The notes under the pieces were generated by a model. The model was not told where the DNA came from and did not search any database. It saw only the letters and a list, made by a program, of their open reading frames with translations. A stretch of 64,000 bases of DNA from Pseudovibrio sp. Ad37 (GTDB lineage Bacteria; Pseudomonadota; Alphaproteobacteria; Rhizobiales; Stappiaceae): contig NZ_LMCF01000012.1 of assembly GCF_001623075.1 (NCBI RefSeq), positions 1 through 64,000 on the forward strand, in the 5' to 3' direction. Positions 1 through 64,000 of this stretch are shown here, piece after piece. The first letter of the stretch is position 1, and every line of letters starts with the position of its first letter. The translations under genes and the position numbers were made by a program.

Positions 1-204
1 GGTGCATGGTTTTTATTCCTCCCACCTTACAGTCCGGATCTCAATCCCATCGAGATGGCATTTTCCAAACTCAAGGCCTTGATCCGCAAGGCCGCAGCAA
101 GAAGTTATCAAGCACTGTGGCAGGCCGTAGGCCAAGTCTGCGACCTCTTCACAAAGCAAGAGTGCAACAACTTCTTCAAAACAGCTGGATACATGACCGA
201 TTAA
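1..204 (+). CDS. IS630-type transposase, C-terminal fragment (runs off left edge)
   Basis: The first reading frame is open from base 1 to a TAA at 202-204 and encodes the last 67 residues of a DDE transposase. The segment LPPYSPDLNPIE is the hallmark of IS630/Tc1-mariner-type transposases; its final Glu is the third catalytic acid. The following KLK and the Phe/Cys-containing tail also fit that family. The start lies outside the window, so I cannot tell whether the element is intact. No clear terminal inverted repeat could be identified downstream without the other end. Function is transposition of its own element; it has no evident link to the secretion genes next door. Confidence 0.85.
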   Translation, partial: GAWFLFLPPYSPDLNPIEMAFSKLKALIRKAAARSYQALWQAVGQVCDLFTKQECNNFFKTAGYMTD

Positions 205-743
205 ACGCGACAAGCTCTAGGCACTTTGAGTCGGAAGCCTGATGGTGCGTGCAGCACGTGTGATATCCGCATAATTCACAAGAATGTGTAGGTAGATATC
301 CTAAAGTAATACGAGCCAAATAAGGCAAATAAGGCACCTTAAACGCCAATAAAATACCAAAGATCTTTCTAAATCTATAGAATCGTTAAGCCGCGGAAAT
401 ACTGAGAGAAAACAGAAACGTCAGATTCTAAAAACGGTATTCTGTGATGTAAAACATTGATTCGCAGAGATTTTTTTAAAATCGTCTGTAATAAATACTC
501 CATTTTTCTTTCGAAATTTGGCCCCAATTTCCAGAAAAATCAGCCTCGTCGAACGCGGAAGCGATCAGATGCACTGCAAACAATGCGCTGTTGGAAACGC
601 AAAGAACAAAATTGCAGTCAGATCGCATCAGCGTTCGTTTTTAACGAGAGCGGCTCGGTGAGCCTTCCGGACCTTAGCAATTCGGCTTGCTCCATTAATT
701 TCGGAGTTGTCTGGAACCTCTCAATAAAAATTGAGGGAATACA
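205..743. other. Gene-free stretch upstream of the secreted protein gene
   Basis: About 540 bases without a convincing gene separate the transposase end from the T1SS substrate. Short ORFs here have no recognisable protein character. The region holds AT-rich tracts, a tandem AAGGCA-type repeat near 320-340 and an imperfect inverted repeat (GAAATT...AATTTC) near 512-530. It presumably contains the insertion sequence end and the promoter of the downstream gene; I could not place either with confidence. Confidence 0.6.
720..737 (+). promoter_or_regulatory. Ribosome binding site in a small AU-rich hairpin
   Basis: CTCAAT (720-725) can pair with ATTGAG (730-735) across an AAAA loop. The second arm overlaps the GAGGG ribosome binding site (733-737) of the gene starting at 744. 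The stem is only six pairs and AU-rich, so it could weakly gate translation or mean nothing. The ribosome binding site itself is well placed and supports the ATG at 744. Confidence 0.4.
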
Positions 744-3700
744 ATGGACTATCGTGGCACATATGACGAATTCCGTGACGCATTGCGGGCTTTCGAATCC
801 GGTTGGGATCGCGAAAGATACAACGACGGCAGAATTCAGGATTGGCAGCTCAACGAATGGGCAGGCGGTCCGGTGCAAGACTTCTTTCCAGAGTATGATA
901 GTTGGGGGGATCTGAACGACGACCAATGGAGTGCGATGTCTTATCGCTCCACCAACTCTCTTGGGTTCGTCGGCTACCAGTTCGGTGAAGCTCTGCTTAT
1001 CGATCTGGGTTACTATGATGATGACGTCTTTTACGGCAACGGCGCAGCCACCAACACTTGGGATGGCACCTGGACCGGCAAAAATGGCGTCGACTCACTA
1101 GAAGAGTTTATGACTCCTGAAGCACAGGAAGTTGCTATTCAAGAAGCATTTGGCTTCAATCTCCAGATTATTGAAAATGGATTGTCCAACAGCGGCCAGT
1201 CACTGGACGACTTTATTGGACAAGACTTCACCTACGAGCAGAAGGGTCAGGATGTCAGCGTAACCCTCACACTGACGGGTATTTTGGCTGCTGCCCACTT
1301 GCGTGGCGCTTACGGTACACTTGCTCTCCTGCAGGGCGGCAACGTTTCGCAGGACGAATACGGTACCTCTATTCTGCAGTATGTTGAGCAGTTTGGCGGC
1401 TTTGAAAGCCCAACTGTTGATGAAGCAATCGACTACTTCCAGGATCGTCTGACTGGCGAAGAAGGCCTGAACGGCCCTCTGCCAGGCGTTGGCGTTCCAA
1501 AAGAAGATGCTGATGTGGTGGTCACATGGTCATATGGTGAACAGGAAGTCGTCAACGACTTTGACACTGAAGACGGCGTGATCTTCGTTGACTGGATCAG
1601 TGCAGACCAACTTGAAGTGACCGAGACACCAGACGGCGTACTCTTCTCTATTCCGTCCAATGGCGGGCAGACGCTGCTCCTGGCCGGGGTTGCACTTGCT
1701 GACCTGACACTGGCAAACTTCTCCATTCAGGATGCATCAGCAGCTGAATTGATCAGAGACCTTGTTGGCGGAAACACTCAGCCTGAAGAACCAACCGATC
1801 CTGTTGATCCGGTTGATCCCGTTGACCCGGTAGATCCAGGTGATGGTGACGATGGTCATGGTCATCCAGGCGATGGCGATGATGGGCATGGTGGCCATAC
1901 TGGCGACATGTATATGCTCGGTCTGGACAGTGAGTCTCAGGTCATTGCAGACTTCGATCCATCTTCTGACATGATCCATATTCTGGAAGGTGTGACTGGC
2001 GAACAATTCGAGATCTTCGAGGAAAGCGGTGACGCACTCGGACAAACAGTCCGCATCGTGATCACTGATCAGTTCGGTAACATCATGTCCACCACCATCT
2101 TCCAGGGTGTGACACTCTCCGATCTGTCTCTGGCAAACTTCTCTGTCGCAGAACAGTCTGCGTTCAACGAAGTTGTCTCTGCCATTGGCGAGACCGTTGA
2201 AGTGCCGGACCCAAGTCAGGGTGGCGGATACGAGCTTGTTTATGACAACGACGGTTCAAACCCACCAACAGTCACCGGCACGACCGATGAAGGTGGTTCC
2301 AAGTTCCGCGCTGACGTAAACGCAGACGATATCGTTGGCTTTGATCCTGATAGGGACGAGCTGGACTTCGGCGGAACATCTGTTCACGGCCTCATCGTGA
2401 CCAAGTCTCCTGCTGGTGAAATTGTTCTCGACAGCCCGTGGAGCTCTTCTGCACAAATTGTGCAGGGCGTCACCTATCAGGATGTCGACATCTCAGACTT
2501 CGGAGTGGTTGGCAATGAACACCTCCGTCAAGATCTTGGTGGCGTGGTCTCTTGGGAACAAGGCGTGGGCCCTCGCGAAGACGACACAGTCTACATCCGG
2601 TCTCATGAGTACGGCGTACACGAAGTTATCTCTGACTTTGACCCATCATCCATGAAGATCAGCTTCCTGTACTACGGTACACGTGAGCGTCTGAGCGTTG
2701 AAGAAACTGACGACGGCCTGCTGATCTCTACTCTGCCAAGTGGTCAGAGCTTCCTGTTCGAAGGCATTTCCCTTGATGATCTGGTCCCAGGTCAGCTGGA
2801 ATTCCACTTCGATCAGGTCATGGAAGATAACCTTGAAGTTCCATTTGGCTTTGATCAGGATGATGTGACCCTCGTCAGCCGTGAAGACCTGTTGACTCCG
2901 GAAGCACCAGCTGGCGACACAACGGATGGCCACCAGACCAGACCGGGTGACTTCGGTCCAACTGATCCGGTTGAGCCAGTCGACCCAACTGATCCAGATC
3001 CGGACCCAGTTGATCCGGGTACAGGCACTCCGGGTCAGGTTCCTGGTGATGGTGTGGTCGTGTTCACATGGGCTTGGGGTGAAAACAGCGTTATCACCGA
3101 CTTCAACCCAGCGGATCATAAGATCAGTATTGGTTGGATCAGTTCAGACCAGATCAGCTTCACAGAATCTGAAGACGGTCTTGTGATCTCCCTGCCATCA
3201 AATGGTGGACAGACCCTTCTGCTCGAAGGTGTGTTCCTTGAGGATCTGAATGCCGATAACTTCGACATCAAAGATCCATCTACATTGCAGGAAATCCTTG
3301 ATCTGCTCAGCGGTGAAGGTTCACAGCCACCTGTCGACCCAACTCCGGACCCAGACCCAACCCCAGATCCTGACTCGGTCGACCCTGTAGATCCAGTGGA
3401 TCCGGTTGACCCAGTTGATCCGGGCGATGGTTCACCTCGTGAGTTCACACTGGATTGGCAGTGGGGCAAGCAGGAAGAAGTTGCAAACTTCAACCCGGAA
3501 CAGGATACCGTGAACATCGGTTGGATTGGCGGCGACCAGTTCGAAGTGGAACAGACCGACAATGGTGTGTTGTTCACTCTGCCGGGTAACGGTGGTCGGT
3601 TACTTCTGCTGGTTGGTATTGTCGTAGCCGATCTGACAGCAAACAGCATCATCGCAAATGATGCAGCTGCTCAGGCTAAGATTGATGACTTCCTGTCAAA

Positions 3701-4247
3701 TGCTGAAAATCTGGCAGATGTGGGAACTCAGTCCGAAGCTGAAAGTGTAGACTCTACCTACATTCCAGAGGCTCCTGAAGCATCAACCACTGCACAGGAA
3801 GCAGCTGCTTCCAATGACAGAGATGATGATGCGGTTGCCGCTCCTGCTCAGGAAGCTGAACAGGAAACTGGTCCTCGTGAGGCTCAGAATGCTCCTGAAT
3901 CAGCTCTTGCAGCTGCGGCCAACGGCAATGGAGCAATCGGAGGCGATACCGTTGAGATCAATTGGGATTGGGCATCAGAAGAAGTCATCACAAACTTCGA
4001 CCCTGCAACCGACACCATTGATTTTGGTAATCTGAATGCATCACAGGTTCAGATCACGGAAGAGAACAACAGTGTTGTGATCGAGGTTTTGGACAATGGT
4101 GGCCACACCTACACCTTGAACGGCATTAACGTGGAAGACCTCACTGCGGAGAACTTCGAAGCTGACGACTTCAACACCATAGTAACTGAAGACGGCGGAG
4201 TTGTAGATCAGATGCATTCGATTAATCAGGATGATAGCCTGATCTGA
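744..4247 (+). CDS. Large repeat-containing secreted protein, likely T1SS substrate
   Basis: 1167 acidic residues with no Sec signal peptide. Residues 1-250 form one domain containing GFVGYQFGEALLIDLGYY and AAHLRGAYG, which recalls lysozyme/transglycosylase-like helical domains (inference by eye). Seven copies of a roughly 85-residue beta-type repeat follow, near 256-340, 388-485, 495-600, 613-700, 770-855, 900-985 and 1067-1150. Each has a W/Y-rich start, a V..FDP..D core, an LP.NGGQTLLL strand and an L..L...NF end. Proline/aspartate linkers (DPVDPVDP) and a His/Gly/Asp-rich linker near 370-385 separate them. No GGxGxDxxx RTX nonapeptides were found. The exporter and adaptor genes directly downstream make type I secretion the best inference. 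The substrate or target is unknown. Confidence 0.75.
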   Translation: MDYRGTYDEFRDALRAFESGWDRERYNDGRIQDWQLNEWAGGPVQDFFPEYDSWGDLNDDQWSAMSYRSTNSLGFVGYQFGEALLIDLGYYDDDVFYGNGAATNTWDGTWTGKNGVDSLEEFMTPEAQEVAIQEAFGFNLQIIENGLSNSGQSLDDFIGQDFTYEQKGQDVSVTLTLTGILAAAHLRGAYGTLALLQGGNVSQDEYGTSILQYVEQFGGFESPTVDEAIDYFQDRLTGEEGLNGPLPGVGVPKEDADVVVTWSYGEQEVVNDFDTEDGVIFVDWISADQLEVTETPDGVLFSIPSNGGQTLLLAGVALADLTLANFSIQDASAAELIRDLVGGNTQPEEPTDPVDPVDPVDPVDPGDGDDGHGHPGDGDDGHGGHTGDMYMLGLDSESQVIADFDPSSDMIHILEGVTGEQFEIFEESGDALGQTVRIVITDQFGNIMSTTIFQGVTLSDLSLANFSVAEQSAFNEVVSAIGETVEVPDPSQGGGYELVYDNDGSNPPTVTGTTDEGGSKFRADVNADDIVGFDPDRDELDFGGTSVHGLIVTKSPAGEIVLDSPWSSSAQIVQGVTYQDVDISDFGVVGNEHLRQDLGGVVSWEQGVGPREDDTVYIRSHEYGVHEVISDFDPSSMKISFLYYGTRERLSVEETDDGLLISTLPSGQSFLFEGISLDDLVPGQLEFHFDQVMEDNLEVPFGFDQDDVTLVSREDLLTPEAPAGDTTDGHQTRPGDFGPTDPVEPVDPTDPDPDPVDPGTGTPGQVPGDGVVVFTWAWGENSVITDFNPADHKISIGWISSDQISFTESEDGLVISLPSNGGQTLLLEGVFLEDLNADNFDIKDPSTLQEILDLLSGEGSQPPVDPTPDPDPTPDPDSVDPVDPVDPVDPVDPGDGSPREFTLDWQWGKQEEVANFNPEQDTVNIGWIGGDQFEVEQTDNGVLFTLPGNGGRLLLLVGIVVADLTANSIIANDAAAQAKIDDFLSNAENLADVGTQSEAESVDSTYIPEAPEASTTAQEAAASNDRDDDAVAAPAQEAEQETGPREAQNAPESALAAAANGNGAIGGDTVEINWDWASEEVITNFDPATDTIDFGNLNASQVQITEENNSVVIEVLDNGGHTYTLNGINVEDLTAENFEADDFNTIVTEDGGVVDQMHSINQDDSLI
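1798..1842 (+). repeat. Tandem Asp-Pro-Val linker repeat
   Basis: Imperfect tandem GATCC(T/G)GTT-type nonamers encode DPVDPVDPVDPVDP. They link the first and second beta repeats of the secreted protein. A similar array lies near 3378-3422 and a looser one near 2959-3027. Synonymous changes between units show that the array is not freshly duplicated. Confidence 0.85.
3378..3422 (+). repeat. Second tandem Asp-Pro-Val linker repeat
   Basis: This array encodes VDPVDPVDPVDPVDP between the fifth and sixth beta repeats, preceded by a DPDPTPDPD stretch. It matches the array at 1798-1842 at protein level with different synonymous codons. Recombination between the two arrays would delete several repeats in frame. 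Confidence 0.8.
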
Positions 4248-4271
4248 TTGATGAGCTAATCAAAAGAACGG

Positions 4272-4304
4272 CTCCCTCCCGGTGAATACCGGGAGGGAGT
4301 TTCT
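4272..4304 (+). terminator. Strong hairpin with short T-run after the secreted protein gene
   Basis: CTCCCTCCCGGT (4272-4283) pairs perfectly with ACCGGGAGGGAG (4288-4299) around a GAAT loop, followed by TTTCTT. It lies between the substrate gene and the exporter gene, which read in the same direction. It probably terminates part of the transcription and keeps substrate mRNA in excess over exporter mRNA. Confidence 0.85.
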
Positions 4305-4338
4305 TGCTTTAATTCCCAAAGCAATTGAGAGAAAGCTT

Positions 4339-6093
4339 ATGCCCGACAGCCAAAGACAGAAAGAATCTGTAATCACCAGTGCATTCAGATCTCTAAGGTC
4401 CGCACTGGTTGGAATTGGTGGCGTCAGCATGCTGTTGAATATTTTGATGCTGACAGGACCACTCTTTATGCTGCAGGTCTATGACCGCGTGCTGGCAAGT
4501 GGATCGGTTCCAACGCTCGTCGTTTTGGCAACTCTTGTTGGTGTCCTTTTTCTTTTCTATGGAATTCTGGAAACACTCCGCAGTCGTGTTTTGTCCCGTC
4601 TTGGGCAACGTGTAGATGCCCAGCTCTCTGGCGTTTCCTACGAGATCTCAACGAGCCTACCACTTATTCTCGGCCCCAAAGGTGCAAAGATGCGCCCGGT
4701 TCAGGACCTGGATCAGGTGCGCAGTTTCCTTTCAGGCCCAGGCCCTGCCGCCATCTTCGACTTGCCGTGGATGCCACTCTATTTCGGTATCGTGTACCTC
4801 TTCCATCCCTATCTTGGCATGATGGCAATCGGTGGTGCGTTGGTCATTTGTGCGCTGGTTGGGTTGAATGAACTTACCTCCCGCAGACCTTCGAGTGAGG
4901 CTGCAGCTGAAACAAACCGCCGCTCTGCTATTGTTGAAGCCAGTCGTTCCAATGCTGAAGTCATTCAGGCAATGGGCATGATGGAGACGATGAAGAACAG
5001 ATGGCACAAGGGCAATGATGCCTACTTGGTCAAGCAACGCAAAGCAGGTGACCGAGCTGCCTTTTTCGCAACAGCCGTCAAAACCTTCCGCTTCATTTTG
5101 CAGTCCGCCATGCTTGGCATGGGCGCATGGTTGGTCATCCAGCAAGAGGTCACCTCTGGTGTCATGATTGCCTCTTCAATCATGTCTTCCCGTGCTTTAG
5201 CTCCCGTTGAGCAAGCTGTTTCCCAATGGAAAGGTTTTCTGGCAGCCCGACAAGGCCTCGCCCGTTTGCGCAAGGTAGTCGAAAATAAAGAAGACACCAA
5301 CAACGTGATGGAACTACCCCTTCCGCATCAGAAGATTGATCTGGACGGTGTGGCATGTGGTCCGGTTGGTATCCGTCAGCCAATCGTGCAAGGCATCTCG
5401 TTTAGTCTTGCGGCTGGCGAAGGTCTTGGCGTTATTGGCAAGTCCGGTTCTGGCAAATCAACCTTGTCTCGCTCGATTGTCGGCATCACCAATGCTCTGA
5501 CAGGATCAATCCGGTTTGATGGCTCAGAGCTTGATCAATGGACGTCGGAGCGCATCGGTGAATTTGTTGGCTTCTTGCCGCAGGACATTCAATTGTTTGA
5601 TGGCACGGTTGCGGAGAATATTTCCCGGTTCAAGGAAGACGCAAACCCTGATGACGTCATTGAAGCCGCGAAAATTGCCAGTATCCATGAGTTCATCACA
5701 AGCCTGCCGGACGGTTACAACACGATTATTGGTAGTGGTGGTTATGCCTTATCTGGCGGCCAACGTCAGCGTATCGCCCTCGCCCGTGCCATGTATGGTG
5801 AGCCTTTCCTCATCGTTCTGGATGAGCCCAACTCCAATCTGGATTCTGAAGGCGAAGCCTGTCTGAGCCATGCGATCAAGCTGATGCGGGGCCGAGGAAA
5901 GATCGTCATCGTGATTGCCCACCGCCCAAGTGCGATAGCAGCGGTTAATAAGGTGCTTGTGCTCAACGATGGCCGACAAGCCGCTTTTGGTCCGCGTGAT
6001 GAAGTTATGAAGCAACTTGTGACACCGGTTCAAACCCAGCAAGTCCCGCAAAAAGCAGCAATTAAAGCTCCGATCAAACGAGGAGCAGCATAA
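4339..6093 (+). CDS. Type I secretion ABC exporter (PrtD/HlyB-type permease-ATPase)
   Basis: 584 residues: a fused membrane domain with about six helices (residues 25-310) and a C-terminal ATPase. Visible motifs are Walker A GKSGSGKST near 367, signature LSGGQRQR near 470, Walker B FLIVLDEP near 490 and the H-loop AHRPS near 528. There is no N-terminal C39 peptidase domain, so it belongs with PrtD/LapB-like exporters that do not cleave a leader. The ATG at 4339 follows a GAGAGAAAG ribosome binding site; the longer GTG-initiated frame would begin inside the terminator hairpin and is rejected. Its stop overlaps the adaptor start (TAATG). It should export the 744-4247 product with the adaptor and an outer-membrane TolC protein encoded elsewhere. 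Confidence 0.92.
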   Translation: MPDSQRQKESVITSAFRSLRSALVGIGGVSMLLNILMLTGPLFMLQVYDRVLASGSVPTLVVLATLVGVLFLFYGILETLRSRVLSRLGQRVDAQLSGVSYEISTSLPLILGPKGAKMRPVQDLDQVRSFLSGPGPAAIFDLPWMPLYFGIVYLFHPYLGMMAIGGALVICALVGLNELTSRRPSSEAAAETNRRSAIVEASRSNAEVIQAMGMMETMKNRWHKGNDAYLVKQRKAGDRAAFFATAVKTFRFILQSAMLGMGAWLVIQQEVTSGVMIASSIMSSRALAPVEQAVSQWKGFLAARQGLARLRKVVENKEDTNNVMELPLPHQKIDLDGVACGPVGIRQPIVQGISFSLAAGEGLGVIGKSGSGKSTLSRSIVGITNALTGSIRFDGSELDQWTSERIGEFVGFLPQDIQLFDGTVAENISRFKEDANPDDVIEAAKIASIHEFITSLPDGYNTIIGSGGYALSGGQRQRIALARAMYGEPFLIVLDEPNSNLDSEGEACLSHAIKLMRGRGKIVIVIAHRPSAIAAVNKVLVLNDGRQAAFGPRDEVMKQLVTPVQTQQVPQKAAIKAPIKRGAA

Positions 6094-7406
6094 TGTATAA
6101 TCATTCTGAAAGTGACAAACAGATTAAGGGCAGTATCAGGTTTCATCTGGTCTGCGCTGGTCTTCTGGTTGTTATCCTTGTCGGAGGCGTAGGTCTTTGG
6201 GGCGGCCTGATGGAAATTCGCGGTGCAATCATCGCTCCCGGTACCATTGTCGTTGAGACCAACACCAAGAATGTGCAGCACATGGAAGGCGGCATTGTCC
6301 GCTCCATCATGGTGACTGATGGGGATACCGTTGATGCGGGAGACACCCTGCTCCGCCTTGATGACACGGTGACCCGAGCCAACCTTGCTGTTGTGACCAA
6401 ACAGCTCGACAACCTCTATTCGCAGGAAGCTCGCTTGATAGCTGAGCGTGATGGAGAGGAAGAAATTCTCTTCCCAACACGAGCCACAGATGATGCACAT
6501 TCTCAGGTTCTGAATACCATTCAGGAAGGGCAACGTCGAATGATGGTCGCGAAGACCAAGAACCTTCGTGGCCGACAGGATCAGATGCGTGCTCAGATTC
6601 AGCAGTATAAAAAGCAGATAGATGGACTGTCTCAGCAAAGAGATGCCAAAGAAATTGAAATCAGCTTGATAGATGGCGAACTGGAAGACCTCAACAAGCT
6701 GCTGGCCAAAAGACTGGTCACAGAGTCCCGTGTCACAGCCCTCAAACGGGAGAAAACCAAGCTTCAGGGTGAATATGGTGACTTCATAGCCCAGATTGCC
6801 AAGACAGAAGAAGCCATCGCAGAGCGCAATATTCAGATCATGCAGATCGAAGAAGATGTGCTGACAAAGACACTGGAACAGCTTCAGCAAGTCCGGGCAG
6901 AGGTTGCCCAGCTTGAAGAAAAGAAGATCGCTGCACAGGACCAGCTGATGCGCATGGAAATCAAATCACCTCAGTCTGGCACAGTGCACGACCTGACCAT
7001 TCACACCATCGGCGGTGTTATCGCTCCCGGTGAGGTGTTGATGCAAGTTGTGCCACGTGAAGACGTTCTGGTGATTGAAGCGCAGGTGCAGCCAATCGAT
7101 GTAGATCAGTTGACACCCAATCAGGAAGCAACGATCCGCCTGCCAAGCTTTGATCAACGCACAACACCTGAGTTGATAGCAGAGGTGAAGACGATCTCAC
7201 CTGATCTTTTGGAAGACCCCAAAACCGGTCTCAGCTTCTATATGGCTGAGCTGACAATCTCAGAAGATCAGCTGGATAAACTGGGTGGTAAAAATCTGGT
7301 GCCAGGTATGCCGGTTGAGGCGTTCATTCAGACAGAAAACCGCACGGTGATCTCATACATCATGAAGCCAATGGTCGATCAGATCGCCCACGCAATGCGT
7401 GAGTAG
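6093..7406 (+). CDS. HlyD-family type I secretion periplasmic adaptor
   Basis: 437 residues. One transmembrane helix (about 17-40) is followed by a lipoyl-like half, a long coiled-coil hairpin rich in Glu, Gln and Lys (about 100-290), the second lipoyl half, and a beta-barrel ending in the typical VPGMPVEAFIQT segment. This is the normal size and order for PrtE/HlyD adaptors, which bridge the inner-membrane ABC exporter to TolC. Its start overlaps the exporter stop, so the two are translationally coupled. No TolC-like gene follows, so the outer-membrane partner must be encoded elsewhere. Confidence 0.92.
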   Translation: MYNHSESDKQIKGSIRFHLVCAGLLVVILVGGVGLWGGLMEIRGAIIAPGTIVVETNTKNVQHMEGGIVRSIMVTDGDTVDAGDTLLRLDDTVTRANLAVVTKQLDNLYSQEARLIAERDGEEEILFPTRATDDAHSQVLNTIQEGQRRMMVAKTKNLRGRQDQMRAQIQQYKKQIDGLSQQRDAKEIEISLIDGELEDLNKLLAKRLVTESRVTALKREKTKLQGEYGDFIAQIAKTEEAIAERNIQIMQIEEDVLTKTLEQLQQVRAEVAQLEEKKIAAQDQLMRMEIKSPQSGTVHDLTIHTIGGVIAPGEVLMQVVPREDVLVIEAQVQPIDVDQLTPNQEATIRLPSFDQRTTPELIAEVKTISPDLLEDPKTGLSFYMAELTISEDQLDKLGGKNLVPGMPVEAFIQTENRTVISYIMKPMVDQIAHAMRE

Positions 7407-7410
7407 GGAC

Positions 7411-7460
7411 GCCGTGTATCGCCGAAAAGTGGAAACCGGTTTTCGGATAAAGATACGCGA
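7411..7460. repeat. Palindromic extragenic element between convergent genes
   Basis: CCGAAAA (7422-7428) and TTTTCGG (7440-7446) flank GTGGAAACCGG, with outer arms GTATC (7416-7420) and GATAC (7452-7456). The core resembles a short palindrome widely scattered in Rhizobiales genomes (recalled, not searched). It sits between the converging adaptor and betB genes, where it may also help terminate both transcripts. Confidence 0.65.
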
Positions 7461-7505
7461 GCAAAAGCCCCTACTCTGCTCATTCACATTGATGGTTGAG
7501 GCTGT

Positions 7506-9002
7506 TTACCAGCCAGCCTCAACATCACCCATCTCTACATAGATGCTCTTAACCTGAGAGTATTGATCCAGCGCCCACTGACCATTCTCGCGGCCAATGC
7601 CGGAGTTCTTGAAGCCACCGAATGGCATCTCGACCGGGGTCAGGTTGTAGTTGTTGATCCAGCAAGTGCCAGCTTCCAACTGATCAATCACACGGTAGGC
7701 ACGCTGAATATCTTTCGTGAACACAGCAGCAGCCAAACCAAACTCGGTGTTGTTGGCGCGGCGGATCACATCAGCTTCATCATCAAAGTCCAGCACACAC
7801 ATCACAGGACCAAAGATCTCTTCGCAAGCAATGCGCATGTCGTCTTTGACTTCAGTGAAGATGGTTGGCTCAACAAACAGGCCGCGACCAAGGCCGGCCA
7901 CCTGCGGACGTCCACCACCAGCATAGAGAACCGCACCTTCGCTCTGGCCAATCGCGATGTAGTCCATCACTTTCTCAAGCTGAGCTTTGGAGACAAGCGG
8001 GCCAAGTTGTGTGTCTTCATTCAGCGGATCACCAATAAGGATCTTCTCGGTCCGCTCTTTCAGACGCTTCAGGAACTCATCTTTGATGGAAGAATGCACG
8101 AACACGCGTGTGCCGTTGGAGCAAATCTGACCGGTGGAATAGAAGTTAGCATTCATCGCCGCAGCAACGGCATTGTCGATGTCACTGTCTTCAAAGATCA
8201 CGATCGGAGACTTGCCGCCCAGCTCAAGGCTCATGTGCTTCAGCTGAGAAGCTGCTTTTTCAGCAACCTTCATACCTGTTGGCACGGAACCTGTCAGGGA
8301 AACCTTGGCAATTTCAGGATGGGATACCAGAGAAGCAGCCGCTTCACGGTATGCCTGCACCACGTTGAATACACCATCCGGCAGGCCAGCTTCACGGAAG
8401 ATCTCAGCAAGCTTGAGCGCAGACAGGCAAGTCACTTCAGATGGTTTGAAGATCATCGCATTACCAGCAGCCAGCGCCGGAGCAGCTTTCCATGCAGCAA
8501 TCTGGATTGGGTAGTTCCAAGCGCCAATGCCAAGGCAAATGCCCAGTGGCTCGCGCTTGGTCAAGGCATAAGAGCCACCCAGATCGATGTGTTCGCCGTT
8601 GGAGGTTGCCGCAACGCTTGCAAAGTATTCCAGCGCTTCAGCACCGGAAGCAGCATCAGCCACCAGAGTTTCCTGCAGCGGCTTACCCGTATCAAGCGTT
8701 TCCAGCTCGGAAAGCTCACGGTTACGCTCGCGCATCAGGTCGGCAGCCTTACGCAGAACGCGGGAGCGCTCAGCAGGTGCCATGGAGCGCCAGATCGCAA
8801 AGCCAGTCCGTGCGGATGCAACAGCTTTGGTGATGATTGCCGGTGTTGCGGAGTGAACCCGCGCAATCACTTCCTGTGTTGCTGGATAAAGGCTGAGGAT
8901 CTCCTCACCCATCGTATCTTCAACGTAAGTGCCGCCAATAAAGTGAGAGCCACCAGGCTGCGCACGCTGGGATGCATTTGTCAGGTTATCTGTTTTCGTC
9001 AT
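7506..9002 (-). CDS. betB: Betaine-aldehyde dehydrogenase
   Basis: 498 residues, the normal length for the aldehyde dehydrogenase family. It oxidises betaine aldehyde to glycine betaine with NAD(P)+ in the cytosol. Visible motifs are NYP in the substrate/cofactor region near 165, the nucleotide-binding loop [17 protein letters not shown] with the general-base Glu, GQICSNGTR with the catalytic Cys, and EEIFGPV. It is the last gene of the leftward betI-betA-betB operon, 15 bases after betA. The betA partner and BetI regulator make the betaine assignment stronger than family membership alone. Confidence 0.95.
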
Positions 9003-9017
9003 TTCTTAATCCAACAC

Positions 9018-10667
9018 TTACCGTTGTTCGTTCTGCCAGTTAGGGTGAACCCACGCCTGCTTATCACTGGCAGGAAGCATACCTTTTCCGAGAATATGGT
9101 CTGCAGCCTTCTCACCAACCATAATGGAAGGCGCATTGAGGTTTCCGTTCGTAATCTGCGGGAAGATGGAGCTATCCGCAACGCGCAAACCGTCAACACC
9201 AATCACACGACATTCGCTGTCAACCACAGTACTTTCGTCATTCGCGTCACCCATCTTACAGGTGCCACACGGATGGAACGCGCTCTCGACATGTTCTTTG
9301 ATGAAAGCATTCAGTTGATCGTCGCTTTCAACGTCTTTGCCTGGTTGAATTTCCTTGCCGCGGAATGGATCAAACGCCCGCTGAGCAAAGAGCTCACGTG
9401 TCAGGCGAATGCACTGGCGGAAATCTTCCCAATCGTCTTCATGGCTCATGTAGTTGAACAGCACATTCGGCTTGTCCATTGGGTCCGCAGATTGCAGCGT
9501 TACTGCACCACGAGACTTGGAGCGCATCGGGCCAACATGAACCTGATAGCCATGGCCTTCAGCTGCCGCCTGCCCGTCATAGCGAACCGCAAATGGTAGG
9601 AAGTGGAACTGAATGTCAGGGTACATCACGCCCGCTTTGGAGCGAATAAAGCCGCAGGTCTCAAAGTGGTTTGTGGTGCCTAGACCAGATTTTGCCAGCT
9701 GCCACTGAGCTCCAATCACGCCTTTGGAGATCAGATTCCAGTGCTTGTAGAGCGTAATCGGCTGAGTACAGGCCTGCTGAATATAGAGCTCCAGATGATC
9801 CTGAAGGTTCGCACCAACGCCCTTACGATCTGCAATCACATCAATGCCCAGAGCAGACAGAGCCGCCGCATCACCGATGCCGGAATGCATCAGCAGCTTT
9901 GGTGAGTTGATGGAAGACGCAGAAACGACAACTTCGCGGGAGCATTTGACCTGATACACCTGCCCGCCGCGCATATACTCAACACCAACAGCACGTTTGC
10001 CTTCCATAAGAATGCGATTGACGTGCGCGCCGGAGATAATCTCCAGATTTTCGCGGCCTTTGATGGGCCAGAGATAAGCGTTGGAGGCGGACCAGCGACG
10101 GCCATTGTGCACCGTCATCTCCATATCGCCAAAGCCTTCCTGACGATAACCGTTGTAGTCGTCAGTTTTAGCGTAACCAGCCTCTTCACCAGCCTGCACA
10201 AAGGCATCGTAAAGCGGGCTCCAGCGTGTACCGCGAGAGACGTAGAGTGGGCCGGACTTTCCGCGCCAGTCCCCTTCTACTTCGGTGTTCTCAAGGCGCT
10301 GGAAGTAAGGCAAAACGTCTTGATAACCCCAGCCTTTCGCCCCCATTTCCTCCCAGCTGTCAAAGTCGCAGGCATTGCCGCGCACATAGACCATGCCGTT
10401 GATGGAGGAAGAGCCGCCAATCACCTTACCACGTGGCAAAGCAAGCTTACGCCCATCCAGATGCGGCTCAGGCGCACTCTCATAGCCCCAGTCATAACGG
10501 GACATGTTCATGGGATAGGACAAGGCAGCAGGCATCTGAATAAACGGACCAATATCCGAACCACCAAACTCCAGCAAAACCACCTTGTTTTGGGGATCTT
10601 CAGAAAGACGGTTTGCCAGGGCGCATCCAGCAGAGCCGGCGCCTACAATAATGAAATCTGCAGTCAT
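9018..10667 (-). CDS. betA: Choline dehydrogenase (GMC oxidoreductase)
   Basis: 549 residues, usual length for BetA. The N-terminus has the FAD-binding Rossmann motif [15 protein letters not shown], followed by the GMC signature [18 protein letters not shown]. The C-terminal part has HPCGTCKMG with the catalytic His. It is an FAD enzyme, usually membrane-associated, that oxidises choline to betaine aldehyde and can take the second step as well. It lies between betI (35 bases upstream) and betB (15 bases downstream), as in rhizobial bet operons. No choline sulfatase gene (betC) is present here. Confidence 0.95.
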
Positions 10668-10702
10668 TGTATTCTCTTGGGCTTGAAGCCGTATTCCAGT
10701 TA

Positions 10703-11305
10703 TTATTGTGTCGTTTCTGTCGTTTCAAAACTGTCGAAACATTTCTTCACGTAGTCCTGAACCAGCATTGTTGCCGGTGACCCGTCAGGTCGGTTTGTCG
10801 TTAGCACGCATTGCAGCCAGAGCCCGTCAATCATCGCAGCTGTACCTTCTGCCGCTGTAATCGCCGTCTCACGATCTGTGACGCGGTGGTATTCCGCAGT
10901 CAGGTTCGAGATCAGCCGTCGGTGGTAGATCTGAAGCAACCGGCGTGTTCCGGGTTCAGTCCGTGCCACCACATAAAACGCAAACCACGCCGAGATAACG
11001 GAGGGCTGAAACTGCTCATCGCTGAAGTTGGTATGGATGATCGCATCGATCCGCTCCATAGGGGTTTTCGTCTTCAGCAAGCGCTTGCGGGATTGCTTGC
11101 TCAAGTCCGTCAGCAAAAAGCTTATGGTTGCGTTGAAGACAGCTGCCTTCGAGCCAAAGTAGTGATGTGGCAGGCCCGTCGAAACGCCGGCATTCTTGGC
11201 AATATCTGCCATTGTTGTCGCTGCGTACCCCTTTTCATGGATCGCTTTGATCGTTGCCATAATTATCGAGGTTTTGCGTTCCTTTTCCATTCCGACCTTA
11301 GGCAT
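10703..11305 (-). CDS. betI: TetR-family choline-responsive repressor BetI
   Basis: 200 residues from the ATG of [11 protein letters not shown], the usual BetI N-terminus; a GTG five codons earlier is possible but is too close to the GGAG. The helix-turn-helix segment [23 protein letters not shown] matches BetI closely. BetI represses the bet genes and is relieved by choline. It is first in the betI-betA-betB operon, and a perfect palindrome 31 bases upstream (11336-11349) is its likely operator. Confidence 0.93.
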
Positions 11306-11335
11306 TTGTGCCGAACTCACTCCAAGCTTATTTTT

Positions 11336-11349
11336 ATTGAACGTTCAAT
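11336..11349. promoter_or_regulatory. Probable BetI operator
   Basis: ATTGAACGTTCAAT is a perfect 14-base palindrome in the divergent region between betI and choX. It lies 31 bases before the betI start and about 230 bases before choX. Known BetI sites contain a TTGAACGTTCAA-like core (family knowledge). The position fits repression of betIAB; control of choXWV is also possible but less certain given the distance. Confidence 0.75.
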
Positions 11350-11577
11350 CAATAAAAATAGTTATTAGAACATTTCGGAGCTTTTGAAAAGTATTGCACT
11401 CAGATTTATCGTAATTAATATCTGACGGAGAGGTTGCCTTTAGTCCATCGGGTGTTTATTAGCTTTAGTGAACGAAGGAATTTGAAAATTTAATTGTCGT
11501 CTAGGTATTGTTGAGGACATGTTTTCTGCACAATTCTACGGCTCTATTAAATAAATATAGAAATTGGGGAGATTTAC

Positions 11578-12534
11578 ATGAGTGTTGCTAGTGGCCTGAT
11601 AAAGAAACTTTCTACTTCTGCTTCAGTACTATTACTAATCACTGGGTCAGCTCTCGCCGCAGAAGCGGAAGCCTGTAAAACCGTACGCTTCTCCGACGTG
11701 GGCTGGACAGACATCACCGCAACCACCGCCACAGCAACGTCTGTGCTGGACGCGCTCGGTTACGAAACAGACGTAAAAGTACTTTCCGTTCCAGTCACTT
11801 ATGCGTCTCTCGCAAACAACGATATTGATGTATTCCTCGGCAACTGGATGCCGACAATGGAAGCTGATATCGCGAAATATCGTGAAGCTGGCACCGTTGA
11901 TACTGTTCAAACCAACCTGACTGGCGCCAAGTATACTTTGGCTGTTCCTAAGTATACCTATGACAAGGGTTTGAAGGACTTTGCGGACATCGCAAAATTC
12001 TCTGGAGACCTTGATGGCGAGATCTACGGCATTGAAGCAGGCAACGACGGTAACCGTCTGATCCTCGATATGATCGAGAAAAACGCGTTCGGTCTCAACA
12101 AAATCGACCTCGTCGAATCATCTGAAGCTGGCATGCTGTCCCAGGTCGCGCGTAAAACTCGCAAGAACCAGGACATCGTCTTCCTCGGTTGGGCTCCGCA
12201 CCCAATGAACTCCAATTTTGAGCTGGAGTACCTCACCGGTGGTGACGAGTTCTTCGGTCCAAACTTCGGTGGCGCTGACGTTCTGACCAACACCCGCGCA
12301 GGTTACTCTGCTGAGTGTGCGAACATGGGCAAATTCCTTCAGAACCTCACCTTCTCCCTGCAGATGGAGAACGAGATCATGAACGGTATTCTGAACGATG
12401 GTGAAGAGCCAACAGACGCAGCAAAAGCATGGATCAAGAAGAACCCTGAGGCTCTTGATAAATGGCTTGCTGGCGTAACTACTTTTGACGGTAAAGATGG
12501 TCTTGCTGCTGCAAAGACTGCATTCGGCCTCTAA
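11578..12534 (+). CDS. choX: Choline ABC transporter periplasmic binding protein
   Basis: 318 residues with a signal peptide ending near residue 27 (GSALA-AEA). The OpuAC-type fold is indicated by VRFSDVGWTD near the mature start, NWMPTM, and VFLGWAPHPMN, where the aromatic residues that cage the quaternary ammonium would sit. These closely resemble rhizobial ChoX. It binds choline in the periplasm and delivers it to ChoW/ChoV. The start follows a GGGGAG ribosome binding site. It is the first gene of choXWV, divergent from betI. Confidence 0.93.
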   Translation: MSVASGLIKKLSTSASVLLLITGSALAAEAEACKTVRFSDVGWTDITATTATATSVLDALGYETDVKVLSVPVTYASLANNDIDVFLGNWMPTMEADIAKYREAGTVDTVQTNLTGAKYTLAVPKYTYDKGLKDFADIAKFSGDLDGEIYGIEAGNDGNRLILDMIEKNAFGLNKIDLVESSEAGMLSQVARKTRKNQDIVFLGWAPHPMNSNFELEYLTGGDEFFGPNFGGADVLTNTRAGYSAECANMGKFLQNLTFSLQMENEIMNGILNDGEEPTDAAKAWIKKNPEALDKWLAGVTTFDGKDGLAAAKTAFGL

Positions 12535-12558
12535 GGGTCATTACCGAGCATGAATTGA

Positions 12559-12590
12559 GAGGCGGATGCGATACACTCGCAGTCCGCCTC
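12559..12590 (+). terminator. Intercistronic hairpin between choX and choW
   Basis: GAGGCGGA (12559-12566) pairs with TCCGCCTC (12583-12590), and the inner TGCGA/TCGCA arms extend the stem with one bulged G. No T-run follows. It is better read as an mRNA-stabilising or attenuating hairpin that leaves choX more abundant than choWV than as a full terminator. Confidence 0.65.
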
Positions 12591-12741
12591 TTAGCGCATT
12601 ATTCCAGAACACTCCGACAGCTGGAATAGCGATTGCGCAACTGGGGCAAGCTGCTTGTCGGTACCAACTATTTTGTATCCTGCCCTACAAATGAAATGAC
12701 GCTTATGCGTTGATATACAATAACAAAATCTGAGGTTTCCC

Positions 12742-13590
12742 GTGGAGTGGCTAACAGAGCACAAACTACCCATCGGCAAATGGGCCAAGTGGGGAGTTGA
12801 CTGGCTCACCGACAATGCAAGTGGCTTTTTCGATGCGATTTCCGTTGCAATCGAATGGCTCATCGACAGTGTACTATGGCTTTTACAAGCCCCTCACCCG
12901 CTCGGCATTGTGGTCATTGCCACAGCTTTGGCCTTCGTGGTCAGAAGATCCTTCGTCTTTTCAGCCTTTGTTGCGGTGAGCCTGCTGCTTATCATCAACC
13001 AGGGTTATTGGGATGAAACCACAGAAACGCTGGCGCTGATCCTCAGCTCCACCTTTATCTGTATGTTGATTGGTATTCCTGTCGGCGTTTACTCCGCGCA
13101 TCACCCTAAGTTCTTCTCATGGGTACGGCCTGTGCTGGATTTGATGCAGACAATTCCAACGTTTGTTTACCTTATCCCTGCCCTGATCCTGTTCGGTCTG
13201 GGTGTAGTTCCAGGTCTGATTTCAACAGTCGTCTTTGCCCTGCCAGCATCCATTCGCCTCACCCAGATTGGTGTTGCATCCACGCCGCAGCATCTGCTGG
13301 AAGCCGGTGAAGCTTTTGGCGCGACCTATTGGCAGAAGCTCTTTAAGATTGAGCTGCCATATGCGCTGCCAAACATCATGGCTGGCTTGACGCAAACCAT
13401 CATGTTGTCACTGTCCATGGTTGTGATCGCTGCCCTTGTTGGCGCGGATGGCCTTGGTGTTCCAACACTTCGTGCGTTGAACACAGTGAACATCGCTAAA
13501 GGATTTGAGGTTGGTATTGCAATCGTGCTGATTGCTATTGTGCTTGACCGTTTCTTCAAGAGCTCAGAAGAAAAGGGCAGCAAAAAATGA
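12742..13590 (+). CDS. choW: Choline ABC transporter permease
   Basis: 282 residues, ProW/OpuAB-type permease with five or six membrane helices and the cytoplasmic coupling segment near EAGEAFGATYWQKLFKIELPYALP. The start is GTG at 12742, supported by TGAGG seven bases upstream. Two amphipathic N-terminal stretches precede the first helix, as in ProW/ChoW. Its end overlaps choV by four bases (ATGA). Together with ChoX and ChoV it imports choline for the neighbouring Bet enzymes. Confidence 0.92.
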   Translation: MEWLTEHKLPIGKWAKWGVDWLTDNASGFFDAISVAIEWLIDSVLWLLQAPHPLGIVVIATALAFVVRRSFVFSAFVAVSLLLIINQGYWDETTETLALILSSTFICMLIGIPVGVYSAHHPKFFSWVRPVLDLMQTIPTFVYLIPALILFGLGVVPGLISTVVFALPASIRLTQIGVASTPQHLLEAGEAFGATYWQKLFKIELPYALPNIMAGLTQTIMLSLSMVVIAALVGADGLGVPTLRALNTVNIAKGFEVGIAIVLIAIVLDRFFKSSEEKGSKK

Positions 13591-14630
13591 CGAATCCTGT
13601 TGTTTCCTTCAAAAACCTTTCCATTGTTTTCGGAGATCAGCCCGACGCTGCCCTACCCTTAATTGATGCCGGCAAAACCCGCGCTGAAATTCAGGACCAA
13701 ACCGGCCAGTTGGTTGGCGTTGCCAACGCGACCTTCGACATCCAGCAGGGCGAGCTTCTCGTTCTCATGGGCCTGTCCGGTTCTGGCAAGTCCACCCTGC
13801 TCCGCGCCATCAACGGCCTGAACAAGGTTTGCCGCGGCGAAGTGCTCGTTGCTGATGATGGCGAGCAGGTCAACCCAACCACCTGCTCTACCTCGCGCCT
13901 GCGTAAACTGCGCCGCGAACGTGTTGCCATGGTGTTCCAGCAATTCGGCTTGCTGCCTTGGCGTACAGTCCGAGACAACGTTGGCTTCGGCTTGGAGCTC
14001 TCCGGTATTCCTAAGACTCAGCGTCTGGAACGTGTCGAAGAACAGCTGGAACTTGTCGGTCTTGGCGGCTGGAGTGATAAATACGTGCATGAGCTTTCTG
14101 GCGGCATGCAGCAGCGTGTTGGTCTGGCGCGTGCATTCGCAACAGATGCTCCAATCCTGCTGATGGATGAGCCGTTCTCTGCACTCGATCCTCTCATTCG
14201 CAGCCGTTTGCAGGATGAGCTGCTGGAACTGCAGGAAAGATTGCACAGAACCATCGTGTTCGTGAGCCATGATCTCGACGAAGCCGCCAAAATCGGCAAC
14301 CGCATCGCCATCATGGAAGGCGGTCATGTGGTGCAGATCGGTACTCCGCAGGAAATCGTGAAGAAACCAGCGGATGAGTACGTTGAGTCCTTCGTTGCGC
14401 ACATGAACCCGCTCAATGTTCTGCACGCTGAAGACATCATGACTGATCTCTCGCAGATGAGTGCTGATGTGATCGTGAGCGTTGAAGAGATGCCAAAGTG
14501 CACAGCAAAGCAGATGATCCGAGAAGTGATTGAAATGAAACGCCACAGCGCAGGTCCAATCGCGGTTTATCGCGGAGACCGCCCGGTCGGCATCATTCGC
14601 GAACAGGAAATCATGGACTGTTTCGTTTAG
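13587..14630 (+). CDS. choV: Choline ABC transporter ATP-binding protein
   Basis: 347 residues of the ProV/OpuAA class. Motifs in order are Walker A GLSGSGKSTLLRAI, the Q-loop MVFQQFGLLPWRTV typical of this subfamily, signature LSGGMQQRVGLARA, Walker B ILLMDEPFSALD and the switch His in FVSHDLDEA. The C-terminal extension after residue 280 is shorter than the tandem CBS region of ProV. It is translationally coupled to choW. A strong terminator follows at 14654-14690. Confidence 0.93.
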   Translation: MTNPVVSFKNLSIVFGDQPDAALPLIDAGKTRAEIQDQTGQLVGVANATFDIQQGELLVLMGLSGSGKSTLLRAINGLNKVCRGEVLVADDGEQVNPTTCSTSRLRKLRRERVAMVFQQFGLLPWRTVRDNVGFGLELSGIPKTQRLERVEEQLELVGLGGWSDKYVHELSGGMQQRVGLARAFATDAPILLMDEPFSALDPLIRSRLQDELLELQERLHRTIVFVSHDLDEAAKIGNRIAIMEGGHVVQIGTPQEIVKKPADEYVESFVAHMNPLNVLHAEDIMTDLSQMSADVIVSVEEMPKCTAKQMIREVIEMKRHSAGPIAVYRGDRPVGIIREQEIMDCFV

Positions 14631-14653
14631 GACGAAGAACATTCATCGATTCT

Positions 14654-14690
14654 AAACAGGCGCATCTGCAAAGATGCGCCTGTTTTCGTT
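14654..14690 (+). terminator. Intrinsic terminator of choXWV
   Basis: AAACAGGCGCATCT (14654-14667) pairs perfectly with AGATGCGCCTGTTT (14672-14685) across a GCAA tetraloop, and the 3' arm runs into TTTTCGTT. Confidence 0.9.
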
Positions 14691-14830
14691 AACCTAAGAA
14701 ATCCTCAGGCATTTGCGGCCTAATAGTTGCTTTAGAAGAATAGTGCTCACTCAGCTTTCGAGTGTTTGCATAATTTGACGAGTGGAATTACAGAGAAAGA
14801 CGTTTTTATTTAAAAAATTTGGATCGTGCC

Positions 14831-15991
14831 ATGACTATTGACATTGCTCAGGAAAATCCGGGTTCAACAAAGCGGAGTTATATCCTCTTTTCTGGCGGTT
14901 CGTTCTTCGGGCGTATTATGACATGGGTCACTTTGACGATTGCTACATTGGGTATCTACCGTTTCTGGGCCATGACGGGCCTGCGTAGATCTCTTTGGTC
15001 CGCGACCCATCTGGAAGGCGATCATCTTCGCTACCATGGCACGGGCAAAGAGCTTTTCATTGGTTTCCTGATTGCTCTGGCAATCCTAATTCCATTCTAC
15101 GCGCTTGGCTTTGGCCTCCAGTTCATGGGGCCGATTGCAACAATCGTTGGTTTCGGCATCATGTTTGTTGTTGGTTTTCTGCTGACACCCTACGCCTTGT
15201 TCCGCCGCCGCAGATACCTGCTAACCCGCACAAGCTGGCGCGGCATTCGCTTCCACATGCAAGGCTCTGCCTGGCGTTATGTGGGCGCATGGCTCTTCTG
15301 GACCATCCTCTCAGTCCTCACCCTCGGCATTGCTCTGCCATGGCGCATGGCAAAGCTGGACAGAATGTTGGCAGAAGCCAGCTACTTTGGGAACCAGCGG
15401 TTCAGTTATTCTGCGACAGCGAAGGATTACTTCCGGGCATTGGTACTTGTTTTTGTGATTTTGTTTTTCCCGGGCATCATTGCGTTGTTAGCAGCAATAT
15501 TCACGCAAGGTAAATCACTTGCCCTGCTGCCTATTGTTCTAGTCCTCGCAGTATTCTTAATGCCTCTTGCTATGGCTAGTATTTTCCGCCTGCAAGTCAA
15601 CTCCACAAAGATTGGCGATGCTAGCTTTGAGAGCCATATCGGGGCCTCCAAGTTCTACGGCGCCTATATCATTCATGGTGTGATTGTTGGCGTTGGTATC
15701 TCAATTGTAGGTGCGGTTGGCACTCTGCTGGCTGTAACCGTTGGAGTCCAGCTAGAGCCACAGAGTGGCTTTTTCAGTCTGGCTTTCTTGCCAGTTTTTG
15801 CTCTTTATTACGGTGTGCTTCTGTTCGCCAACATGATGGTCCTTCAAGTCATGTTGTTTGAGTGGAAGATGAGCAGCATGGTGGTCATCAACGCCCACAG
15901 CGTAAAGGACGCAATTGCTGCTGGTGATTTGGAAAATGCAGTCGGTATGGGGCTCGCTGATACACTTGATGCAGGATTTGAAGTGATCTGA
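14831..15991 (+). CDS. DUF898 (YjgN-type) membrane protein
   Basis: 386 residues, multi-pass inner-membrane protein of the DUF898/YjgN family; molecular function unknown. The family's start is visible in FSGGSFFGRIMTWV and LGIYRFWAMTGLRR, with LEGDHLRYHGTGKELF after the first helix and a second copy of the YFGNQRFSYSATAKDY theme near 190. About eight to ten hydrophobic helices follow. The ATG at 14831 is preferred to the TTG at 14819 because of GGA spacing and family starts. It sits two bases before the M48 protease gene, a pairing seen in other proteobacteria, so the two may work together. Confidence 0.85.
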   Translation: MTIDIAQENPGSTKRSYILFSGGSFFGRIMTWVTLTIATLGIYRFWAMTGLRRSLWSATHLEGDHLRYHGTGKELFIGFLIALAILIPFYALGFGLQFMGPIATIVGFGIMFVVGFLLTPYALFRRRRYLLTRTSWRGIRFHMQGSAWRYVGAWLFWTILSVLTLGIALPWRMAKLDRMLAEASYFGNQRFSYSATAKDYFRALVLVFVILFFPGIIALLAAIFTQGKSLALLPIVLVLAVFLMPLAMASIFRLQVNSTKIGDASFESHIGASKFYGAYIIHGVIVGVGISIVGAVGTLLAVTVGVQLEPQSGFFSLAFLPVFALYYGVLLFANMMVLQVMLFEWKMSSMVVINAHSVKDAIAAGDLENAVGMGLADTLDAGFEVI

Positions 15992-15993
15992 CC

Positions 15994-17112
15994 ATGAAGC
16001 TACTGCTTGGAAACGCTGAGTTTTTTGACGGCACTTCTGCCGCTGTACGCAACTGTCAGATCTGGTTTGACTACGATGAGATGATCCTGACAGATCTGGC
16101 GGGCGATCAGGAGTATACGCGATGGTCTGCAGCGAAGCTGCTCTGCGACTGGACATCTCCATCCGTTATGGTCGTGGAGGTGAATAAGCCCACCAGCACC
16201 GCTTACGTCAAAATCACGGATGTAGAGACTGCAAAATCCGTTGAACGCAAAATTCGTTTGGTAGCAGGGCTTCCCAAACGTGAAAACACAAAGAAAATTG
16301 TATTCGGAAGTTTGACATCCATTGCCCTAATCGCGGTCGCTCTGATCTTTTTCCTGCCTGCCTTCTCAAAATACGCGGTTCACAACGTGCCAAAGTCCTG
16401 GGAAGCAGAGCTTGGTAAGAGCGTTGAAGCAACACTGATCCCGGCTCTGAGTGAAGAGAAGATCTGTAAGGCATCAACGGGTCAGGCCGCTTTGGAGCAA
16501 ATGGCAAAACGCCTCACAAAGGGCATGGATTTGCCGTTTGATCCGGTGTTGACGGTGGTTGAAAGCAAGATACCTAACGCCTTCGCCCTTCCCGGCGGCA
16601 GGATCACTATTCTCTCCAACACATTGGAAGTGGTTGATAGTCCTGATGAACTGGCAGCTGTGCTGGCGCATGAGCTTGGCCATGTCAAACACCGTCACTC
16701 CATGCAGCAGCTCATCAATGTGGCTGGTACGGGTATTGTCTTTTCCATGTTCATCGGAGACTTCACCGGCGGCAGCATCATCGCCAGTGTGGGTGAAGCT
16801 ATGCTCGACAGTTCTTATTCCAGAGATATGGAGCGCGAAGCTGACTTGTTTGCGGTCCAGATGCTGGAAAATGCAGGTGTAGACCCAACCGGATTGGCCA
16901 GTTTCCTCGAGAAAATCTCGAAAGAGCATCACGATGAGAATGCCATCTCACAGGCTTTGGGCTTCCTCTCCAGCCATCCACCGACGAAAGAGCGCGTGGA
17001 TACGCTGAACGAGATTGCTGATCCGGAAGCACCAAAAAATCCGGTCCTCAACAAGTGGCAGTGGGAAAGCTTGAAAAACATCTGCTCTGAAACAGCAGAG
17101 TTGAGCGCATAA
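15994..17112 (+). CDS. M48-family membrane metalloprotease
   Basis: 372 residues. A roughly 90-residue N-terminal cytoplasmic domain is followed by one membrane helix (about 105-126) and a zinc peptidase domain. The HELGH zinc motif is near residue 226 (AAVLAHELGHVKHRH) and the third ligand is in READLFAVQ near 281. The region GGRITILSNTLE is typical of Oma1/BepA-like M48 peptidases. A role in membrane or periplasmic protein quality control is family knowledge. It follows the DUF898 gene by two bases in one operon. Confidence 0.9.
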   Translation: MKLLLGNAEFFDGTSAAVRNCQIWFDYDEMILTDLAGDQEYTRWSAAKLLCDWTSPSVMVVEVNKPTSTAYVKITDVETAKSVERKIRLVAGLPKRENTKKIVFGSLTSIALIAVALIFFLPAFSKYAVHNVPKSWEAELGKSVEATLIPALSEEKICKASTGQAALEQMAKRLTKGMDLPFDPVLTVVESKIPNAFALPGGRITILSNTLEVVDSPDELAAVLAHELGHVKHRHSMQQLINVAGTGIVFSMFIGDFTGGSIIASVGEAMLDSSYSRDMEREADLFAVQMLENAGVDPTGLASFLEKISKEHHDENAISQALGFLSSHPPTKERVDTLNEIADPEAPKNPVLNKWQWESLKNICSETAELSA

Positions 17113-17119
17113 GATTAAG

Positions 17120-17144
17120 TGGCTGGGAACCAAACCCCCAGCCA
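17120..17144. terminator. Hairpin between convergent genes
   Basis: TGGCTGGG (17120-17127) pairs with CCCAGCCA (17137-17144) across a nine-base loop, between the converging protease and AstE-like genes. There is no strong T-run on either side, so it is a modest bidirectional terminator candidate. Confidence 0.5.
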
Positions 17145-17154
17145 TAAAGCGACA

Positions 17155-18117
17155 TTAATCCAACAGCTTGCCCAACCTCACGGCAGTCTTGCCAACCAGC
17201 AGGCGACGACTTGGCATAATCAGCACGCAGTTGTCGTGTGGTGTTGTAACTGGCGTGTCCCCATCCATCGCGATCACTGTTCCTTTCTCGGCAATCACCT
17301 CCATCCCGAGGTAATCTTCGCTGAAACGGAAGCTCTCATTTTGAACCGTAACAGGGGCCACGATTTCTATCGTCTTTTGCGGAACCAGCGGTGGCTGCTC
17401 AGCAAGAAATGCCTCGCCAAAATCAGCTGACACGCATTCTGTTGCGCGCAGGAACCGTATAGACGCCGCAATAGCACGAGGCCCAGCCGCAGCTTCCCAA
17501 TGTTGCCCTGCTTCCAGCAACAGCGCAGCCTTGGGGCTCATTGCGTCGCCAAACCCATCATAATCACGCAGCCGCTTGCCTTCCTCATGGCCGGAATCGC
17601 AGATAATCCACTCAGGATCAGCCACTTGCTTGGCTAACGCACGGCCTTTTTCCTGATCCCCAGCCAGCATAAGCGGCGGATTCTTGTGCTGCATGCTATG
17701 CAAATCCAGCAGGTAATCTACGGTATCGACAACAGGCCGCACTTCGCGTGCTCGTTCCAGCTCGCGCGTCACTTCCGGGCCATTCAGCGAGCAATTTTGC
17801 CAAATGCGGTTGAAATCCTGATCCAGATACCGCGAAGCAGTTGGGTCATTCCGGTCAAACGAGTTGTAAGCCGCTACATTCATAAAAGCGAAGCTCAGCT
17901 TGCCACGCACAGGGCGAACTTCCTGCTTGAACAACCAATCCAAAGCAACAGCGCCACACGGCTCATTGCCATGCACCAGCGCAGAAATCATCACATGCGG
18001 GCCAGCAGTGCCGGAATCAAATGTGGTGATCCAGTCCACTCCGGTATTGCCGACTTTGTAGGCCAGGATATCGGGAAAATCGATTTCGATAGGGTAAGCT
18101 GTACTTTCAATAATCAT
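17155..18117 (-). CDS. Succinylglutamate desuccinylase/aspartoacylase-family hydrolase
   Basis: 320 residues from the ATG at 18117 (AAGGA ribosome binding site). It is a zinc carboxypeptidase-fold deacylase. Probable zinc ligands are H49 and E52 (HGNEPCG) and H140 (LDLHSMQH). The NR substrate-binding pair is in DQDFNRIW, and a catalytic-type Glu is in LLLEAGQHWE. Family members remove acyl groups from N-acyl amino acids such as N-acetylaspartate or N-succinylglutamate. It is not in an ast operon; it is next to a LysR regulator and divergent from a peptide-type ABC transporter. The substrate is probably an imported N-acyl amino acid or related compound (inference). Confidence 0.85.
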   Translation of the reverse strand: MIIESTAYPIEIDFPDILAYKVGNTGVDWITTFDSGTAGPHVMISALVHGNEPCGAVALDWLFKQEVRPVRGKLSFAFMNVAAYNSFDRNDPTASRYLDQDFNRIWQNCSLNGPEVTRELERAREVRPVVDTVDYLLDLHSMQHKNPPLMLAGDQEKGRALAKQVADPEWIICDSGHEEGKRLRDYDGFGDAMSPKAALLLEAGQHWEAAAGPRAIAASIRFLRATECVSADFGEAFLAEQPPLVPQKTIEIVAPVTVQNESFRFSEDYLGMEVIAEKGTVIAMDGDTPVTTPHDNCVLIMPSRRLLVGKTAVRLGKLLD

Positions 18118-18165
18118 GGCAATGGTCCTTGAAAAGTATAGGTCACACCAGCCAAACAACCATAT

Positions 18166-19092
18166 CTAGGCCGGTGTCGAATATGGGTCCTCAATCTCAA
18201 AGGCGCGCGTGAACTCAATGAATTTTCTGGCGATTGGCGTGCTTGGTGTCGTTGCAGGCAATATGAAGGCGTTGAGGTAGGAGATACGCGGCTTAAACGG
18301 CAGAAAAACCAGTGTTTCTGGATGGTTTCGCGCCACAGGAAACGGGTTGAGGACGCTGACACCAACACCTGCATGCACCAGCTCACTCACGGAGACGGCG
18401 GTAGAAGATTCGGCAACAATATTAGGCCGAATTCCCCGTTCCGCAAACATGCGCTCCAAAATCGCTCGCACGGGAAACCTTCGTGTGAGGGCGACGAAAT
18501 CTTGCCCATCGAAGTCCTCAGGCTCAATAAATGCTTTGCTGGCAAGAGGATGATCCCGATGCAAAACCGCATGTGCAATGGCAGAGCGCAGCGGTTCCAG
18601 GGTCAATCCAGCGTGCTTGGATAACCCGTCGGTAATCCCCAGATCGGCATGCCCTTCGGCCACATGATTGCGAACGTCCGAGGATGTACCAATCTCCAAC
18701 TCAACCTTCTGCCCCGGATAAGCCTTGATGAAAGCAGCCATCACACCCAGCAGAAAACGGTGTGAGATCGTTGGCGGCGCAGCAAGGCGCAGCGGCTTGC
18801 TACTGTGCTGAGAAACGAAGGTCTCGTTCTCAATCCCCGCCAGCATCTCAAAAACAGGCTCTAGCTTCTCATTCAGAGCCAAAGCATCAGAGGTTGGCAC
18901 AAGCCGACCACTTTCCCGATTAAACAGCGTTTTACCAAGACGTTCCTCAAGATGCTTGATCGCGCGGCTCACCGCAGGCTGCGAAATACCAAGGCGTGCA
19001 GCGGCGGCAGTTGTTTTCCGAACGCTGATGACAGCGCGTAAAACTTCAAACTCTCGAAGGCTGAGACGGGGGCGTGTAGGGGTATTTGACAT
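18166..19092 (-). CDS. LysR-family transcriptional regulator
   Basis: 308 residues with the canonical N-terminal helix-turn-helix (REFEVLRAVISVRKTTAAAA, then LGISQPAVSRAIKHLEE) and a C-terminal periplasmic-binding-type effector domain. It is divergent from the ABC transporter operon starting at 19291 and 48 bases upstream of the deacylase gene. It is therefore the natural regulator of both. The effector is unknown and is likely the imported substrate or its product. Confidence 0.92.
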   Translation of the reverse strand: MSNTPTRPRLSLREFEVLRAVISVRKTTAAAARLGISQPAVSRAIKHLEERLGKTLFNRESGRLVPTSDALALNEKLEPVFEMLAGIENETFVSQHSSKPLRLAAPPTISHRFLLGVMAAFIKAYPGQKVELEIGTSSDVRNHVAEGHADLGITDGLSKHAGLTLEPLRSAIAHAVLHRDHPLASKAFIEPEDFDGQDFVALTRRFPVRAILERMFAERGIRPNIVAESSTAVSVSELVHAGVGVSVLNPFPVARNHPETLVFLPFKPRISYLNAFILPATTPSTPIARKFIEFTRAFEIEDPYSTPA

Positions 19093-19290
19093 AGTTCTAT
19101 GCGTTTTGATTATAAAATTTTGAATGACAATGTTGAAAACACATACTACGGTTTAAGTCAACCGCCAAGCTCTACCGGTGATTTGCCCGTTTTGGCAGAA
19201 GCACACTCATATAAAGAAGCAGCGGCATTGTTACTGGGCGAATGAATTTTAATCGCCAGAGGGAACGAAAATTTTGAGGGGGGAGCAGCA

Positions 19291-20874
19291 ATGATTAAGC
19301 TGCACAAATGGCTTGCTGGAACAGCAAGTGCCATGTTGCTTATGGGTGGAATAGCGTCTGCTGAAGACCTGACAATCGGCTTGTCTTCAGAGCCAAGCGC
19401 GATTGACCCGCACTACCATAATCTGGGTCCGAACAATATGATTGCCTATCATATGTTTGACCGGCTTATTCACCAAAACGAAAAACAGCAGCTACAGCCT
19501 GGTCTCGCAACCAGCTGGAAGCCAATTAACGCCACCACATGGGAACTGAAACTGCGTGAGGGCGTGGTGTTCCATGATGGTAATCCGTTCAATGCGGATG
19601 ACGTGGTGTTCTCATTTGAGCGCGCACCAAATGTGCCAAACTCACCATCCAGCTTTGCCACATACACCAAAGGCAAAACGGTCAAAAAGATTGATGACTA
19701 CACAGTCCATATCACAACTGAAAAGCCTTATCCGCTTGTTCCTAATGACATTTCAACCGTCAGCATCATCTCTGTAGAAGCCGGAACGGACGCGACAACC
19801 GAGATGTACAACTCCGGCAAGGCAACTGTTGGCTCCGGCCCGTACAAATATGCTGAGTACGTACCAGGTGACCGCATTGTTTTGGAAGCAAACCCTGATT
19901 ACTGGGGCGCAAAGCCGAAATGGGACAAGGTAACCTTCAAGCCAATCAAATCCGGCCCATCTCGTGTGGCTGCTTTGTTGGCGGGTGATGTTGATCTGAT
20001 CAACGGCGTCCCAACAACAGACATTGAAGTGCTAAGCAGCAACGACAAAGTCTCCTTGTGGCAGGGCCCATCCAACCGCGTCATCTACTTGCATCTGGAT
20101 CATGACCGCGATGACAGCCCATTCGTGAAAGCCATGGGCGGCGGGGCCATCAAAAACCCGCTGAAGGATCAGCGTGTTCGTGAAGCGATCTCCAAGGCCA
20201 TCAGCCGCGATCTGATTGTTGAACGTGTGATGGAAGGTGTCGCCGTCAAAGCAGGCCAGCTTCTGCCAGATGGCTTCTTTGGGGTCAGCGAAAACCTGAA
20301 ACCGGTTGAATACGACGCAAAGGGCGCGAAAGAGCTGCTTGCAGCTGCCGGTGTTGGTGATGGCTTCGAACTGCGCATCCACGGCCCGAATGACCGTTAC
20401 ATCAACGATGCCAAGATCGTGGAAGCTATCGCACAGATGCTCAACCGCGTTGGCATCAAAACCGATGTGGAGACCATGCCGCGGTCTGTTTACTTCAAGC
20501 GCGCATCTCGTGGTGGTCCAAACAACACGCCCGAGTTCTCAATGGTTCTCGTGGGGTGGGGCGCTGGTTCTGGCGAAGCATCGTCACCACTGCGCTCTCT
20601 CATCCACACCTACGACAAGAGCCAGGGCTTCGGCTCTTCCAACCGTGGCCGCTACTCCAATGCTGAAGTGGATGCCATGATTGAAGAAGCTCTGGCAACT
20701 GTCGATGATGAAAAGCGTCAGGACCTGCTCGCAAAAGCAACTGAAATCGCCATCAACGATCAGGCGATCATTCCGCTGCACTATCAGGTGAATACGTGGG
20801 CGACCCGCAAGGGCCTCGAGTACCTGCCTCGCACAGATGAATACACCCTGTCCTGGGGCGTATCCGCTGAGTAA
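19291..20874 (+). CDS. Dpp/Opp-type ABC transporter substrate-binding protein
   Basis: 527 residues with a signal peptide ending near residue 24 (GGIASA-ED). This is a family 5 solute-binding protein: LTIGLSSEPSAIDPHYHN, the LREGVVFHDGNPFNADDVVFS segment split by family convention, and DRIVLEANPDYWG are typical. Members bind di- or oligopeptides, nickel, opines or other compounds. It is first in the five-gene transporter operon and is followed by a strong hairpin that probably raises its relative level. A GGGGGGAG ribosome binding site supports high expression. Confidence 0.92.
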   Translation: MIKLHKWLAGTASAMLLMGGIASAEDLTIGLSSEPSAIDPHYHNLGPNNMIAYHMFDRLIHQNEKQQLQPGLATSWKPINATTWELKLREGVVFHDGNPFNADDVVFSFERAPNVPNSPSSFATYTKGKTVKKIDDYTVHITTEKPYPLVPNDISTVSIISVEAGTDATTEMYNSGKATVGSGPYKYAEYVPGDRIVLEANPDYWGAKPKWDKVTFKPIKSGPSRVAALLAGDVDLINGVPTTDIEVLSSNDKVSLWQGPSNRVIYLHLDHDRDDSPFVKAMGGGAIKNPLKDQRVREAISKAISRDLIVERVMEGVAVKAGQLLPDGFFGVSENLKPVEYDAKGAKELLAAAGVGDGFELRIHGPNDRYINDAKIVEAIAQMLNRVGIKTDVETMPRSVYFKRASRGGPNNTPEFSMVLVGWGAGSGEASSPLRSLIHTYDKSQGFGSSNRGRYSNAEVDAMIEEALATVDDEKRQDLLAKATEIAINDQAIIPLHYQVNTWATRKGLEYLPRTDEYTLSWGVSAE

Positions 20875-20886
20875 TCGCATGCAAAC

Positions 20887-20925
20887 AAAAGACCGGCATA
20901 GCGCTTATGCCGGTCTTTTTCTTTT
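20887..20925 (+). terminator. Strong hairpin between binding protein and permease genes
   Basis: AAAAGACCGGCATA (20887-20900) pairs with TATGCCGGTCTTTT (20906-20919) and is followed by a T-rich run. It has the form of a full intrinsic terminator, yet the downstream permease genes depend on the same promoter as far as can be seen. Partial read-through would give binding protein in excess. Confidence 0.88.
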
Positions 20926-20989
20926 CTAAGGCCAAAACTCACCTCTATTATTTCAATGGGTTGGCTTTACCTGCGAAAGATTTAAAGAC

Positions 20990-21967
20990 ATGTCTGTCTT
21001 CGTTCTCAGACGCCTGATGCAAAGTGGCATAGTCATGATTGCTATGTCCGTCATTGTGTTCTTTGGCGTGAATGTGGTGGGGGACCCCATCGATATGCTG
21101 GTCGCACCGGATGCGGATCAGGCCGAGATTGAGCGCGTCATCCGCGACTTCGGCCTCGATAAGCCCGTGTGGCAGCAATATACGGTCTTCGTCAGCAACG
21201 CCTTCAAAGGAGATCTCGGTACCTCCTTTATCTTTGGTGAGTCAGCGCTCAAGCTCATTGTGGAGCGGATGCCCGCCACACTGGAGCTCGCCTTCATGGC
21301 GCTTCTCATGGCGATTGTCATTGGCATTCCGTTAGGTCTTTACGCGGGTCTACGCCCCAACGCCATCTCCTCGCGTCTCATCATGAGTGGCTCAATTTTG
21401 GGTTTTTCACTGCCCACATTTTGGGTTGGCATCATGATGATTATGCTCTTTGCCGTGATGCTCGACTGGGTGCCCGCCACAGGGCGTGGAGACACCATCT
21501 CGGTGCTCGGCATGCAGGTCTCGTTCCTCACCGCAGATGGCTTCTCTCACATTGTTCTCCCGGCTCTCAATCTCGCGCTCTTAAAAATCTCGCTGGTGAT
21601 CCGCCTGACACGGGCAGGGGTGAGGGAGGTCATGCATATGGACTTCATCAAGTTTGCCCGCGCCAAAGGCCTATCCTCCAGCCGTATTGTCATGGTGCAC
21701 CTGTTCAAGAACATCATGATCCCCGTGGTCACGGTCCTCGGCTTGGAGTTTGGTTCACTCATTGCCTTTTCAGTCGTAACGGAAACAATCTTCGCATGGC
21801 CCGGCATGGGTAAACTGCTCATTGATGCCATTCAGCAGCTCGATCGCCCGATCATCGTAGCCTACCTGATGATCATCGTGGTGCTCTTCGTCGTCATCAA
21901 CCTGATTGTTGACATCCTTTATTCCATTTTGGACCCGCGCGTGCGGCTTCAGGATGCGGCGAACTAA
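20990..21967 (+). CDS. Dpp/Opp-type ABC transporter permease (DppB-like)
   Basis: 325 residues with about six membrane helices. The N-terminus (FVLRRLMQSGIVMIAMSV) and the FGLDKPVWQQY segment are typical of DppB/OppB permeases, as is the EAA loop near KFARAKGLSSSRIVMVHLFK. It pairs with the DppC-like permease ten bases downstream to form the membrane channel. It belongs to the same operon as the binding protein and two ATPases. Confidence 0.92.
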   Translation: MSVFVLRRLMQSGIVMIAMSVIVFFGVNVVGDPIDMLVAPDADQAEIERVIRDFGLDKPVWQQYTVFVSNAFKGDLGTSFIFGESALKLIVERMPATLELAFMALLMAIVIGIPLGLYAGLRPNAISSRLIMSGSILGFSLPTFWVGIMMIMLFAVMLDWVPATGRGDTISVLGMQVSFLTADGFSHIVLPALNLALLKISLVIRLTRAGVREVMHMDFIKFARAKGLSSSRIVMVHLFKNIMIPVVTVLGLEFGSLIAFSVVTETIFAWPGMGKLLIDAIQQLDRPIIVAYLMIIVVLFVVINLIVDILYSILDPRVRLQDAAN

Positions 21968-21977
21968 GGGGCATCTC

Positions 21978-22898
21978 ATGACCATCGAAACAAGCCTCAA
22001 ACCACCGCGAAAGCAGCTTTTCTCTGGCGATACTCCTATGAGCCGCTTTCTCTCGGAGTTTGTGGAGAGCAAAGTCGCTGTCGCCGCTGCGCTCCTGCTG
22101 TTCACAATCATCATGGCAGCACTGTTCGCCCCATGGATCACCCCGCAAAACCCTTACGACCTGGCGCAAGTCAGCGTGCTGGATGCCCGCATGGAGCCGG
22201 GAGAGCAAAGCTTTGACGGATACACCTTCTGGCTTGGCACAGATGGGGCAGGGCGCGATCTGTTCTCTGCAATCCTCTACGGCCTGCGCATCTCGCTCTC
22301 CGTCGGGGTGACAAGTGGCATCATCGCTCTTGTCATCGGCATGTCCGTCGGCCTGATCGCAGCTTATGTTGGAGGCCGTACAGAAACCTTCATCATGCGC
22401 ATTGTGGACCTGCAGCTCTCCTTCCCAGCCTCTCTGGTTGCTTTGATGTTGCTGGCACTGATGGGCAAAGGCGTCGACAAAATCATCCTCGCCCTCGTTG
22501 TCGCGCAATGGGCCTATTACGCCCGAACGGTGAGGGGAACAGCCCTTGTTGAGCGTGGCAAAGAGTACGTGGAAGCTGTCACGTGCCTTGGCCTCAGTCA
22601 TGCCCGCGTGCTCTTCCTGCACATCATGCCAAACTGCCTGCCGCCACTCATTGTGGTAGGAACGGTTCAGACCGCCCATGCCATCGCGCTGGAAGCAACC
22701 CTGTCGTTCCTCGGCGTTGGCCTGCCACAAACAGAACCATCTCTCGGCCTGCTCATTGCCAATGGCTTTGAGTATGTGATCAGTGGCAAATACTGGATCT
22801 CAATCTTCCCCGGCATAGCCCTGCTCATCACTGTGGTTTCAATCAATCTGGTGGGTGATCAGCTGCGTGATGTCCTCAACCCGCGCCTGAGGAAGTGA
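21978..22898 (+). CDS. Dpp/Opp-type ABC transporter permease (DppC-like)
   Basis: 306 residues from the ATG at 21978, just after the stop of the previous permease; a longer frame would overlap that gene by 60 bases. DppC-type features are a hydrophobic N-terminal anchor, WLGTDGAGRDLFSAILYGLR, and the EAA coupling loop near EYVEAVTCLGLSHARVLFLH. It is the second channel subunit and should act with the preceding permease. Confidence 0.92.
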   Translation: MTIETSLKPPRKQLFSGDTPMSRFLSEFVESKVAVAAALLLFTIIMAALFAPWITPQNPYDLAQVSVLDARMEPGEQSFDGYTFWLGTDGAGRDLFSAILYGLRISLSVGVTSGIIALVIGMSVGLIAAYVGGRTETFIMRIVDLQLSFPASLVALMLLALMGKGVDKIILALVVAQWAYYARTVRGTALVERGKEYVEAVTCLGLSHARVLFLHIMPNCLPPLIVVGTVQTAHAIALEATLSFLGVGLPQTEPSLGLLIANGFEYVISGKYWISIFPGIALLITVVSINLVGDQLRDVLNPRLRK

Positions 22899-22905
22899 GG
22901 ACAAT

Positions 22906-23892
22906 ATGAACACGCCAAACACACTCACAGTCAAAAACCTCAAAACCCACTTCTTCACAAAGGCAGGTGTGGTCAAAGCCGTTGATGATGTCAGCTTCTC
23001 TGTCAAACCCGGCGAAATCCTGGGCCTCGTTGGTGAAAGCGGCTCCGGTAAAACCGTCACGGGTTTCTCGCTCATCGGTCTGGTGGATGAGCCGGGCAGG
23101 GTGATCGGCGGCTCAATCCTCCTCAATGGGGATGATCTCGCCAGAAAGAATGAAAAACAGTGGCGCGAGCTGCGGGGCAAGAAGATCGCTATGATCTTTC
23201 AGGACCCCATGATGACCCTCAACCCCGTCCTGCGCATCGATACGCAGATGATTGAGGCCATTCAGGCCCACGAGGACATCTCAAAACAAGCTGCACGACA
23301 GCGTTGCCGAGAGGCACTGGTTCGTGTCGGCATCGCTTCTCCGGATGAGCGCCTCGCGTCCTACCCGCACCAGTTCTCAGGCGGCATGCGCCAACGTGTT
23401 GCCATTGCCATCGCATTGCTGCACGAGCCGGATCTGATCATTGCAGATGAACCAACAACAGCGCTGGACGTCACCATTCAGGCACAGATCCTCTACGAGG
23501 TTCGCAAGCTGTGTTCCGAGACCGGCATGTCCCTCATCTGGATCACGCATGATCTGGCTGTCATCAGCGGTTTGGCAGACAGGATCGCCGTTATGTACGC
23601 TGGGCGGATTGTGGAGCAGGGCAGCATTGATGAAGTGCTGGACACACCGCTGCACCCCTACACCAAGGGCCTCATTGAATCCGTCCCAAGCCGCAACAAA
23701 CGCGGCGCCAAGCTCTACCAGATCCCCGGCATGACACCCTCTTTGCTCAACCTGCCCGCTGGTTGCGCCTTTTCCAGTCGTTGCTCGGCAAAGCAGAGTG
23801 ACTGTCTGGTTGCTACGCCAGAAATCACGCAGTTAGGAGAGGAAAGGCAAGTCCGTTGCTTCCATCCTGTAAAGCAGGAGGAAATGGCATGA
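22906..23892 (+). CDS. Dpp/Opp-type ABC transporter ATPase (DppD-like)
   Basis: 328 residues. Visible motifs are Walker [11 protein letters not shown]-loop [12 protein letters not shown], signature [12 protein letters not shown], Walker [15 protein letters not shown] and the switch His in WITHDLAV. The C-terminal oligopeptide-transporter extension has the cysteine-containing GCAFSSRC...SDC region that can bind an Fe-S cluster in this family. It overlaps the next ATPase gene by four bases (ATGA). Confidence 0.93.
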
Positions 23893-24893
23893 CACTTCTG
23901 GAAACTCCGGTCATCGAGCTGCAAGGCGTCTCCAAGCGCTTCACCAAAAAACTGGACCTTGCTGAAAAAACACTTCGTTTCTTCGGCTCCAACCTCAAAG
24001 AGCAGGTGGTCCACGCCGTTGATGACGTCTCGCTCAGCATTGCACCGGGCGAAGTGGTTGGTCTTGTTGGTGAAAGCGGCTGCGGAAAATCCACGTTGGG
24101 CCGCGTCGTGGCAGGCATCCATGAGGCCAGCAACGGCACCGTTCAGTTCCACGGAGACAACGTGAAACAGCTCTCCGGTGCGGATGCCAAAAACGCCCAG
24201 CTGAAGGTGCAAATGATCTTTCAGGACCCCATGTCCTCTCTCAACCCACGCAAACGGGTGAATGAGATCATCGGGGAAGCCCCGCGTGTCCATGGCTTGG
24301 TCTCAAAGGCAGAGATCTCCGACTATGTGGACCAGATGCTGCTGCGTGTGGGGCTCGATCCGGATTTCAAAACCCGCTATCCGCATCAGTTCTCCGGCGG
24401 GCAGCGACAGCGTATCGGCATTGCCCGCGCTTTGGCGGTGAATCCGGAGTTCCTCGTCTGTGACGAGTCCATTGCAGCGCTGGATGTGTCCATTCAGGCG
24501 CAAGTCATCAACCTTTTCATGGACTTGCGGGCACAACTCGGGCTCACCTATCTGTTCATCAGTCATGACCTTGGCGTGGTGGAGCACCTTTCCGACCGTG
24601 TGGTGATCATGTATCTGGGCCGCGTGGTTGAGATTGCTAAAACAGACGAGCTTTTCGCTAGACCCAATCACCCCTACACACAGGCCCTGCTGCGTGAAGT
24701 CCCGCGTATTGATGCCCGCAAACAGGTGTATGAGCCGATCAAAGGCGAAATCCCGTCACCTCTTGCACCACCAGGCGGATGTCATTTCCATCCGCGCTGT
24801 CCATTTGCCACCAAACGATGCTCAGAGCAGCAACCAACCTTGAGGGAAATTGCTCCCGGCCATGTCTCTGCCTGTCACCTTAATGATGCCTAG
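23889..24893 (+). CDS. Dpp/Opp-type ABC transporter ATPase (DppF-like)
   Basis: 334 residues from the ATG overlapping the previous stop. It has Walker A GESGCGKSTL, Q-loop MIFQDPMSSLNP, signature FSGGQRQRIGIARA, Walker B FLVCDESIAALD and switch FISHDLGV. The Walker B DES, rather than DEP, is common in DppF/OppF subunits. The C-terminal HPRCPFAT...C region is the oligopeptide ABC extension. It is the last transporter gene, 29 bases before the amidohydrolase gene. Confidence 0.93.
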   Translation: MTLLETPVIELQGVSKRFTKKLDLAEKTLRFFGSNLKEQVVHAVDDVSLSIAPGEVVGLVGESGCGKSTLGRVVAGIHEASNGTVQFHGDNVKQLSGADAKNAQLKVQMIFQDPMSSLNPRKRVNEIIGEAPRVHGLVSKAEISDYVDQMLLRVGLDPDFKTRYPHQFSGGQRQRIGIARALAVNPEFLVCDESIAALDVSIQAQVINLFMDLRAQLGLTYLFISHDLGVVEHLSDRVVIMYLGRVVEIAKTDELFARPNHPYTQALLREVPRIDARKQVYEPIKGEIPSPLAPPGGCHFHPRCPFATKRCSEQQPTLREIAPGHVSACHLNDA

Positions 24894-24922
24894 TTAAACC
24901 AAAAACATTTGAGAGAAACACA

Positions 24923-25792
24923 TTGCCCCAATCCATCGAAAACGTGCTGAACATCCATCGACCCATAGAGCTGACCAACCCGCTGGTGGTAGACTCTCCT
25001 CATTCCGGAGAGATCTACCCGGCGGACTTCCGCCCCTGTGTGCCCGCCAGCCGCTATAAATGCGCAGAAGACAGATACGTCCACGAACTCTTTGAAAAAG
25101 CAGCTGAAACCGGCGGTGTCTACCTCGAGGCGCTCTTCCCTCGCATCTACATCGACCCAAACCGCCGCGCAGACAACATTGACCCGGCCACCATCAAAGG
25201 CTGGACACGAGCAGCGAAGCCCGATTTCCGCAGTGACCTCGGCAAAGGCCTCATCTGGACAGAAGCCCCACCCACCAGCGGCCCGCTTTATGATCGTGAG
25301 TTGAGCGTTGCGGAGATCGAAAACCGCATAGACGCCTATTACACGCCCTACTACGGCGCCCTCACTCGCCTCATGGAACAAGCCCATGCCCGCTTCGGTG
25401 TGGCCTATCATCTGGACTGCCACAGCATGCAGGCGGTCTCCACCGTTATGCACGAAACTGGAGCAGGCGAGAAGCGGCCAGACATCACCCTCAGTGATCG
25501 GGATGGTACCACCTGCGACCGCGAATACATCTACACAGCTTGGGAAATCCTCACGAACCTTGGCTATGAGGTGAAGATCAATGATCCCTACAAAGGCGCA
25601 GAACTGGTCATTCACACAGGCCGTCCCGCCCAGAACTGGCACTCAATCCAGATCGAAGTCAGCCGCGGCCTCTACATGAGCGAAGTGACACTCGAAAAAT
25701 ACCCAAACTTCATCACTCTCCAACAAGACCTGGGAACCTTCCTGAATCGCCTCTCCGAGTTCACAAAACAAAAAATCCAGCAGCCCGTTTAA
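24923..25792 (+). CDS. N-formylglutamate amidohydrolase-like enzyme
   Basis: 289 residues of the N-formylglutamate amidohydrolase (HutG2) family. Visible features are the N-terminal VVDSPHSGEIYP, RIYIDPNR, YHLDCHSMQ (probable metal-binding acid and His) and the late QIEVSRGLYM. The only well-placed start is TTG at 24923, with GAGAG about eight bases upstream; the first internal ATG would remove half the protein. Family members hydrolyse N-formylglutamate to glutamate and formate. No hut genes are nearby; the link here is to the ABC transporter and the AstE-like deacylase, which suggests amide or acyl cleavage of an imported substrate. Confidence 0.87.
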   Translation: MPQSIENVLNIHRPIELTNPLVVDSPHSGEIYPADFRPCVPASRYKCAEDRYVHELFEKAAETGGVYLEALFPRIYIDPNRRADNIDPATIKGWTRAAKPDFRSDLGKGLIWTEAPPTSGPLYDRELSVAEIENRIDAYYTPYYGALTRLMEQAHARFGVAYHLDCHSMQAVSTVMHETGAGEKRPDITLSDRDGTTCDREYIYTAWEILTNLGYEVKINDPYKGAELVIHTGRPAQNWHSIQIEVSRGLYMSEVTLEKYPNFITLQQDLGTFLNRLSEFTKQKIQQPV

Positions 25793-25853
25793 CTTAACAA
25801 ACTTTGTAGAGCGGAACTAAGAGATATAGCGCGGCAATCATAATGGAAAAATA

Positions 25854-25930
25854 TGGTGCACCCGATAGGATTCGAACCTATGGCCTCTGCCTTCGGAGGG
25901 CAGCGCTCTATCCAACTGAGCTACGGGTGC
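25854..25930 (-). tRNA. tRNA-Arg, anticodon CCG
   Basis: On the minus strand the acceptor arm GCACCCG (25930-25924) pairs with CGGGTGC (25864-25858), with discriminator A and an encoded CCA (25856-25854). The D arm contains AGCTCAGTTGGATAGAG. The anticodon stem CTGCC/GGCAG encloses the loop CTCCGAA, giving anticodon CCG. The T arm has GGTTCGAATCC. It reads arginine codon CGG. Confidence 0.97.
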
Positions 25931-26285
25931 ATATTGCCAGACAAGGATGCCCTTGAGATTTTTAGTCTTTACCTGATCCTTGACCGTGCTGCAATGCGCC
26001 AAATTCTTAGAGCACTCTTAAATGTGGAAAGTCCTTTGGGGAACTCCATAAATAGCGTCATCATCAGATTGATCTATCATACACGCTCATTTGATTATTT
26101 AGGAATTTAAGTAATTTTTAAAATATATTAAGTTGGAAAGACGTAAAATAATCCAAATAGTAGATTGTACTTGTGATGAATTCGAACTACGAAAGTAAAA
26201 TATAAGAAATGCTGTATAAATAAAGGGTGATTAGCTTATTTTCTTGTTTTGCGCATGATGATACATAAAGAGAAGAATTAAAAGA
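25931..26285. other. AT-rich gene-free stretch
   Basis: About 355 bases between the tRNA and the ankyrin gene. The part from 26080 to 26285 is strikingly AT-rich compared with the rest of the window. It should contain the tRNA promoter (reading left) and the promoter of the ankyrin gene. No duplicated tRNA end or repeat that would mark an integration site was seen. Confidence 0.6.
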
Positions 26286-26651
26286 GTGATTAACTTGAAT
26301 AATAAATTACTTGCAGCAGCCTCAATTGTTGTTGCAGGTATGTCAGTTTCAGCATTTGCTGGTGATATTGATGTTGTTGCAGACCAAGTTTGGTCCGGTG
26401 ATATTGGAGCTGTAAAAACAGCAATTGAAGCTGATCGCACGCTTGTAACCGCTCATAACAGCGGTAACAGCTTTACGCTGCTTCATCTGAGCGCAATGAA
26501 CGGTAACTTGGAAATTGCGACATATCTGCTTGAAAACGGTGCCGAAGTGAATGCGGTCGACGCAGACAATCTCACAGCTTTGCATCGCGCGTCTGCCAAC
26601 AAAAACCAGAAAATTGTTGACCTGCTTAAAAAGCATGGCGCCACTCAGTAA
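26286..26651 (+). CDS. Small exported ankyrin-repeat protein
   Basis: 121 residues from a GTG at 26286; TTG at 26295 is an alternative with GAG eight bases upstream. The first 25 residues are a signal peptide (hydrophobic LLAAASIVVAGMSVSAFA, cleavage before GD). Two or three ankyrin repeats follow, clearest in NSFTLLHLSAMNGNLEIATY and DNLTALHRASANKNQKIVDL. It is probably periplasmic and protein-binding; the partner is unknown. It stands alone, with an AT-rich upstream region, and converges on the DUF1513 gene. Confidence 0.8.
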   Translation: MINLNNKLLAAASIVVAGMSVSAFAGDIDVVADQVWSGDIGAVKTAIEADRTLVTAHNSGNSFTLLHLSAMNGNLEIATYLLENGAEVNAVDADNLTALHRASANKNQKIVDLLKKHGATQ

Positions 26652-26675
26652 GTTACTGGAGACGTGGACCTTTTT

Positions 26676-26718
26676 ATAAAAAACAACCTATACTCAACCG
26701 TGTGGAGTATAGGTTGTT
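26676..26718 (-). terminator. Terminator of the imelysin operon
   Basis: AACAACCTATACTC (26682-26695) pairs with GAGTATAGGTTGTT (26705-26718). Read leftward, the stem is followed by a T-run, as expected for an intrinsic terminator of the DUF1513 gene that ends at 26769. It may also stop ankyrin transcripts from the other side. Confidence 0.82.
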
Positions 26719-26768
26719 GGGAGGCGATTATTCAAAGGTTGATCCTATTCAATCAGATGAACCGTGTT

Positions 26769-27941
26769 CTAGCTGCTTTTTAGGATACCCAGTGGTGTCA
26801 GGTGGTTATCCCAGCTGACGCCAGCGCTCTGGCTGATAATCTGAGCCACACCATCCTCGGTTCCGCCAAAGCTGATTGCGCCGTTTCCGTCAGTAATCGC
26901 AAAGCTTTCCTCGTCCAGCGGAGCCACACCACAGCCATCTGCAACCTGGTGGAACCCGATGAAGGATCGCTGCGCCACATCCCAGTACAGGATTTTGCCG
27001 CCACGCGGGCAGGAGGCAGCTATCACATTGCCGGATCGGTTCATCTCCACGCTGCCAACATAGTTCTGCAGGCCCTTTGTAAGCTCCAGAGGCATCTCCA
27101 GCGTCGTGGCAGCCTTATCAAGCCCCAGATGCACCATCAGCGGAGGCGTTGCATCCTTCGCGCCCTGAAACTGTCCACCAACCCACACATCACCATTGCC
27201 GTCAAAGCTCATGTGGCGCAGGGAAAGCTGGTGCAAGTCAGAACCCAAGGCCTGCTTGGCAAGCAAATCACCTGTTGCGGTGTCAATGAAAGCCACATTC
27301 GGCGTCATCGTGTCCAGGTTCAGCTTCTCGCGCCCCATGTCAGGATGGGTTTCAATCCCACCATTGGCGACAACAAGCTGCGACCCATCGGGAGACATCA
27401 GCAGATCATGCGGACCAACGCCATAGCTCTCGAACTCGCCAACCTGCTTTGGCTGGTCACCGGAAACATCATAAACGCCGATAACACCGCGCACGTTTGC
27501 AAAGTCATTTTCCGGCGCGTAGGCGAGGCGACCATCAGGCGAGAACACGCCATGGCCATAGAAGTGGCGATCTTCTGGAGATGTGAAAACAACCGGCTCT
27601 CGTGCACCTGTCAGGTCTGCAAGCACCGCGAAGGTCTCAGGCCGCCGTGCAAACGAAAGTAGGCGCATAGAGTTGCGGTCAAAGGAAATGGCATGCCCGC
27701 GATCCGGCAACGCTGTCTGGAACAGCACCTCGCCATCTTCGCTAAACACAGCAAGAGCATAACTGCCCGTTGGTGTACGCAAAGCGCTGGCGAACAGTTG
27801 CAGGTCTGCGGCCTCAGTAAAAGGCAGGCCATTGGCGAAAGCCAGAGAACTGCTGGCGCTTAAAGCAACACCAGAAGCAGCAAGACCCGTTAAAAACTGC
27901 CGTCTGCTCAGAGCAAGGGGCTTAGTCGCCATCAAGCGCAT
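26769..27941 (-). CDS. DUF1513 Tat-exported beta-propeller-like protein
   Basis: 390 residues from the ATG at 27941, which has AGGAGG five bases upstream and overlaps the previous gene's end by 20 bases. The N-terminus LALSRRQFLTGLAASGVALS is a twin-arginine signal, so it is exported folded. The body has repeating strands such as HGVFSPDGRLAYA and GPHDLLMSPDGSQLVVANGG, typical of a propeller. DUF1513 genes commonly sit with imelysin and DUF1111 genes in iron-regulated operons (family knowledge). The precise role is unknown. Confidence 0.87.
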   Translation of the reverse strand: MRLMATKPLALSRRQFLTGLAASGVALSASSSLAFANGLPFTEAADLQLFASALRTPTGSYALAVFSEDGEVLFQTALPDRGHAISFDRNSMRLLSFARRPETFAVLADLTGAREPVVFTSPEDRHFYGHGVFSPDGRLAYAPENDFANVRGVIGVYDVSGDQPKQVGEFESYGVGPHDLLMSPDGSQLVVANGGIETHPDMGREKLNLDTMTPNVAFIDTATGDLLAKQALGSDLHQLSLRHMSFDGNGDVWVGGQFQGAKDATPPLMVHLGLDKAATTLEMPLELTKGLQNYVGSVEMNRSGNVIAASCPRGGKILYWDVAQRSFIGFHQVADGCGVAPLDEESFAITDGNGAISFGGTEDGVAQIISQSAGVSWDNHLTPLGILKSS

Positions 27942-29019
27942 TAAAGCCTCCTGCAAGGCCAACATAGCCAGCAAGGTCTTCTGCCATCACCACCTTGATG
28001 CCATCGATAATGGTGATGAGATAACGCAGTTGCTCGCGCACTTCTGGCTCTTTGCCAGTGTCCTGAAGTGGTTTTGGCAGGTTAGCAAGCACACGCTGCG
28101 CATTGGAAAATTCAAAGTTCAGCGAGCTTTCCACCCAGTCCTGCTCGTCTTCCAACACCTTTGCGTAGCCACCTGCATTCAAAGCACCTTGCAAACCTGC
28201 AAGGCTGGCTGAAAGGTAAGTGACAGCATTACCGCTGCGGGCAAATGGGGCCTTCTTTGGATTGGCCTTCTTCTCAGTCTTGCCAAGCACAACAAGCAGA
28301 TACTGGTCTTTGTCGACAATCAGGCCTGTGGTGATGGCATTGAACACCAGCTCCGCAGCTTCTTTGTGGGTATGTACGACACCGCCGCCTTTGGTTGGCT
28401 CCAGAAGCACCTTGGAAAAACCGTCAGGATCAGCCCATTCGGCTTCAAGTTCCAATCCGGCACCAACCAGATTGATGCTGATGCTCTCGGCATAATCGCA
28501 TAGATAAACAGCGTCCTTGCCAGAACCAAGCGTCAACGTGCCATCACTGGCGTAAGAGATGCGCTCAAGAGCAGTCAGCCCTTGCAAGGCGACGCTTTTG
28601 ACAGACAGGGAAGCGGGATCGCGAACGGTAGGGTCCTGCTTGGCAACCACCTTATTGATCTGGCGGCGAACCACACCGCGACTGTCCGGCAAAAAGGCGA
28701 GGCGCTGAGCAAGGTTGTCCTGCGCCATCGGCCCATAGCGTAAAAAGTCAACACCAGCGAGTGCAGCAACGGATTTGCTGAAGGCCTCGTTAAAGGCAGT
28801 GGTACTTTCAGTCGTGGAACTGGTGCACAAATCACCAGTCCGTTTCTCAAGATCGGTCAACGCGCTGACAAGCTGTTTGGTCGCCGGGCGAATATACTGC
28901 TCTACGCTGGAGCGCGGGAACTGAGCATAGTCAGTGGTATCTGCCGCAAAAGAGGGCGTAGAGACAACAATTGCCGAGGCAACGGCCAGGCTGAGAGTGA
29001 CAGCACGCTTAAACTGCAT
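27922..29019 (-). CDS. Imelysin-family protein (second in operon)
   Basis: 365 residues with a signal peptide ending near residue 26 (TPSFA-AD). It is a helical imelysin-like protein, expected in the periplasm. Where iron-type imelysins have GxHxxE, this protein has GLTALERISY near residue 148: the Gly and Glu remain but His is replaced by Thr. The ATG at 29019 overlaps the upstream stop (TGATG), so it is coupled to the di-haem gene. The lost histidine suggests a changed metal site or a structural role relative to the first imelysin of the operon. Confidence 0.87.
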   Translation of the reverse strand: MQFKRAVTLSLAVASAIVVSTPSFAADTTDYAQFPRSSVEQYIRPATKQLVSALTDLEKRTGDLCTSSTTESTTAFNEAFSKSVAALAGVDFLRYGPMAQDNLAQRLAFLPDSRGVVRRQINKVVAKQDPTVRDPASLSVKSVALQGLTALERISYASDGTLTLGSGKDAVYLCDYAESISINLVGAGLELEAEWADPDGFSKVLLEPTKGGGVVHTHKEAAELVFNAITTGLIVDKDQYLLVVLGKTEKKANPKKAPFARSGNAVTYLSASLAGLQGALNAGGYAKVLEDEQDWVESSLNFEFSNAQRVLANLPKPLQDTGKEPEVREQLRYLITIIDGIKVVMAEDLAGYVGLAGGFNALDGD

Positions 29020-30563
29020 CAAAGAGACTCCAGGAACCGGATCAGATTAGCTCGATCCTTAGCAGGCATTTCAACTACACGGGTTTTGGCAGCTTCTGCT
29101 TCACCGCCGTGCCACAGCACAGCTTCCAGCAGGCCACGTGCACGTCCATCGTGCAGGAAGAACCTGTGATTATTGACAGTTTCAGTCAGTCCAATACCCC
29201 AAAGCGGCGGTGTTTTCCATTCATTTCCGCTGGCAGAACCTGTTGGACGACCATCAGACAAACCTTCGCCCATATCGTGCAACAACAGGTCTGTATAAGG
29301 CCAGATCAGTTGGAACTGATGCTCCGGGTTTTCAGCCGTGCGGCTGGTGACATATTTAGGCGTATGGCAGCTTGCACAGCCTGTCTCGTAAAATACCTTT
29401 TTACCAGCAAGCACTTGGGTGTCATTCGCATCACGACGCGCTGGCACGGCAAGGTTTTGAGAATAGAACACCACAAGGTCCAGAACCGGGTCAGGCGCCT
29501 CAGAAACACCAAGATGCGCCTGCTCGCCATGGGCCTGCTCAAAGCAGGCCGTCTGGGCTTCGGTGCAGTCGCCATAATTGCGCAGGTCATACGGTGTTGA
29601 AATGCCGATATCGCCTGCAAATGCGCCGGCAGATTGAGATTGCACGGTGGCGTTCAGGGCTTTCCAACCAAAGCGGCCAACCTGCTTTGCGTCAGGGTCA
29701 GCAGGGTTTATCCAGCTCACACGGCCAGAGATGCCATCACTGTCAGCGTCATCCGGGTCTGCTTGCGAGGTGATGTCGGTTTCTGCAATCGCTTCCAGCA
29801 GGCCAAGGCCAATCATTGGCGGCGCAACACGAGCAGAAATCAGCGCATGCTCAGACATCGGTCCATAAGCTAGATTTTCAATAGTGTAGGTCGGTTTGCG
29901 TAAAGAGGCTGTCTCACCTTCAGAAAGATCAATCTTGATCTCTTCATAAGTGATCTTCATCTCACCTTCACCCGGAACACCCGGCACGCCAAAGTTCTGC
30001 AACTGGCCACCATAGGTCGGTTCGGGAAGGAGAGGCACTTCACCGCTCTCAATCAGAGCCCGCTCTTCCGGCGTGGAAGGGGCAACTGAGAGGCGCATGA
30101 AGATGGAAACTGGGCGTTCGTCATCAACCGGCGGGCGACCACGCCCTGCTTTCGGGTGACAGCTTTCGCAGGCGCGGGCGTTAAACAGAGGGCCAAGACC
30201 GTCAGAGGCGCGCGTAGAACTTGGGGTCGACACCCAGAACTTTTGGAACAGGCTCTCACCCAGACGGAAGTCCTGATGCTGCTCGAAAGGGAGGTTGGCA
30301 CTTGGGTAGGTAAAGACAGCGCGATTGAGAGGCTTCCGGGTCGTTGTTTTCCCCGCTTGCATCAACTCAAAATTTTCAGCTTTGGAAAAATCAGTCGGCG
30401 CCTTCAAAACCCGGCTGACTTTCGCTTTATCCCCGTCACTGAGATCGGTTCGCTGGTTCAGATCAACAGCAGAAGCGGCGGGAATGAGGAAGCTGGTAAA
30501 AGCGGTGGTAGTGGCTATCACTCCTGCACGACGGCGAAGTGTGGCTGGAACCATTCCTGGCAT
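29019..30563 (-). CDS. Di-haem c-type cytochrome/oxidoreductase (DUF1111)
   Basis: 514 residues with an N-terminal signal (about 1-32). Two c-type haem attachment motifs are visible, CESCH near residue 135 and CASCH near residue 395, both typical of DUF1111 'thiol oxidoreductase' proteins related to di-haem peroxidases. It should act in the periplasm in electron transfer. The gene lies between two imelysins, an arrangement known from iron-acquisition loci, where the haem protein might oxidise or reduce iron (inference). Confidence 0.88.
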   Translation of the reverse strand: MPGMVPATLRRRAGVIATTTAFTSFLIPAASAVDLNQRTDLSDGDKAKVSRVLKAPTDFSKAENFELMQAGKTTTRKPLNRAVFTYPSANLPFEQHQDFRLGESLFQKFWVSTPSSTRASDGLGPLFNARACESCHPKAGRGRPPVDDERPVSIFMRLSVAPSTPEERALIESGEVPLLPEPTYGGQLQNFGVPGVPGEGEMKITYEEIKIDLSEGETASLRKPTYTIENLAYGPMSEHALISARVAPPMIGLGLLEAIAETDITSQADPDDADSDGISGRVSWINPADPDAKQVGRFGWKALNATVQSQSAGAFAGDIGISTPYDLRNYGDCTEAQTACFEQAHGEQAHLGVSEAPDPVLDLVVFYSQNLAVPARRDANDTQVLAGKKVFYETGCASCHTPKYVTSRTAENPEHQFQLIWPYTDLLLHDMGEGLSDGRPTGSASGNEWKTPPLWGIGLTETVNNHRFFLHDGRARGLLEAVLWHGGEAEAAKTRVVEMPAKDRANLIRFLESL

Positions 30564-30655
30564 AACGGGTGCCTGTATTTACATAGGCCTTCGCAAAAAC
30601 GCTAAAACACGCAAATGAACGCACATAACAACGCAAACAAAAGGCGAGGGGGATA

Positions 30656-30685
30656 AGTCCCGCACGAGGTGTCTCGTGCGGGACT
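30656..30685 (-). terminator. Perfect hairpin between the first imelysin and DUF1111 genes
   Basis: AGTCCCGCACGAG (30656-30668) pairs with CTCGTGCGGGACT (30673-30685) across a GTGT loop. In the leftward direction no T-run follows. It probably stabilises the upstream imelysin transcript or gives partial termination. Confidence 0.65.
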
Positions 30686-30692
30686 GGATATC

Positions 30693-31961
30693 TTATTCGA
30701 ATACTGCAGAAGGGTTGTCGAGGCTGTCGGAGCCTTCGAATGCAATATTTTCCAGCTTCAGCACCTGAACAGCACGCTGAATGGAAGATGTCTGGTCAAC
30801 CAGGCTATCGATAGCAGCCTGTACCACTGCGTTACCCTCTGTGTTTCCTTCACCAATCATCTGGTCGTAGGATTCAGTGGTTTCAGCGTGGGTTTTCATG
30901 GCTGTAAAGGTGCCGAGGGAAGCATTCAGCTTGCCTTCCAGCTCAGTTGAAACAGCGGAATCTGCCTTTGCAAGCAAGTCCTTAAGGGAAGCACCCTCAA
31001 CAACAGAACCGTCAACGCGGGTGTATTTACCCTGGAATACGTTGTTGATGCCAACCACGTCGTTGTAGTGGGACATATGGGTGTTGTCAGAGAAGCAGTC
31101 ATGCTCTTCTTCAGGATCGTTCAGCATCAGGCCGAGCTTCATGCGCTCACCAGCCAGTTCACCGTAAGACAGGGAACCCATGCCGGTCAGGATGGTTGCG
31201 ATGCCTGCAGCTTCGCCTTTGTCAGCCAGCTCTTTACGTGCTGCGCCGTCGGCTTTCCATGCTGCGACCATCTCTTCCAGATCGGTGATAAGCAGCTTCG
31301 TTGCAGCCTGAAGGTAGTCAGCACGGCGCTCACAATTGCCACCGGTGCAATTTGCAGTGTCGAAATCAGAAGCAGGACGGTTGCCAGCACCTTTCCCCGT
31401 TCCGTTCAAATCTTGTCCCCACAGCAGGAATTCAATTGCGTGGTAACCGGTCGCAACGTTTGCTTCCACTTCACCAGCTTCCTGAAGCTGTTCAGCAAGC
31501 AGCGCAGGGGTGATTTCAGTGGCGTCGATTTCTTCGCCAGCAACAGTCAATTTAGTGTTTGCAATGATGTTCGCTGCGTAAAACGGGTTCTCTTCGGACT
31601 CATTGCCGTAAGCACCATCAACGTAGTCGATCAGACCCTCGTCAAGCGGCCAGGCGTTGACCTTGCCTTCCCAGTCATCAACGATCGCATTACCAAAGCG
31701 GTAAACTTCTGTCTGCTGGTATGGGTTACGAGCTGCAATCCATGCGCGGCGTGCGGCTTTCAGGTTGTCTTCAGTTGGCTCTGCGACAAGCGCGTCCACT
31801 GCACCCTGAAGGGTCTTCGCAGTTGTCAGAGAGTCTTCAAACGCTGCCTGGGCGATGTCGCCGTAGGTTGCAAGAACGTCAGAAGGAGTTGCAGCGACAG
31901 CAACAGTAGAAAGGCTGCCGAGTGCTACAGTGCCGAGCAAAGCGCCACGGATAAAGCTCAT
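30693..31961 (-). CDS. Imelysin-family iron-regulated protein (IrpA-like)
   Basis: 422 residues from ATG 31961 (AAGGGGA ribosome binding site); the longer frame adds a non-signal leader. The signal peptide ends near residue 23 (AVAA). The imelysin motif GxHxxE is intact as GYHAIEFLLWGQD near residue 170, and a conserved-looking DNTHMSHYND segment lies near 300. IrpA/ICMP proteins are periplasmic or envelope proteins linked to iron uptake. It is the first gene of the leftward operon, with a Fur-like site upstream. Confidence 0.9.
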   Translation of the reverse strand: MSFIRGALLGTVALGSLSTVAVAATPSDVLATYGDIAQAAFEDSLTTAKTLQGAVDALVAEPTEDNLKAARRAWIAARNPYQQTEVYRFGNAIVDDWEGKVNAWPLDEGLIDYVDGAYGNESEENPFYAANIIANTKLTVAGEEIDATEITPALLAEQLQEAGEVEANVATGYHAIEFLLWGQDLNGTGKGAGNRPASDFDTANCTGGNCERRADYLQAATKLLITDLEEMVAAWKADGAARKELADKGEAAGIATILTGMGSLSYGELAGERMKLGLMLNDPEEEHDCFSDNTHMSHYNDVVGINNVFQGKYTRVDGSVVEGASLKDLLAKADSAVSTELEGKLNASLGTFTAMKTHAETTESYDQMIGEGNTEGNAVVQAAIDSLVDQTSSIQRAVQVLKLENIAFEGSDSLDNPSAVFE

Positions 31962-32396
31962 TGTAATCCCCTTAAATGTGCAGTGAATTCGCCTCGCGCT
32001 GCGAGCGGAAAATCCGGGCTGCACGAATTCAGTTTGCCAAATGTTGTCATGCCCTAAAGCGTGAGAAAACTGCGGCTATTTCATATTCCTGACTATTGTT
32101 GTCAAGTTTAAAAACGTGCACTTTCAGTAGTTTAGAGTATTTCTAAATATGAGTTTCAGTTGCAACTTATTGTCATTAAAAGCTTTTCCGTACTTTTGCA
32201 GTTGCAAATCATTCGCATAAATAAATGGGATAATATTGGGAAAATACGCGAATCCCCCGCTCAACTGTTACCGTTTGTTTGGCATATCTTGACTTCGCAG
32301 CACCTATGCGCTCTTACGGAACCTTCTTCAGGTACATTGCATTTAATTGGCATCAATCAGCCAGTCTGTCTGCACCAACAACGATAAGAACAGGGT
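31962..32396. other. Divergent regulatory stretch between irpA-like and GDPD genes
   Basis: About 435 AT-rich bases without a supported gene separate two divergent operons. It contains a near-palindrome that looks like an alphaproteobacterial Fur site (32203-32217) and a smaller inverted repeat TGAC...GTCA (about 32090-32104). Promoters for both directions should be here. Confidence 0.6.
32203..32217. promoter_or_regulatory. Candidate Fur-type iron box
   Basis: TGCAAATCATTCGCA is a 15-base near-palindrome (one mismatched pair) similar in form to the TGCAAAT-n-ATTTGCA type sites bound by Fur/Mur/Irr regulators in alphaproteobacteria (recalled form). It is about 240 bases upstream of the imelysin operon. 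A second TTGCAACTTATTGTCA-like half-site lies near 32160. A Fur/Mur gene is in this window at 61362. Confidence 0.35.
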
Positions 32397-34247
32397 ATGG
32401 CAGCTCGATTAAACACGCTTGCTCAATTGATACTTCGTGGCTGGAAAGCAAACGCATTTCGCTTGCTGCTGGTTCACTATGCCTTCGTTTTTCTCGGTGC
32501 AGTTGCAATCACACCTATTGTTGCTGGTATCGGCAACTTCGTTATTGGCCTTTCCGGCAATGCGGTGCTGGCCGATTATGAGATCGCGTCTTTCTTTCTG
32601 TCGCCGATTGGACTGCTCGGTGCATTCTTCTTTGTCGTCGTCTTCATCGCCATGGCACTGCTTGAGCAGGTCGCTCTGCTCGCGGTGCTGGACAGGCAGG
32701 AAAGCGCGTTCCCTGCTGCACGTAATGCCCTGTTTTCAACGCTCAGCATGTTTCCCCGCCTTGGTATGTTTACATGGCGGCTGACACAACGCTTAGTGAT
32801 GGCAATGATCCCGGGTCTTGTCATTATCGCACTGAGTATACTAATCTTTTTGCAAGAGCATGACTTCAGCTACTACCTTCAGTTTCAACCCGTTGAGTTC
32901 TGGATGGCTGCCTTCTTCATCGGAATTGGGGTGGCACTGGTTATCGTTATGCCACTCTACGCCATCCTCGTCTGGGGGCTGTCTTTGCCGCTCGTGGTGC
33001 TGAGAGATCATCCTGTTGGCTCCGCCTTTTCGCGGGCCCGGTTCCTCTCGCGTGGCCTCCGTCCTGTCTTTGCAGGTGCCGTCTCGCTGTGGTTGCTTCT
33101 GGACATCCTCATCCATGCGTTCTTCCTGATCTCGCTGGAACTGATCGGCTCCTACGCCATTTCGTTTGGGGAGAATTCCCCCGAGACATTGGCAGCGATC
33201 CTGGGCAGCCTCGTCGTGCTTCTGTTGGTGGGCAACACGCTGATCAGTGGCGTCATGTCTGGCACTATGGCATTGCTTTTCAAGGCAGCTTTGTTCGTTG
33301 CCGATGGAAAAGGGCACACGTTTTCCGAGGTGCCACATACGCCAAAGCTGGAGAGTAAGTGGGCCAACCCACTGACACCGATGCGCCTTGCCGCTCTCAT
33401 TGGAGTGGTCGGAACCATCGTGGTGCTGACAGGGACGTATTGGGTCTCAGCCGATCTGCCGCAAAAAGATGTCCTGATCATCGCCCACCGCGGTGCCTCC
33501 GCGCACGCGCCGGAAAACACCATAGCCTCGCTGGAGCGAGCAATTGAGGACAAAGCCGACTGGATTGAGGTCGATGTTCAGGAAGCCGCAGACGGCTCTG
33601 TGGTTATCGCCCACGACAGCGACTTCATGCGCCTCATCAGCAAGCCAGCCAATGTCTGGGACCTGACACTGGAGGAAATCCAGTCTCTCGATGTGGGCGG
33701 ATGGTTCGGGATGGAGTTCCAGGGTGAACGCGTTCCAACGCTTCGCGAGGCGCTTGAGATTGTGAGGGGGAAAGCAGTTCTCCTCATCGAGCTCAAATAT
33801 TATCCCCGCAGCCGCAACGAACATCTAGAAAACGAGGTCGCCCGCATCATCACGCAGGCTGAAATGGAAAACGACATAGCAATCATGTCGTTAGAGCGAT
33901 CAGCTCTCTCAAGAATGCGAAAATTAGAACCAAATTGGAACATCGGCCTTCTTACCGCCACATCTATCGGTAATTTCTCCGAACTCAAAGGAAACTTCGT
34001 AGCAGTCTCCTCCGCCTCCGCCTCTCTGAACTTCATTAGAAGAACACAAGAGACCGGTAAGCAGGTTTTCGTCTGGACGGTTAACAATCCGTCTACCATG
34101 TTGCGCTACATCTCCATGGGCGTAGATGGAATTATCACGGATGATCCTGCACAGGCGCGTAACACCTTGGAAGAATATAAAGAAATGAACCAGTTCGAGC
34201 GGTTATTACTTCATACTTCTGTCCTGTATAATCTGAGCTTGAACTGA
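32397..34247 (+). CDS. Membrane-anchored glycerophosphodiester phosphodiesterase
   Basis: 616 residues. The first 350 residues form a multi-helix membrane domain of the GPDPase-membrane type. A catalytic GDPD barrel covers about 355-605. Active-site signatures are IIAHRGASAHAPENT (His and Arg, then Glu), IEVDVQEAADG (metal-binding acids) and VIAHDSDFMRL (second His). It hydrolyses glycerophosphodiesters to glycerol-3-phosphate and an alcohol. The catalytic side cannot be decided from sequence alone. The Ugp-like uptake system 740 bases downstream, in convergent orientation, would handle related substrates. Confidence 0.9.
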   Translation: MAARLNTLAQLILRGWKANAFRLLLVHYAFVFLGAVAITPIVAGIGNFVIGLSGNAVLADYEIASFFLSPIGLLGAFFFVVVFIAMALLEQVALLAVLDRQESAFPAARNALFSTLSMFPRLGMFTWRLTQRLVMAMIPGLVIIALSILIFLQEHDFSYYLQFQPVEFWMAAFFIGIGVALVIVMPLYAILVWGLSLPLVVLRDHPVGSAFSRARFLSRGLRPVFAGAVSLWLLLDILIHAFFLISLELIGSYAISFGENSPETLAAILGSLVVLLLVGNTLISGVMSGTMALLFKAALFVADGKGHTFSEVPHTPKLESKWANPLTPMRLAALIGVVGTIVVLTGTYWVSADLPQKDVLIIAHRGASAHAPENTIASLERAIEDKADWIEVDVQEAADGSVVIAHDSDFMRLISKPANVWDLTLEEIQSLDVGGWFGMEFQGERVPTLREALEIVRGKAVLLIELKYYPRSRNEHLENEVARIITQAEMENDIAIMSLERSALSRMRKLEPNWNIGLLTATSIGNFSELKGNFVAVSSASASLNFIRRTQETGKQVFVWTVNNPSTMLRYISMGVDGIITDDPAQARNTLEEYKEMNQFERLLLHTSVLYNLSLN

Positions 34248-34272
34248 CACTTAGACCGTAAGAATCTAGTAT

Positions 34273-34671
34273 ATGCCGTATCTTCTAGTAGTGTTTATGG
34301 GCGCGTTGCTGACTGCCCTCTCGATGACCAATTCTGCGACTTCCAAGCCGCCAGTATTGCTGCTGGGAGACCGCGACACTGTCAATGCGATTGTTGCCGA
34401 GGTTAATCTCCCCGACGACCGTCGCGGACTCGTGCATGTCATTTTGGAAGATGCTCGCGTCAAAGCAGAGCGCCTGGATAGCCCAATTCTGCCGATTTCT
34501 GCCAGTTCTGAACCTCTCGTAGAGCTTCCTGCAGAGAAATTTACACTTGAGCAGCTGGATGTAGAAACGCGCAGTGAACTTGTTGAAGTCCTCGACGAAG
34601 ACCAAATGTCCGAGTTGCACCGCGCAATAGAAGTGGTTTTGGCGAGCACTGAAACCGTTAGCGTAGATTGA
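34273..34671 (+). CDS. Hypothetical protein with N-terminal hydrophobic segment
   Basis: 132 residues, not recognised. The first 23 residues (LLVVFMGALLTALSMTNSA) could be a signal peptide or anchor. The rest is acidic and soluble, with Leu/Glu-rich heptad-like stretches near the end. It begins 25 bases after the phosphodiesterase gene in the same direction and may share its transcript. The ribosome binding site is weak. Confidence 0.55.
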   Translation: MPYLLVVFMGALLTALSMTNSATSKPPVLLLGDRDTVNAIVAEVNLPDDRRGLVHVILEDARVKAERLDSPILPISASSEPLVELPAEKFTLEQLDVETRSELVEVLDEDQMSELHRAIEVVLASTETVSVD

Positions 34672-34710
34672 TCTGAAATACTAGGCTATCCATTTGAAGT
34701 AACAGGCTTA

Positions 34711-34905
34711 TTACTCATCATCTTCGTTATCGTCCGGAATAGCAAGATTCACTGCTCCTCCTACGACACTTGTTCCAACTTTCGCAGTTGTTGTTACTGC
34801 AGTTGTAGCAACAGAGACCGCAGCTCCCCCGACTGAAACCACGGCACACCCAGAAATTCCGAGTAATACTGCAAAGATACTGACTGTTATCGCGGTAAGT
34901 TTCAT
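34711..34905 (-). CDS. Small lipoprotein
   Basis: 64 residues. Residues 1-20 form a lipoprotein signal with lipobox LGISGC, giving lipidation at Cys20. The mature part is Ala/Val/Thr/Gly-rich (VSVGGAAVSVATTAVTTTAK) and ends with an acidic DDNEDDE tail. No catalytic motif is visible; small lipoproteins of this pattern are common and uncharacterised. It is monocistronic and convergent with the preceding hypothetical gene. Confidence 0.75.
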   Translation of the reverse strand: MKLTAITVSIFAVLLGISGCAVVSVGGAAVSVATTAVTTTAKVGTSVVGGAVNLAIPDDNEDDE

Positions 34906-34987
34906 TCATTCCCCTCAAAAACTGTCGTGAACCTCTTCAAAGGTCACCTATTTCACTTAAATTTGAGGGGTAAGAATTACGATTTCC

Positions 34988-35845
34988 CTACTTAATTCCT
35001 GCCCGCATGAAGCTCTGCACAAATTGTCTCTGAAACAGCAGGAACGCGATCAACAGCGGACCTGATGTCATGAGCGTTGCTGCGTTGATAACGCTCCACT
35101 CCACACCACCATCAACTGCAGCAAAGATAGAAAGCCCAACAGTGACGGGACGCGTCTCTACCGAATTGGTGATAATCAGAGGCCAGAGGAAATTGTTCCA
35201 GTGGTGGCTGACCGAAACAAGCCCGTAAGCGAGGTAGGTCGGAATTGCCAGCGGCACGTAAACCTTCCAGAGCACATGCAATGGTCCGGCACCTTCTACC
35301 CGAGCAGCCTCGTCCAACTCACGTGGAATGGTCTTAAACGTCTGGCGTAGCAAGAAGATCCCAAATCCAGACGCCATATAGGGCAAGCCAATTGCTACGA
35401 TTGTGTCTATCAGGCCAAGATTTCGGATCATCTTGTAGTTCTCGACAATCAGTATTTCCGGCATCACAAGCAGCTGTAAAAGCACCAGAGTGAACAGGAT
35501 ATTCGAGCCGGGGAACTCGAAGCGCGCAAAGGCATAAGCTGCCAGAGTGCCCAAGACAAACTGTGCAATCAAAATGATCGTCACCAGCATGATCGTGTTC
35601 AGGAAGTACTGAGCAAATGGAGCTGCTGACCAGGCTTTGGTGAAGTTCTCCAAAGTGAGCGGTGCAAACAACTCGAAATTGGCTTCATAAGCCGCAGGAT
35701 GGAATGCAGTCCAGATCGCATAGAGCAGAGGCAGGGCCCATAAGATCGCCAGTGTCCACGCCCCGAACGTATTGAGAGCACGATCAAAATCGAACTGGCG
35801 TGGACGGGCTGGTTCAACAGTGTTGGAAAGAGATAAGTCGCTCAT
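34988..35845 (-). CDS. Ugp-like ABC transporter permease (UgpE/MalG type)
   Basis: 285 residues with six membrane helices. The EAA coupling loop is at DEAARVEGAGPLHVLWKVYV, typical of MalG/UgpE permeases. It is the last gene of the leftward operon, overlapping the previous permease by four bases. With its partner it forms the channel for a sugar or glycerol-phosphate substrate. Confidence 0.9.
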   Translation of the reverse strand: MSDLSLSNTVEPARPRQFDFDRALNTFGAWTLAILWALPLLYAIWTAFHPAAYEANFELFAPLTLENFTKAWSAAPFAQYFLNTIMLVTIILIAQFVLGTLAAYAFARFEFPGSNILFTLVLLQLLVMPEILIVENYKMIRNLGLIDTIVAIGLPYMASGFGIFLLRQTFKTIPRELDEAARVEGAGPLHVLWKVYVPLAIPTYLAYGLVSVSHHWNNFLWPLIITNSVETRPVTVGLSIFAAVDGGVEWSVINAATLMTSGPLLIAFLLFQRQFVQSFMRAGIK

Positions 35846-36720
35846 CTGTAGTGCACCCGACGATCCATAAAGAAGAATTGACCGATCGCAATGATCGAAA
35901 GAAGTGCCAGCATCACGACAGTCAGCGTGGCGGCATAAGAGGTTTGCCAGTACTTGAAGGCGACCTCATAAATATAAAAGAGCAGCAAAGACGAAGCGTT
36001 ATCTGGCCCTCCGCCTGTCATGGTGAAGATGTGGTCCACCAGGCGGAAAGAATTGATAACAGCATTGATAGATACGAACAAAGTTGTTGGCATAAGCAAA
36101 GGCCATGTGATTTTCCAGAAGAAGGTCCAACGGCTCGCCCCTTCAATATCAGCAGCTTCTTTGTAGGAGGGTGGAATGGCTTGTAGTGCTGCCAGATAGA
36201 AGATCATGAAGAACCCGGCTTCTTTCCAGATAGTTACAACCATCATGCAAATCAGCACTGTTTCCTGCTGGCCCAGCCATGAGTTCTCGGGGAGCCCGAA
36301 GACGCCCATGCGGATCTGATCGATCAGCCCAAAGCCCGGCGTATAAAAGAACAGCCAGATATTTGCGACCGCGATCAAAGGCAACACAGTCGGTGCAAAG
36401 AACGACATGCGTACAAGGCTACGTCCCTTGAGCTTGTCATTCACCCAGATGGCCATCAGCAGAGAGATACCGATAGAAGCTGGAATGGTTGCCATCGCGT
36501 ACCAAAGGTTATTGACCAGCACTTTCCAGAAGGTTGGGTCCGCCATCAACTCCTCATAGTTCTGCAATCCAACAAACTTGGCTGGCCTGCGCCCACGCGG
36601 AGTGGAGAAGAAGCTATTGATTATAGTGGTGATGGCCGGGAAGTGGGTAAACGCGAACAACATCACCATTGCTGGAGTGAGCAACAGCCACGCGTAAATC
36701 CACTGCATACGTCTGGTCAT
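35842..36720 (-). CDS. Ugp-like ABC transporter permease (UgpA/MalF type)
   Basis: 292 residues with six membrane helices. The EAA loop is KEAADIEGASRWTFFWKITW. N-terminal WIYAWLLLTPAMVMLFAFTH is typical of UgpA/MalF permeases of this class. It overlaps the UgpE-like gene (ATGA) and lies 77 bases after the binding-protein gene. Confidence 0.9.
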   Translation of the reverse strand: MTRRMQWIYAWLLLTPAMVMLFAFTHFPAITTIINSFFSTPRGRRPAKFVGLQNYEELMADPTFWKVLVNNLWYAMATIPASIGISLLMAIWVNDKLKGRSLVRMSFFAPTVLPLIAVANIWLFFYTPGFGLIDQIRMGVFGLPENSWLGQQETVLICMMVVTIWKEAGFFMIFYLAALQAIPPSYKEAADIEGASRWTFFWKITWPLLMPTTLFVSINAVINSFRLVDHIFTMTGGGPDNASSLLLFYIYEVAFKYWQTSYAATLTVVMLALLSIIAIGQFFFMDRRVHYR

Positions 36721-36797
36721 CGGGCAACCTCTTGGAAAATGCTGGAGCGAGGCACACAGCAGCTGCGCCTCGCCAGATCACGTGAAATTAAAAAGGC

Positions 36798-38087
36798 TTA
36801 GCGGTATTCAGAAAGAATACGGTCCGTTTCTGCCTGCGCACTTTTCAGTGCTTCTTCCGGTGTTTTCTTGCCGGTGATTGCAGCATGCAGGGCGTCGTTG
36901 AAGACACGGGTCACGCGCTGGTTCTGGTACGTGGAGAGTTCTGCAACGGCGTGCTTCAGCTGCTCACGAGCAACGAGTGCTGGCGGGAAGTCAGCTGCAT
37001 AAGCCTTCATCTCGTCAGTCTCCCAAGCTGCTGGAGATGGCGCAACGTAGCCAGTCGCCATAGACCACTTTGCAGCCTGTTTCGGAGCAGTGATCCACTT
37101 CACGAAGTCTACAGAGGCTTTTTTCTGCTCATCGCTGGAATCTTTGAAGATGTAGAAGTTACCGCCACCGGTCGGTGCGCCGCGACGCTTGTTTGCCGGC
37201 AACATAGCAACGCCGAAATCGAACGGAGCGTTGTTGCGCACGTTGGTCAGGTTACCAGTCGAGGTCCACATCATAGCGGTATTACCTTCAAAGAAGGCCT
37301 TCGGAGTAGCACCCCACTCGATGATGCCTGGAGCCATCACACCATGCTTGCCAGAAAGGTCGACAAGGTACTGCAGAGCTTCAACAACCTTTGGATCGTC
37401 AAAGTTGGTCTTGTTCCCTTCAGCGTTCGCCAGAATAGCGTCATTCTCGGTGGTCAGGCCCTGGAACAGCCAGTATGGGAAACCAGAGGAAGGAATGCGC
37501 ACGCCCCACTGGGTCACGTTGCCGGAAGCGTCTTTCTTGATCAGCTTCTGGCTCATAGAAACCATTTCTTCCCATGTTGCAGGTGCTTTTTCAGGATCCA
37601 GCCCCGCCGCTTTAAAGGCTTCCTTGTTCCAGTAGAGAACTGGTGTCGAGCGCTGGAATGGAATACCGTAAGTCTTTCCACCAGTCTGCGAATTTTCCAT
37701 GAAGGCAGGATAGAAGCTATTCAACCACGTCTTGTCTTCGTCAGAGTTTGCCACATCATCAAACGCAATGATCACGTCTTCATCGATCAAAGTGAACATG
37801 TCGACTGACAGAATTACAGAGAGCTGCGGAGGGTTGCCGCCACGCGCTGCGGTCAAAGCTTTGGAAACAGTATCCTGATAAGAACCGGCATAAACAGCAT
37901 CGATATTCACGTCAGGATGAGCAGCCGCATATTCTGCTGTATGTTCTTCAATTGTTGTCGCGGCTGTACCGCCAACAGCCACAGGAAAATAGAATTGCAG
38001 ATCAACCGCATGAGCGCTGATCGCAGTACCAAGGGATAGAGCAGCAACAGAAGCTGCCAGACCTAAAGACTTGAAAATGGATTTCAT
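36798..38087 (-). CDS. Ugp-like periplasmic binding protein
   Basis: 429 residues with a signal peptide ending near residue 27 (ISAHA-VD). It is a family 1 solute-binding protein. The segment STPVLYWNKEAFKAAGLDPE and the preceding YGIPFQR closely resemble E. coli UgpB, as does YAGSYQDTVSKALTA near the start. Glycerol-3-phosphate or glycerophosphodiesters are therefore the likely ligands, but a sugar cannot be excluded. It lies 61 bases after the ATPase gene. Confidence 0.88.
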   Translation of the reverse strand: MKSIFKSLGLAASVAALSLGTAISAHAVDLQFYFPVAVGGTAATTIEEHTAEYAAAHPDVNIDAVYAGSYQDTVSKALTAARGGNPPQLSVILSVDMFTLIDEDVIIAFDDVANSDEDKTWLNSFYPAFMENSQTGGKTYGIPFQRSTPVLYWNKEAFKAAGLDPEKAPATWEEMVSMSQKLIKKDASGNVTQWGVRIPSSGFPYWLFQGLTTENDAILANAEGNKTNFDDPKVVEALQYLVDLSGKHGVMAPGIIEWGATPKAFFEGNTAMMWTSTGNLTNVRNNAPFDFGVAMLPANKRRGAPTGGGNFYIFKDSSDEQKKASVDFVKWITAPKQAAKWSMATGYVAPSPAAWETDEMKAYAADFPPALVAREQLKHAVAELSTYQNQRVTRVFNDALHAAITGKKTPEEALKSAQAETDRILSEYR

Positions 38088-38148
38088 AGGTTTATATCCT
38101 CAAATTGCCCTAGTAATTGGGGCACTCCAATGCGCTGATGCGCGTTTT

Positions 38149-39240
38149 TCAAGCCGGCTCGAATTGCACCTCGACCGGCTTGAATTCTTCCCGGCGCTTG
38201 CCGGTATCTCTCTGAAAGCTTGCGGGAATTTTATCATCCCAGGCTAGGCCAATGTTCTGCCCTGGGCTCAATTCGGTGCTGCCTTTCACGCGAACAAGCA
38301 GCTTTTCACCGCCAACAGAACAATTAGCCAGCGTATCTGCCCCCATGTATTCAAGGCTTATCACCTGGGCCGGAACGCCGTTTTCACCAGTTAATCTGAT
38401 GTCTTCCGGGCGCAGGCCCAGCAAACATCCTTTTGGTGCGTCAGGCAGCAGGGATTGAGCTGTGACAGGGGTGACAGAACGAACCTTGTCCAGCTCCACA
38501 ATGTTCATCGGCGGAGTACCAATGAAGCGTGCTGTAAACACGCTGGCAGGGCGCTCATAGATTACTTTTGGCGTTGCAACCTGCTCAACCTCACCTTTGT
38601 TCATCAGCACTACCTGATCGGCCATGGTGATGGCTTCTGTCTGGTCATGGGTTACATAAACCATTGTCAGCCCAAGCTGCTGCTGTAGTGCTCTCAACTC
38701 TACGCGCATCTCCTGACGAAGCTTTGCATCAAGGTTGGAGAGGGGCTCATCCATCAGGCAAACAGGCTTTTGAGAAACGATGGCGCGACCTAGAGCAACC
38801 CGTTGTTGCTGCCCTCCAGAGAGCTGGGATGGCTTCCGGTCCAACAACTGAGAAATCCCGAGAAGATCAGCTGCAGTCTTCAGCCGCTCATCCCGCTCCG
38901 CTCTGCCTACTTTGCGCACTTTGAGCCCAAACAGAATGTTTTCAGCCACAGAGATATGCGGAAAGAGCGCATAGTTTTGAAACACCATAGAGATATCGCG
39001 CTGGGCGGGGGAATGGTACGTCACATCTCTCCCGCCTATTGTAATTTGCCCGGAAGTCGCTTCTTCCAACCCGGCAATCAAGCGCAACGTCGTGGATTTG
39101 CCGCATCCACTGGGCCCTAACAAAACCGTAAAACTTCCACCATCCACGGACAGGTTGACATTGTTGACTGCCGTTGAATCTCCCCAGGACTTGGTCAGAT
39201 TTGAAAGTTCTAGGCGAGCTGGATGGTTCAGGTTGCTCAT
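38149..39240 (-). CDS. Ugp-like ABC transporter ATPase (UgpC/MalK type)
   Basis: 363 residues. Motifs are Walker A GPSGCGKSTTLRLI, Q-loop MVFQNYALFPH, signature LSGGQQQRVALGRA, Walker B VCLMDEPLSNLDAKLR and switch VTHDQTEA. The C-terminal TOBE domain has GLRPEDIRL. It overlaps the regulator gene by four bases. UgpC/MalK ATPases can serve several sugar transporters, but operon membership ties this one to the UgpBAE-like genes. Confidence 0.92.
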   Translation of the reverse strand: MSNLNHPARLELSNLTKSWGDSTAVNNVNLSVDGGSFTVLLGPSGCGKSTTLRLIAGLEEATSGQITIGGRDVTYHSPAQRDISMVFQNYALFPHISVAENILFGLKVRKVGRAERDERLKTAADLLGISQLLDRKPSQLSGGQQQRVALGRAIVSQKPVCLMDEPLSNLDAKLRQEMRVELRALQQQLGLTMVYVTHDQTEAITMADQVVLMNKGEVEQVATPKVIYERPASVFTARFIGTPPMNIVELDKVRSVTPVTAQSLLPDAPKGCLLGLRPEDIRLTGENGVPAQVISLEYMGADTLANCSVGGEKLLVRVKGSTELSPGQNIGLAWDDKIPASFQRDTGKRREEFKPVEVQFEPA

Positions 39241-40019
39241 AAAGTAGGCTCCTGTTTGCAGATCACGAGCTCTGCAGATGACTTCTCAATTATTGAAAGG
39301 ATTGAAGCTGGCGGGGTTTCTTCGCAAAAGATCTTCGAAACATCAGTCAGGAAGCCAGCGCGAACATGGGCGAGGCGACCGAACTTGGAATGGTCCAGAA
39401 CAAGAAACGATTGACGGCAGTTCGCCAAAATAGCCTGACGGGCAGTGGCTTCATCCTCGTTGAAGTCCAGAAGAGTGCCATCGCTATCCACGCCAGCAAC
39501 GCCGAAGATGCCGACGTCGAACTTGTAGTTTTTGAAAAAACCTTCTGCGCTTGAACCAAGAACGTCCAGATCGCCATGACGCAATCGGCCTCCTGCAATC
39601 GTAACTTCGCTGGAAGTGTTCCGTAGCGCTGCAATGGCTACGTTCATGTTGTTTGTGAAGATCTTCAGTCCCTCATGGGTATCAAGTGCTTCTGCAACAA
39701 TCTCAGGTGTCGTGCCGATGGAAAAAGCAAGTGTTGCACCATCGTCGATGTACTCCGCAACAGAGTTCCCAATCGCGTTCTTTGCTTCAAAATTGAGGAT
39801 CTTTCGGGCTTTGTAGGTGATGTTGCCCCGGTTTGCCGGAACCTCGACGCCACCATGAACCCGTCTCAAAAGCCCCAGTTCGCTCAAGCGGTTTATGTCT
39901 CGGCGGATCGTCTGGGTGGTAACCGTAAACTGCTCCGACAACGAGTCTACGCTCGCGAAACCATTGGACCGCACGAGAGAGATGATCTCTGATTGTCTTG
40001 TACTGAGCGCTGTTTCCAT
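39237..40019 (-). CDS. DeoR/GlpR-family transcriptional regulator
   Basis: 260 residues from the ATG at 40019; an upstream TTG would add six residues. The N-terminal DeoR helix-turn-helix is VDSLSEQFTVTTQTIRRDIN. The C-terminal sugar-phosphate-sensor domain has the family's FSIGTTPEIVAEAL and SSAEGFFKNYKFDVGIFGVAGVD-type stretches. GlpR-class proteins sense glycerol-3-phosphate or other phosphosugars. It is first in the Ugp-like operon, which it probably represses. Confidence 0.92.
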   Translation of the reverse strand: METALSTRQSEIISLVRSNGFASVDSLSEQFTVTTQTIRRDINRLSELGLLRRVHGGVEVPANRGNITYKARKILNFEAKNAIGNSVAEYIDDGATLAFSIGTTPEIVAEALDTHEGLKIFTNNMNVAIAALRNTSSEVTIAGGRLRHGDLDVLGSSAEGFFKNYKFDVGIFGVAGVDSDGTLLDFNEDEATARQAILANCRQSFLVLDHSKFGRLAHVRAGFLTDVSKIFCEETPPASILSIIEKSSAELVICKQEPTL

Positions 40020-40160
40020 CACAAAAGTCTGCTTCAATCTGCAAAAATGCTGTTCATATGAACGTCTACTATGTTCATATGAAACTTATGTGATATCTCA
40101 GACTAATAAAAGTGAAGCTTGTTTTGGCTGGTTTTCTAGGTACTTATACCGACTCACTTA

Positions 40161-40195
40161 AACAAAAAAGCGCGCCCTGTTAGCAGAACGCGCTT
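40161..40195 (-). terminator. Terminator of the GntR regulator gene
   Basis: AAGCGCG (40168-40174) pairs with CGCGCTT (40189-40195). Read leftward the stem is followed by a T-run (complement of the A-run at 40163-40169). It lies 26 bases after the regulator's stop and before the Ugp-operon promoter region. Confidence 0.85.
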
Positions 40196-40220
40196 CAAAT
40201 CATCCAGATTTTGACAAGAC

Positions 40221-40865
40221 TCAGGTGAGTTGAGTAAAGAATTTTAAGCGAGCCTTATGGGCTTCTGCGATGTGGTGACGTGCAGCTTTGTCAGCACGGT
40301 CACAATCCCGCTTGGAAATTGCATCCACAATCTCTGCATGCTCTTCAATCGCCAGACGACGACGATCATCATCGGTCAAGGTTGTGCCTGCCAGCAGCAG
40401 CAAAGATAGGCGCATATGATCAATTTGCTCAACCAGATAGCGGTTGTGGGAAGCGAGATAGAAGCGGCGATGGAACTCACGGTTGGTCTTGATCAGGCGC
40501 TCTGCATCCGCAAGGTTCTGCATGTCGGATTCGACCATTTCCTGCAGAATTTCGATCTCAGCGCTTGAGGCGTGCTGCGCAGCAAGTCGACCAGCAGTTC
40601 CTTCTAGGACTTCGCGCAGATAGTACAGTTCGCTGATCTGGTTGTGGTCCAGACTAGGAATGACCATGCCGCGGTTTGGTTCATGAACAGCAAGCCCTTG
40701 CGCTTCAAGGCGCTTCAGGCCTTCCCGGATAGGTGTGCGACTGACGCCGAATTTCTCTGCCAGTTCAGCTTCTCTCAAGCGACTGCCGGGTTTCAGCTCA
40801 CGGCTTTCAATCGCTTTAATGAGACGGCGGTAAATCTCAGCTCCATTGGGTGAATTGGCAGTCAC
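40221..40865 (-). CDS. GntR-family (FCD-domain) transcriptional regulator
   Basis: 214 residues. The winged helix N-terminus has LKPGSRLREAELAEKFGVSR and TPIREGLKRLEAQGL. The C-terminal FCD helical effector domain has the metal-binding-type residues in EFHRRFYLASHN and EEHAEIVDAI. FCD regulators typically sense small carboxylates. It is downstream of and in the same direction as the 6-phosphogluconate dehydrogenase gene but separated by about 160 bases, so a regulatory link is only possible. Confidence 0.92.
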   Translation of the reverse strand: MTANSPNGAEIYRRLIKAIESRELKPGSRLREAELAEKFGVSRTPIREGLKRLEAQGLAVHEPNRGMVIPSLDHNQISELYYLREVLEGTAGRLAAQHASSAEIEILQEMVESDMQNLADAERLIKTNREFHRRFYLASHNRYLVEQIDHMRLSLLLLAGTTLTDDDRRRLAIEEHAEIVDAISKRDCDRADKAARHHIAEAHKARLKFFTQLT

Positions 40866-41028
40866 ATCTTATTCCCGGGATTAGTAAAGGCTTAGTTTGT
40901 AGCTTCTACATGCCAGCCTTCTTAAAGACGGGCAGGGCCACATAGGGGTCCTGCCAGTTTCTGTATCAAATTTCAATCAGGTATAGCACAGCCTAGTTAA
41001 TAACTAGCATGCCCAAGTTGTATCTGGC

Positions 41029-42456
41029 TTACGCGCCACCAGCAGGCCAAGGGCCATGGAAGCCGGAACCTTCTTTGTCCGTACGTTCAAAACCATGCTG
41101 ACCGAAAAAGTCCCGCTGACCTTGAATGACGTAGGCCGCAGTCCGCTTCTGACGGATCATGTCAAACGAACCAAGCGCTGCTGAAAGAGCAGGTGTAGGC
41201 ACGCCGTTGGTGATGCTCAGGCTCAGCATATCGCGCAGACCAGGAACAGCATCTTTCATACGTTCAGCAATAGCAGGAGCCAGATAGAGAGATTTCAGGT
41301 CAGGATTTTCATCATATGCCTGCGCAATCTCATCCAGGAAGCGTGAGCGGATAATGCAACCCTGACGCCAGATGCGAGCGATGTCACCCATTGGCAGATC
41401 CCAGCCGTTTTCCTTGCCGCCAGCAGCCAGCACAGCAAAGCCTTCAGCGTAGGCTGCAATTTTACCGGCAATCAGAGCGCGTTCACAGGCATCAATGCCT
41501 TCCTGCTTGAGTTCCCAAGTCAGCACTGCATCAGACTGCGGATATAGTTCTGCAACTTCCTGACGGAGTGCGCGACTTGCAGACATGCAGCGAGCTGCAA
41601 CAGCTGCATCGATACCAGTTGCCGGAACGCCAAGCAGATGCGCTTCGACAGCAGACCAGCGACCGGTGCCTTTTTGACCAGCAGTATCCAGAATAACATC
41701 CAAAATTGGCTTGCCGCTCTCTTCATCAATCACACTCATAACGTTTGCGGTGATCTCAATGAGGTAAGACGCCAACGGGCCTTCATTCCACTTGGAGAAG
41801 ATCTCGGCTTGTTCCTGAATGCTCAGGTGAAGGGTCTCGGTGAGAACTTCGTGCACTTCAGCAATCATCTGCATGTCGGCATACTCAATGCCGTTGTGCA
41901 GGGTTTTCACAAAGTGGCCAGCGCCTTCAGCGCCCATCAAAGCAACGCAAGGTTCGTCATTGTGCTTTGCTGAGATCGCTTTCAGGATAGGCTCGATACG
42001 CCCGTAAGCGGCTTCAGAAGCACCAACCATGATGGATGGACCGAAGCGAGCGCCTTCTGCACCACCAGAAACGCCCATGCCAACAAAGGTGAATGGCGTG
42101 TCGGCCAGTTCTTTGTAGCGGCGATTACTGTCGTGGAAGTCGCTGTTGCCTGCATCAATCAGAATGTCACCGTCTTTCAGGTGGTCTTTCAGAACAGAAA
42201 TTTGCTGATCAACTGGCTCGCCTGCCGGAACCATCAAAATGATAGGACGAGGGGCTTTGATGTTCGCTACCAGCTCTTCTGTGCTGTAGCAGGGAATAAA
42301 CATGTCTTTGAGGTGTCCAGCCTTCTCCATGAAAGCTTGGGTTCCCTCTGCAGTACGGTTGAACACCGCTACTTTGTAGCCATTGTCTGCGATATTAAGA
42401 GCCAGATTGGCTCCCATGACGCCTAGTCCAACAAGGCCGATATCCGCCTGTGTCAT
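41029..42456 (-). CDS. gnd: 6-phosphogluconate dehydrogenase (decarboxylating)
   Basis: 475 residues, the standard long (about 470-residue) form. N-terminal IGLVGLGVMGANLALNIADNG binds NADP+. VSGGAEGARFGPSIM and the catalytic Lys/His region GHFVKTLHNGIEYADMQ are visible, with the C-terminal QRDFFGQHGFERTD. It converts 6-phosphogluconate to ribulose-5-phosphate, CO2 and NADPH in the oxidative pentose phosphate pathway. The ATG at 42456 is preferred over an adjacent TTG. No zwf or pgl gene is adjacent. Confidence 0.95.
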   Translation of the reverse strand: MTQADIGLVGLGVMGANLALNIADNGYKVAVFNRTAEGTQAFMEKAGHLKDMFIPCYSTEELVANIKAPRPIILMVPAGEPVDQQISVLKDHLKDGDILIDAGNSDFHDSNRRYKELADTPFTFVGMGVSGGAEGARFGPSIMVGASEAAYGRIEPILKAISAKHNDEPCVALMGAEGAGHFVKTLHNGIEYADMQMIAEVHEVLTETLHLSIQEQAEIFSKWNEGPLASYLIEITANVMSVIDEESGKPILDVILDTAGQKGTGRWSAVEAHLLGVPATGIDAAVAARCMSASRALRQEVAELYPQSDAVLTWELKQEGIDACERALIAGKIAAYAEGFAVLAAGGKENGWDLPMGDIARIWRQGCIIRSRFLDEIAQAYDENPDLKSLYLAPAIAERMKDAVPGLRDMLSLSITNGVPTPALSAALGSFDMIRQKRTAAYVIQGQRDFFGQHGFERTDKEGSGFHGPWPAGGA

Positions 42457-42657
42457 CAATACTCTCCGCGCTGCAAGTGGTGCACAGACGCGCGCAACAA
42501 ACCTAATCCAATAGCTAACTTGGCGATTGTATGCGCTTGTGCATCAGAAACTAGGTCTGTGGCATAGGTGAAAAACAGGTTTTTGCCAAGGTGAGAATAA
42601 GAAAATTCCGCAAAAGCCTAATAAAACTGCCGAAATAAAGCTTTCGCGGGATCTACA

Positions 42658-43602
42658 CTATTTCAGGTGCTTGGAAAGTACTTCTTTTGCCGCTGTTTCC
42701 AACGCCACTGCGGACGCTTGCAGCTGACTACGTTCCAACTCATCCATACTAGGGAAGAGGGTAGCTTCAATACCATCAGCACCCAGCACCCGCGGTACCG
42801 AAAGGGCTGTATCCCTCACGCCAACGATCTCTTCATTGACGATGGAAAGGCTGATGACAGCATGTTCATTTGTCACAATAGCCTTCACAATGCGGGAGAG
42901 CCCTGCGCCAATGCCGTAGTTGGTTGCCCCTTTGCCTTCGATGATCGAATAGGCAGCGTAACGAACACCATGGTCAATGCGGTCACGAACATCTTGAGTG
43001 ATTGGCTTGTTGATCTGCTCGGCAAAAGTAAACAACGGCGTGTTGCCTGCCTTCGCGCCAGACCAGATAAGCACTTCACTATCACCGTGCTCACCAAGTA
43101 CATCTGCATGCACAGAGGTTGGCGTAATGCCCAGATGTTTACCCAATAAAGTACGGAAACGCGCAGTATCCAGAATTGTACCTGAGCCGATAACGCGATT
43201 GCGCGGCAAGCCAGAAATTTCAGTCGCAACCTGAGTCATGATATCAACCGGATTGGTTGCGATGATCAGGATCGCATTTGGTGCATATTTCAGCACCTCA
43301 GGAATGACTTTTGCAAACACGCCAGCATTGCGTGCCAACAGCTCAATCCGGGTCTCACCCGGTTGCTGGTTGACACCAGCTGCAATCACGACGACTGCTG
43401 CATCCTTCAAGTCACTGTAATCGCCACCAATAACACTCATTGGGCGCGCAAACGGGGTTGCGTGAAGAATGTCTTCTGCCTGAGCAATAGCGAGTTTCGG
43501 ATTGTAATCGACGAGTACAATTTCATTGCCCACACCGTTCATGGCCATGGCGTAGGCTGCAGTACTTCCAACAGCGCCAACACCAACTACACCGATTTTC
43601 AT
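42658..43602 (-). CDS. ldh: L-lactate dehydrogenase
   Basis: 314 residues from the ATG of MKIGVVGVGAVGS (AAGGA upstream). It belongs to the LDH/MDH family: Rossmann GVGAVGS, mobile loop GVNQQPGETR, catalytic His in VLGEHGDSEV. The Gln in the loop at the specificity position, where malate dehydrogenases have Arg, favours lactate/pyruvate. It is NAD-dependent and cytosolic. The gene is monocistronic as far as visible, in the same direction as gnd. Confidence 0.88.
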   Translation of the reverse strand: MKIGVVGVGAVGSTAAYAMAMNGVGNEIVLVDYNPKLAIAQAEDILHATPFARPMSVIGGDYSDLKDAAVVVIAAGVNQQPGETRIELLARNAGVFAKVIPEVLKYAPNAILIIATNPVDIMTQVATEISGLPRNRVIGSGTILDTARFRTLLGKHLGITPTSVHADVLGEHGDSEVLIWSGAKAGNTPLFTFAEQINKPITQDVRDRIDHGVRYAAYSIIEGKGATNYGIGAGLSRIVKAIVTNEHAVISLSIVNEEIVGVRDTALSVPRVLGADGIEATLFPSMDELERSQLQASAVALETAAKEVLSKHLK

Positions 43603-43724
43603 AGGGCCATCCTTTTCTCGCAGTCTACAAGGCATCCTGCTGGCTTTTTAATATTATGCCTGTCTCCTAGACAGTTGCTTTAGGGAATGCAATTCCCTCA
43701 AGCGTGACATATCAGCTCGCATGC

Positions 43725-44627
43725 TTACTTCTGGCATCTTGGACAAAAGAATGTTGAACGCCCATTTTGGACCTTCCGCTCAATGACGCCAGCACACTTA
43801 GGTGTTCGGCAAGCTTCCCCCTCGCGATCATAGACAGAGAAGTTGTGCTGGAAATATCCGAGAGAACCATCCGCTTGTCGGTGATCCTTCAGCGAAGAAC
43901 CGCCGGATTTTATCGCTTCCTGCAGGACTTCCCGAATGTGCTTGGAAAGCTCATCGGCCTTTTTGAGCGGCTTACCGGATTTGCTTGCAAGTGTGGATGC
44001 GCTGTTGAAGGGACTTAACCCCGTTCTCCAGAGTGCTTCACACACATAAATGTTACCCAGTCCTGCAATGAACTTCTGATTGAGCAAAGCTGCTTTAAGA
44101 GAGGTCTTCCGGTTCTCAAACAGCTTGGCGAGGTAGGCTCCATCCAGCTCATTGCCGAGTGGTTCGATCCCCATATCGACAAACATTGGGTGTGTCGTCA
44201 GCTCGCTGCGAGGAATGAGCACCATAAATCCAAACCGACGCGGATCATTGTAAATGATCTTTACGATCGTTTCCTGATCAGAAGACCGAACATGGAAGAT
44301 GACATGGTCATGCTGAGGGTGTTTACCTTTTGCATGATACATTTCAACGGTTTGTGTTGGTTCTTGATCATCAGTCTCGATCCAGCGGAACGAACCCGAC
44401 ATGCCAAGGTGCATCACCAATACATCTCCGCTGTCCAGATCAAGCAGCAGATATTTAGCACGGCGGCTGAAGGAAACAACTCTGCGACTTTCCAGGCGAT
44501 CTACGAAATCATCGCCAAAAGGAAAACGAAGATCAGGTCGGCGTTGTTCAACTCTGCAAATTGTTGCATTGTCAAAAAAAGGTGCTAGTCCGCGACGGAC
44601 TGTTTCAACCTCCGGTAATTCAGGCAT
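43725..44627 (-). CDS. mutM: Formamidopyrimidine-DNA glycosylase
   Basis: 300 residues from ATG 44627, giving the obligatory MPELPEVETVRRG start whose Pro2 is the catalytic nucleophile and Glu3 the partner. The helix-two-turn-helix segment QKFIAGLGNIYVCEALW and the C-terminal zinc finger (CRTPKC...CPRC) are intact. It excises 8-oxoguanine and formamidopyrimidines and nicks the abasic site. A longer frame starting 23 codons earlier is rejected because Pro2 must be exposed. It is divergent from ubiE, as in many alphaproteobacteria. Confidence 0.96.
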   Translation of the reverse strand: MPELPEVETVRRGLAPFFDNATICRVEQRRPDLRFPFGDDFVDRLESRRVVSFSRRAKYLLLDLDSGDVLVMHLGMSGSFRWIETDDQEPTQTVEMYHAKGKHPQHDHVIFHVRSSDQETIVKIIYNDPRRFGFMVLIPRSELTTHPMFVDMGIEPLGNELDGAYLAKLFENRKTSLKAALLNQKFIAGLGNIYVCEALWRTGLSPFNSASTLASKSGKPLKKADELSKHIREVLQEAIKSGGSSLKDHRQADGSLGYFQHNFSVYDREGEACRTPKCAGVIERKVQNGRSTFFCPRCQK

Positions 44628-44735
44628 AAGATATCCGTTGGTACAGTGGTTTGCTGCTGGGCAAAGATTACGTTCAACAATAGCGCTTTGTAACAAGCTG
44701 TACTATGTTCGCCCGCGAAATGGAGTGATTTGATT

Positions 44736-45539
44736 ATGGCGCGTGAGTTCTCAACCCCTGAGCAGGCATCCGTAACAGACCCGACTGAAATGGCAACTAG
44801 CTTCGGGTTTCGCACAGTTCGCGAAGGTGAAAAGCAGGATCTGGTGGATGATGTTTTCCACAAAGTGGCGTCCCGCTATGACCTGATGAACGACCTCATG
44901 TCTGGTGGAATGCATCGTCTCTGGAAAGATGCGATGGTTTCCAGCATGAACCCACCAAAGAATGGCGCCCGTGAATGGCGACATCTGGATGTGGCTGGTG
45001 GGACTGGAGACATAGCAACCCGCGTTGTTGAGCGTTCTAACCGGACAATCAAATCAACCGTCTGCGATATCAACGGATCGATGCTAGGCGTTGGCAAAGA
45101 TCGCGCAAGCGCAGCTGGTCTTTCTGAAAACATTGAGTTCATTCAGGGGAACGCAGAAGAGCTGCCTTTCCCGGACAAACACTTCGATGCCTATACCATT
45201 GCATTCGGTATCCGTAACGTCCCGCAAATCGAAAAAGCACTGCAAGAGGCTCACCGTGTGCTTAAACGCGGCGGTCGCTTCATGTGCCTTGAGTTCTCAC
45301 AGGTAGACGTGCCAGCACTCGATAAGGTTTATGACCTGTTTTCCTTCCACGCCATTCCAAAAATCGGACAGGCTGTGACAGGTGATGGAGATCCATACAG
45401 TTATCTCGTAGAATCTATACGCAAGTTTCCAAATCAGGAACGTTTTGCGCAGATGATACGTGATGCAGGTTTTGAGCGTGTCACCTATCGAAACTACACC
45501 GGCGGTATCGCTGCACTTCACTCCGGCTGGAAAATCTAA
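44736..45539 (+). CDS. ubiE: Ubiquinone/menaquinone biosynthesis C-methyltransferase
   Basis: 267 residues from the ATG at 44736 (GGAG ten bases upstream). SAM-binding motif [11 protein letters not shown] is near 83-93. The family motifs KYDLMND-type [18 protein letters not shown] and [10 protein letters not shown] are present, as is the C-terminal [15 protein letters not shown]. It methylates the quinone ring in ubiquinone synthesis. It lies six bases upstream of ubiB, forming a quinone operon. Confidence 0.96.
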
Positions 45540-45545
45540 CCAGTT

Positions 45546-47129
45546 ATGATCGCAAATATTGTGCCATTTATGCGTCTGGTTTTCGCGGGTTATGTTATGG
45601 CCCGCGAAGGTGTGTTCGGACTCGTTTCTCTGCCAGATCTCCCTCCCGGACCGCGCTTGGCTATTAGCGTCGCACGTATGGTTGAGCGCCGCGGCATTGA
45701 GAAAAAAGACGCAGCAGCACGCCTCACAGATGCGCTGAACCGCCTTGGTCCCTCCTACATTAAGTTGGGGCAGTTTCTTGCGACACGCCCGGATGTGGTT
45801 GGTAAGGAAGCCGCAAAGGAGCTGTCTGCACTTCAGGACAATGTTCCGCCATTTCTAACGCAGTACGCACGCAAAACAGTCGAAGAACAGCTCGGTAAAA
45901 CAGTCGAAGATCACTTTGAAGAGTTTGGTGAACCAGTCGCTGCTGCATCGATTGCACAGGTACACCCTGCGTACTTCCGAAACCGCGATGGCGAACTGGA
46001 AAAAGTAGCCGTTAAAGTACTGCGTCCGGGGGTTGAGCGCGGGTTTAAGCGCGACCTGAAGAGCTTTTACCTTGCTGCGCGTCTTGCAGAGCGCTTTAGT
46101 CCTGCAAGCCGTCGCCTTCGTCCTCTCATGATGGTTGAGACGTATGAGCACGCTGTCATTTTGGAAATGGACCTGCGCATGGAAGCCGCAGCTCTCTCTG
46201 AAATGGGTGAAAACAGCAAGGAAGATAAAGATTTTCGCGTTCCCAGTGTGGATTGGCCACGGACCTCTCGTTCCGTACTCACCATGGAATGGATTGACGG
46301 TGTAAAGCTTTCCAATCTTGAAGGTATCGAGGAAGCAGGTCATGACCTGGCGGAGCTGGGCAATAATGTGATCCAGACTTTCTTGCGCCATGCCGTACGT
46401 GACGGTTTTTTCCACGCGGATATGCATCAAGGCAATCTCTTCATTGAACCGGACGGGACACTGGTCGCAGTCGATTTAGGGATCACAGGACGTCTGGGAC
46501 TGTCTGAACGTCGTTTTCTGGCAGAAATTCTCTATGGCTTCATAACTCGCAATTACCTGCGAGTTGCCGAAGTTCATTTTGAAGCTGGGTATGTGCCTGC
46601 CGATCAGGACGTGAATATATTCGCGCAAGCAATTCGGGCGATTGGTGAGCCGATCCATGGGCATGATGCCAGTGAAATCTCAATGGCGCGTTTGCTGACA
46701 CAGCTGTTTGAAGTGACCGAGATGTTCAACATGCACACTCAGCCTCAGTTGATCTTACTGCAGAAAAATATGGTTCTGGCAGAAGGTGTAGCCCGCTCGC
46801 TGAACCCACATCTGGATATGTGGAATACGGCTGATCCTGTTGTAACCGGTTGGATTCAGAGAAATCTTGGCCCTATGGGACGCATCACAGACCTAGCAAC
46901 AGGCGTGACTGTTTTGGGGCGTCTGGCAAGTGATTTACCGATTATTGCTGACCGTGCGAGCAAGTTTTCCAATCAGCTGGAAGCGATGGCAAACAACGGC
47001 CTGAGATTCGATGAGGCAACCGCAGATGCGATTGGTAAATCGGAAGCGAAGCATAGCCGTTCTGGACGTGTCGCACTTTGGGTCATAGCAATCGCTCTTT
47101 CAGCAATTGCTTACGGCATCTATCTCTAA
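45546..47129 (+). CDS. ubiB: Ubiquinone biosynthesis atypical kinase/ATPase UbiB
   Basis: 527 residues of the ABC1/ADCK family. The N-terminal KxGQ motif is visible as YIKLGQFLATRPD, followed by the Ala-rich loop AAASIAQVH, the invariant Lys in VAVKVLRPG, HADMHQGNLF (catalytic-type loop) and VDLGITGRL. A C-terminal hydrophobic segment (last 20 residues) anchors it to the membrane. UbiB supports ubiquinone synthesis, probably by handling hydrophobic intermediates. It follows ubiE directly. Confidence 0.95.
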   Translation: MIANIVPFMRLVFAGYVMAREGVFGLVSLPDLPPGPRLAISVARMVERRGIEKKDAAARLTDALNRLGPSYIKLGQFLATRPDVVGKEAAKELSALQDNVPPFLTQYARKTVEEQLGKTVEDHFEEFGEPVAAASIAQVHPAYFRNRDGELEKVAVKVLRPGVERGFKRDLKSFYLAARLAERFSPASRRLRPLMMVETYEHAVILEMDLRMEAAALSEMGENSKEDKDFRVPSVDWPRTSRSVLTMEWIDGVKLSNLEGIEEAGHDLAELGNNVIQTFLRHAVRDGFFHADMHQGNLFIEPDGTLVAVDLGITGRLGLSERRFLAEILYGFITRNYLRVAEVHFEAGYVPADQDVNIFAQAIRAIGEPIHGHDASEISMARLLTQLFEVTEMFNMHTQPQLILLQKNMVLAEGVARSLNPHLDMWNTADPVVTGWIQRNLGPMGRITDLATGVTVLGRLASDLPIIADRASKFSNQLEAMANNGLRFDEATADAIGKSEAKHSRSGRVALWVIAIALSAIAYGIYL

Positions 47130-47151
47130 GATATTCTGAGTTGAAACTATG

Positions 47152-47182
47152 AAAAACGGGAGTTGTTACGCTCCCGTTTTTT
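47152..47182 (+). terminator. Terminator of ubiE-ubiB
   Basis: AAAAACGGGAG (47152-47162) pairs with CTCCCGTTTTT (47171-47181) across an eight-base loop and ends in a T-run. It lies 23 bases after the ubiB stop. Confidence 0.92.
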
Positions 47183-47428
47183 ATTGGTTAGCCGGATACA
47201 GCTGAAAATTCTAGAAATAATTGGATCATACTAAGTTACTGCATAAAATTATCTAAGTTTTATATAGTCATTGCAATTGATGATATGAATTGTAGGCGGG
47301 TTGTTGCTCACTAAAACGTGCTAAAAGCAAGGTAGCTTAAGAGAAGTATTTGAGATTTCTAAGGGTCTACTCAAAACCTTCAGAGAGTGCTCAAAGCAAT
47401 TGTAAACTATCTTCCTGGAGGTGCCGCT

Positions 47429-48091
47429 GTGCCAGACAGTTCTGAATTGGGGACCCGTGAACGGTTACTTGATGCAGCAGAACGCTTGCTCGCTGAACAT
47501 GGTCTTGCGGAAACTTCTGTAAGAATGATCACCGAAAAAGCCGACGCTAATGTTGCAGCAGTCAACTATCACTTTGGCAGCAAAGATGATCTTGTCAGAG
47601 CGGTCTTTATGCGCCGCCTTCGCGAAATTGACGATATGCGCATGCAGCGTCTGGATGCGCTGGAAGTTGGCGCGCGCGAGCCCGACCTGGAAGAGATAAC
47701 CCGCGCATTCATGGAGCCCTTGATTGTACAAGGGATCTCAAGAGATACTGGAAAGCTGGTTCCGTTTGTTGTTCTCATTCGTCAGGTTTTCTCCGACCCA
47801 GAGTCCGGCCAGAAGATCATGCACTCATGGGAGCCACCAAGAATTATCCTTCGTATCACGAAGGCTCTGGCGAAAGCCACCAAGAGCGACATTCCAACGG
47901 GCCCTCGTGCTCAGTTGCTGATGATGCTCATGCACAGCGCAACGTTAGAGGCGCTTTACGTTGTGACTGGGGCTTCCAAAGGCCCTTACGATGAAGAAAT
48001 GGATCAGGACGAGATAGTCGAAGGCACTATTCGTTTCGTGTCCAGCGGCATTCGTGCCTTCTTTATGGCTGGCGCGCTCGAAGAGGCCTGA
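47429..48091 (+). CDS. TetR-family transcriptional regulator
   Basis: 220 residues from the GTG at 47429, supported by GGAGG nine bases upstream; a GTG at 47387 lacks such a site. The helix-turn-helix region is TSVRMITEKADANVAAVNYHFGSKDDL. The C-terminal half is a CecR-like ligand domain with long helices. The target is unknown. It converges on the AlkB-like gene with only eight bases between stops. About 300 AT-rich bases lie upstream, presumably with its own operator. Confidence 0.88.
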   Translation: MPDSSELGTRERLLDAAERLLAEHGLAETSVRMITEKADANVAAVNYHFGSKDDLVRAVFMRRLREIDDMRMQRLDALEVGAREPDLEEITRAFMEPLIVQGISRDTGKLVPFVVLIRQVFSDPESGQKIMHSWEPPRIILRITKALAKATKSDIPTGPRAQLLMMLMHSATLEALYVVTGASKGPYDEEMDQDEIVEGTIRFVSSGIRAFFMAGALEEA

Positions 48092-48099
48092 TACTCTGA

Positions 48100-48720
48100 C
48101 TAAAATGGCGAGATGCGGCGGAGAGTCAGATTCAGTCTGCCTCCGTCCTTAAGGAGGCTCGAACTCCCGCCAAGAATACGGTCAATGCCGTGGTAGCAAA
48201 GCCGCGACTCTCCTCCGAGTACAACAACGTCTCCTGAATTAAGCTTGAGTGATTGCGTCGGGCCTCCGCGTTTCACACCGCCGAGCCGAAAAATTGCTGT
48301 GTCTCCGAGACTAACCGAAACAACAGGGGCTTCAAATGTCTTTTCGTCCCTGTCTTGATGCATGCCCATTTTAGCTGTTGAAGCATAGTAGTTCACGAGG
48401 CAGGCTTCTGGCGCTGCCGAGCAGTCACCAACCTTGTTCCAAAGATCCTGCAGGACCTCAGGGATATCAGGCCAAGCCTGGCCGCTCTCAGGATGTAGAG
48501 GTTGGTAGCGATAGCCACCCTTGTCAGACACCCATCCCAATGCACCAAGATTGCTCATCCGAACAGAAAATGGTTTTCCTGTCCGCGGCATCACGGGAGT
48601 GAACAACGGAGCTTCTTTGACGAGATATCTGAGCGTATCGACAAGTTCCTTCTGCTCCTCAGAAGAGAAGTATCCGGGCAGGTACTTGAAATCTTTAGGA
48701 AAGTCATAGCTTATTTGCAT
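48100..48720 (-). CDS. AlkB-like 2-oxoglutarate/Fe(II)-dependent dioxygenase
   Basis: 206 residues from the ATG at 48720 (GAGG-type site upstream); the longer frame adds an unsupported leader. Iron ligands are H and D of MHQDRD near 121-123 and the distal His in LCYHGIDRI near 176. The 2-oxoglutarate-binding Arg pair is in GRLNLTLRR. A nucleotide-recognition lid and NYYASTAKMGMH are typical of AlkB. It should demethylate 1-methyladenine and 3-methylcytosine in DNA or RNA. No ada or alkA gene is adjacent. Confidence 0.92.
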   Translation of the reverse strand: MQISYDFPKDFKYLPGYFSSEEQKELVDTLRYLVKEAPLFTPVMPRTGKPFSVRMSNLGALGWVSDKGGYRYQPLHPESGQAWPDIPEVLQDLWNKVGDCSAAPEACLVNYYASTAKMGMHQDRDEKTFEAPVVSVSLGDTAIFRLGGVKRGGPTQSLKLNSGDVVVLGGESRLCYHGIDRILGGSSSLLKDGGRLNLTLRRISPF

Positions 48721-48855
48721 CTCAAGACCTCTTCTAATCTGGACATATTTGCTGAAAAGACCGCTTACAAAAACGGAAAATTTGGAGAGATTTGCCGAAA
48801 GTGAATTTAACCCATAATCTTCAAAATAACGGCTCCCAGTTAAGGAGATCCACAA

Positions 48856-50349
48856 ATGCACCCTCTTTCTACGTTACTTTCGACTGTACTAAATATTTTT
48901 GCAGCGTTTGTTTCACTCCTGATCTTGATCGCACTTATTACCGCTATCGTTCTTTATGTTGTTGATCGACGCCAACACAAAGATGCCATTCGGCATAACT
49001 TCCCTGTCGTGGGTCGATTCCGAGCGCTCTTCTCGCATTTAGGTGAGTTTTTCCGTCAGTACTTCTTCGCTATGGATCGGGAGGAAATGCCGTTCAACCG
49101 GGCAGAGCGAACCTGGGTGGATCATGCTTCCAAGGCAGAAGGTAATACAATGGCGTTCGGGTCCACAAAAAACCTCAACTTACCCGGAACGGCACTGTTC
49201 GTGAATGCCCCCTTCGCAAAATTGGAGAAGGAAATCGATGAGCCTGAGCCGCTTCTCATCGGTCCTTACGTCGAAAATCCCTATGTGCCTCCCAGTTACT
49301 TTAACATCTCTGGCATGAGTTACGGCGCCATTTCCCGACCTGCGGTCCTCGCTCTTTCACGAGGTGCGAAGATGGCAAAGTGCTGGATGAATACTGGAGA
49401 AGGTGGCTTATCTCCGTACCATTTAGAAGGTGGTGCTGACATTGTCTTTCAAATGGGGACAGCAAAAAATGGTTGCCGGAATGATGACTCCACGCTCAAT
49501 GAAGACAAGCTGAAAAAAATAACGGACAACGCTCAGGTCAAATTGGTCGAGATCAAACTCGCTCAAGGCGCAAAACCCGGAAAAGGTGGTCTCTTGCCTG
49601 GTGGAAAGGTGACACCTGAGATCGCAGAAATTCGTGGGCTCAAAGTCGGGCAACCATCTCACGCTCCAAATCGTCATCCTGAGATCAGCAATACGGGTGA
49701 GCTCTTAGACTTCATCAGCCGCGTCCGCAGCATTGCCAAGAAGCCTGTAGGTTTCAAGACAGTGATCGGCTCAAGCGCTTGGGTGGAAGAGCTCTGTCGT
49801 GAAATCAACCATCGTGGGATCGAGCATGCACCTGACTTTATCACCATCGATTCGGCAGATGGTGGTACGGGTGCAGCGCCAATGCCTCTCATGGACAACG
49901 TAGGTCTAAGGATCTCTGAGGCACTTCCAATTGTCGATCATGTCTTGCGAAAGCATGATCTGCGTGACCGTATCCGTATCATTGTTTCTGGAAAGCGAAT
50001 TATCCCGTCCGCCGTTGCCCTAGTGTTATGTTCAGGGGCTGATTTTGTAGTAACTGCTAGGGGCTTCATGTTCGCACTGGGCTGTATCCAAGCAATGCGG
50101 TGTAACAAAAATACCTGTCCGACAGGTATCACCACCCATAATAAAGCACTTCAGACTGGTCTTGACCCAACAGAAAAGAGCCACCGAGTCGCTGCTTATT
50201 GTCATAGCGTGCGGATGGAGGTTGATATGATTGCTCATGCATGTGGGGTCGATGCTGCAAGGCAGCTTTCACGAGAGCACGTGCGCATCGTCCAGGAAAG
50301 TGGACACTCCGTCTCTCTTGAAGAGCTCTATCCACAAACACCCTCTTAG
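48856..50349 (+). CDS. FMN-binding glutamate-synthase-like protein, membrane anchored
   Basis: 497 residues. An N-terminal transmembrane helix (about 12-38) is followed by an FMN-binding TIM barrel like the central part of GltB: NISGMSYGAISRPAVLALS, MNTGEGGLS, KPGKGGLLPGGKV and DSADGGTGAAPMPLMD. The Cys motif CIQAMRCNKNTCPTGI matches the 3Fe-4S site of glutamate synthase. The amidotransferase domain is missing, so it cannot use glutamine by itself. Such stand-alone proteins are widespread and their reaction is unsettled. It is divergent from the AlkB-like gene and has a GGAG ribosome binding site. Confidence 0.9.
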   Translation: MHPLSTLLSTVLNIFAAFVSLLILIALITAIVLYVVDRRQHKDAIRHNFPVVGRFRALFSHLGEFFRQYFFAMDREEMPFNRAERTWVDHASKAEGNTMAFGSTKNLNLPGTALFVNAPFAKLEKEIDEPEPLLIGPYVENPYVPPSYFNISGMSYGAISRPAVLALSRGAKMAKCWMNTGEGGLSPYHLEGGADIVFQMGTAKNGCRNDDSTLNEDKLKKITDNAQVKLVEIKLAQGAKPGKGGLLPGGKVTPEIAEIRGLKVGQPSHAPNRHPEISNTGELLDFISRVRSIAKKPVGFKTVIGSSAWVEELCREINHRGIEHAPDFITIDSADGGTGAAPMPLMDNVGLRISEALPIVDHVLRKHDLRDRIRIIVSGKRIIPSAVALVLCSGADFVVTARGFMFALGCIQAMRCNKNTCPTGITTHNKALQTGLDPTEKSHRVAAYCHSVRMEVDMIAHACGVDAARQLSREHVRIVQESGHSVSLEELYPQTPS

Positions 50350-50471
50350 AAATGAGGGTTACGCAGAAAACCGGGATGCAATGGAGGTGTTTTCTGTGGT
50401 TTTCCAAAGAAAAGTTCAATTTCTTAACTCAGAAAATGGCTTCGGGTAGATCTTGTGTCGATATATCGGGT

Positions 50472-50507
50472 CCTGTCCCTTGCAGGGGCAGGGGACCCCT
50501 CTTATAT
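50472..50507 (+). promoter_or_regulatory. Candidate dnaK heat-shock promoter with overlapping dyad
   Basis: CTTGCA (50479-50484) is followed after 17 bases by TTATAT (50502-50507), a fair match to an alphaproteobacterial RpoH- or RpoD-type promoter. The -35 element lies in the loop of a dyad, CCTGTCCC (50472-50479) against GGGGCAGG (50485-50492). It is about 135 bases upstream of the dnaK ATG. No CIRCE element was seen. Confidence 0.4.
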
Positions 50508-50642
50508 AGCCAATTGAAGTTTTCTTGCGTGTTTGCGACAACTCACGCAAGTGCAATGTATTGGGGACCGGTCGGATGCTGATCCGACATTATCCGAAGG
50601 CCTTTGGGGTTCGGGCGGTCTGCCGAAAGGAGAGTTAAAAAC

Positions 50643-52559
50643 ATGGCAAAGGTCATCGGTATCGACCTCGGCACGACAAATTCGTGCGTATCTGTAATGG
50701 ACGGCAAGGACGCCAAAGTAATCGAGAACGCAGAAGGTGCGCGTACTACCCCTTCTATGGTTGCGTTTTCTGACGATGGTGAGAAGCTTGTAGGTCAGCC
50801 AGCGAAACGCCAGGCTGTAACCAACCCAACAGACACCCTGTTTGCTGTTAAGCGTCTCATTGGTCGTCGCTTTGATGATCCAACAGTCGCAAAAGACAAA
50901 AAGCTGGTTCCATACGAGATTGTTGAAGCTGACAACGGCGACGCATGGGTAGAGGCTGAAGGTGAAAAGTACTCCCCATCTCAGGTTTCCGCGTTCATTC
51001 TGCAAAAGATGAAAGAAACCGCTGAGAGCTTCTTGGGTGAGACTGTTACTCAGGCTGTTATCACGGTACCTGCATACTTCAACGATGCTCAGCGTCAGGC
51101 AACTAAAGATGCTGGTAAGATCGCTGGTCTTGAAGTTCTGCGTATCATCAACGAACCAACCGCCGCTGCTCTTGCATACGGCATGGACAAGAACGACGGT
51201 AAAACCATTGCGGTTTACGATCTTGGCGGCGGTACCTTCGACGTTTCCGTACTGGAAATCGGCGATGGCGTATTTGAAGTGAAGTCCACCAACGGTGACA
51301 CCTTCCTCGGTGGTGAAGATTTTGACATGCGTCTGGTTGACTACCTTGCGAGTGAGTTCAAAAAAGAGCAGGGCATCGACCTTAAGAACGACAAGCTCGC
51401 ATTGCAGCGCTTGAAAGAAGCAGCTGAAAAAGCAAAAATTGAGCTGTCCTCCGCATCCCAGACCGAAATCAACCTGCCGTTCATCACAGCAGATGCTTCT
51501 GGTCCTAAGCACCTTACCCTTAAACTGACCCGCGCTAAGTTTGAGCAACTCGTTGACGATCTGGTTCAGCGTACTGTTGCTCCAATGAAAGCGGCTCTTA
51601 AAGACGCAGGCCTTGCAGCTGGTGAACTCGACGAGGTTGTTCTCGTCGGTGGCATGACTCGCATGCCTAAGGTTCAGGAAATTGTTAAGCAATTCTTCGG
51701 CAAAGAACCTCATAAGGGCGTAAACCCTGATGAAGTTGTTGCGATGGGTGCAGCAATTCAGGCTGGCGTTCTGCAGGGTGATGTTAAAGACGTTCTGCTT
51801 CTCGACGTTACTCCGCTGTCCCTCGGCATCGAAACTCTTGGTGGCGTGTTTACACGTCTGATCGACCGTAACACCACAATCCCAACCAAGAAGGGCCAGG
51901 TGTTCTCTACAGCAGAAGACAATCAGACTGCAGTGACCATCCGTGTCTTCCAGGGCGAGCGTGAAATGGCTGCGGACAACAAGATCCTCGGTCAGTTCGA
52001 TCTGGTTGGCATCCCACCAGCACCTCGCGGCGTCCCACAGGTTGAAGTAGCCTTTGATATTGATGCCAACGGTATCGTGAACGTGTCTGCAACCGATAAA
52101 GGCACAGGTAAAGAGCAGCAGATCCGTATTCAGGCATCTGGTGGTCTGTCCGACGCTGACATCGAGCAGATGGTGAAAGACGCAGAATCTCACGCTGAAG
52201 ACGATAAGAAGCGTAAGGATCTGGTTGAAGCCAAAAACCAGGGTGAAGCACTTCACCATTCAACAGAGAAATCCGTCAAAGAGTACGGCGATAAGGTTTC
52301 AGACGAAGACAAGTCTGCAATTGAAGGCGCTTTGGCTGCATTGAAAGTGTCTCTGGAAGGTGAAGATCTGGAAGATATCACTGCGAAAACCCAGTCTCTT
52401 GCAGAAGTTTCCATGAAACTTGGCGAAGCTATGTACAAGGACGCTCAGGCAGAAGAAGCCGGAGAGGGGGCTGAAGACGATGGTGAGCCAAAGCCAGTTG
52501 ACGATGTGGTTGACGCAGACTTCGAAGAAGTTCGCGACGACGACAAAAAGTCCAGCTAA
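50643..52559 (+). CDS. dnaK: Chaperone protein DnaK (Hsp70)
   Basis: 638 residues, standard length, starting [16 protein letters not shown] with an AAGGAGAG ribosome binding site. The ATPase domain has the phosphate loops ([26 protein letters not shown]) and [14 protein letters not shown]. The substrate-binding domain begins after [16 protein letters not shown], and the acidic C-terminal EEVRDDDKK end is typical. It folds proteins with DnaJ and GrpE; grpE is not in this window. dnaJ follows after 353 bases, with a hairpin between, so the two are probably expressed at different levels. Confidence 0.98.
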
Positions 52560-52570
52560 CTAATACTTTT

Positions 52571-52607
52571 ACCTCGCAAGCTCCTATGGGCTTGCGAGGT
52601 AAACTTT
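52571..52607 (+). terminator. Hairpin after dnaK
   Basis: ACCTCGCAAGC (52571-52581) pairs perfectly with GCTTGCGAGGT (52590-52600), followed by AAACTTT. It lies 11 bases after the dnaK stop and probably ends most dnaK transcription before dnaJ. Confidence 0.8.
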
Positions 52608-52912
52608 ATTCAAGTATTTCCCGACTGTATGGAAGATTTTAGTCGAAGAGAACCTTTTGGGTGCAATTGCATTTGAGAGAGCTGCTTCCTACATATGGGT
52701 AGTTGGTAATGTGTGCGCTGCGCTTAAAGCTGCACCTCAATCACCGACTGAACAGTAAACAGTTTTGTTTTGAAGATGAGTGCAGTTCACGAGTGAGTTC
52801 GTTGCGAAGCAAGAATTAAACTCGACTGCCCACAGTGACCTCAGACTGAGCTGATGTTCTCCTGAGGCTTCAAAACGCAGATAGACATCACGTCTTTGGA
52901 GCTTATTTCATA
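52608..52912. other. dnaK-dnaJ intergenic region
   Basis: About 305 bases with no supported gene. It presumably carries a separate dnaJ promoter, but I could not pick -35 and -10 boxes with confidence. The dnaJ ribosome binding site is weak. Confidence 0.5.
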
Positions 52913-54040
52913 ATGTCTAAACGCGACTACTATGAGGTGCTGGGGGTAGCACGGGAGGTCGACGAAAAGGCACTTAAGAGCGCTTATCGCAAACTCGCGA
53001 TGAAATTCCATCCTGACCGAAACCCTGGTAATGATGAAGCGGAAGCAAACTTTAAGGAAGTAAGCGAAGCTTACGAAACCCTGAAAGACCCGCAAAAGCG
53101 CGCTGCCTACGATCGATTTGGCCATGCAGCCTTTGAAAACGGCGGCTTTGGTGGTGGCGGTGGAGCAGGTCCAGGCGACTTTGCTTCCTCCATGGCAGAC
53201 ATCTTCGATGAGTTCTTTGGCGGCGGTGGTAGCCGTCGTGGTTCTGGCCGTGAACGTGGCGCAGATCTACGCTACAACTTGGAAGTCTCTCTTGAAGAAG
53301 CTTACGAAGGTAAGTCCGTCGAGATCGAGGTTCCAACCTCAGTAACATGTGAGCCGTGCAGTGGCTCCGGTGCAAAGTCCGGAACTCGTCCGTCCACCTG
53401 TCCAACCTGTGGCGGTGCTGGGCGTGTCAGAGCGGCTCAGGGCTTCTTCACCATGGAACGCACTTGTCCGACTTGTCAGGGTCGTGGCGAGATCATTACA
53501 GATCCATGTGACAGCTGTGGCGGTACTGGCCGGACAACGAAAGAGCGCACGCTCTCCGTGAATATTCCGTCAGGCATCGAAGATGGCACCCGTATTCGCT
53601 TGTCAGGCGAAGGTGAAGCCGGTGCTCGCGGTGGTCCCGCAGGCGATCTTTACATCTTCCTGTCCATTCGTCCGCATGAGTTCTTCCAGCGTGACGGTGC
53701 TGACATCTTCTGCCGCGTGCCGATTTCAATGACAACTGCCGCTCTGGGTGGTCAATTCGAAGTTCCGGCTTTGGATGGCAATACAGCACGCGTGAAAGTT
53801 CCTGAGAGCACTCAGACCGGAAAGCAGTTTAGACTGCGCGGTAAAGGCATGCCGATTATGCGGTCAAGCCAGAAGGGCGACATGTATATTCAGGTTGCCG
53901 TGGAGACTCCAGCAAATCTTACGAAGAGGCAGAAAGAGCTTCTTTCAGAATTTGAAGGTGAATCCTCTGGAGAAAATCATCCGGAATCTACGGGATTTTT
54001 TGCAAAGGCAAAAGATTTTTTGGAGAATTTCAAGGCATAG
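52913..54040 (+). CDS. dnaJ: Chaperone protein DnaJ (Hsp40)
   Basis: 375 residues, standard type I DnaJ. The J-domain has the HPD motif at 33-35 (KFHPDRNPG). A Gly/Phe-rich region lies near 75-110. Four CxxCxGxG-type zinc repeats ([32 protein letters not shown]) fall between about 145 and 215, followed by the C-terminal substrate domains. It stimulates DnaK ATPase and delivers substrates. The pmtA-like gene follows, a common alphaproteobacterial neighbourhood. Confidence 0.98.
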
Positions 54041-54106
54041 CTCTTTAAATTGCCACCAATCAGTAATATCTCAATAGTACCCTTTGTTGATGCTACGGAG
54101 AGTTGA

Positions 54107-54712
54107 ATGTTTCACGAAACGAGGTCACGGGCAGAAAATGCCTTGAACAAATTTCGTGAGCCTTCCAAATTTCTTCGGGCGTGGGTGGAAGCACCACTCA
54201 CGACCGGAGCGGTTGCCCCATCAGGCCCTGTTCTCGCTCAGAGAATGGCAGAATTTGTACCCGTTCAGTCGAATAATCCGGTTTTAGAGTTGGGACCTGG
54301 CACAGGCCCGGTTACAAAAGCTATTCTGGAAGCAGGTATCTCAAAAGATCGCCTTACCTGTTTGGAGTACAGCACAGACTTTTGCGAGCATCTCAGTGAC
54401 AAATTTGAAGGATTGAACGTGGTTCAAGGTGATGCTTACAACATGCGTCCCAGCCTTGAGCATATTGCCCCAAACTCGCTGTGCGCTGTGGTTTCGAGCT
54501 TGCCGCTTGTGTCCAGGCCGATGGAATTTCGTTTGAAGTGCATTCGTGATGCCTTCGCTCTTATGAGACCTGGTGCTCCTTTTATTCAGTTCTCATATTC
54601 TCTAGCGTCTCCGGTATCTCTGAAATCCAAAATGTTCAGTTGGTCGAAAACCGGATGGATCGTGAAGAATATTCCTCCAGCTCGTGTCTGGATATTCCGA
54701 AAGCCCTTTTGA
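54107..54712 (+). CDS. pmtA: PmtA-like phospholipid N-methyltransferase
   Basis: 201 residues, class I SAM methyltransferase. FLRAWVEAPLTTGAVAPSG at the N-terminus (amphipathic membrane-binding segment) and the SAM motif VLELGPGTGPVTKAIL are characteristic of rhizobial-type PmtA. PmtA methylates phosphatidylethanolamine to phosphatidylcholine at the inner membrane. A ribosome binding site GGAGAG precedes the ATG. The position just after dnaJ supports the call. An alternative is a closely related rRNA-adenine-type methyltransferase paralogue, less likely. Confidence 0.82.
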   Translation: MFHETRSRAENALNKFREPSKFLRAWVEAPLTTGAVAPSGPVLAQRMAEFVPVQSNNPVLELGPGTGPVTKAILEAGISKDRLTCLEYSTDFCEHLSDKFEGLNVVQGDAYNMRPSLEHIAPNSLCAVVSSLPLVSRPMEFRLKCIRDAFALMRPGAPFIQFSYSLASPVSLKSKMFSWSKTGWIVKNIPPARVWIFRKPF

Positions 54713-54871
54713 TTTCTCAAAGACAGGCGTTTAGCGGCCAGTCACTTAAAAACACATATCTTCCATAAACCTTACGCTCGGGCAGTATGAGGTACTCTGC
54801 GTGCCGACTTTACCTGAGATCATGCAGCTCTTGGACAAGAGAATGCAGAGCCATGTCGTGAGGATAACCCT

Positions 54872-55462
54872 ATGAAGCCAAAGATACTCGTTTTTTCAGG
54901 TTCAACCCGCAAAGGGTCCTACAATAAAATGTTGGCAGAGCTGATGGCGAAACACCTGACGATTGCCAATGCAGAAGTAACCACAATCAGCCTTGCCGAC
55001 TATCCTCTGCCTATTTACGATGGTGACCTGGAAGATGATACGGGTATCCCTGAGAACGCATTCAAGCTCAGGAAGCTCATTGAGGCCCATCATGGGATCT
55101 TCATAGCCAGCCCGGAATACAACTCCTCAATCACCCCATTGCTGAAGAATACATTGGACTGGATCAGTCGCATCCAGTTGCCAGAGGAAGAACCGCTTCA
55201 GCTCTTCCACAAGTCGATATATGCTGTCGGCGGGGCTTCTCCCGGTGCGCATGGCTCTTTGAGAGGCCTCATGCACCTGAGAACGATCATGGAAGTGTCT
55301 TTAGGATGCCTTGTACTGCCAGAAATGGTCTCTATTAATTTTGCGGGCAAGTCCTTTGATGAAAATGGCGACCTCACAAAAGACCATCAGATCAAGCGAT
55401 TGCATAAGCTTGTTGACCGCTTCGTCAGTGAGGCAAGTCACGTAAAGCTACAGGATAACTGA
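54872..55462 (+). CDS. NADPH-dependent FMN reductase
   Basis: 196 residues with a flavodoxin-like fold. The phosphate-binding loop FSGSTRKGSYN is at 9-19 and the FMN-contact segment SPEYNSSITPLLKNTLDWIS is near 88-108. Members reduce FMN, quinones or azo dyes with NAD(P)H. A GAGGAT ribosome binding site lies just upstream. It stands between pmtA and hslV; no operon partner is obvious. Confidence 0.9.
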   Translation: MKPKILVFSGSTRKGSYNKMLAELMAKHLTIANAEVTTISLADYPLPIYDGDLEDDTGIPENAFKLRKLIEAHHGIFIASPEYNSSITPLLKNTLDWISRIQLPEEEPLQLFHKSIYAVGGASPGAHGSLRGLMHLRTIMEVSLGCLVLPEMVSINFAGKSFDENGDLTKDHQIKRLHKLVDRFVSEASHVKLQDN

Positions 55463-55472
55463 GTTTTTTTGG

Positions 55473-55497
55473 CTTGCCGCATTGGCAATGCGGCAAG
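55473..55497. repeat. Perfect inverted repeat upstream of hslV
   Basis: CTTGCCGCATT (55473-55483) pairs with AATGCGGCAAG (55487-55497) around GGC. A T-run precedes it rather than follows it, so it is not a normal terminator for the rightward gene. It lies about 90 bases before hslV and begins with CTTG, so an operator or a heat-shock promoter part is possible. Confidence 0.55.
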
Positions 55498-55586
55498 GAC
55501 TACATACATAATACCGCAGACACAAATTTGAAATTGAGTTGCGCGGGAGTTTGCTCCGTTGCCGATAGAACTCTGGAGAAAAATGA

Positions 55587-56135
55587 ATGAGTGAACCTGA
55601 ACAGTGGCACGGCACAACCATCTTGACTGTGCGCAAAGGCGGCAAAGTCGTAATTGCTGGAGATGGTCAGGTGTCTCTTGGATCAACGGTCATCAAAGGC
55701 ACAGCACGTAAGGTCCGCCCACTGGCAGGCGGTAAGGTTATTGCCGGTTTTGCAGGCGCTACTGCTGATGCGTTCACGCTGTTTGAGCGCCTTGAAGCCA
55801 AGCTTGAGCAATATCCCGACCAGTTGATGCGTGCATGTGTTGAGATGGCGAAAGACTGGCGCACAGACCGCTACCTTCGCCGTCTGGAAGCCATGATGCT
55901 GGTTGCCGACAAAAAGCACTCTCTGGTGCTGACAGGTACCGGCGACGTGCTTGAGCCAGAGAACGGCGTCATGGGCATCGGTTCCGGTGGCAACTTCGCG
56001 CTGTCCGCAGCACGTGCGCTGGTTGATATGGACCTGACCGCAGAAGAGGTTTGCCGCAAGTCCATGACAATCGCAGCAGACATCTGCGTCTACACAAACA
56101 GCAACGTTACCGTTGAAGTGCTCGACGAAGAGTAA
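55587..56135 (+). CDS. hslV: ATP-dependent protease subunit HslV (ClpQ)
   Basis: 182 residues. The propeptide MSEPEQWHG precedes the catalytic Thr10 (TTILTVRKG), which becomes the N-terminal nucleophile after cleavage. GDGQVSLG and [17 protein letters not shown] are typical of HslV. It forms a dodecameric peptidase driven by the HslU ATPase. In this genome hslU is not directly adjacent: a membrane protein gene and a hairpin lie between. Confidence 0.96.
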
Positions 56136-56154
56136 CTATAGCGAAAAAATACGA

Positions 56155-56186
56155 CTGGAGATCAATAATTTTCGATCTCCAGTTCT
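56155..56186 (+). terminator. Hairpin after hslV
   Basis: CTGGAGATC (56155-56163) pairs with GATCTCCAG (56174-56182) and is followed by TTCTG. It is a modest terminator candidate 20 bases after hslV and 90 bases before the DUF2157 gene. Confidence 0.65.
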
Positions 56187-56275
56187 GCGTTCAAGACACT
56201 TTTAGATCAGCTTAATTTGCTAAGCCAAGGATACTTGAAGCTTTTATTGTTCCATTTTGATTTGACGAGGAACTG

Positions 56276-57337
56276 ATGATATCAAGAGCATCTCTTACCG
56301 GAGCCATCTCCGCAGGAATTATCAGCGCAGATCAAGCTGATAAGCTCGTCTCCTATTTATCTCTTCAAGCAGAAAACATTCAGAACCAACAAACGTCTGA
56401 GAGCCTTCACGACCCGGAAGAAGTCCGGTTTACTCGTGGCTTTCATGACATTTTCATTAGCCTCGGTATCCTAATTCTTTTTGCTGGCTACGGTATTGGG
56501 CTCGGTGAGCCGCTCACTCAAGGCGGTCTTCCTACAGCTGCTGTTGCTGTTGCTGCTGCCATCATCACATGGGTGCTGGCTGAATGGTTCACCAAGATTA
56601 AGAATCTCGCTCTTCCTTCAATTCTACTGACAGGATTGTTTGGAGGTTCAATTGCATTTGTTGGATTTGGCCTGTTCACACCAGATGTTCTGAACAACGA
56701 CTCCGAGGCCACTCAGGTCATTCTGAGTTCCATCTTCGCTTTAGTGGGCGCTTCGTTGTTTTACTGGCGCTTTAAGGTGCCAATCACACTGACCGTCATT
56801 GTTGCGGGGATCATGGGCTTGATCGTAGGCGCATTGACACTGGTAACTGACACGAAAATTCTTGATTATCTGTCCTGGGTTTCGCTGGTCTGCGGTCTGT
56901 TTGCATTCGCTTGTGCGATGAACTTTGACACCAAAGACACCAAGCGGGAAACACTCAACACAGACAAGGCCTTTTGGCTTCACCTGCTTGCTGCCCCGCT
57001 TATCGTTCATTCCATCTTGAGTGGAATGTACTTTGAACAGCAGACAGAAGCTTATGCCTTGGTCTCCATTGCTGTTGTCTTGGCATTTGGTGCGGTTGCT
57101 CTCATCATCGACCGTCGTGCAATGCTGGTTGCAGCGCTGAGTTACCTAGGCTTTGCATTAGCCTATTTGCTGGAGTCTGCCGACTTTTCTGCATCGCAGC
57201 TAACTGCTATCTCCCTTGTATTGCTTGGGAGTTTTGTTTTGCTACTCGGTTCAGGTTGGAACGTGGCGCGACGGATCGTCATGCGCCCTCTTGCAGGAAC
57301 CACACTCACTACATATCTGCCACCTATCCGGAACTAG
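56276..57337 (+). CDS. DUF2157 multi-pass membrane protein
   Basis: 353 residues. A soluble N-terminal part (about 1-60) has [20 protein letters not shown], the DUF2157-type start found in predicted membrane proteins. About nine or ten helices follow from residue 60, ending with [14 protein letters not shown]. Molecular function is unknown. It starts after a GAGGA ribosome binding site and ends 11 bases before hslU, so it is probably cotranscribed with hslU. Its position between hslV and hslU is unusual. Confidence 0.85.
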
Positions 57338-57348
57338 AAAGTAAGAAA

Positions 57349-58653
57349 ATGACAAATTTCTCTCCTCGGGAAATCGTTAGTGAACTTGATCGCTACATCA
57401 TCGGCCAGCATGACGCGAAACGCGCGGTCGCGATTGCACTGCGCAACAGATGGCGTCGTCAGCAGCTCGATGATGAGTTGCGTGAAGAAGTTCAACCAAA
57501 GAACATTCTCATGATCGGCCCGACCGGTGTCGGTAAGACTGAGATCTCTCGTCGCCTAGCAAAGCTTGCGAATGCTCCTTTCACAAAAGTTGAAGCAACC
57601 AAGTTTACCGAGGTGGGGTACGTTGGCCGTGATGTAGAGCAGATCGTGCGTGACCTGGTCGAATCCAGCATTGCACTTGTGCGCGAGCAAAGCCGCAAAG
57701 AAGTCGAAGCAAAAGCACATGTTCTTGCTGAAGAGCGTGTTCTGGATGCGTTGGTCGGCAACAATGCTAGCCCGGCCACCCGTGATACATTCCGCAAGAA
57801 GCTGCGTGAAGGCGACCTTGACGACAAAGAGATTGAAGTTGAGGTGCGTGCCAACCCACAGATGCCAAGCTTCGATATTCCTGGCATGCCAGGGGGCAGC
57901 GTCGGTGTCATGAATATCTCTGATATGCTGGGCAAAGCATTTGGTGGTCAGACCAAGCCGAAACGCACAAACGTCAAAGATAGCCACAAGCTGCTTCTGG
58001 CAGAGGAGTCCGACAAGCTTCTTGATGAAGAGAAGGTTGTTCAAGAGGCAATTGAGCTGGTTGAAAACTCCGGCATTGTTTTCCTCGATGAGATCGATAA
58101 AATCTGCGGGAAAGATGGCCGTAATGGTGGTGATGTTTCCCGCGAAGGCGTTCAACGTGACTTGCTGCCATTGATCGAGGGTACTGTTGTTTCAACAAAA
58201 CATGGCCCGGTGAAAACAGACCACATTCTGTTCATCGCATCTGGTGCATTCCACGTCTCAAAACCATCAGACCTTCTGCCTGAACTTCAGGGCCGTCTTC
58301 CGATCCGTGTTGAGCTGAAAGCGCTGACGAAAGAAGATTTTGTCAAGATCCTGACAGAAACCGAAGCCAGCCTGATCAAGCAGTATGTTGCATTGATGGC
58401 AACGGAAAGCGTGAGTATCGAATTTACCGAGGATGCAATCGACGAGATCGCGACAGTTGCTGTTGATTTGAATGCGACGGTCGAAAACATAGGTGCTCGC
58501 CGGCTGCAGACTGTGATGGAGCGTGTACTGGATGAGATTTCCTTCGCCGCACCAGACAAGTCTGGTGAGCAGGTCACAATTGATGCAGCCTACGTGAAGT
58601 CGAATGTGAGTGAACTGGCCAAGAATGTCGATTTGTCTCAGTTCATCCTCTAA
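57349..58653 (+). CDS. hslU: ATP-dependent protease ATPase subunit HslU (ClpY)
   Basis: 434 residues from ATG 57349 ([20 protein letters not shown] is the usual start); longer frames overlap the membrane gene. Walker [10 protein letters not shown] is near 57-65 and Walker B FLDEIDKI near 246. The I-domain lies in between. The C-terminal end LSQFIL is the tail that inserts into HslV to activate it. It unfolds substrates for HslV. Confidence 0.97.
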
Positions 58654-58746
58654 CTGACGAAAAAATCAGTCGGAAAAAGAAAACCTAACGGAATGTGGCA
58701 AGGAAAAATACTTGCCGCATACCACCTCAAGTGGCAGCATGCCGAC

Positions 58747-59241
58747 ATGGTAGCTATTCGCAAAAGTAATGAAGAAGGTCACGACCGAAAGTTTCTGGTT
58801 GTAGTCGATGACACTCCAGAATGTGGTCGAGCCATCGTTTATGCCTCAAAGCGTGCGGCCCGTACCGGCGGCGTCGTTCTCTTGCTCTTTGTCATTGCAC
58901 CCGGAAACTTCCAGCATTGGCTAGGGGTTGAGGACATCATGCGTCAGGAAGCGCGTGATAACGCAGACACCATTTTGGCAAAAGCTGCCGAAAGAGTGAG
59001 AGCTGCTGCACGGACAGAACCAGAGTTGGTTGTGCGCGAAGGTCATCAGTCAGATGAGATCATTGACCTGATTGAAGAAGATGCAGATATTGCGATTCTT
59101 GTATTGGCAGCAGGAACCAGCAAAGAAGGCCCAGGGCCTCTTGTTTCATCCATTGCGGGCAAATCGGCTGGAACATTCCCGATTCCGACAACCATCGTAC
59201 CAGGTAATTTGGACGATGATGCACTAGATGCTCTTGCCTGA
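58747..59241 (+). CDS. Universal stress protein (UspA family)
   Basis: 164 residues from the ATG of MVAIRKSNEEGHDRKF; an earlier ATG at 58693 would add 18 residues of unlikely sequence. The start of the Usp fold is KFLVVVDDTPECGRAIVYA. EGHQSDEIIDLIEE and ADIAILVLAAG are typical later strands. The classical ATP-binding GxxGxxG(S/T) motif is not clear, so nucleotide binding is uncertain. It follows hslU by 93 bases. Confidence 0.85.
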   Translation: MVAIRKSNEEGHDRKFLVVVDDTPECGRAIVYASKRAARTGGVVLLLFVIAPGNFQHWLGVEDIMRQEARDNADTILAKAAERVRAAARTEPELVVREGHQSDEIIDLIEEDADIAILVLAAGTSKEGPGPLVSSIAGKSAGTFPIPTTIVPGNLDDDALDALA

Positions 59242-59357
59242 TCAGGTTTACCTATCATATAGAACTTGAAAACAGTCATTGCTGAAGCGTTAAGTAGTGT
59301 AAACTGTGCTGCGACTGCTTGCGAAAGCTCTTTGGCATAAAAATCGGAAACAAAACC

Positions 59358-59918
59358 ATGTTCATTCAGACCGAAGCGACACCAAATCCGGCAACTCTCA
59401 AGTTTTTGCCTGGCCGCGTAGTCTTGTCGGAAGGCACACGCGATTTTCGCTCGGCAGGAGAAGCCACAATATCACCGCTGGCGGAGAAGCTTTTTACTAT
59501 TCCAGGCGTTGTTGGCATCTTCTTTGGCCATGACTTTATCACCGTAACCAAGGATGAGACTGATTGGCAGCATATGCGCCCGGCCATTCTTGGTGCGATC
59601 ATGGAAAACTTCATGGCCAACACCCCGATCCTGAAAGGTGAGGAAGCTGGTGATGGCGATACAGGAGAAGAGTTCTTCGATGCGGAAGACGAAGAGACTG
59701 TAAACATGATCAAGGAGCTGCTCGAAACCCGCGTACGCCCTGCAGTTGCTCAAGATGGTGGCGACATAACATTCAGGGGATATCGTGAGGGTATCGTTTA
59801 TTTGAGTATGCGCGGCGCCTGTGCAGGTTGCCCATCCTCAACGGCAACGCTTAGTCATGGTATTCAGAACCTGATGCGGCATTTCATCCCAGAAGTTCAA
59901 GAAGTTAGACAAATGTAG
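59358..59918 (+). CDS. NifU-like Fe-S cluster protein (NfuA type)
   Basis: 186 residues from ATG 59358 (MFIQTEATPNPATLKFLPG, the usual Nfu N-terminal domain start). A flexible acidic linker near 98-115 precedes the C-terminal NifU domain with the CxxC cluster site GACAGCPSSTATL near 159. It carries 4Fe-4S clusters to target enzymes, possibly including MiaB downstream (inference). A terminator follows. Confidence 0.93.
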   Translation: MFIQTEATPNPATLKFLPGRVVLSEGTRDFRSAGEATISPLAEKLFTIPGVVGIFFGHDFITVTKDETDWQHMRPAILGAIMENFMANTPILKGEEAGDGDTGEEFFDAEDEETVNMIKELLETRVRPAVAQDGGDITFRGYREGIVYLSMRGACAGCPSSTATLSHGIQNLMRHFIPEVQEVRQM

Positions 59919-59945
59919 TTTTTGCTAATGTAAATCTTCTGAAAC

Positions 59946-59970
59946 AGGGCAGCACCAGCTGCCCTTTTTG
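59946..59970 (+). terminator. Terminator after the NfuA-like gene
   Basis: AGGGCAGC (59946-59953) pairs with GCTGCCCT (59958-59965) and runs into TTTTT. Confidence 0.9.
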
Positions 59971-60049
59971 CTGCAAGGCCCCAAAATACTTCGGGTGTTA
60001 AACGAATTGGTTGCTCGACAACCAGCTGCCCTAACGATAAGCCGAACTT

Positions 60050-60730
60050 ATGAAGCTGCTTGCTATTGATACCGCACTAAGTACCTGTGCTGCCGCCGTT
60101 TTAACCGATGAAGGCGGAGTGCCGGATATTGTCTCCCAATGCGAAGACCTCGGACGAGGTCATGCCGAACGCATTATGGGCATGGTTGCGAGTGTCATGA
60201 CGGACTCCTCGACAACGTTTAACTCACTGGACCGCATTGTTGTGAATGTTGGTCCGGGCAGTTTTACAGGTCTACGTGTCGGCCTTTCCATTGCGCGTGG
60301 CTTTGGTCTCGTTCTCGAAAAGCCTGTTGTTTCGGTCACAACATTGGCCGCAATCGCACACGAATCTTTGGACGCTGCTCCCGTCAGAAAACCAATTCTG
60401 GTGGTTCTCGATGCGCGCCGTAATGAAGTCTACTGTCAAAATTTTGATGAAACTGGTGCTCCGATTGGAGAGGCTCGCGTTTCAACCGTCAAGGACCTCG
60501 CACACAGTCTCGATGCTGAGACCATTCTGGCAGGCTCTGCTGCACAGGCTGTCGCCAATGCTACAGGCGTAGATAAGTCTCGCGTTTGTAATGATGCCGC
60601 TGCTGCATCGATTGACTACATCGCAAAGCTCGGTAAAGGTGCAAAGCGTCAGGATAAAGCTCCGATGCCACTCTACCTTCGGGCTCCTGATGCTATTCCG
60701 GGTGAGAAAGGAAAGGTTCGTCGTCAATGA
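60050..60730 (+). CDS. tsaB: tRNA threonylcarbamoyladenosine biosynthesis protein TsaB
   Basis: 226 residues of the ASKHA-fold TsaB family. MKLLAIDTALSTCAAAVL is the usual start, and VNVGPGSFTGLRVGLSIARG is the family hallmark. It forms a complex with TsaD and TsaE that makes t6A37 in tRNAs. It overlaps rimI by four bases, a conserved pair. The C-terminus (MPLYLRAPDAIPGEK) is also typical. Confidence 0.95.
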   Translation: MKLLAIDTALSTCAAAVLTDEGGVPDIVSQCEDLGRGHAERIMGMVASVMTDSSTTFNSLDRIVVNVGPGSFTGLRVGLSIARGFGLVLEKPVVSVTTLAAIAHESLDAAPVRKPILVVLDARRNEVYCQNFDETGAPIGEARVSTVKDLAHSLDAETILAGSAAQAVANATGVDKSRVCNDAAAASIDYIAKLGKGAKRQDKAPMPLYLRAPDAIPGEKGKVRRQ

Positions 60731-61212
60731 AGTCCTGGTGGACATCAGAAAAGCCGCCGGTTATCGAGTGTGCTGAGAAAGACGACCTGCCTAAACTGGC
60801 GAAACTTCATGCCGAGTGCTTCAGGCAGGATTGGGGTACAGCAGAACTTGCCGCAATCTTTGAGCAAAAAGGCGTTTTCTTCCTGTCTGCCCGCACATCT
60901 GGTGTGACTGGAAAAGCCGATCTGGGCTTTGTCGTGATCCGTTCGATTGCAGGAGAGGCCGAAGTCTTGACTATTGCAGTCTCCCCGAAGCATCAAAAAA
61001 AGGGGATAGGGCGGAAACTTATGGAAGCCGCCATTTTCCAGCTTTACTCTGATCGTTCCGAAGCACTGTTCTTGGAAGTGGATGACACGAACAGCTCCGC
61101 GCTGAAGCTTTATAAAAACTTGGGCTTCAAGCAGGTTGGAGAAAGAAAAGCGTATTATGCGGCTAGCGAAGGCAGTGGAACAGCGCTTGTTATGCGTTGC
61201 GATCTCGTTTAA
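60727..61212 (+). CDS. rimI: Ribosomal protein S18-alanine N-acetyltransferase
   Basis: 161 residues of the GNAT family. The acetyl-CoA loop is ISPKHQKKGIGRKLM-like (VSPKHQKKGIGRKLMEAAI). LEVDDTNSSALKLYKNLGFKQVGERKAYY is the C-terminal family hallmark, here in shorter pieces. RimI acetylates the N-terminus of ribosomal protein S18. Coupling to tsaB through an ATGA overlap supports the symbol. Confidence 0.92.
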   Translation: MKSWWTSEKPPVIECAEKDDLPKLAKLHAECFRQDWGTAELAAIFEQKGVFFLSARTSGVTGKADLGFVVIRSIAGEAEVLTIAVSPKHQKKGIGRKLMEAAIFQLYSDRSEALFLEVDDTNSSALKLYKNLGFKQVGERKAYYAASEGSGTALVMRCDLV

Positions 61213-61361
61213 GCGACACTACGCATGTGAGATGAGGCTTTTAGCTCACGCTCAAACCGCGTTACAGTGAAACTGGTTCTTTTCTCTCACAGTTTTGAGG
61301 GCTAGGATACCAACGCAGACTGGAACTGTGGTGCCTGTGTGATTTTGAGGAATTGGGGCAA

Positions 61362-61787
61362 ATGACGGCAGAAGAAAAAATGACGCTGATTGAAATGTGT
61401 GCTCATAAGGGTATGCGGATGACAGAACAGCGCCGCGTGATTGCTGATGTAATTCAGTCTGCTGAAGACCACCCAGATGTGGAAGAGCTTTACAGAAGAG
61501 CCTCCAAGATCGATCCAAAGATCTCTATCTCAACTGTTTACCGCACAGTGAAGCTTTTCGAAGATTCCGGTATTATTGAACGTCACGATTTCCGCGATGG
61601 CCGCTCCAGATACGAAACCGTTTCTGATGAACACCACGATCACCTGATCGATTTGCGCACAGGCGACGTGATTGAGTTCCGCAGCGAAGAAATCGAAAAA
61701 ATGCAGGAAGAAGTCGCGCGTAAGCTGGGCTTCAAACTGGTTGATCATCGCCTGGAGCTCTACGGTATTCCGTTAGCCGAAAAATAG
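61362..61787 (+). CDS. fur: Fur/Mur-family metal-responsive regulator
   Basis: 141 residues from ATG 61362 (GGGG upstream). The winged helix contains RMTEQRRVIADVIQ and ISISTVYRTVKLFEDSG. HHDHLIDLRTGDVIEF is the Fur metal-binding stretch, but the usual Cys pair after HHDHLIC is absent, as in many alphaproteobacterial Fur/Mur proteins, several of which respond to manganese. It sits in the tsaB-rimI-fur-plsC-miaB order typical of the class. It may control the imelysin operon in this window (inference). Confidence 0.92.
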   Translation: MTAEEKMTLIEMCAHKGMRMTEQRRVIADVIQSAEDHPDVEELYRRASKIDPKISISTVYRTVKLFEDSGIIERHDFRDGRSRYETVSDEHHDHLIDLRTGDVIEFRSEEIEKMQEEVARKLGFKLVDHRLELYGIPLAEK

Positions 61788-61796
61788 GGGCCGTGC

Positions 61797-62612
61797 ATGG
61801 CAACTGTCAGGGCAGTTTGCATACTTGCCGCACTAACACTCTTAACGCTAACCCTCGTTCCCCCTCAGTGGGTCGCAATGAAGCTAGGTTGGCGCATTCA
61901 GCGGCAAATTCCTCTGCTTTGGCACAAAATAGCGTCTCGTCTGATTGGGCTGCGCATCCAGCAGCATGGGGAAATGGCGTTGGAACGCCCTCTTCTCGTA
62001 ACGTCCAATCATTGCTCCTGGCTGGATATTGTCGTTATCGGATGCACCAAGCCACTGAGCTTTATCGCTAAGTCTGAAGTTGCTGGATGGCCGATATTTG
62101 GTCAGTTTGCTAAGCTCCAACGGACAGTCTTTGTCAATCGACAGCGCAGAACTGATACTGGTCGTGTCGCTCAGGAAGTCGCTAAGCGCATGGCTCAAGG
62201 CGATGCGATGGTGTTGTTTGCCGAAGGCACATCCAGCAATGGCAATGAAGTACTGCCATTCAGATCTGCACTGGTGGGGGCTGTTCATCACGCAATGAAT
62301 GTCGGTGAAAAAGATGTTGCTTATGTGCAGCCTCTCTCAATTGCCTATACGCGCCTGCAAGGCATGCCAATGGGACGTTTCTGGCGCGCGCATGTTGCCT
62401 GGTACGGCGACATGGTACTCGCTGGCCATCTCTGGTCTGTCATTAAAGAAGGCGGATTAGATGTTGATTTGACATGGGGAACTCCCGTTCCTATCGAAAA
62501 AGCAACTAATCGCAAACGCTTAACGCGCGATTTGGAAGAGCAGGTCAGAGGGATGACCATAGAAGCATTGCAGGGAAATGGTCCCAAACAAGAAGAGCAG
62601 GCTCAAACCTGA
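61797..62612 (+). CDS. plsC: 1-acyl-sn-glycerol-3-phosphate acyltransferase
   Basis: 271 residues. An N-terminal hydrophobic helix (about 5-25) anchors it. The acyltransferase motif HX4D is SNHCSWLD near 71-78, and FAEGTSSNG near 141 is the glycerol-phosphate-binding motif. It makes phosphatidic acid from lysophosphatidic acid at the inner membrane. It starts nine bases after fur. Ornithine-lipid OlsA enzymes belong to the same family, so that activity cannot be excluded. Confidence 0.88.
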   Translation: MATVRAVCILAALTLLTLTLVPPQWVAMKLGWRIQRQIPLLWHKIASRLIGLRIQQHGEMALERPLLVTSNHCSWLDIVVIGCTKPLSFIAKSEVAGWPIFGQFAKLQRTVFVNRQRRTDTGRVAQEVAKRMAQGDAMVLFAEGTSSNGNEVLPFRSALVGAVHHAMNVGEKDVAYVQPLSIAYTRLQGMPMGRFWRAHVAWYGDMVLAGHLWSVIKEGGLDVDLTWGTPVPIEKATNRKRLTRDLEEQVRGMTIEALQGNGPKQEEQAQT

Positions 62613-62769
62613 ACAAGACAAGGCTTCTCTTTCAGCGTAAAACAGAGTAAAGCTCTCCGAAATTCTAAAAATGACGAGCTGACGTTGCTGATGAAATAGG
62701 CAGGTGCGCTCGAATTGCTGGGCATTAGAAAAAGAAGATACTCCGGCAGCAGATCCACTTGAGGATTTA

Positions 62770-64000
62770 ATGGATAACCTAGTAGAAAACGAAAACCTGA
62801 GCCAATCCGAAAAAACTGCGGAGGCGCTCGACAAAACCGAAGCGACCCGTAAGGTTTTCATCAAGACCTATGGCTGTCAGATGAACGTCTACGACTCCGA
62901 TCGTATGAACGACGCGCTGAGCAACGATGGTTACGTTAAAACAGAAAATCCGGATGATGCGGATCTGGTTATCCTGAACACCTGCCACATTCGCGAGAAG
63001 GCGGCCGAAAAGGTTTACTCTGAACTTGGCCGTATCCGTAAGTTGAAAGAAGCGAAAGCCAAAGACGGCAAGCAGATGATGGTGTCTGTCGCCGGCTGTG
63101 TCGCTCAGGCTGAAGGTGCGGAGATTTCTCGCCGAGCGCCTATTGTTGACCTTGTTGTTGGCCCTCAGTCATACCACCGCCTTCCAGAGTTGCTGAACCG
63201 CGCATCCAATGGGTCAAAGGTCGTTGAGACAGAGTTTGATATTCAGGAAAAATTCAAACACCTCGCAACACCTTCCAAGGAAGCAGTCCGCAAGCGTGGT
63301 GTCACTGCATTTGTGACCGTTCAGGAAGGTTGCGATAAGTTCTGCACTTTCTGTGTGGTGCCATACACTCGCGGTGCTGAAGTCTCTCGTAAGGTTGAGC
63401 AGATTGTCATGGAAACCGAGCGCTTGGCAGCTGCTGGTGTCCGTGAAGTGACATTACTTGGTCAGAACGTCAACGCATGGCACGGTGAAGGTCCAGATGG
63501 CCGTGAATGGGGCCTTGGTGAGCTTCTGTTCCGTCTGGCAAAGATCGACGGCATTGAGCGCTTGCGCTACACCACGTCCCACCCAAGGGATATGGAAGAC
63601 AGCCTGATTGCAGCCCATCGTGATCTTGATACTCTGATGCCTTATCTGCATTTGCCAGTTCAGTCCGGGTCCGATGCGATCCTGAAGGCAATGAGCCGCA
63701 AACACACCCGTGATGACTACTTCCGTCTGATCGACCGCATTCGCGAAGCGCGTGATGATATCGCACTCTCCGGCGACTTTATCGTTGGTTTCCCGGGCGA
63801 GACTGATCAGGATCACAAAGACACTCTGGATTTGATCCGCCGCGTCACCTATGGCTCTGCATTCTCCTTCAAATATAGCCCGCGCCCGGGTACTCCGGGT
63901 GCAACACTGGAAGAGCAGATCGACGAGCGAGTGAAGTCCGAGCGTCTGGCAGAATTGCAAGACCTGCTCAGCACCCAGCAAAAAGACTTCAATGCGTCAT
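62770..64000 (+). CDS. miaB: tRNA-2-methylthio-N6-dimethylallyladenosine synthase, partial (runs off right edge)
   Basis: The first 410 residues are present; a full protein is about 450-470. The N-terminal UPF0004 domain has its three cluster Cys in TYGCQMN (near 37), LNTCHIRE (near 72) and VAGCVAQ (near 107). The radical SAM motif is CDKFCTFC near 188-195. [11 protein letters not shown] and LPVQSGSD are typical of MiaB. It adds a methylthio group to A37 of tRNAs reading UNN codons. ATG 62770 has GAGG upstream; the frame stays open to an upstream GTG near 62703, so a longer start is possible. Confidence 0.95.

Follow-up and report, generated by a model that had tools for sequence, protein, structure and literature searches.

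The four-gene operon of Pseudovibrio sp. Ad37 analyzed here is, in our judgement and with moderate confidence, the Pseudovibrio copy of a known iron-starvation operon encoding an IrpA/ICMP imelysin, a DUF1111 protein, an IPPA imelysin and a DUF1513 protein, working by the mechanism proposed below. Such operons are widespread and iron-induced. The present comparison places the constraint on the second imelysin (imelysin 2) at its C-terminus rather than in its pocket, and reveals a set of DUF1513 histidines which is kept even in a diverged paralogue. The imelysin 2 tail and the DUF1513 histidine set offer direct mutational handles on where metal is handled.

Gene arrangement and conservation of the operon

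The window, that is the whole stretch of DNA analyzed, comprised positions 1 to 64,000 of contig NZ_LMCF01000012.1 (assembly GCF_001623075.1), and the operon occupies 26,769-31,961 on its minus strand. A first-pass annotation had described a pair of imelysins with GYHAIE and GLTALE motifs in one operon with a di-haem DUF1111 protein and a Tat-exported DUF1513 protein, and both its coordinates and its motifs were exact. The features are as follows.

32131..32147, no strand assigned: Irr-box (ICE) like palindrome TTTAGAGTATTTCTAAA, 1 mismatch, 170 bp upstream of imelysin 1
30693..31961, minus strand: imelysin 1 (ICMP/IrpA-type M75), GxHxxE intact; ATG at 31961; PF09375 E 1.7e-84
31431..31448, minus strand: GYHAIE motif of imelysin 1, read from the sequence; no change at G, H or E among 83 homologues
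30656..30685, minus strand: 13-bp perfect stem-loop right behind the imelysin 1 stop; fold -27.8 kcal/mol, z -7.55
29019..30563, minus strand: di-haem DUF1111/DHOR oxidoreductase; PF06537 E 4.5e-97; two CxxCH
27922..29019, minus strand: imelysin 2 (IPPA family); PF09375 (M75) E 1.8e-24; 3pf0 profile match 1.4e-40
28564..28581, minus strand: GLTALE of imelysin 2, a GxxxxE version of the motif; His at the site in 0/87 homologues
27925..27948, minus strand: GFNALDGD C-terminal tail of imelysin 2; DGD in 87/87, also in IPPA 3pf0
26769..27932 (start approximate), minus strand: DUF1513, propeller-like, Tat-exported; PF07433 E 1.8e-101
27891..27908, minus strand: SRRQFL twin-arginine motif of DUF1513; RR kept in 85-86/87

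Transcription runs from imelysin 1 through DUF1111/DHOR and imelysin 2 to DUF1513. The DHOR, imelysin 2 and DUF1513 genes overlap head to tail, which fits translational coupling, and a gap of 129 bp holding the stem-loop separates imelysin 1 from DHOR. A genome-wide search recovered these two imelysins as the only M75 proteins of the 5.9 Mb genome. The nearest named relatives of imelysin 2 are those of P. ascidiaceicola (96% identity) and P. denitrificans (90%). The four proteins correspond to the consecutive entries COG3487-3490, whose numbers were assigned as neighbours.

Loci were sampled through imelysin 2 (60 alphaproteobacterial) and through DUF1513 (30 phylum-wide). Of the former, 55 had all four genes in the order seen here, as did 27 of the latter; several of the exceptions were loci at contig ends. 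On this recurrence the arrangement is far beyond chance. Genes flanking the sampled loci were diverse (TonB receptor, PutA, MFS, ThiC and others) and included no conserved transporter, so that no neighbour belongs to the conserved unit; nor was an inner-membrane permease found within the four-gene unit. In one relative the operon has two DUF1111 genes in succession (L185:2232-5438). The DUF1111 ORF of the P. denitrificans JCM 12308 draft genome (L064:4456-5769) is 437 aa as opposed to 514 aa, which probably reflects a frameshift or sequencing error.

Imelysin 1, the stem-loop behind it and DUF1111

Imelysin 1 carries a Sec signal peptide, as read from the sequence, and matches the ICMP-like PDB entry 7xrx (E 9e-118). 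The His and Glu of GxHxxE were kept in all 83 imelysin 1 sequences, among which His195, Glu198, His308, Glu106, Glu119 and further residues were near-universal (imelysin residue numbers count from TTG/GTG ORF starts, His308 being in GTG numbering). Matched by motif spacing rather than by structure, His308 (79/83) is the His which replaces PIBO Glu137, and as in PIBO it precedes a conserved Ser by four residues. By its M75 fold, its GxHxxE motif and this His at the PIBO Glu137 position, imelysin 1 is classed as a member of the ICMP/imelysin family.

Structure comparable to the stem-loop (z <= -2) occurred in 34 of the 57 loci whose gap was 40 nt or longer, its position recurring in many relatives while its sequence differs. 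The stem-loop lacks a T-run and was therefore not reported by a scan for consensus terminators. It is possible that the element acts as a partial terminator or as a stabiliser of the mRNA 3' end, and its recurrence suggests separate control of the imelysin 1 mRNA.

The DUF1111/DHOR protein also has a Sec signal peptide by sequence, and its two CxxCH motifs, at residues 132-136 and 396-400, were conserved in 84/85 and 85/85 homologues, respectively. Its Pfam matches were to DHOR and cytochrome c only, and a single-sequence search of the PDB gave no match.

Loss of the metal site and retention of the C-terminal tail in imelysin 2

Imelysin 2 likewise carries a Sec signal peptide as judged from its sequence. 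A single-sequence phmmer search against the PDB gave no match, and a profile search recovered 3pf0 (1.4e-40), 3n8u (1.8e-17) and 7xrx (0.012). At the motif site, the 87 second imelysins sampled across the phylum had Pro in 30, Thr in 26, Gly in 8, Ser in 7, Leu in 5, Tyr in 4 and other residues in the remainder; none had His. The first-pass annotation had asked whether the Thr is conserved among second-position imelysins; at 26/87 it is not, although it is found in 12 of the 20 sequences from the host's own family. An alternative conserved His, which that annotation had named as evidence that would count against its reading, was sought in the same 87 sequences and not found, as no column exceeded 30% His (the highest, at residue 93, had 25/87). 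The central Arg is lost as well, with Val85 at the column of IPPA Ala131/PIBO Arg302, and positions matching EfeM Site IV were unconserved. These observations support the earlier proposal that the second imelysin has lost metal-site residues, and agree with the description of IPPA as being without both EfeM metal sites, III and IV (PMC9174327). Being closest to 3pf0, with GxxxxE, a lost Arg and a position downstream of a GxHxxE imelysin in the operon, imelysin 2 can be assigned to the IPPA family.

Although imelysin 2 has diverged more than the other three proteins, its C-terminal GFNxxDGD is near-invariant, and the chain ends exactly at DGD in 85 of 87 second imelysins. The C-terminus of IPPA reads GFNSTDGD. 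The tail was absent from two weak imelysin-2-like matches outside the operon (L098, L099), which is suggestive for two cases only. In the papers searched, the tail appears to be undescribed.

Divergence of this order (about 23-30% identity outside the family), together with the lost motif, might be taken as signs of decay in a copy of imelysin 1 that no longer has a role. This is extremely improbable: across the phylum the operon retains the gene, its frames are intact, and the protein keeps an invariant tail and two conserved Cys. On this conservation we reject the decayed-duplicate reading.

Arg is the commonest residue at imelysin 2 columns 95, 104 and 107 (59, 66 and 56 of 87) and Gln147 is kept in 75/87, so the protein could be envisaged as a binding protein and not a scaffold, in which a pocket of R95, R104, R107 and Gln147 has taken the place of the acidic/His metal site and accepts an anionic ligand, for example a carboxylate iron chelate. 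Xu et al. (2011) suggested that substrate preference might have changed (PMC3143127). We consider this unlikely, as imelysin 2 is best conserved at its tail and not at the pocket, the Pseudovibrio protein itself has Leu at column 104, and no ligand has been seen or reported for IPPA. The four proteins may form a complex, as the first-pass annotation suggested, in which one imelysin would bind metal and the other would be structural.

Conserved histidines of DUF1513

In DUF1513, five His residues were invariant in 87/87 homologues: H80, H127, H175, H240 and H377, numbered from the ATG at 27932. Each belongs to a different blade and is located where a predicted inner strand begins or close by, and a sixth blade has Cys334 (kept in 68/87). 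A diverged DUF1513 paralogue located outside the operon (L207:7097-8440) has kept the five His, the Cys and R78, and has lost most other invariant residues, namely R96, P98, G191, Q254, D375 and N376. Such retention of the His in a diverged paralogue is the pattern to be expected from a functional site.

Self-similarity between blades supported the register for about five of them, one only to within one residue. AlphaFold models of imelysin 2 and DUF1513, for which the alignments took in close Pseudovibrio homologues only, reached pLDDT of 37 and 43, respectively. Foldseek searches with the weak DUF1513 model returned mostly beta-propellers, which offers soft support. Since the models are of low confidence, the His ring is argued from blade register and conservation, by which the five His probably form a ring in the centre of a propeller with seven blades. 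The His set appears undescribed in the papers searched, and DUF1513 was not found named in that literature.

DUF1513 is the likeliest location of an overlooked metal site in the operon. A more specific proposal is that DUF1513 is an unrecognised metalloprotein, its five His and the mostly conserved Cys making up a central site for a metal or metal cofactor, and that imelysin 2 serves as an adaptor by plugging its free GFNxxDGD tail into a partner. We hold this combination tentatively, as possible though short of probable. If true, the metal chemistry of the operon would centre on DUF1513 and DUF1111 and not on the imelysin pair.

Predicted regulation by iron

For the palindrome upstream of imelysin 1, the ICE consensus was taken to be TTTAGAANNNTTCTAAA. 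Among 21 loci of the host's family, which are relatives and not mutually independent, an Irr-box was present upstream of the operon in 8 at no more than one mismatch and in 11 at no more than two; shuffled sequences gave expectations of 0.005 and 0.05 loci. Nine control palindromes gave no more than one hit at up to two mismatches. Genome-wide, the ICE pattern was not enriched over a control pattern, so the case for Irr comes from conservation upstream of the operon. In some loci from beyond the family, Fur-box-like sites take its place (e.g. L113, 2 mismatches). Site conservation therefore points to predicted control by Irr in the host's family and by Fur elsewhere. The genome encodes four Fur-family proteins, and we take the Irr-like member to be the one encoded beside a fabA-like gene. 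A Fur/Mur-like regulator gene lies within the 64-kb window itself, at 61353-61787.

The iron link claimed for this periplasmic module is supported by the conserved Irr-box and by the induction of its relatives on iron limitation (PMC4324432, PMC3413700, PMC4176601). Treatment of A. salmonicida with dipyridyl induced its counterparts of VC1264 and VC1265 2.8- and 2.2-fold (PMC4324432), and VC1264, VC1265 and VC1266-7 of V. cholerae appear in an iron-regulator study (PMC7600106). R. sphaeroides irpA is iron-responsive, and its induction under oxic conditions needs OxyR. This last observation, the annotation of DUF1111 as a putative di-haem peroxidase and the lack of a permease conserved in the unit would fit an operon for periplasmic peroxide or redox protection induced by iron starvation, in which DUF1111 is the working enzyme, the others support it and uptake is not the purpose. 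We judge this quite unlikely, given that iron regulators govern the operon in several lineages and that the imelysin relatives EfeO/EfeM act in iron uptake (PMC9174327).

Proposed mechanism

The mechanism we favor is an iron-uptake module. Low iron would switch the operon on, through Irr in the host's family and Fur elsewhere according to the predicted sites. By their signals, imelysin 1, DUF1111 and imelysin 2 would be exported via Sec and DUF1513 via Tat. DUF1111, a di-haem redox enzyme by its motifs, probably oxidises or reduces iron or one of its ligands, and metal or a metal ligand would be held by imelysin 1 and/or DUF1513. Imelysin 1, with its full site of GxHxxE, His308 and acidic residues, probably presents substrate, while imelysin 2, its site lost, is probably an adaptor which docks through the invariant GFNxxDGD C-terminus. 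The five His of DUF1513, one per blade, probably hold a metal or metal cofactor. As the conserved unit has no permease, uptake would be completed by a separate one. Against this mechanism stand the absence of stabilisation of PIBO or IPPA by Zn, Fe(III) or haem (PMC3143127), the pLDDT values of the two models and the absent genome-wide enrichment of ICE.

Comparison with known systems

The EfeUOB/M transporters have the imelysin (M75) domain and the link to iron in common with the Pseudovibrio operon, but the latter is without an FTR1 permease, a cupredoxin domain and a DyP-type EfeB. DUF1111 was termed EfeB by Xu et al. (2011; PMC3143127), whereas EfeB is a DyP-family peroxidase (PMC3577903). 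Since DUF1111 matches DHOR and cytochrome c only, the operon is EfeUOB-like in theme and not a member of that group. The genome's only FTR1 gene is on another contig. At that locus (L147, C92:66000-74990), FTR1 is flanked on one side by a 1136-aa protein with matches to multihaem cytochromes and to cytochrome d1-like proteins and on the other by a protein resembling FAD amine oxidases, and an ABC ATPase is encoded upstream. The locus may serve a separate, redox-linked route of iron uptake.

The closest known counterparts are described for P. aeruginosa PA4370-PA4373, a Fur-regulated operon with two imelysins and a DUF1111 protein, the second imelysin being of the IPPA family with GxxxxE and the motif His not conserved, and V. 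cholerae VC1264/VC1266 match the two-imelysin pattern (PMC3143127). Neither the imelysin pair nor the lost motif His is therefore new, both having been published in 2011 (PMC3143127). PA4370-PA4373 and VC1264-VC1267 share with the Pseudovibrio operon the gene types and their order, GxHxxE in the first protein and GxxxxE in the third, and, as predicted for the latter operon, iron regulation. In contrast, the Pseudovibrio operon has a family-specific Irr-box and no clear Fur box, and its imelysin 1 has a plain Sec signal where ICMP has a lipoprotein signal. The IPPA of Psychrobacter arcticus, whose structure has been solved (3pf0), has Pro194 at the motif His position (PMC3143127) where Pseudovibrio imelysin 2 has Thr, and the sequences have diverged far enough for the single-sequence search to miss the match; the two proteins share both the GxxxxE form of the motif and the GFNxxDGD C-terminus.
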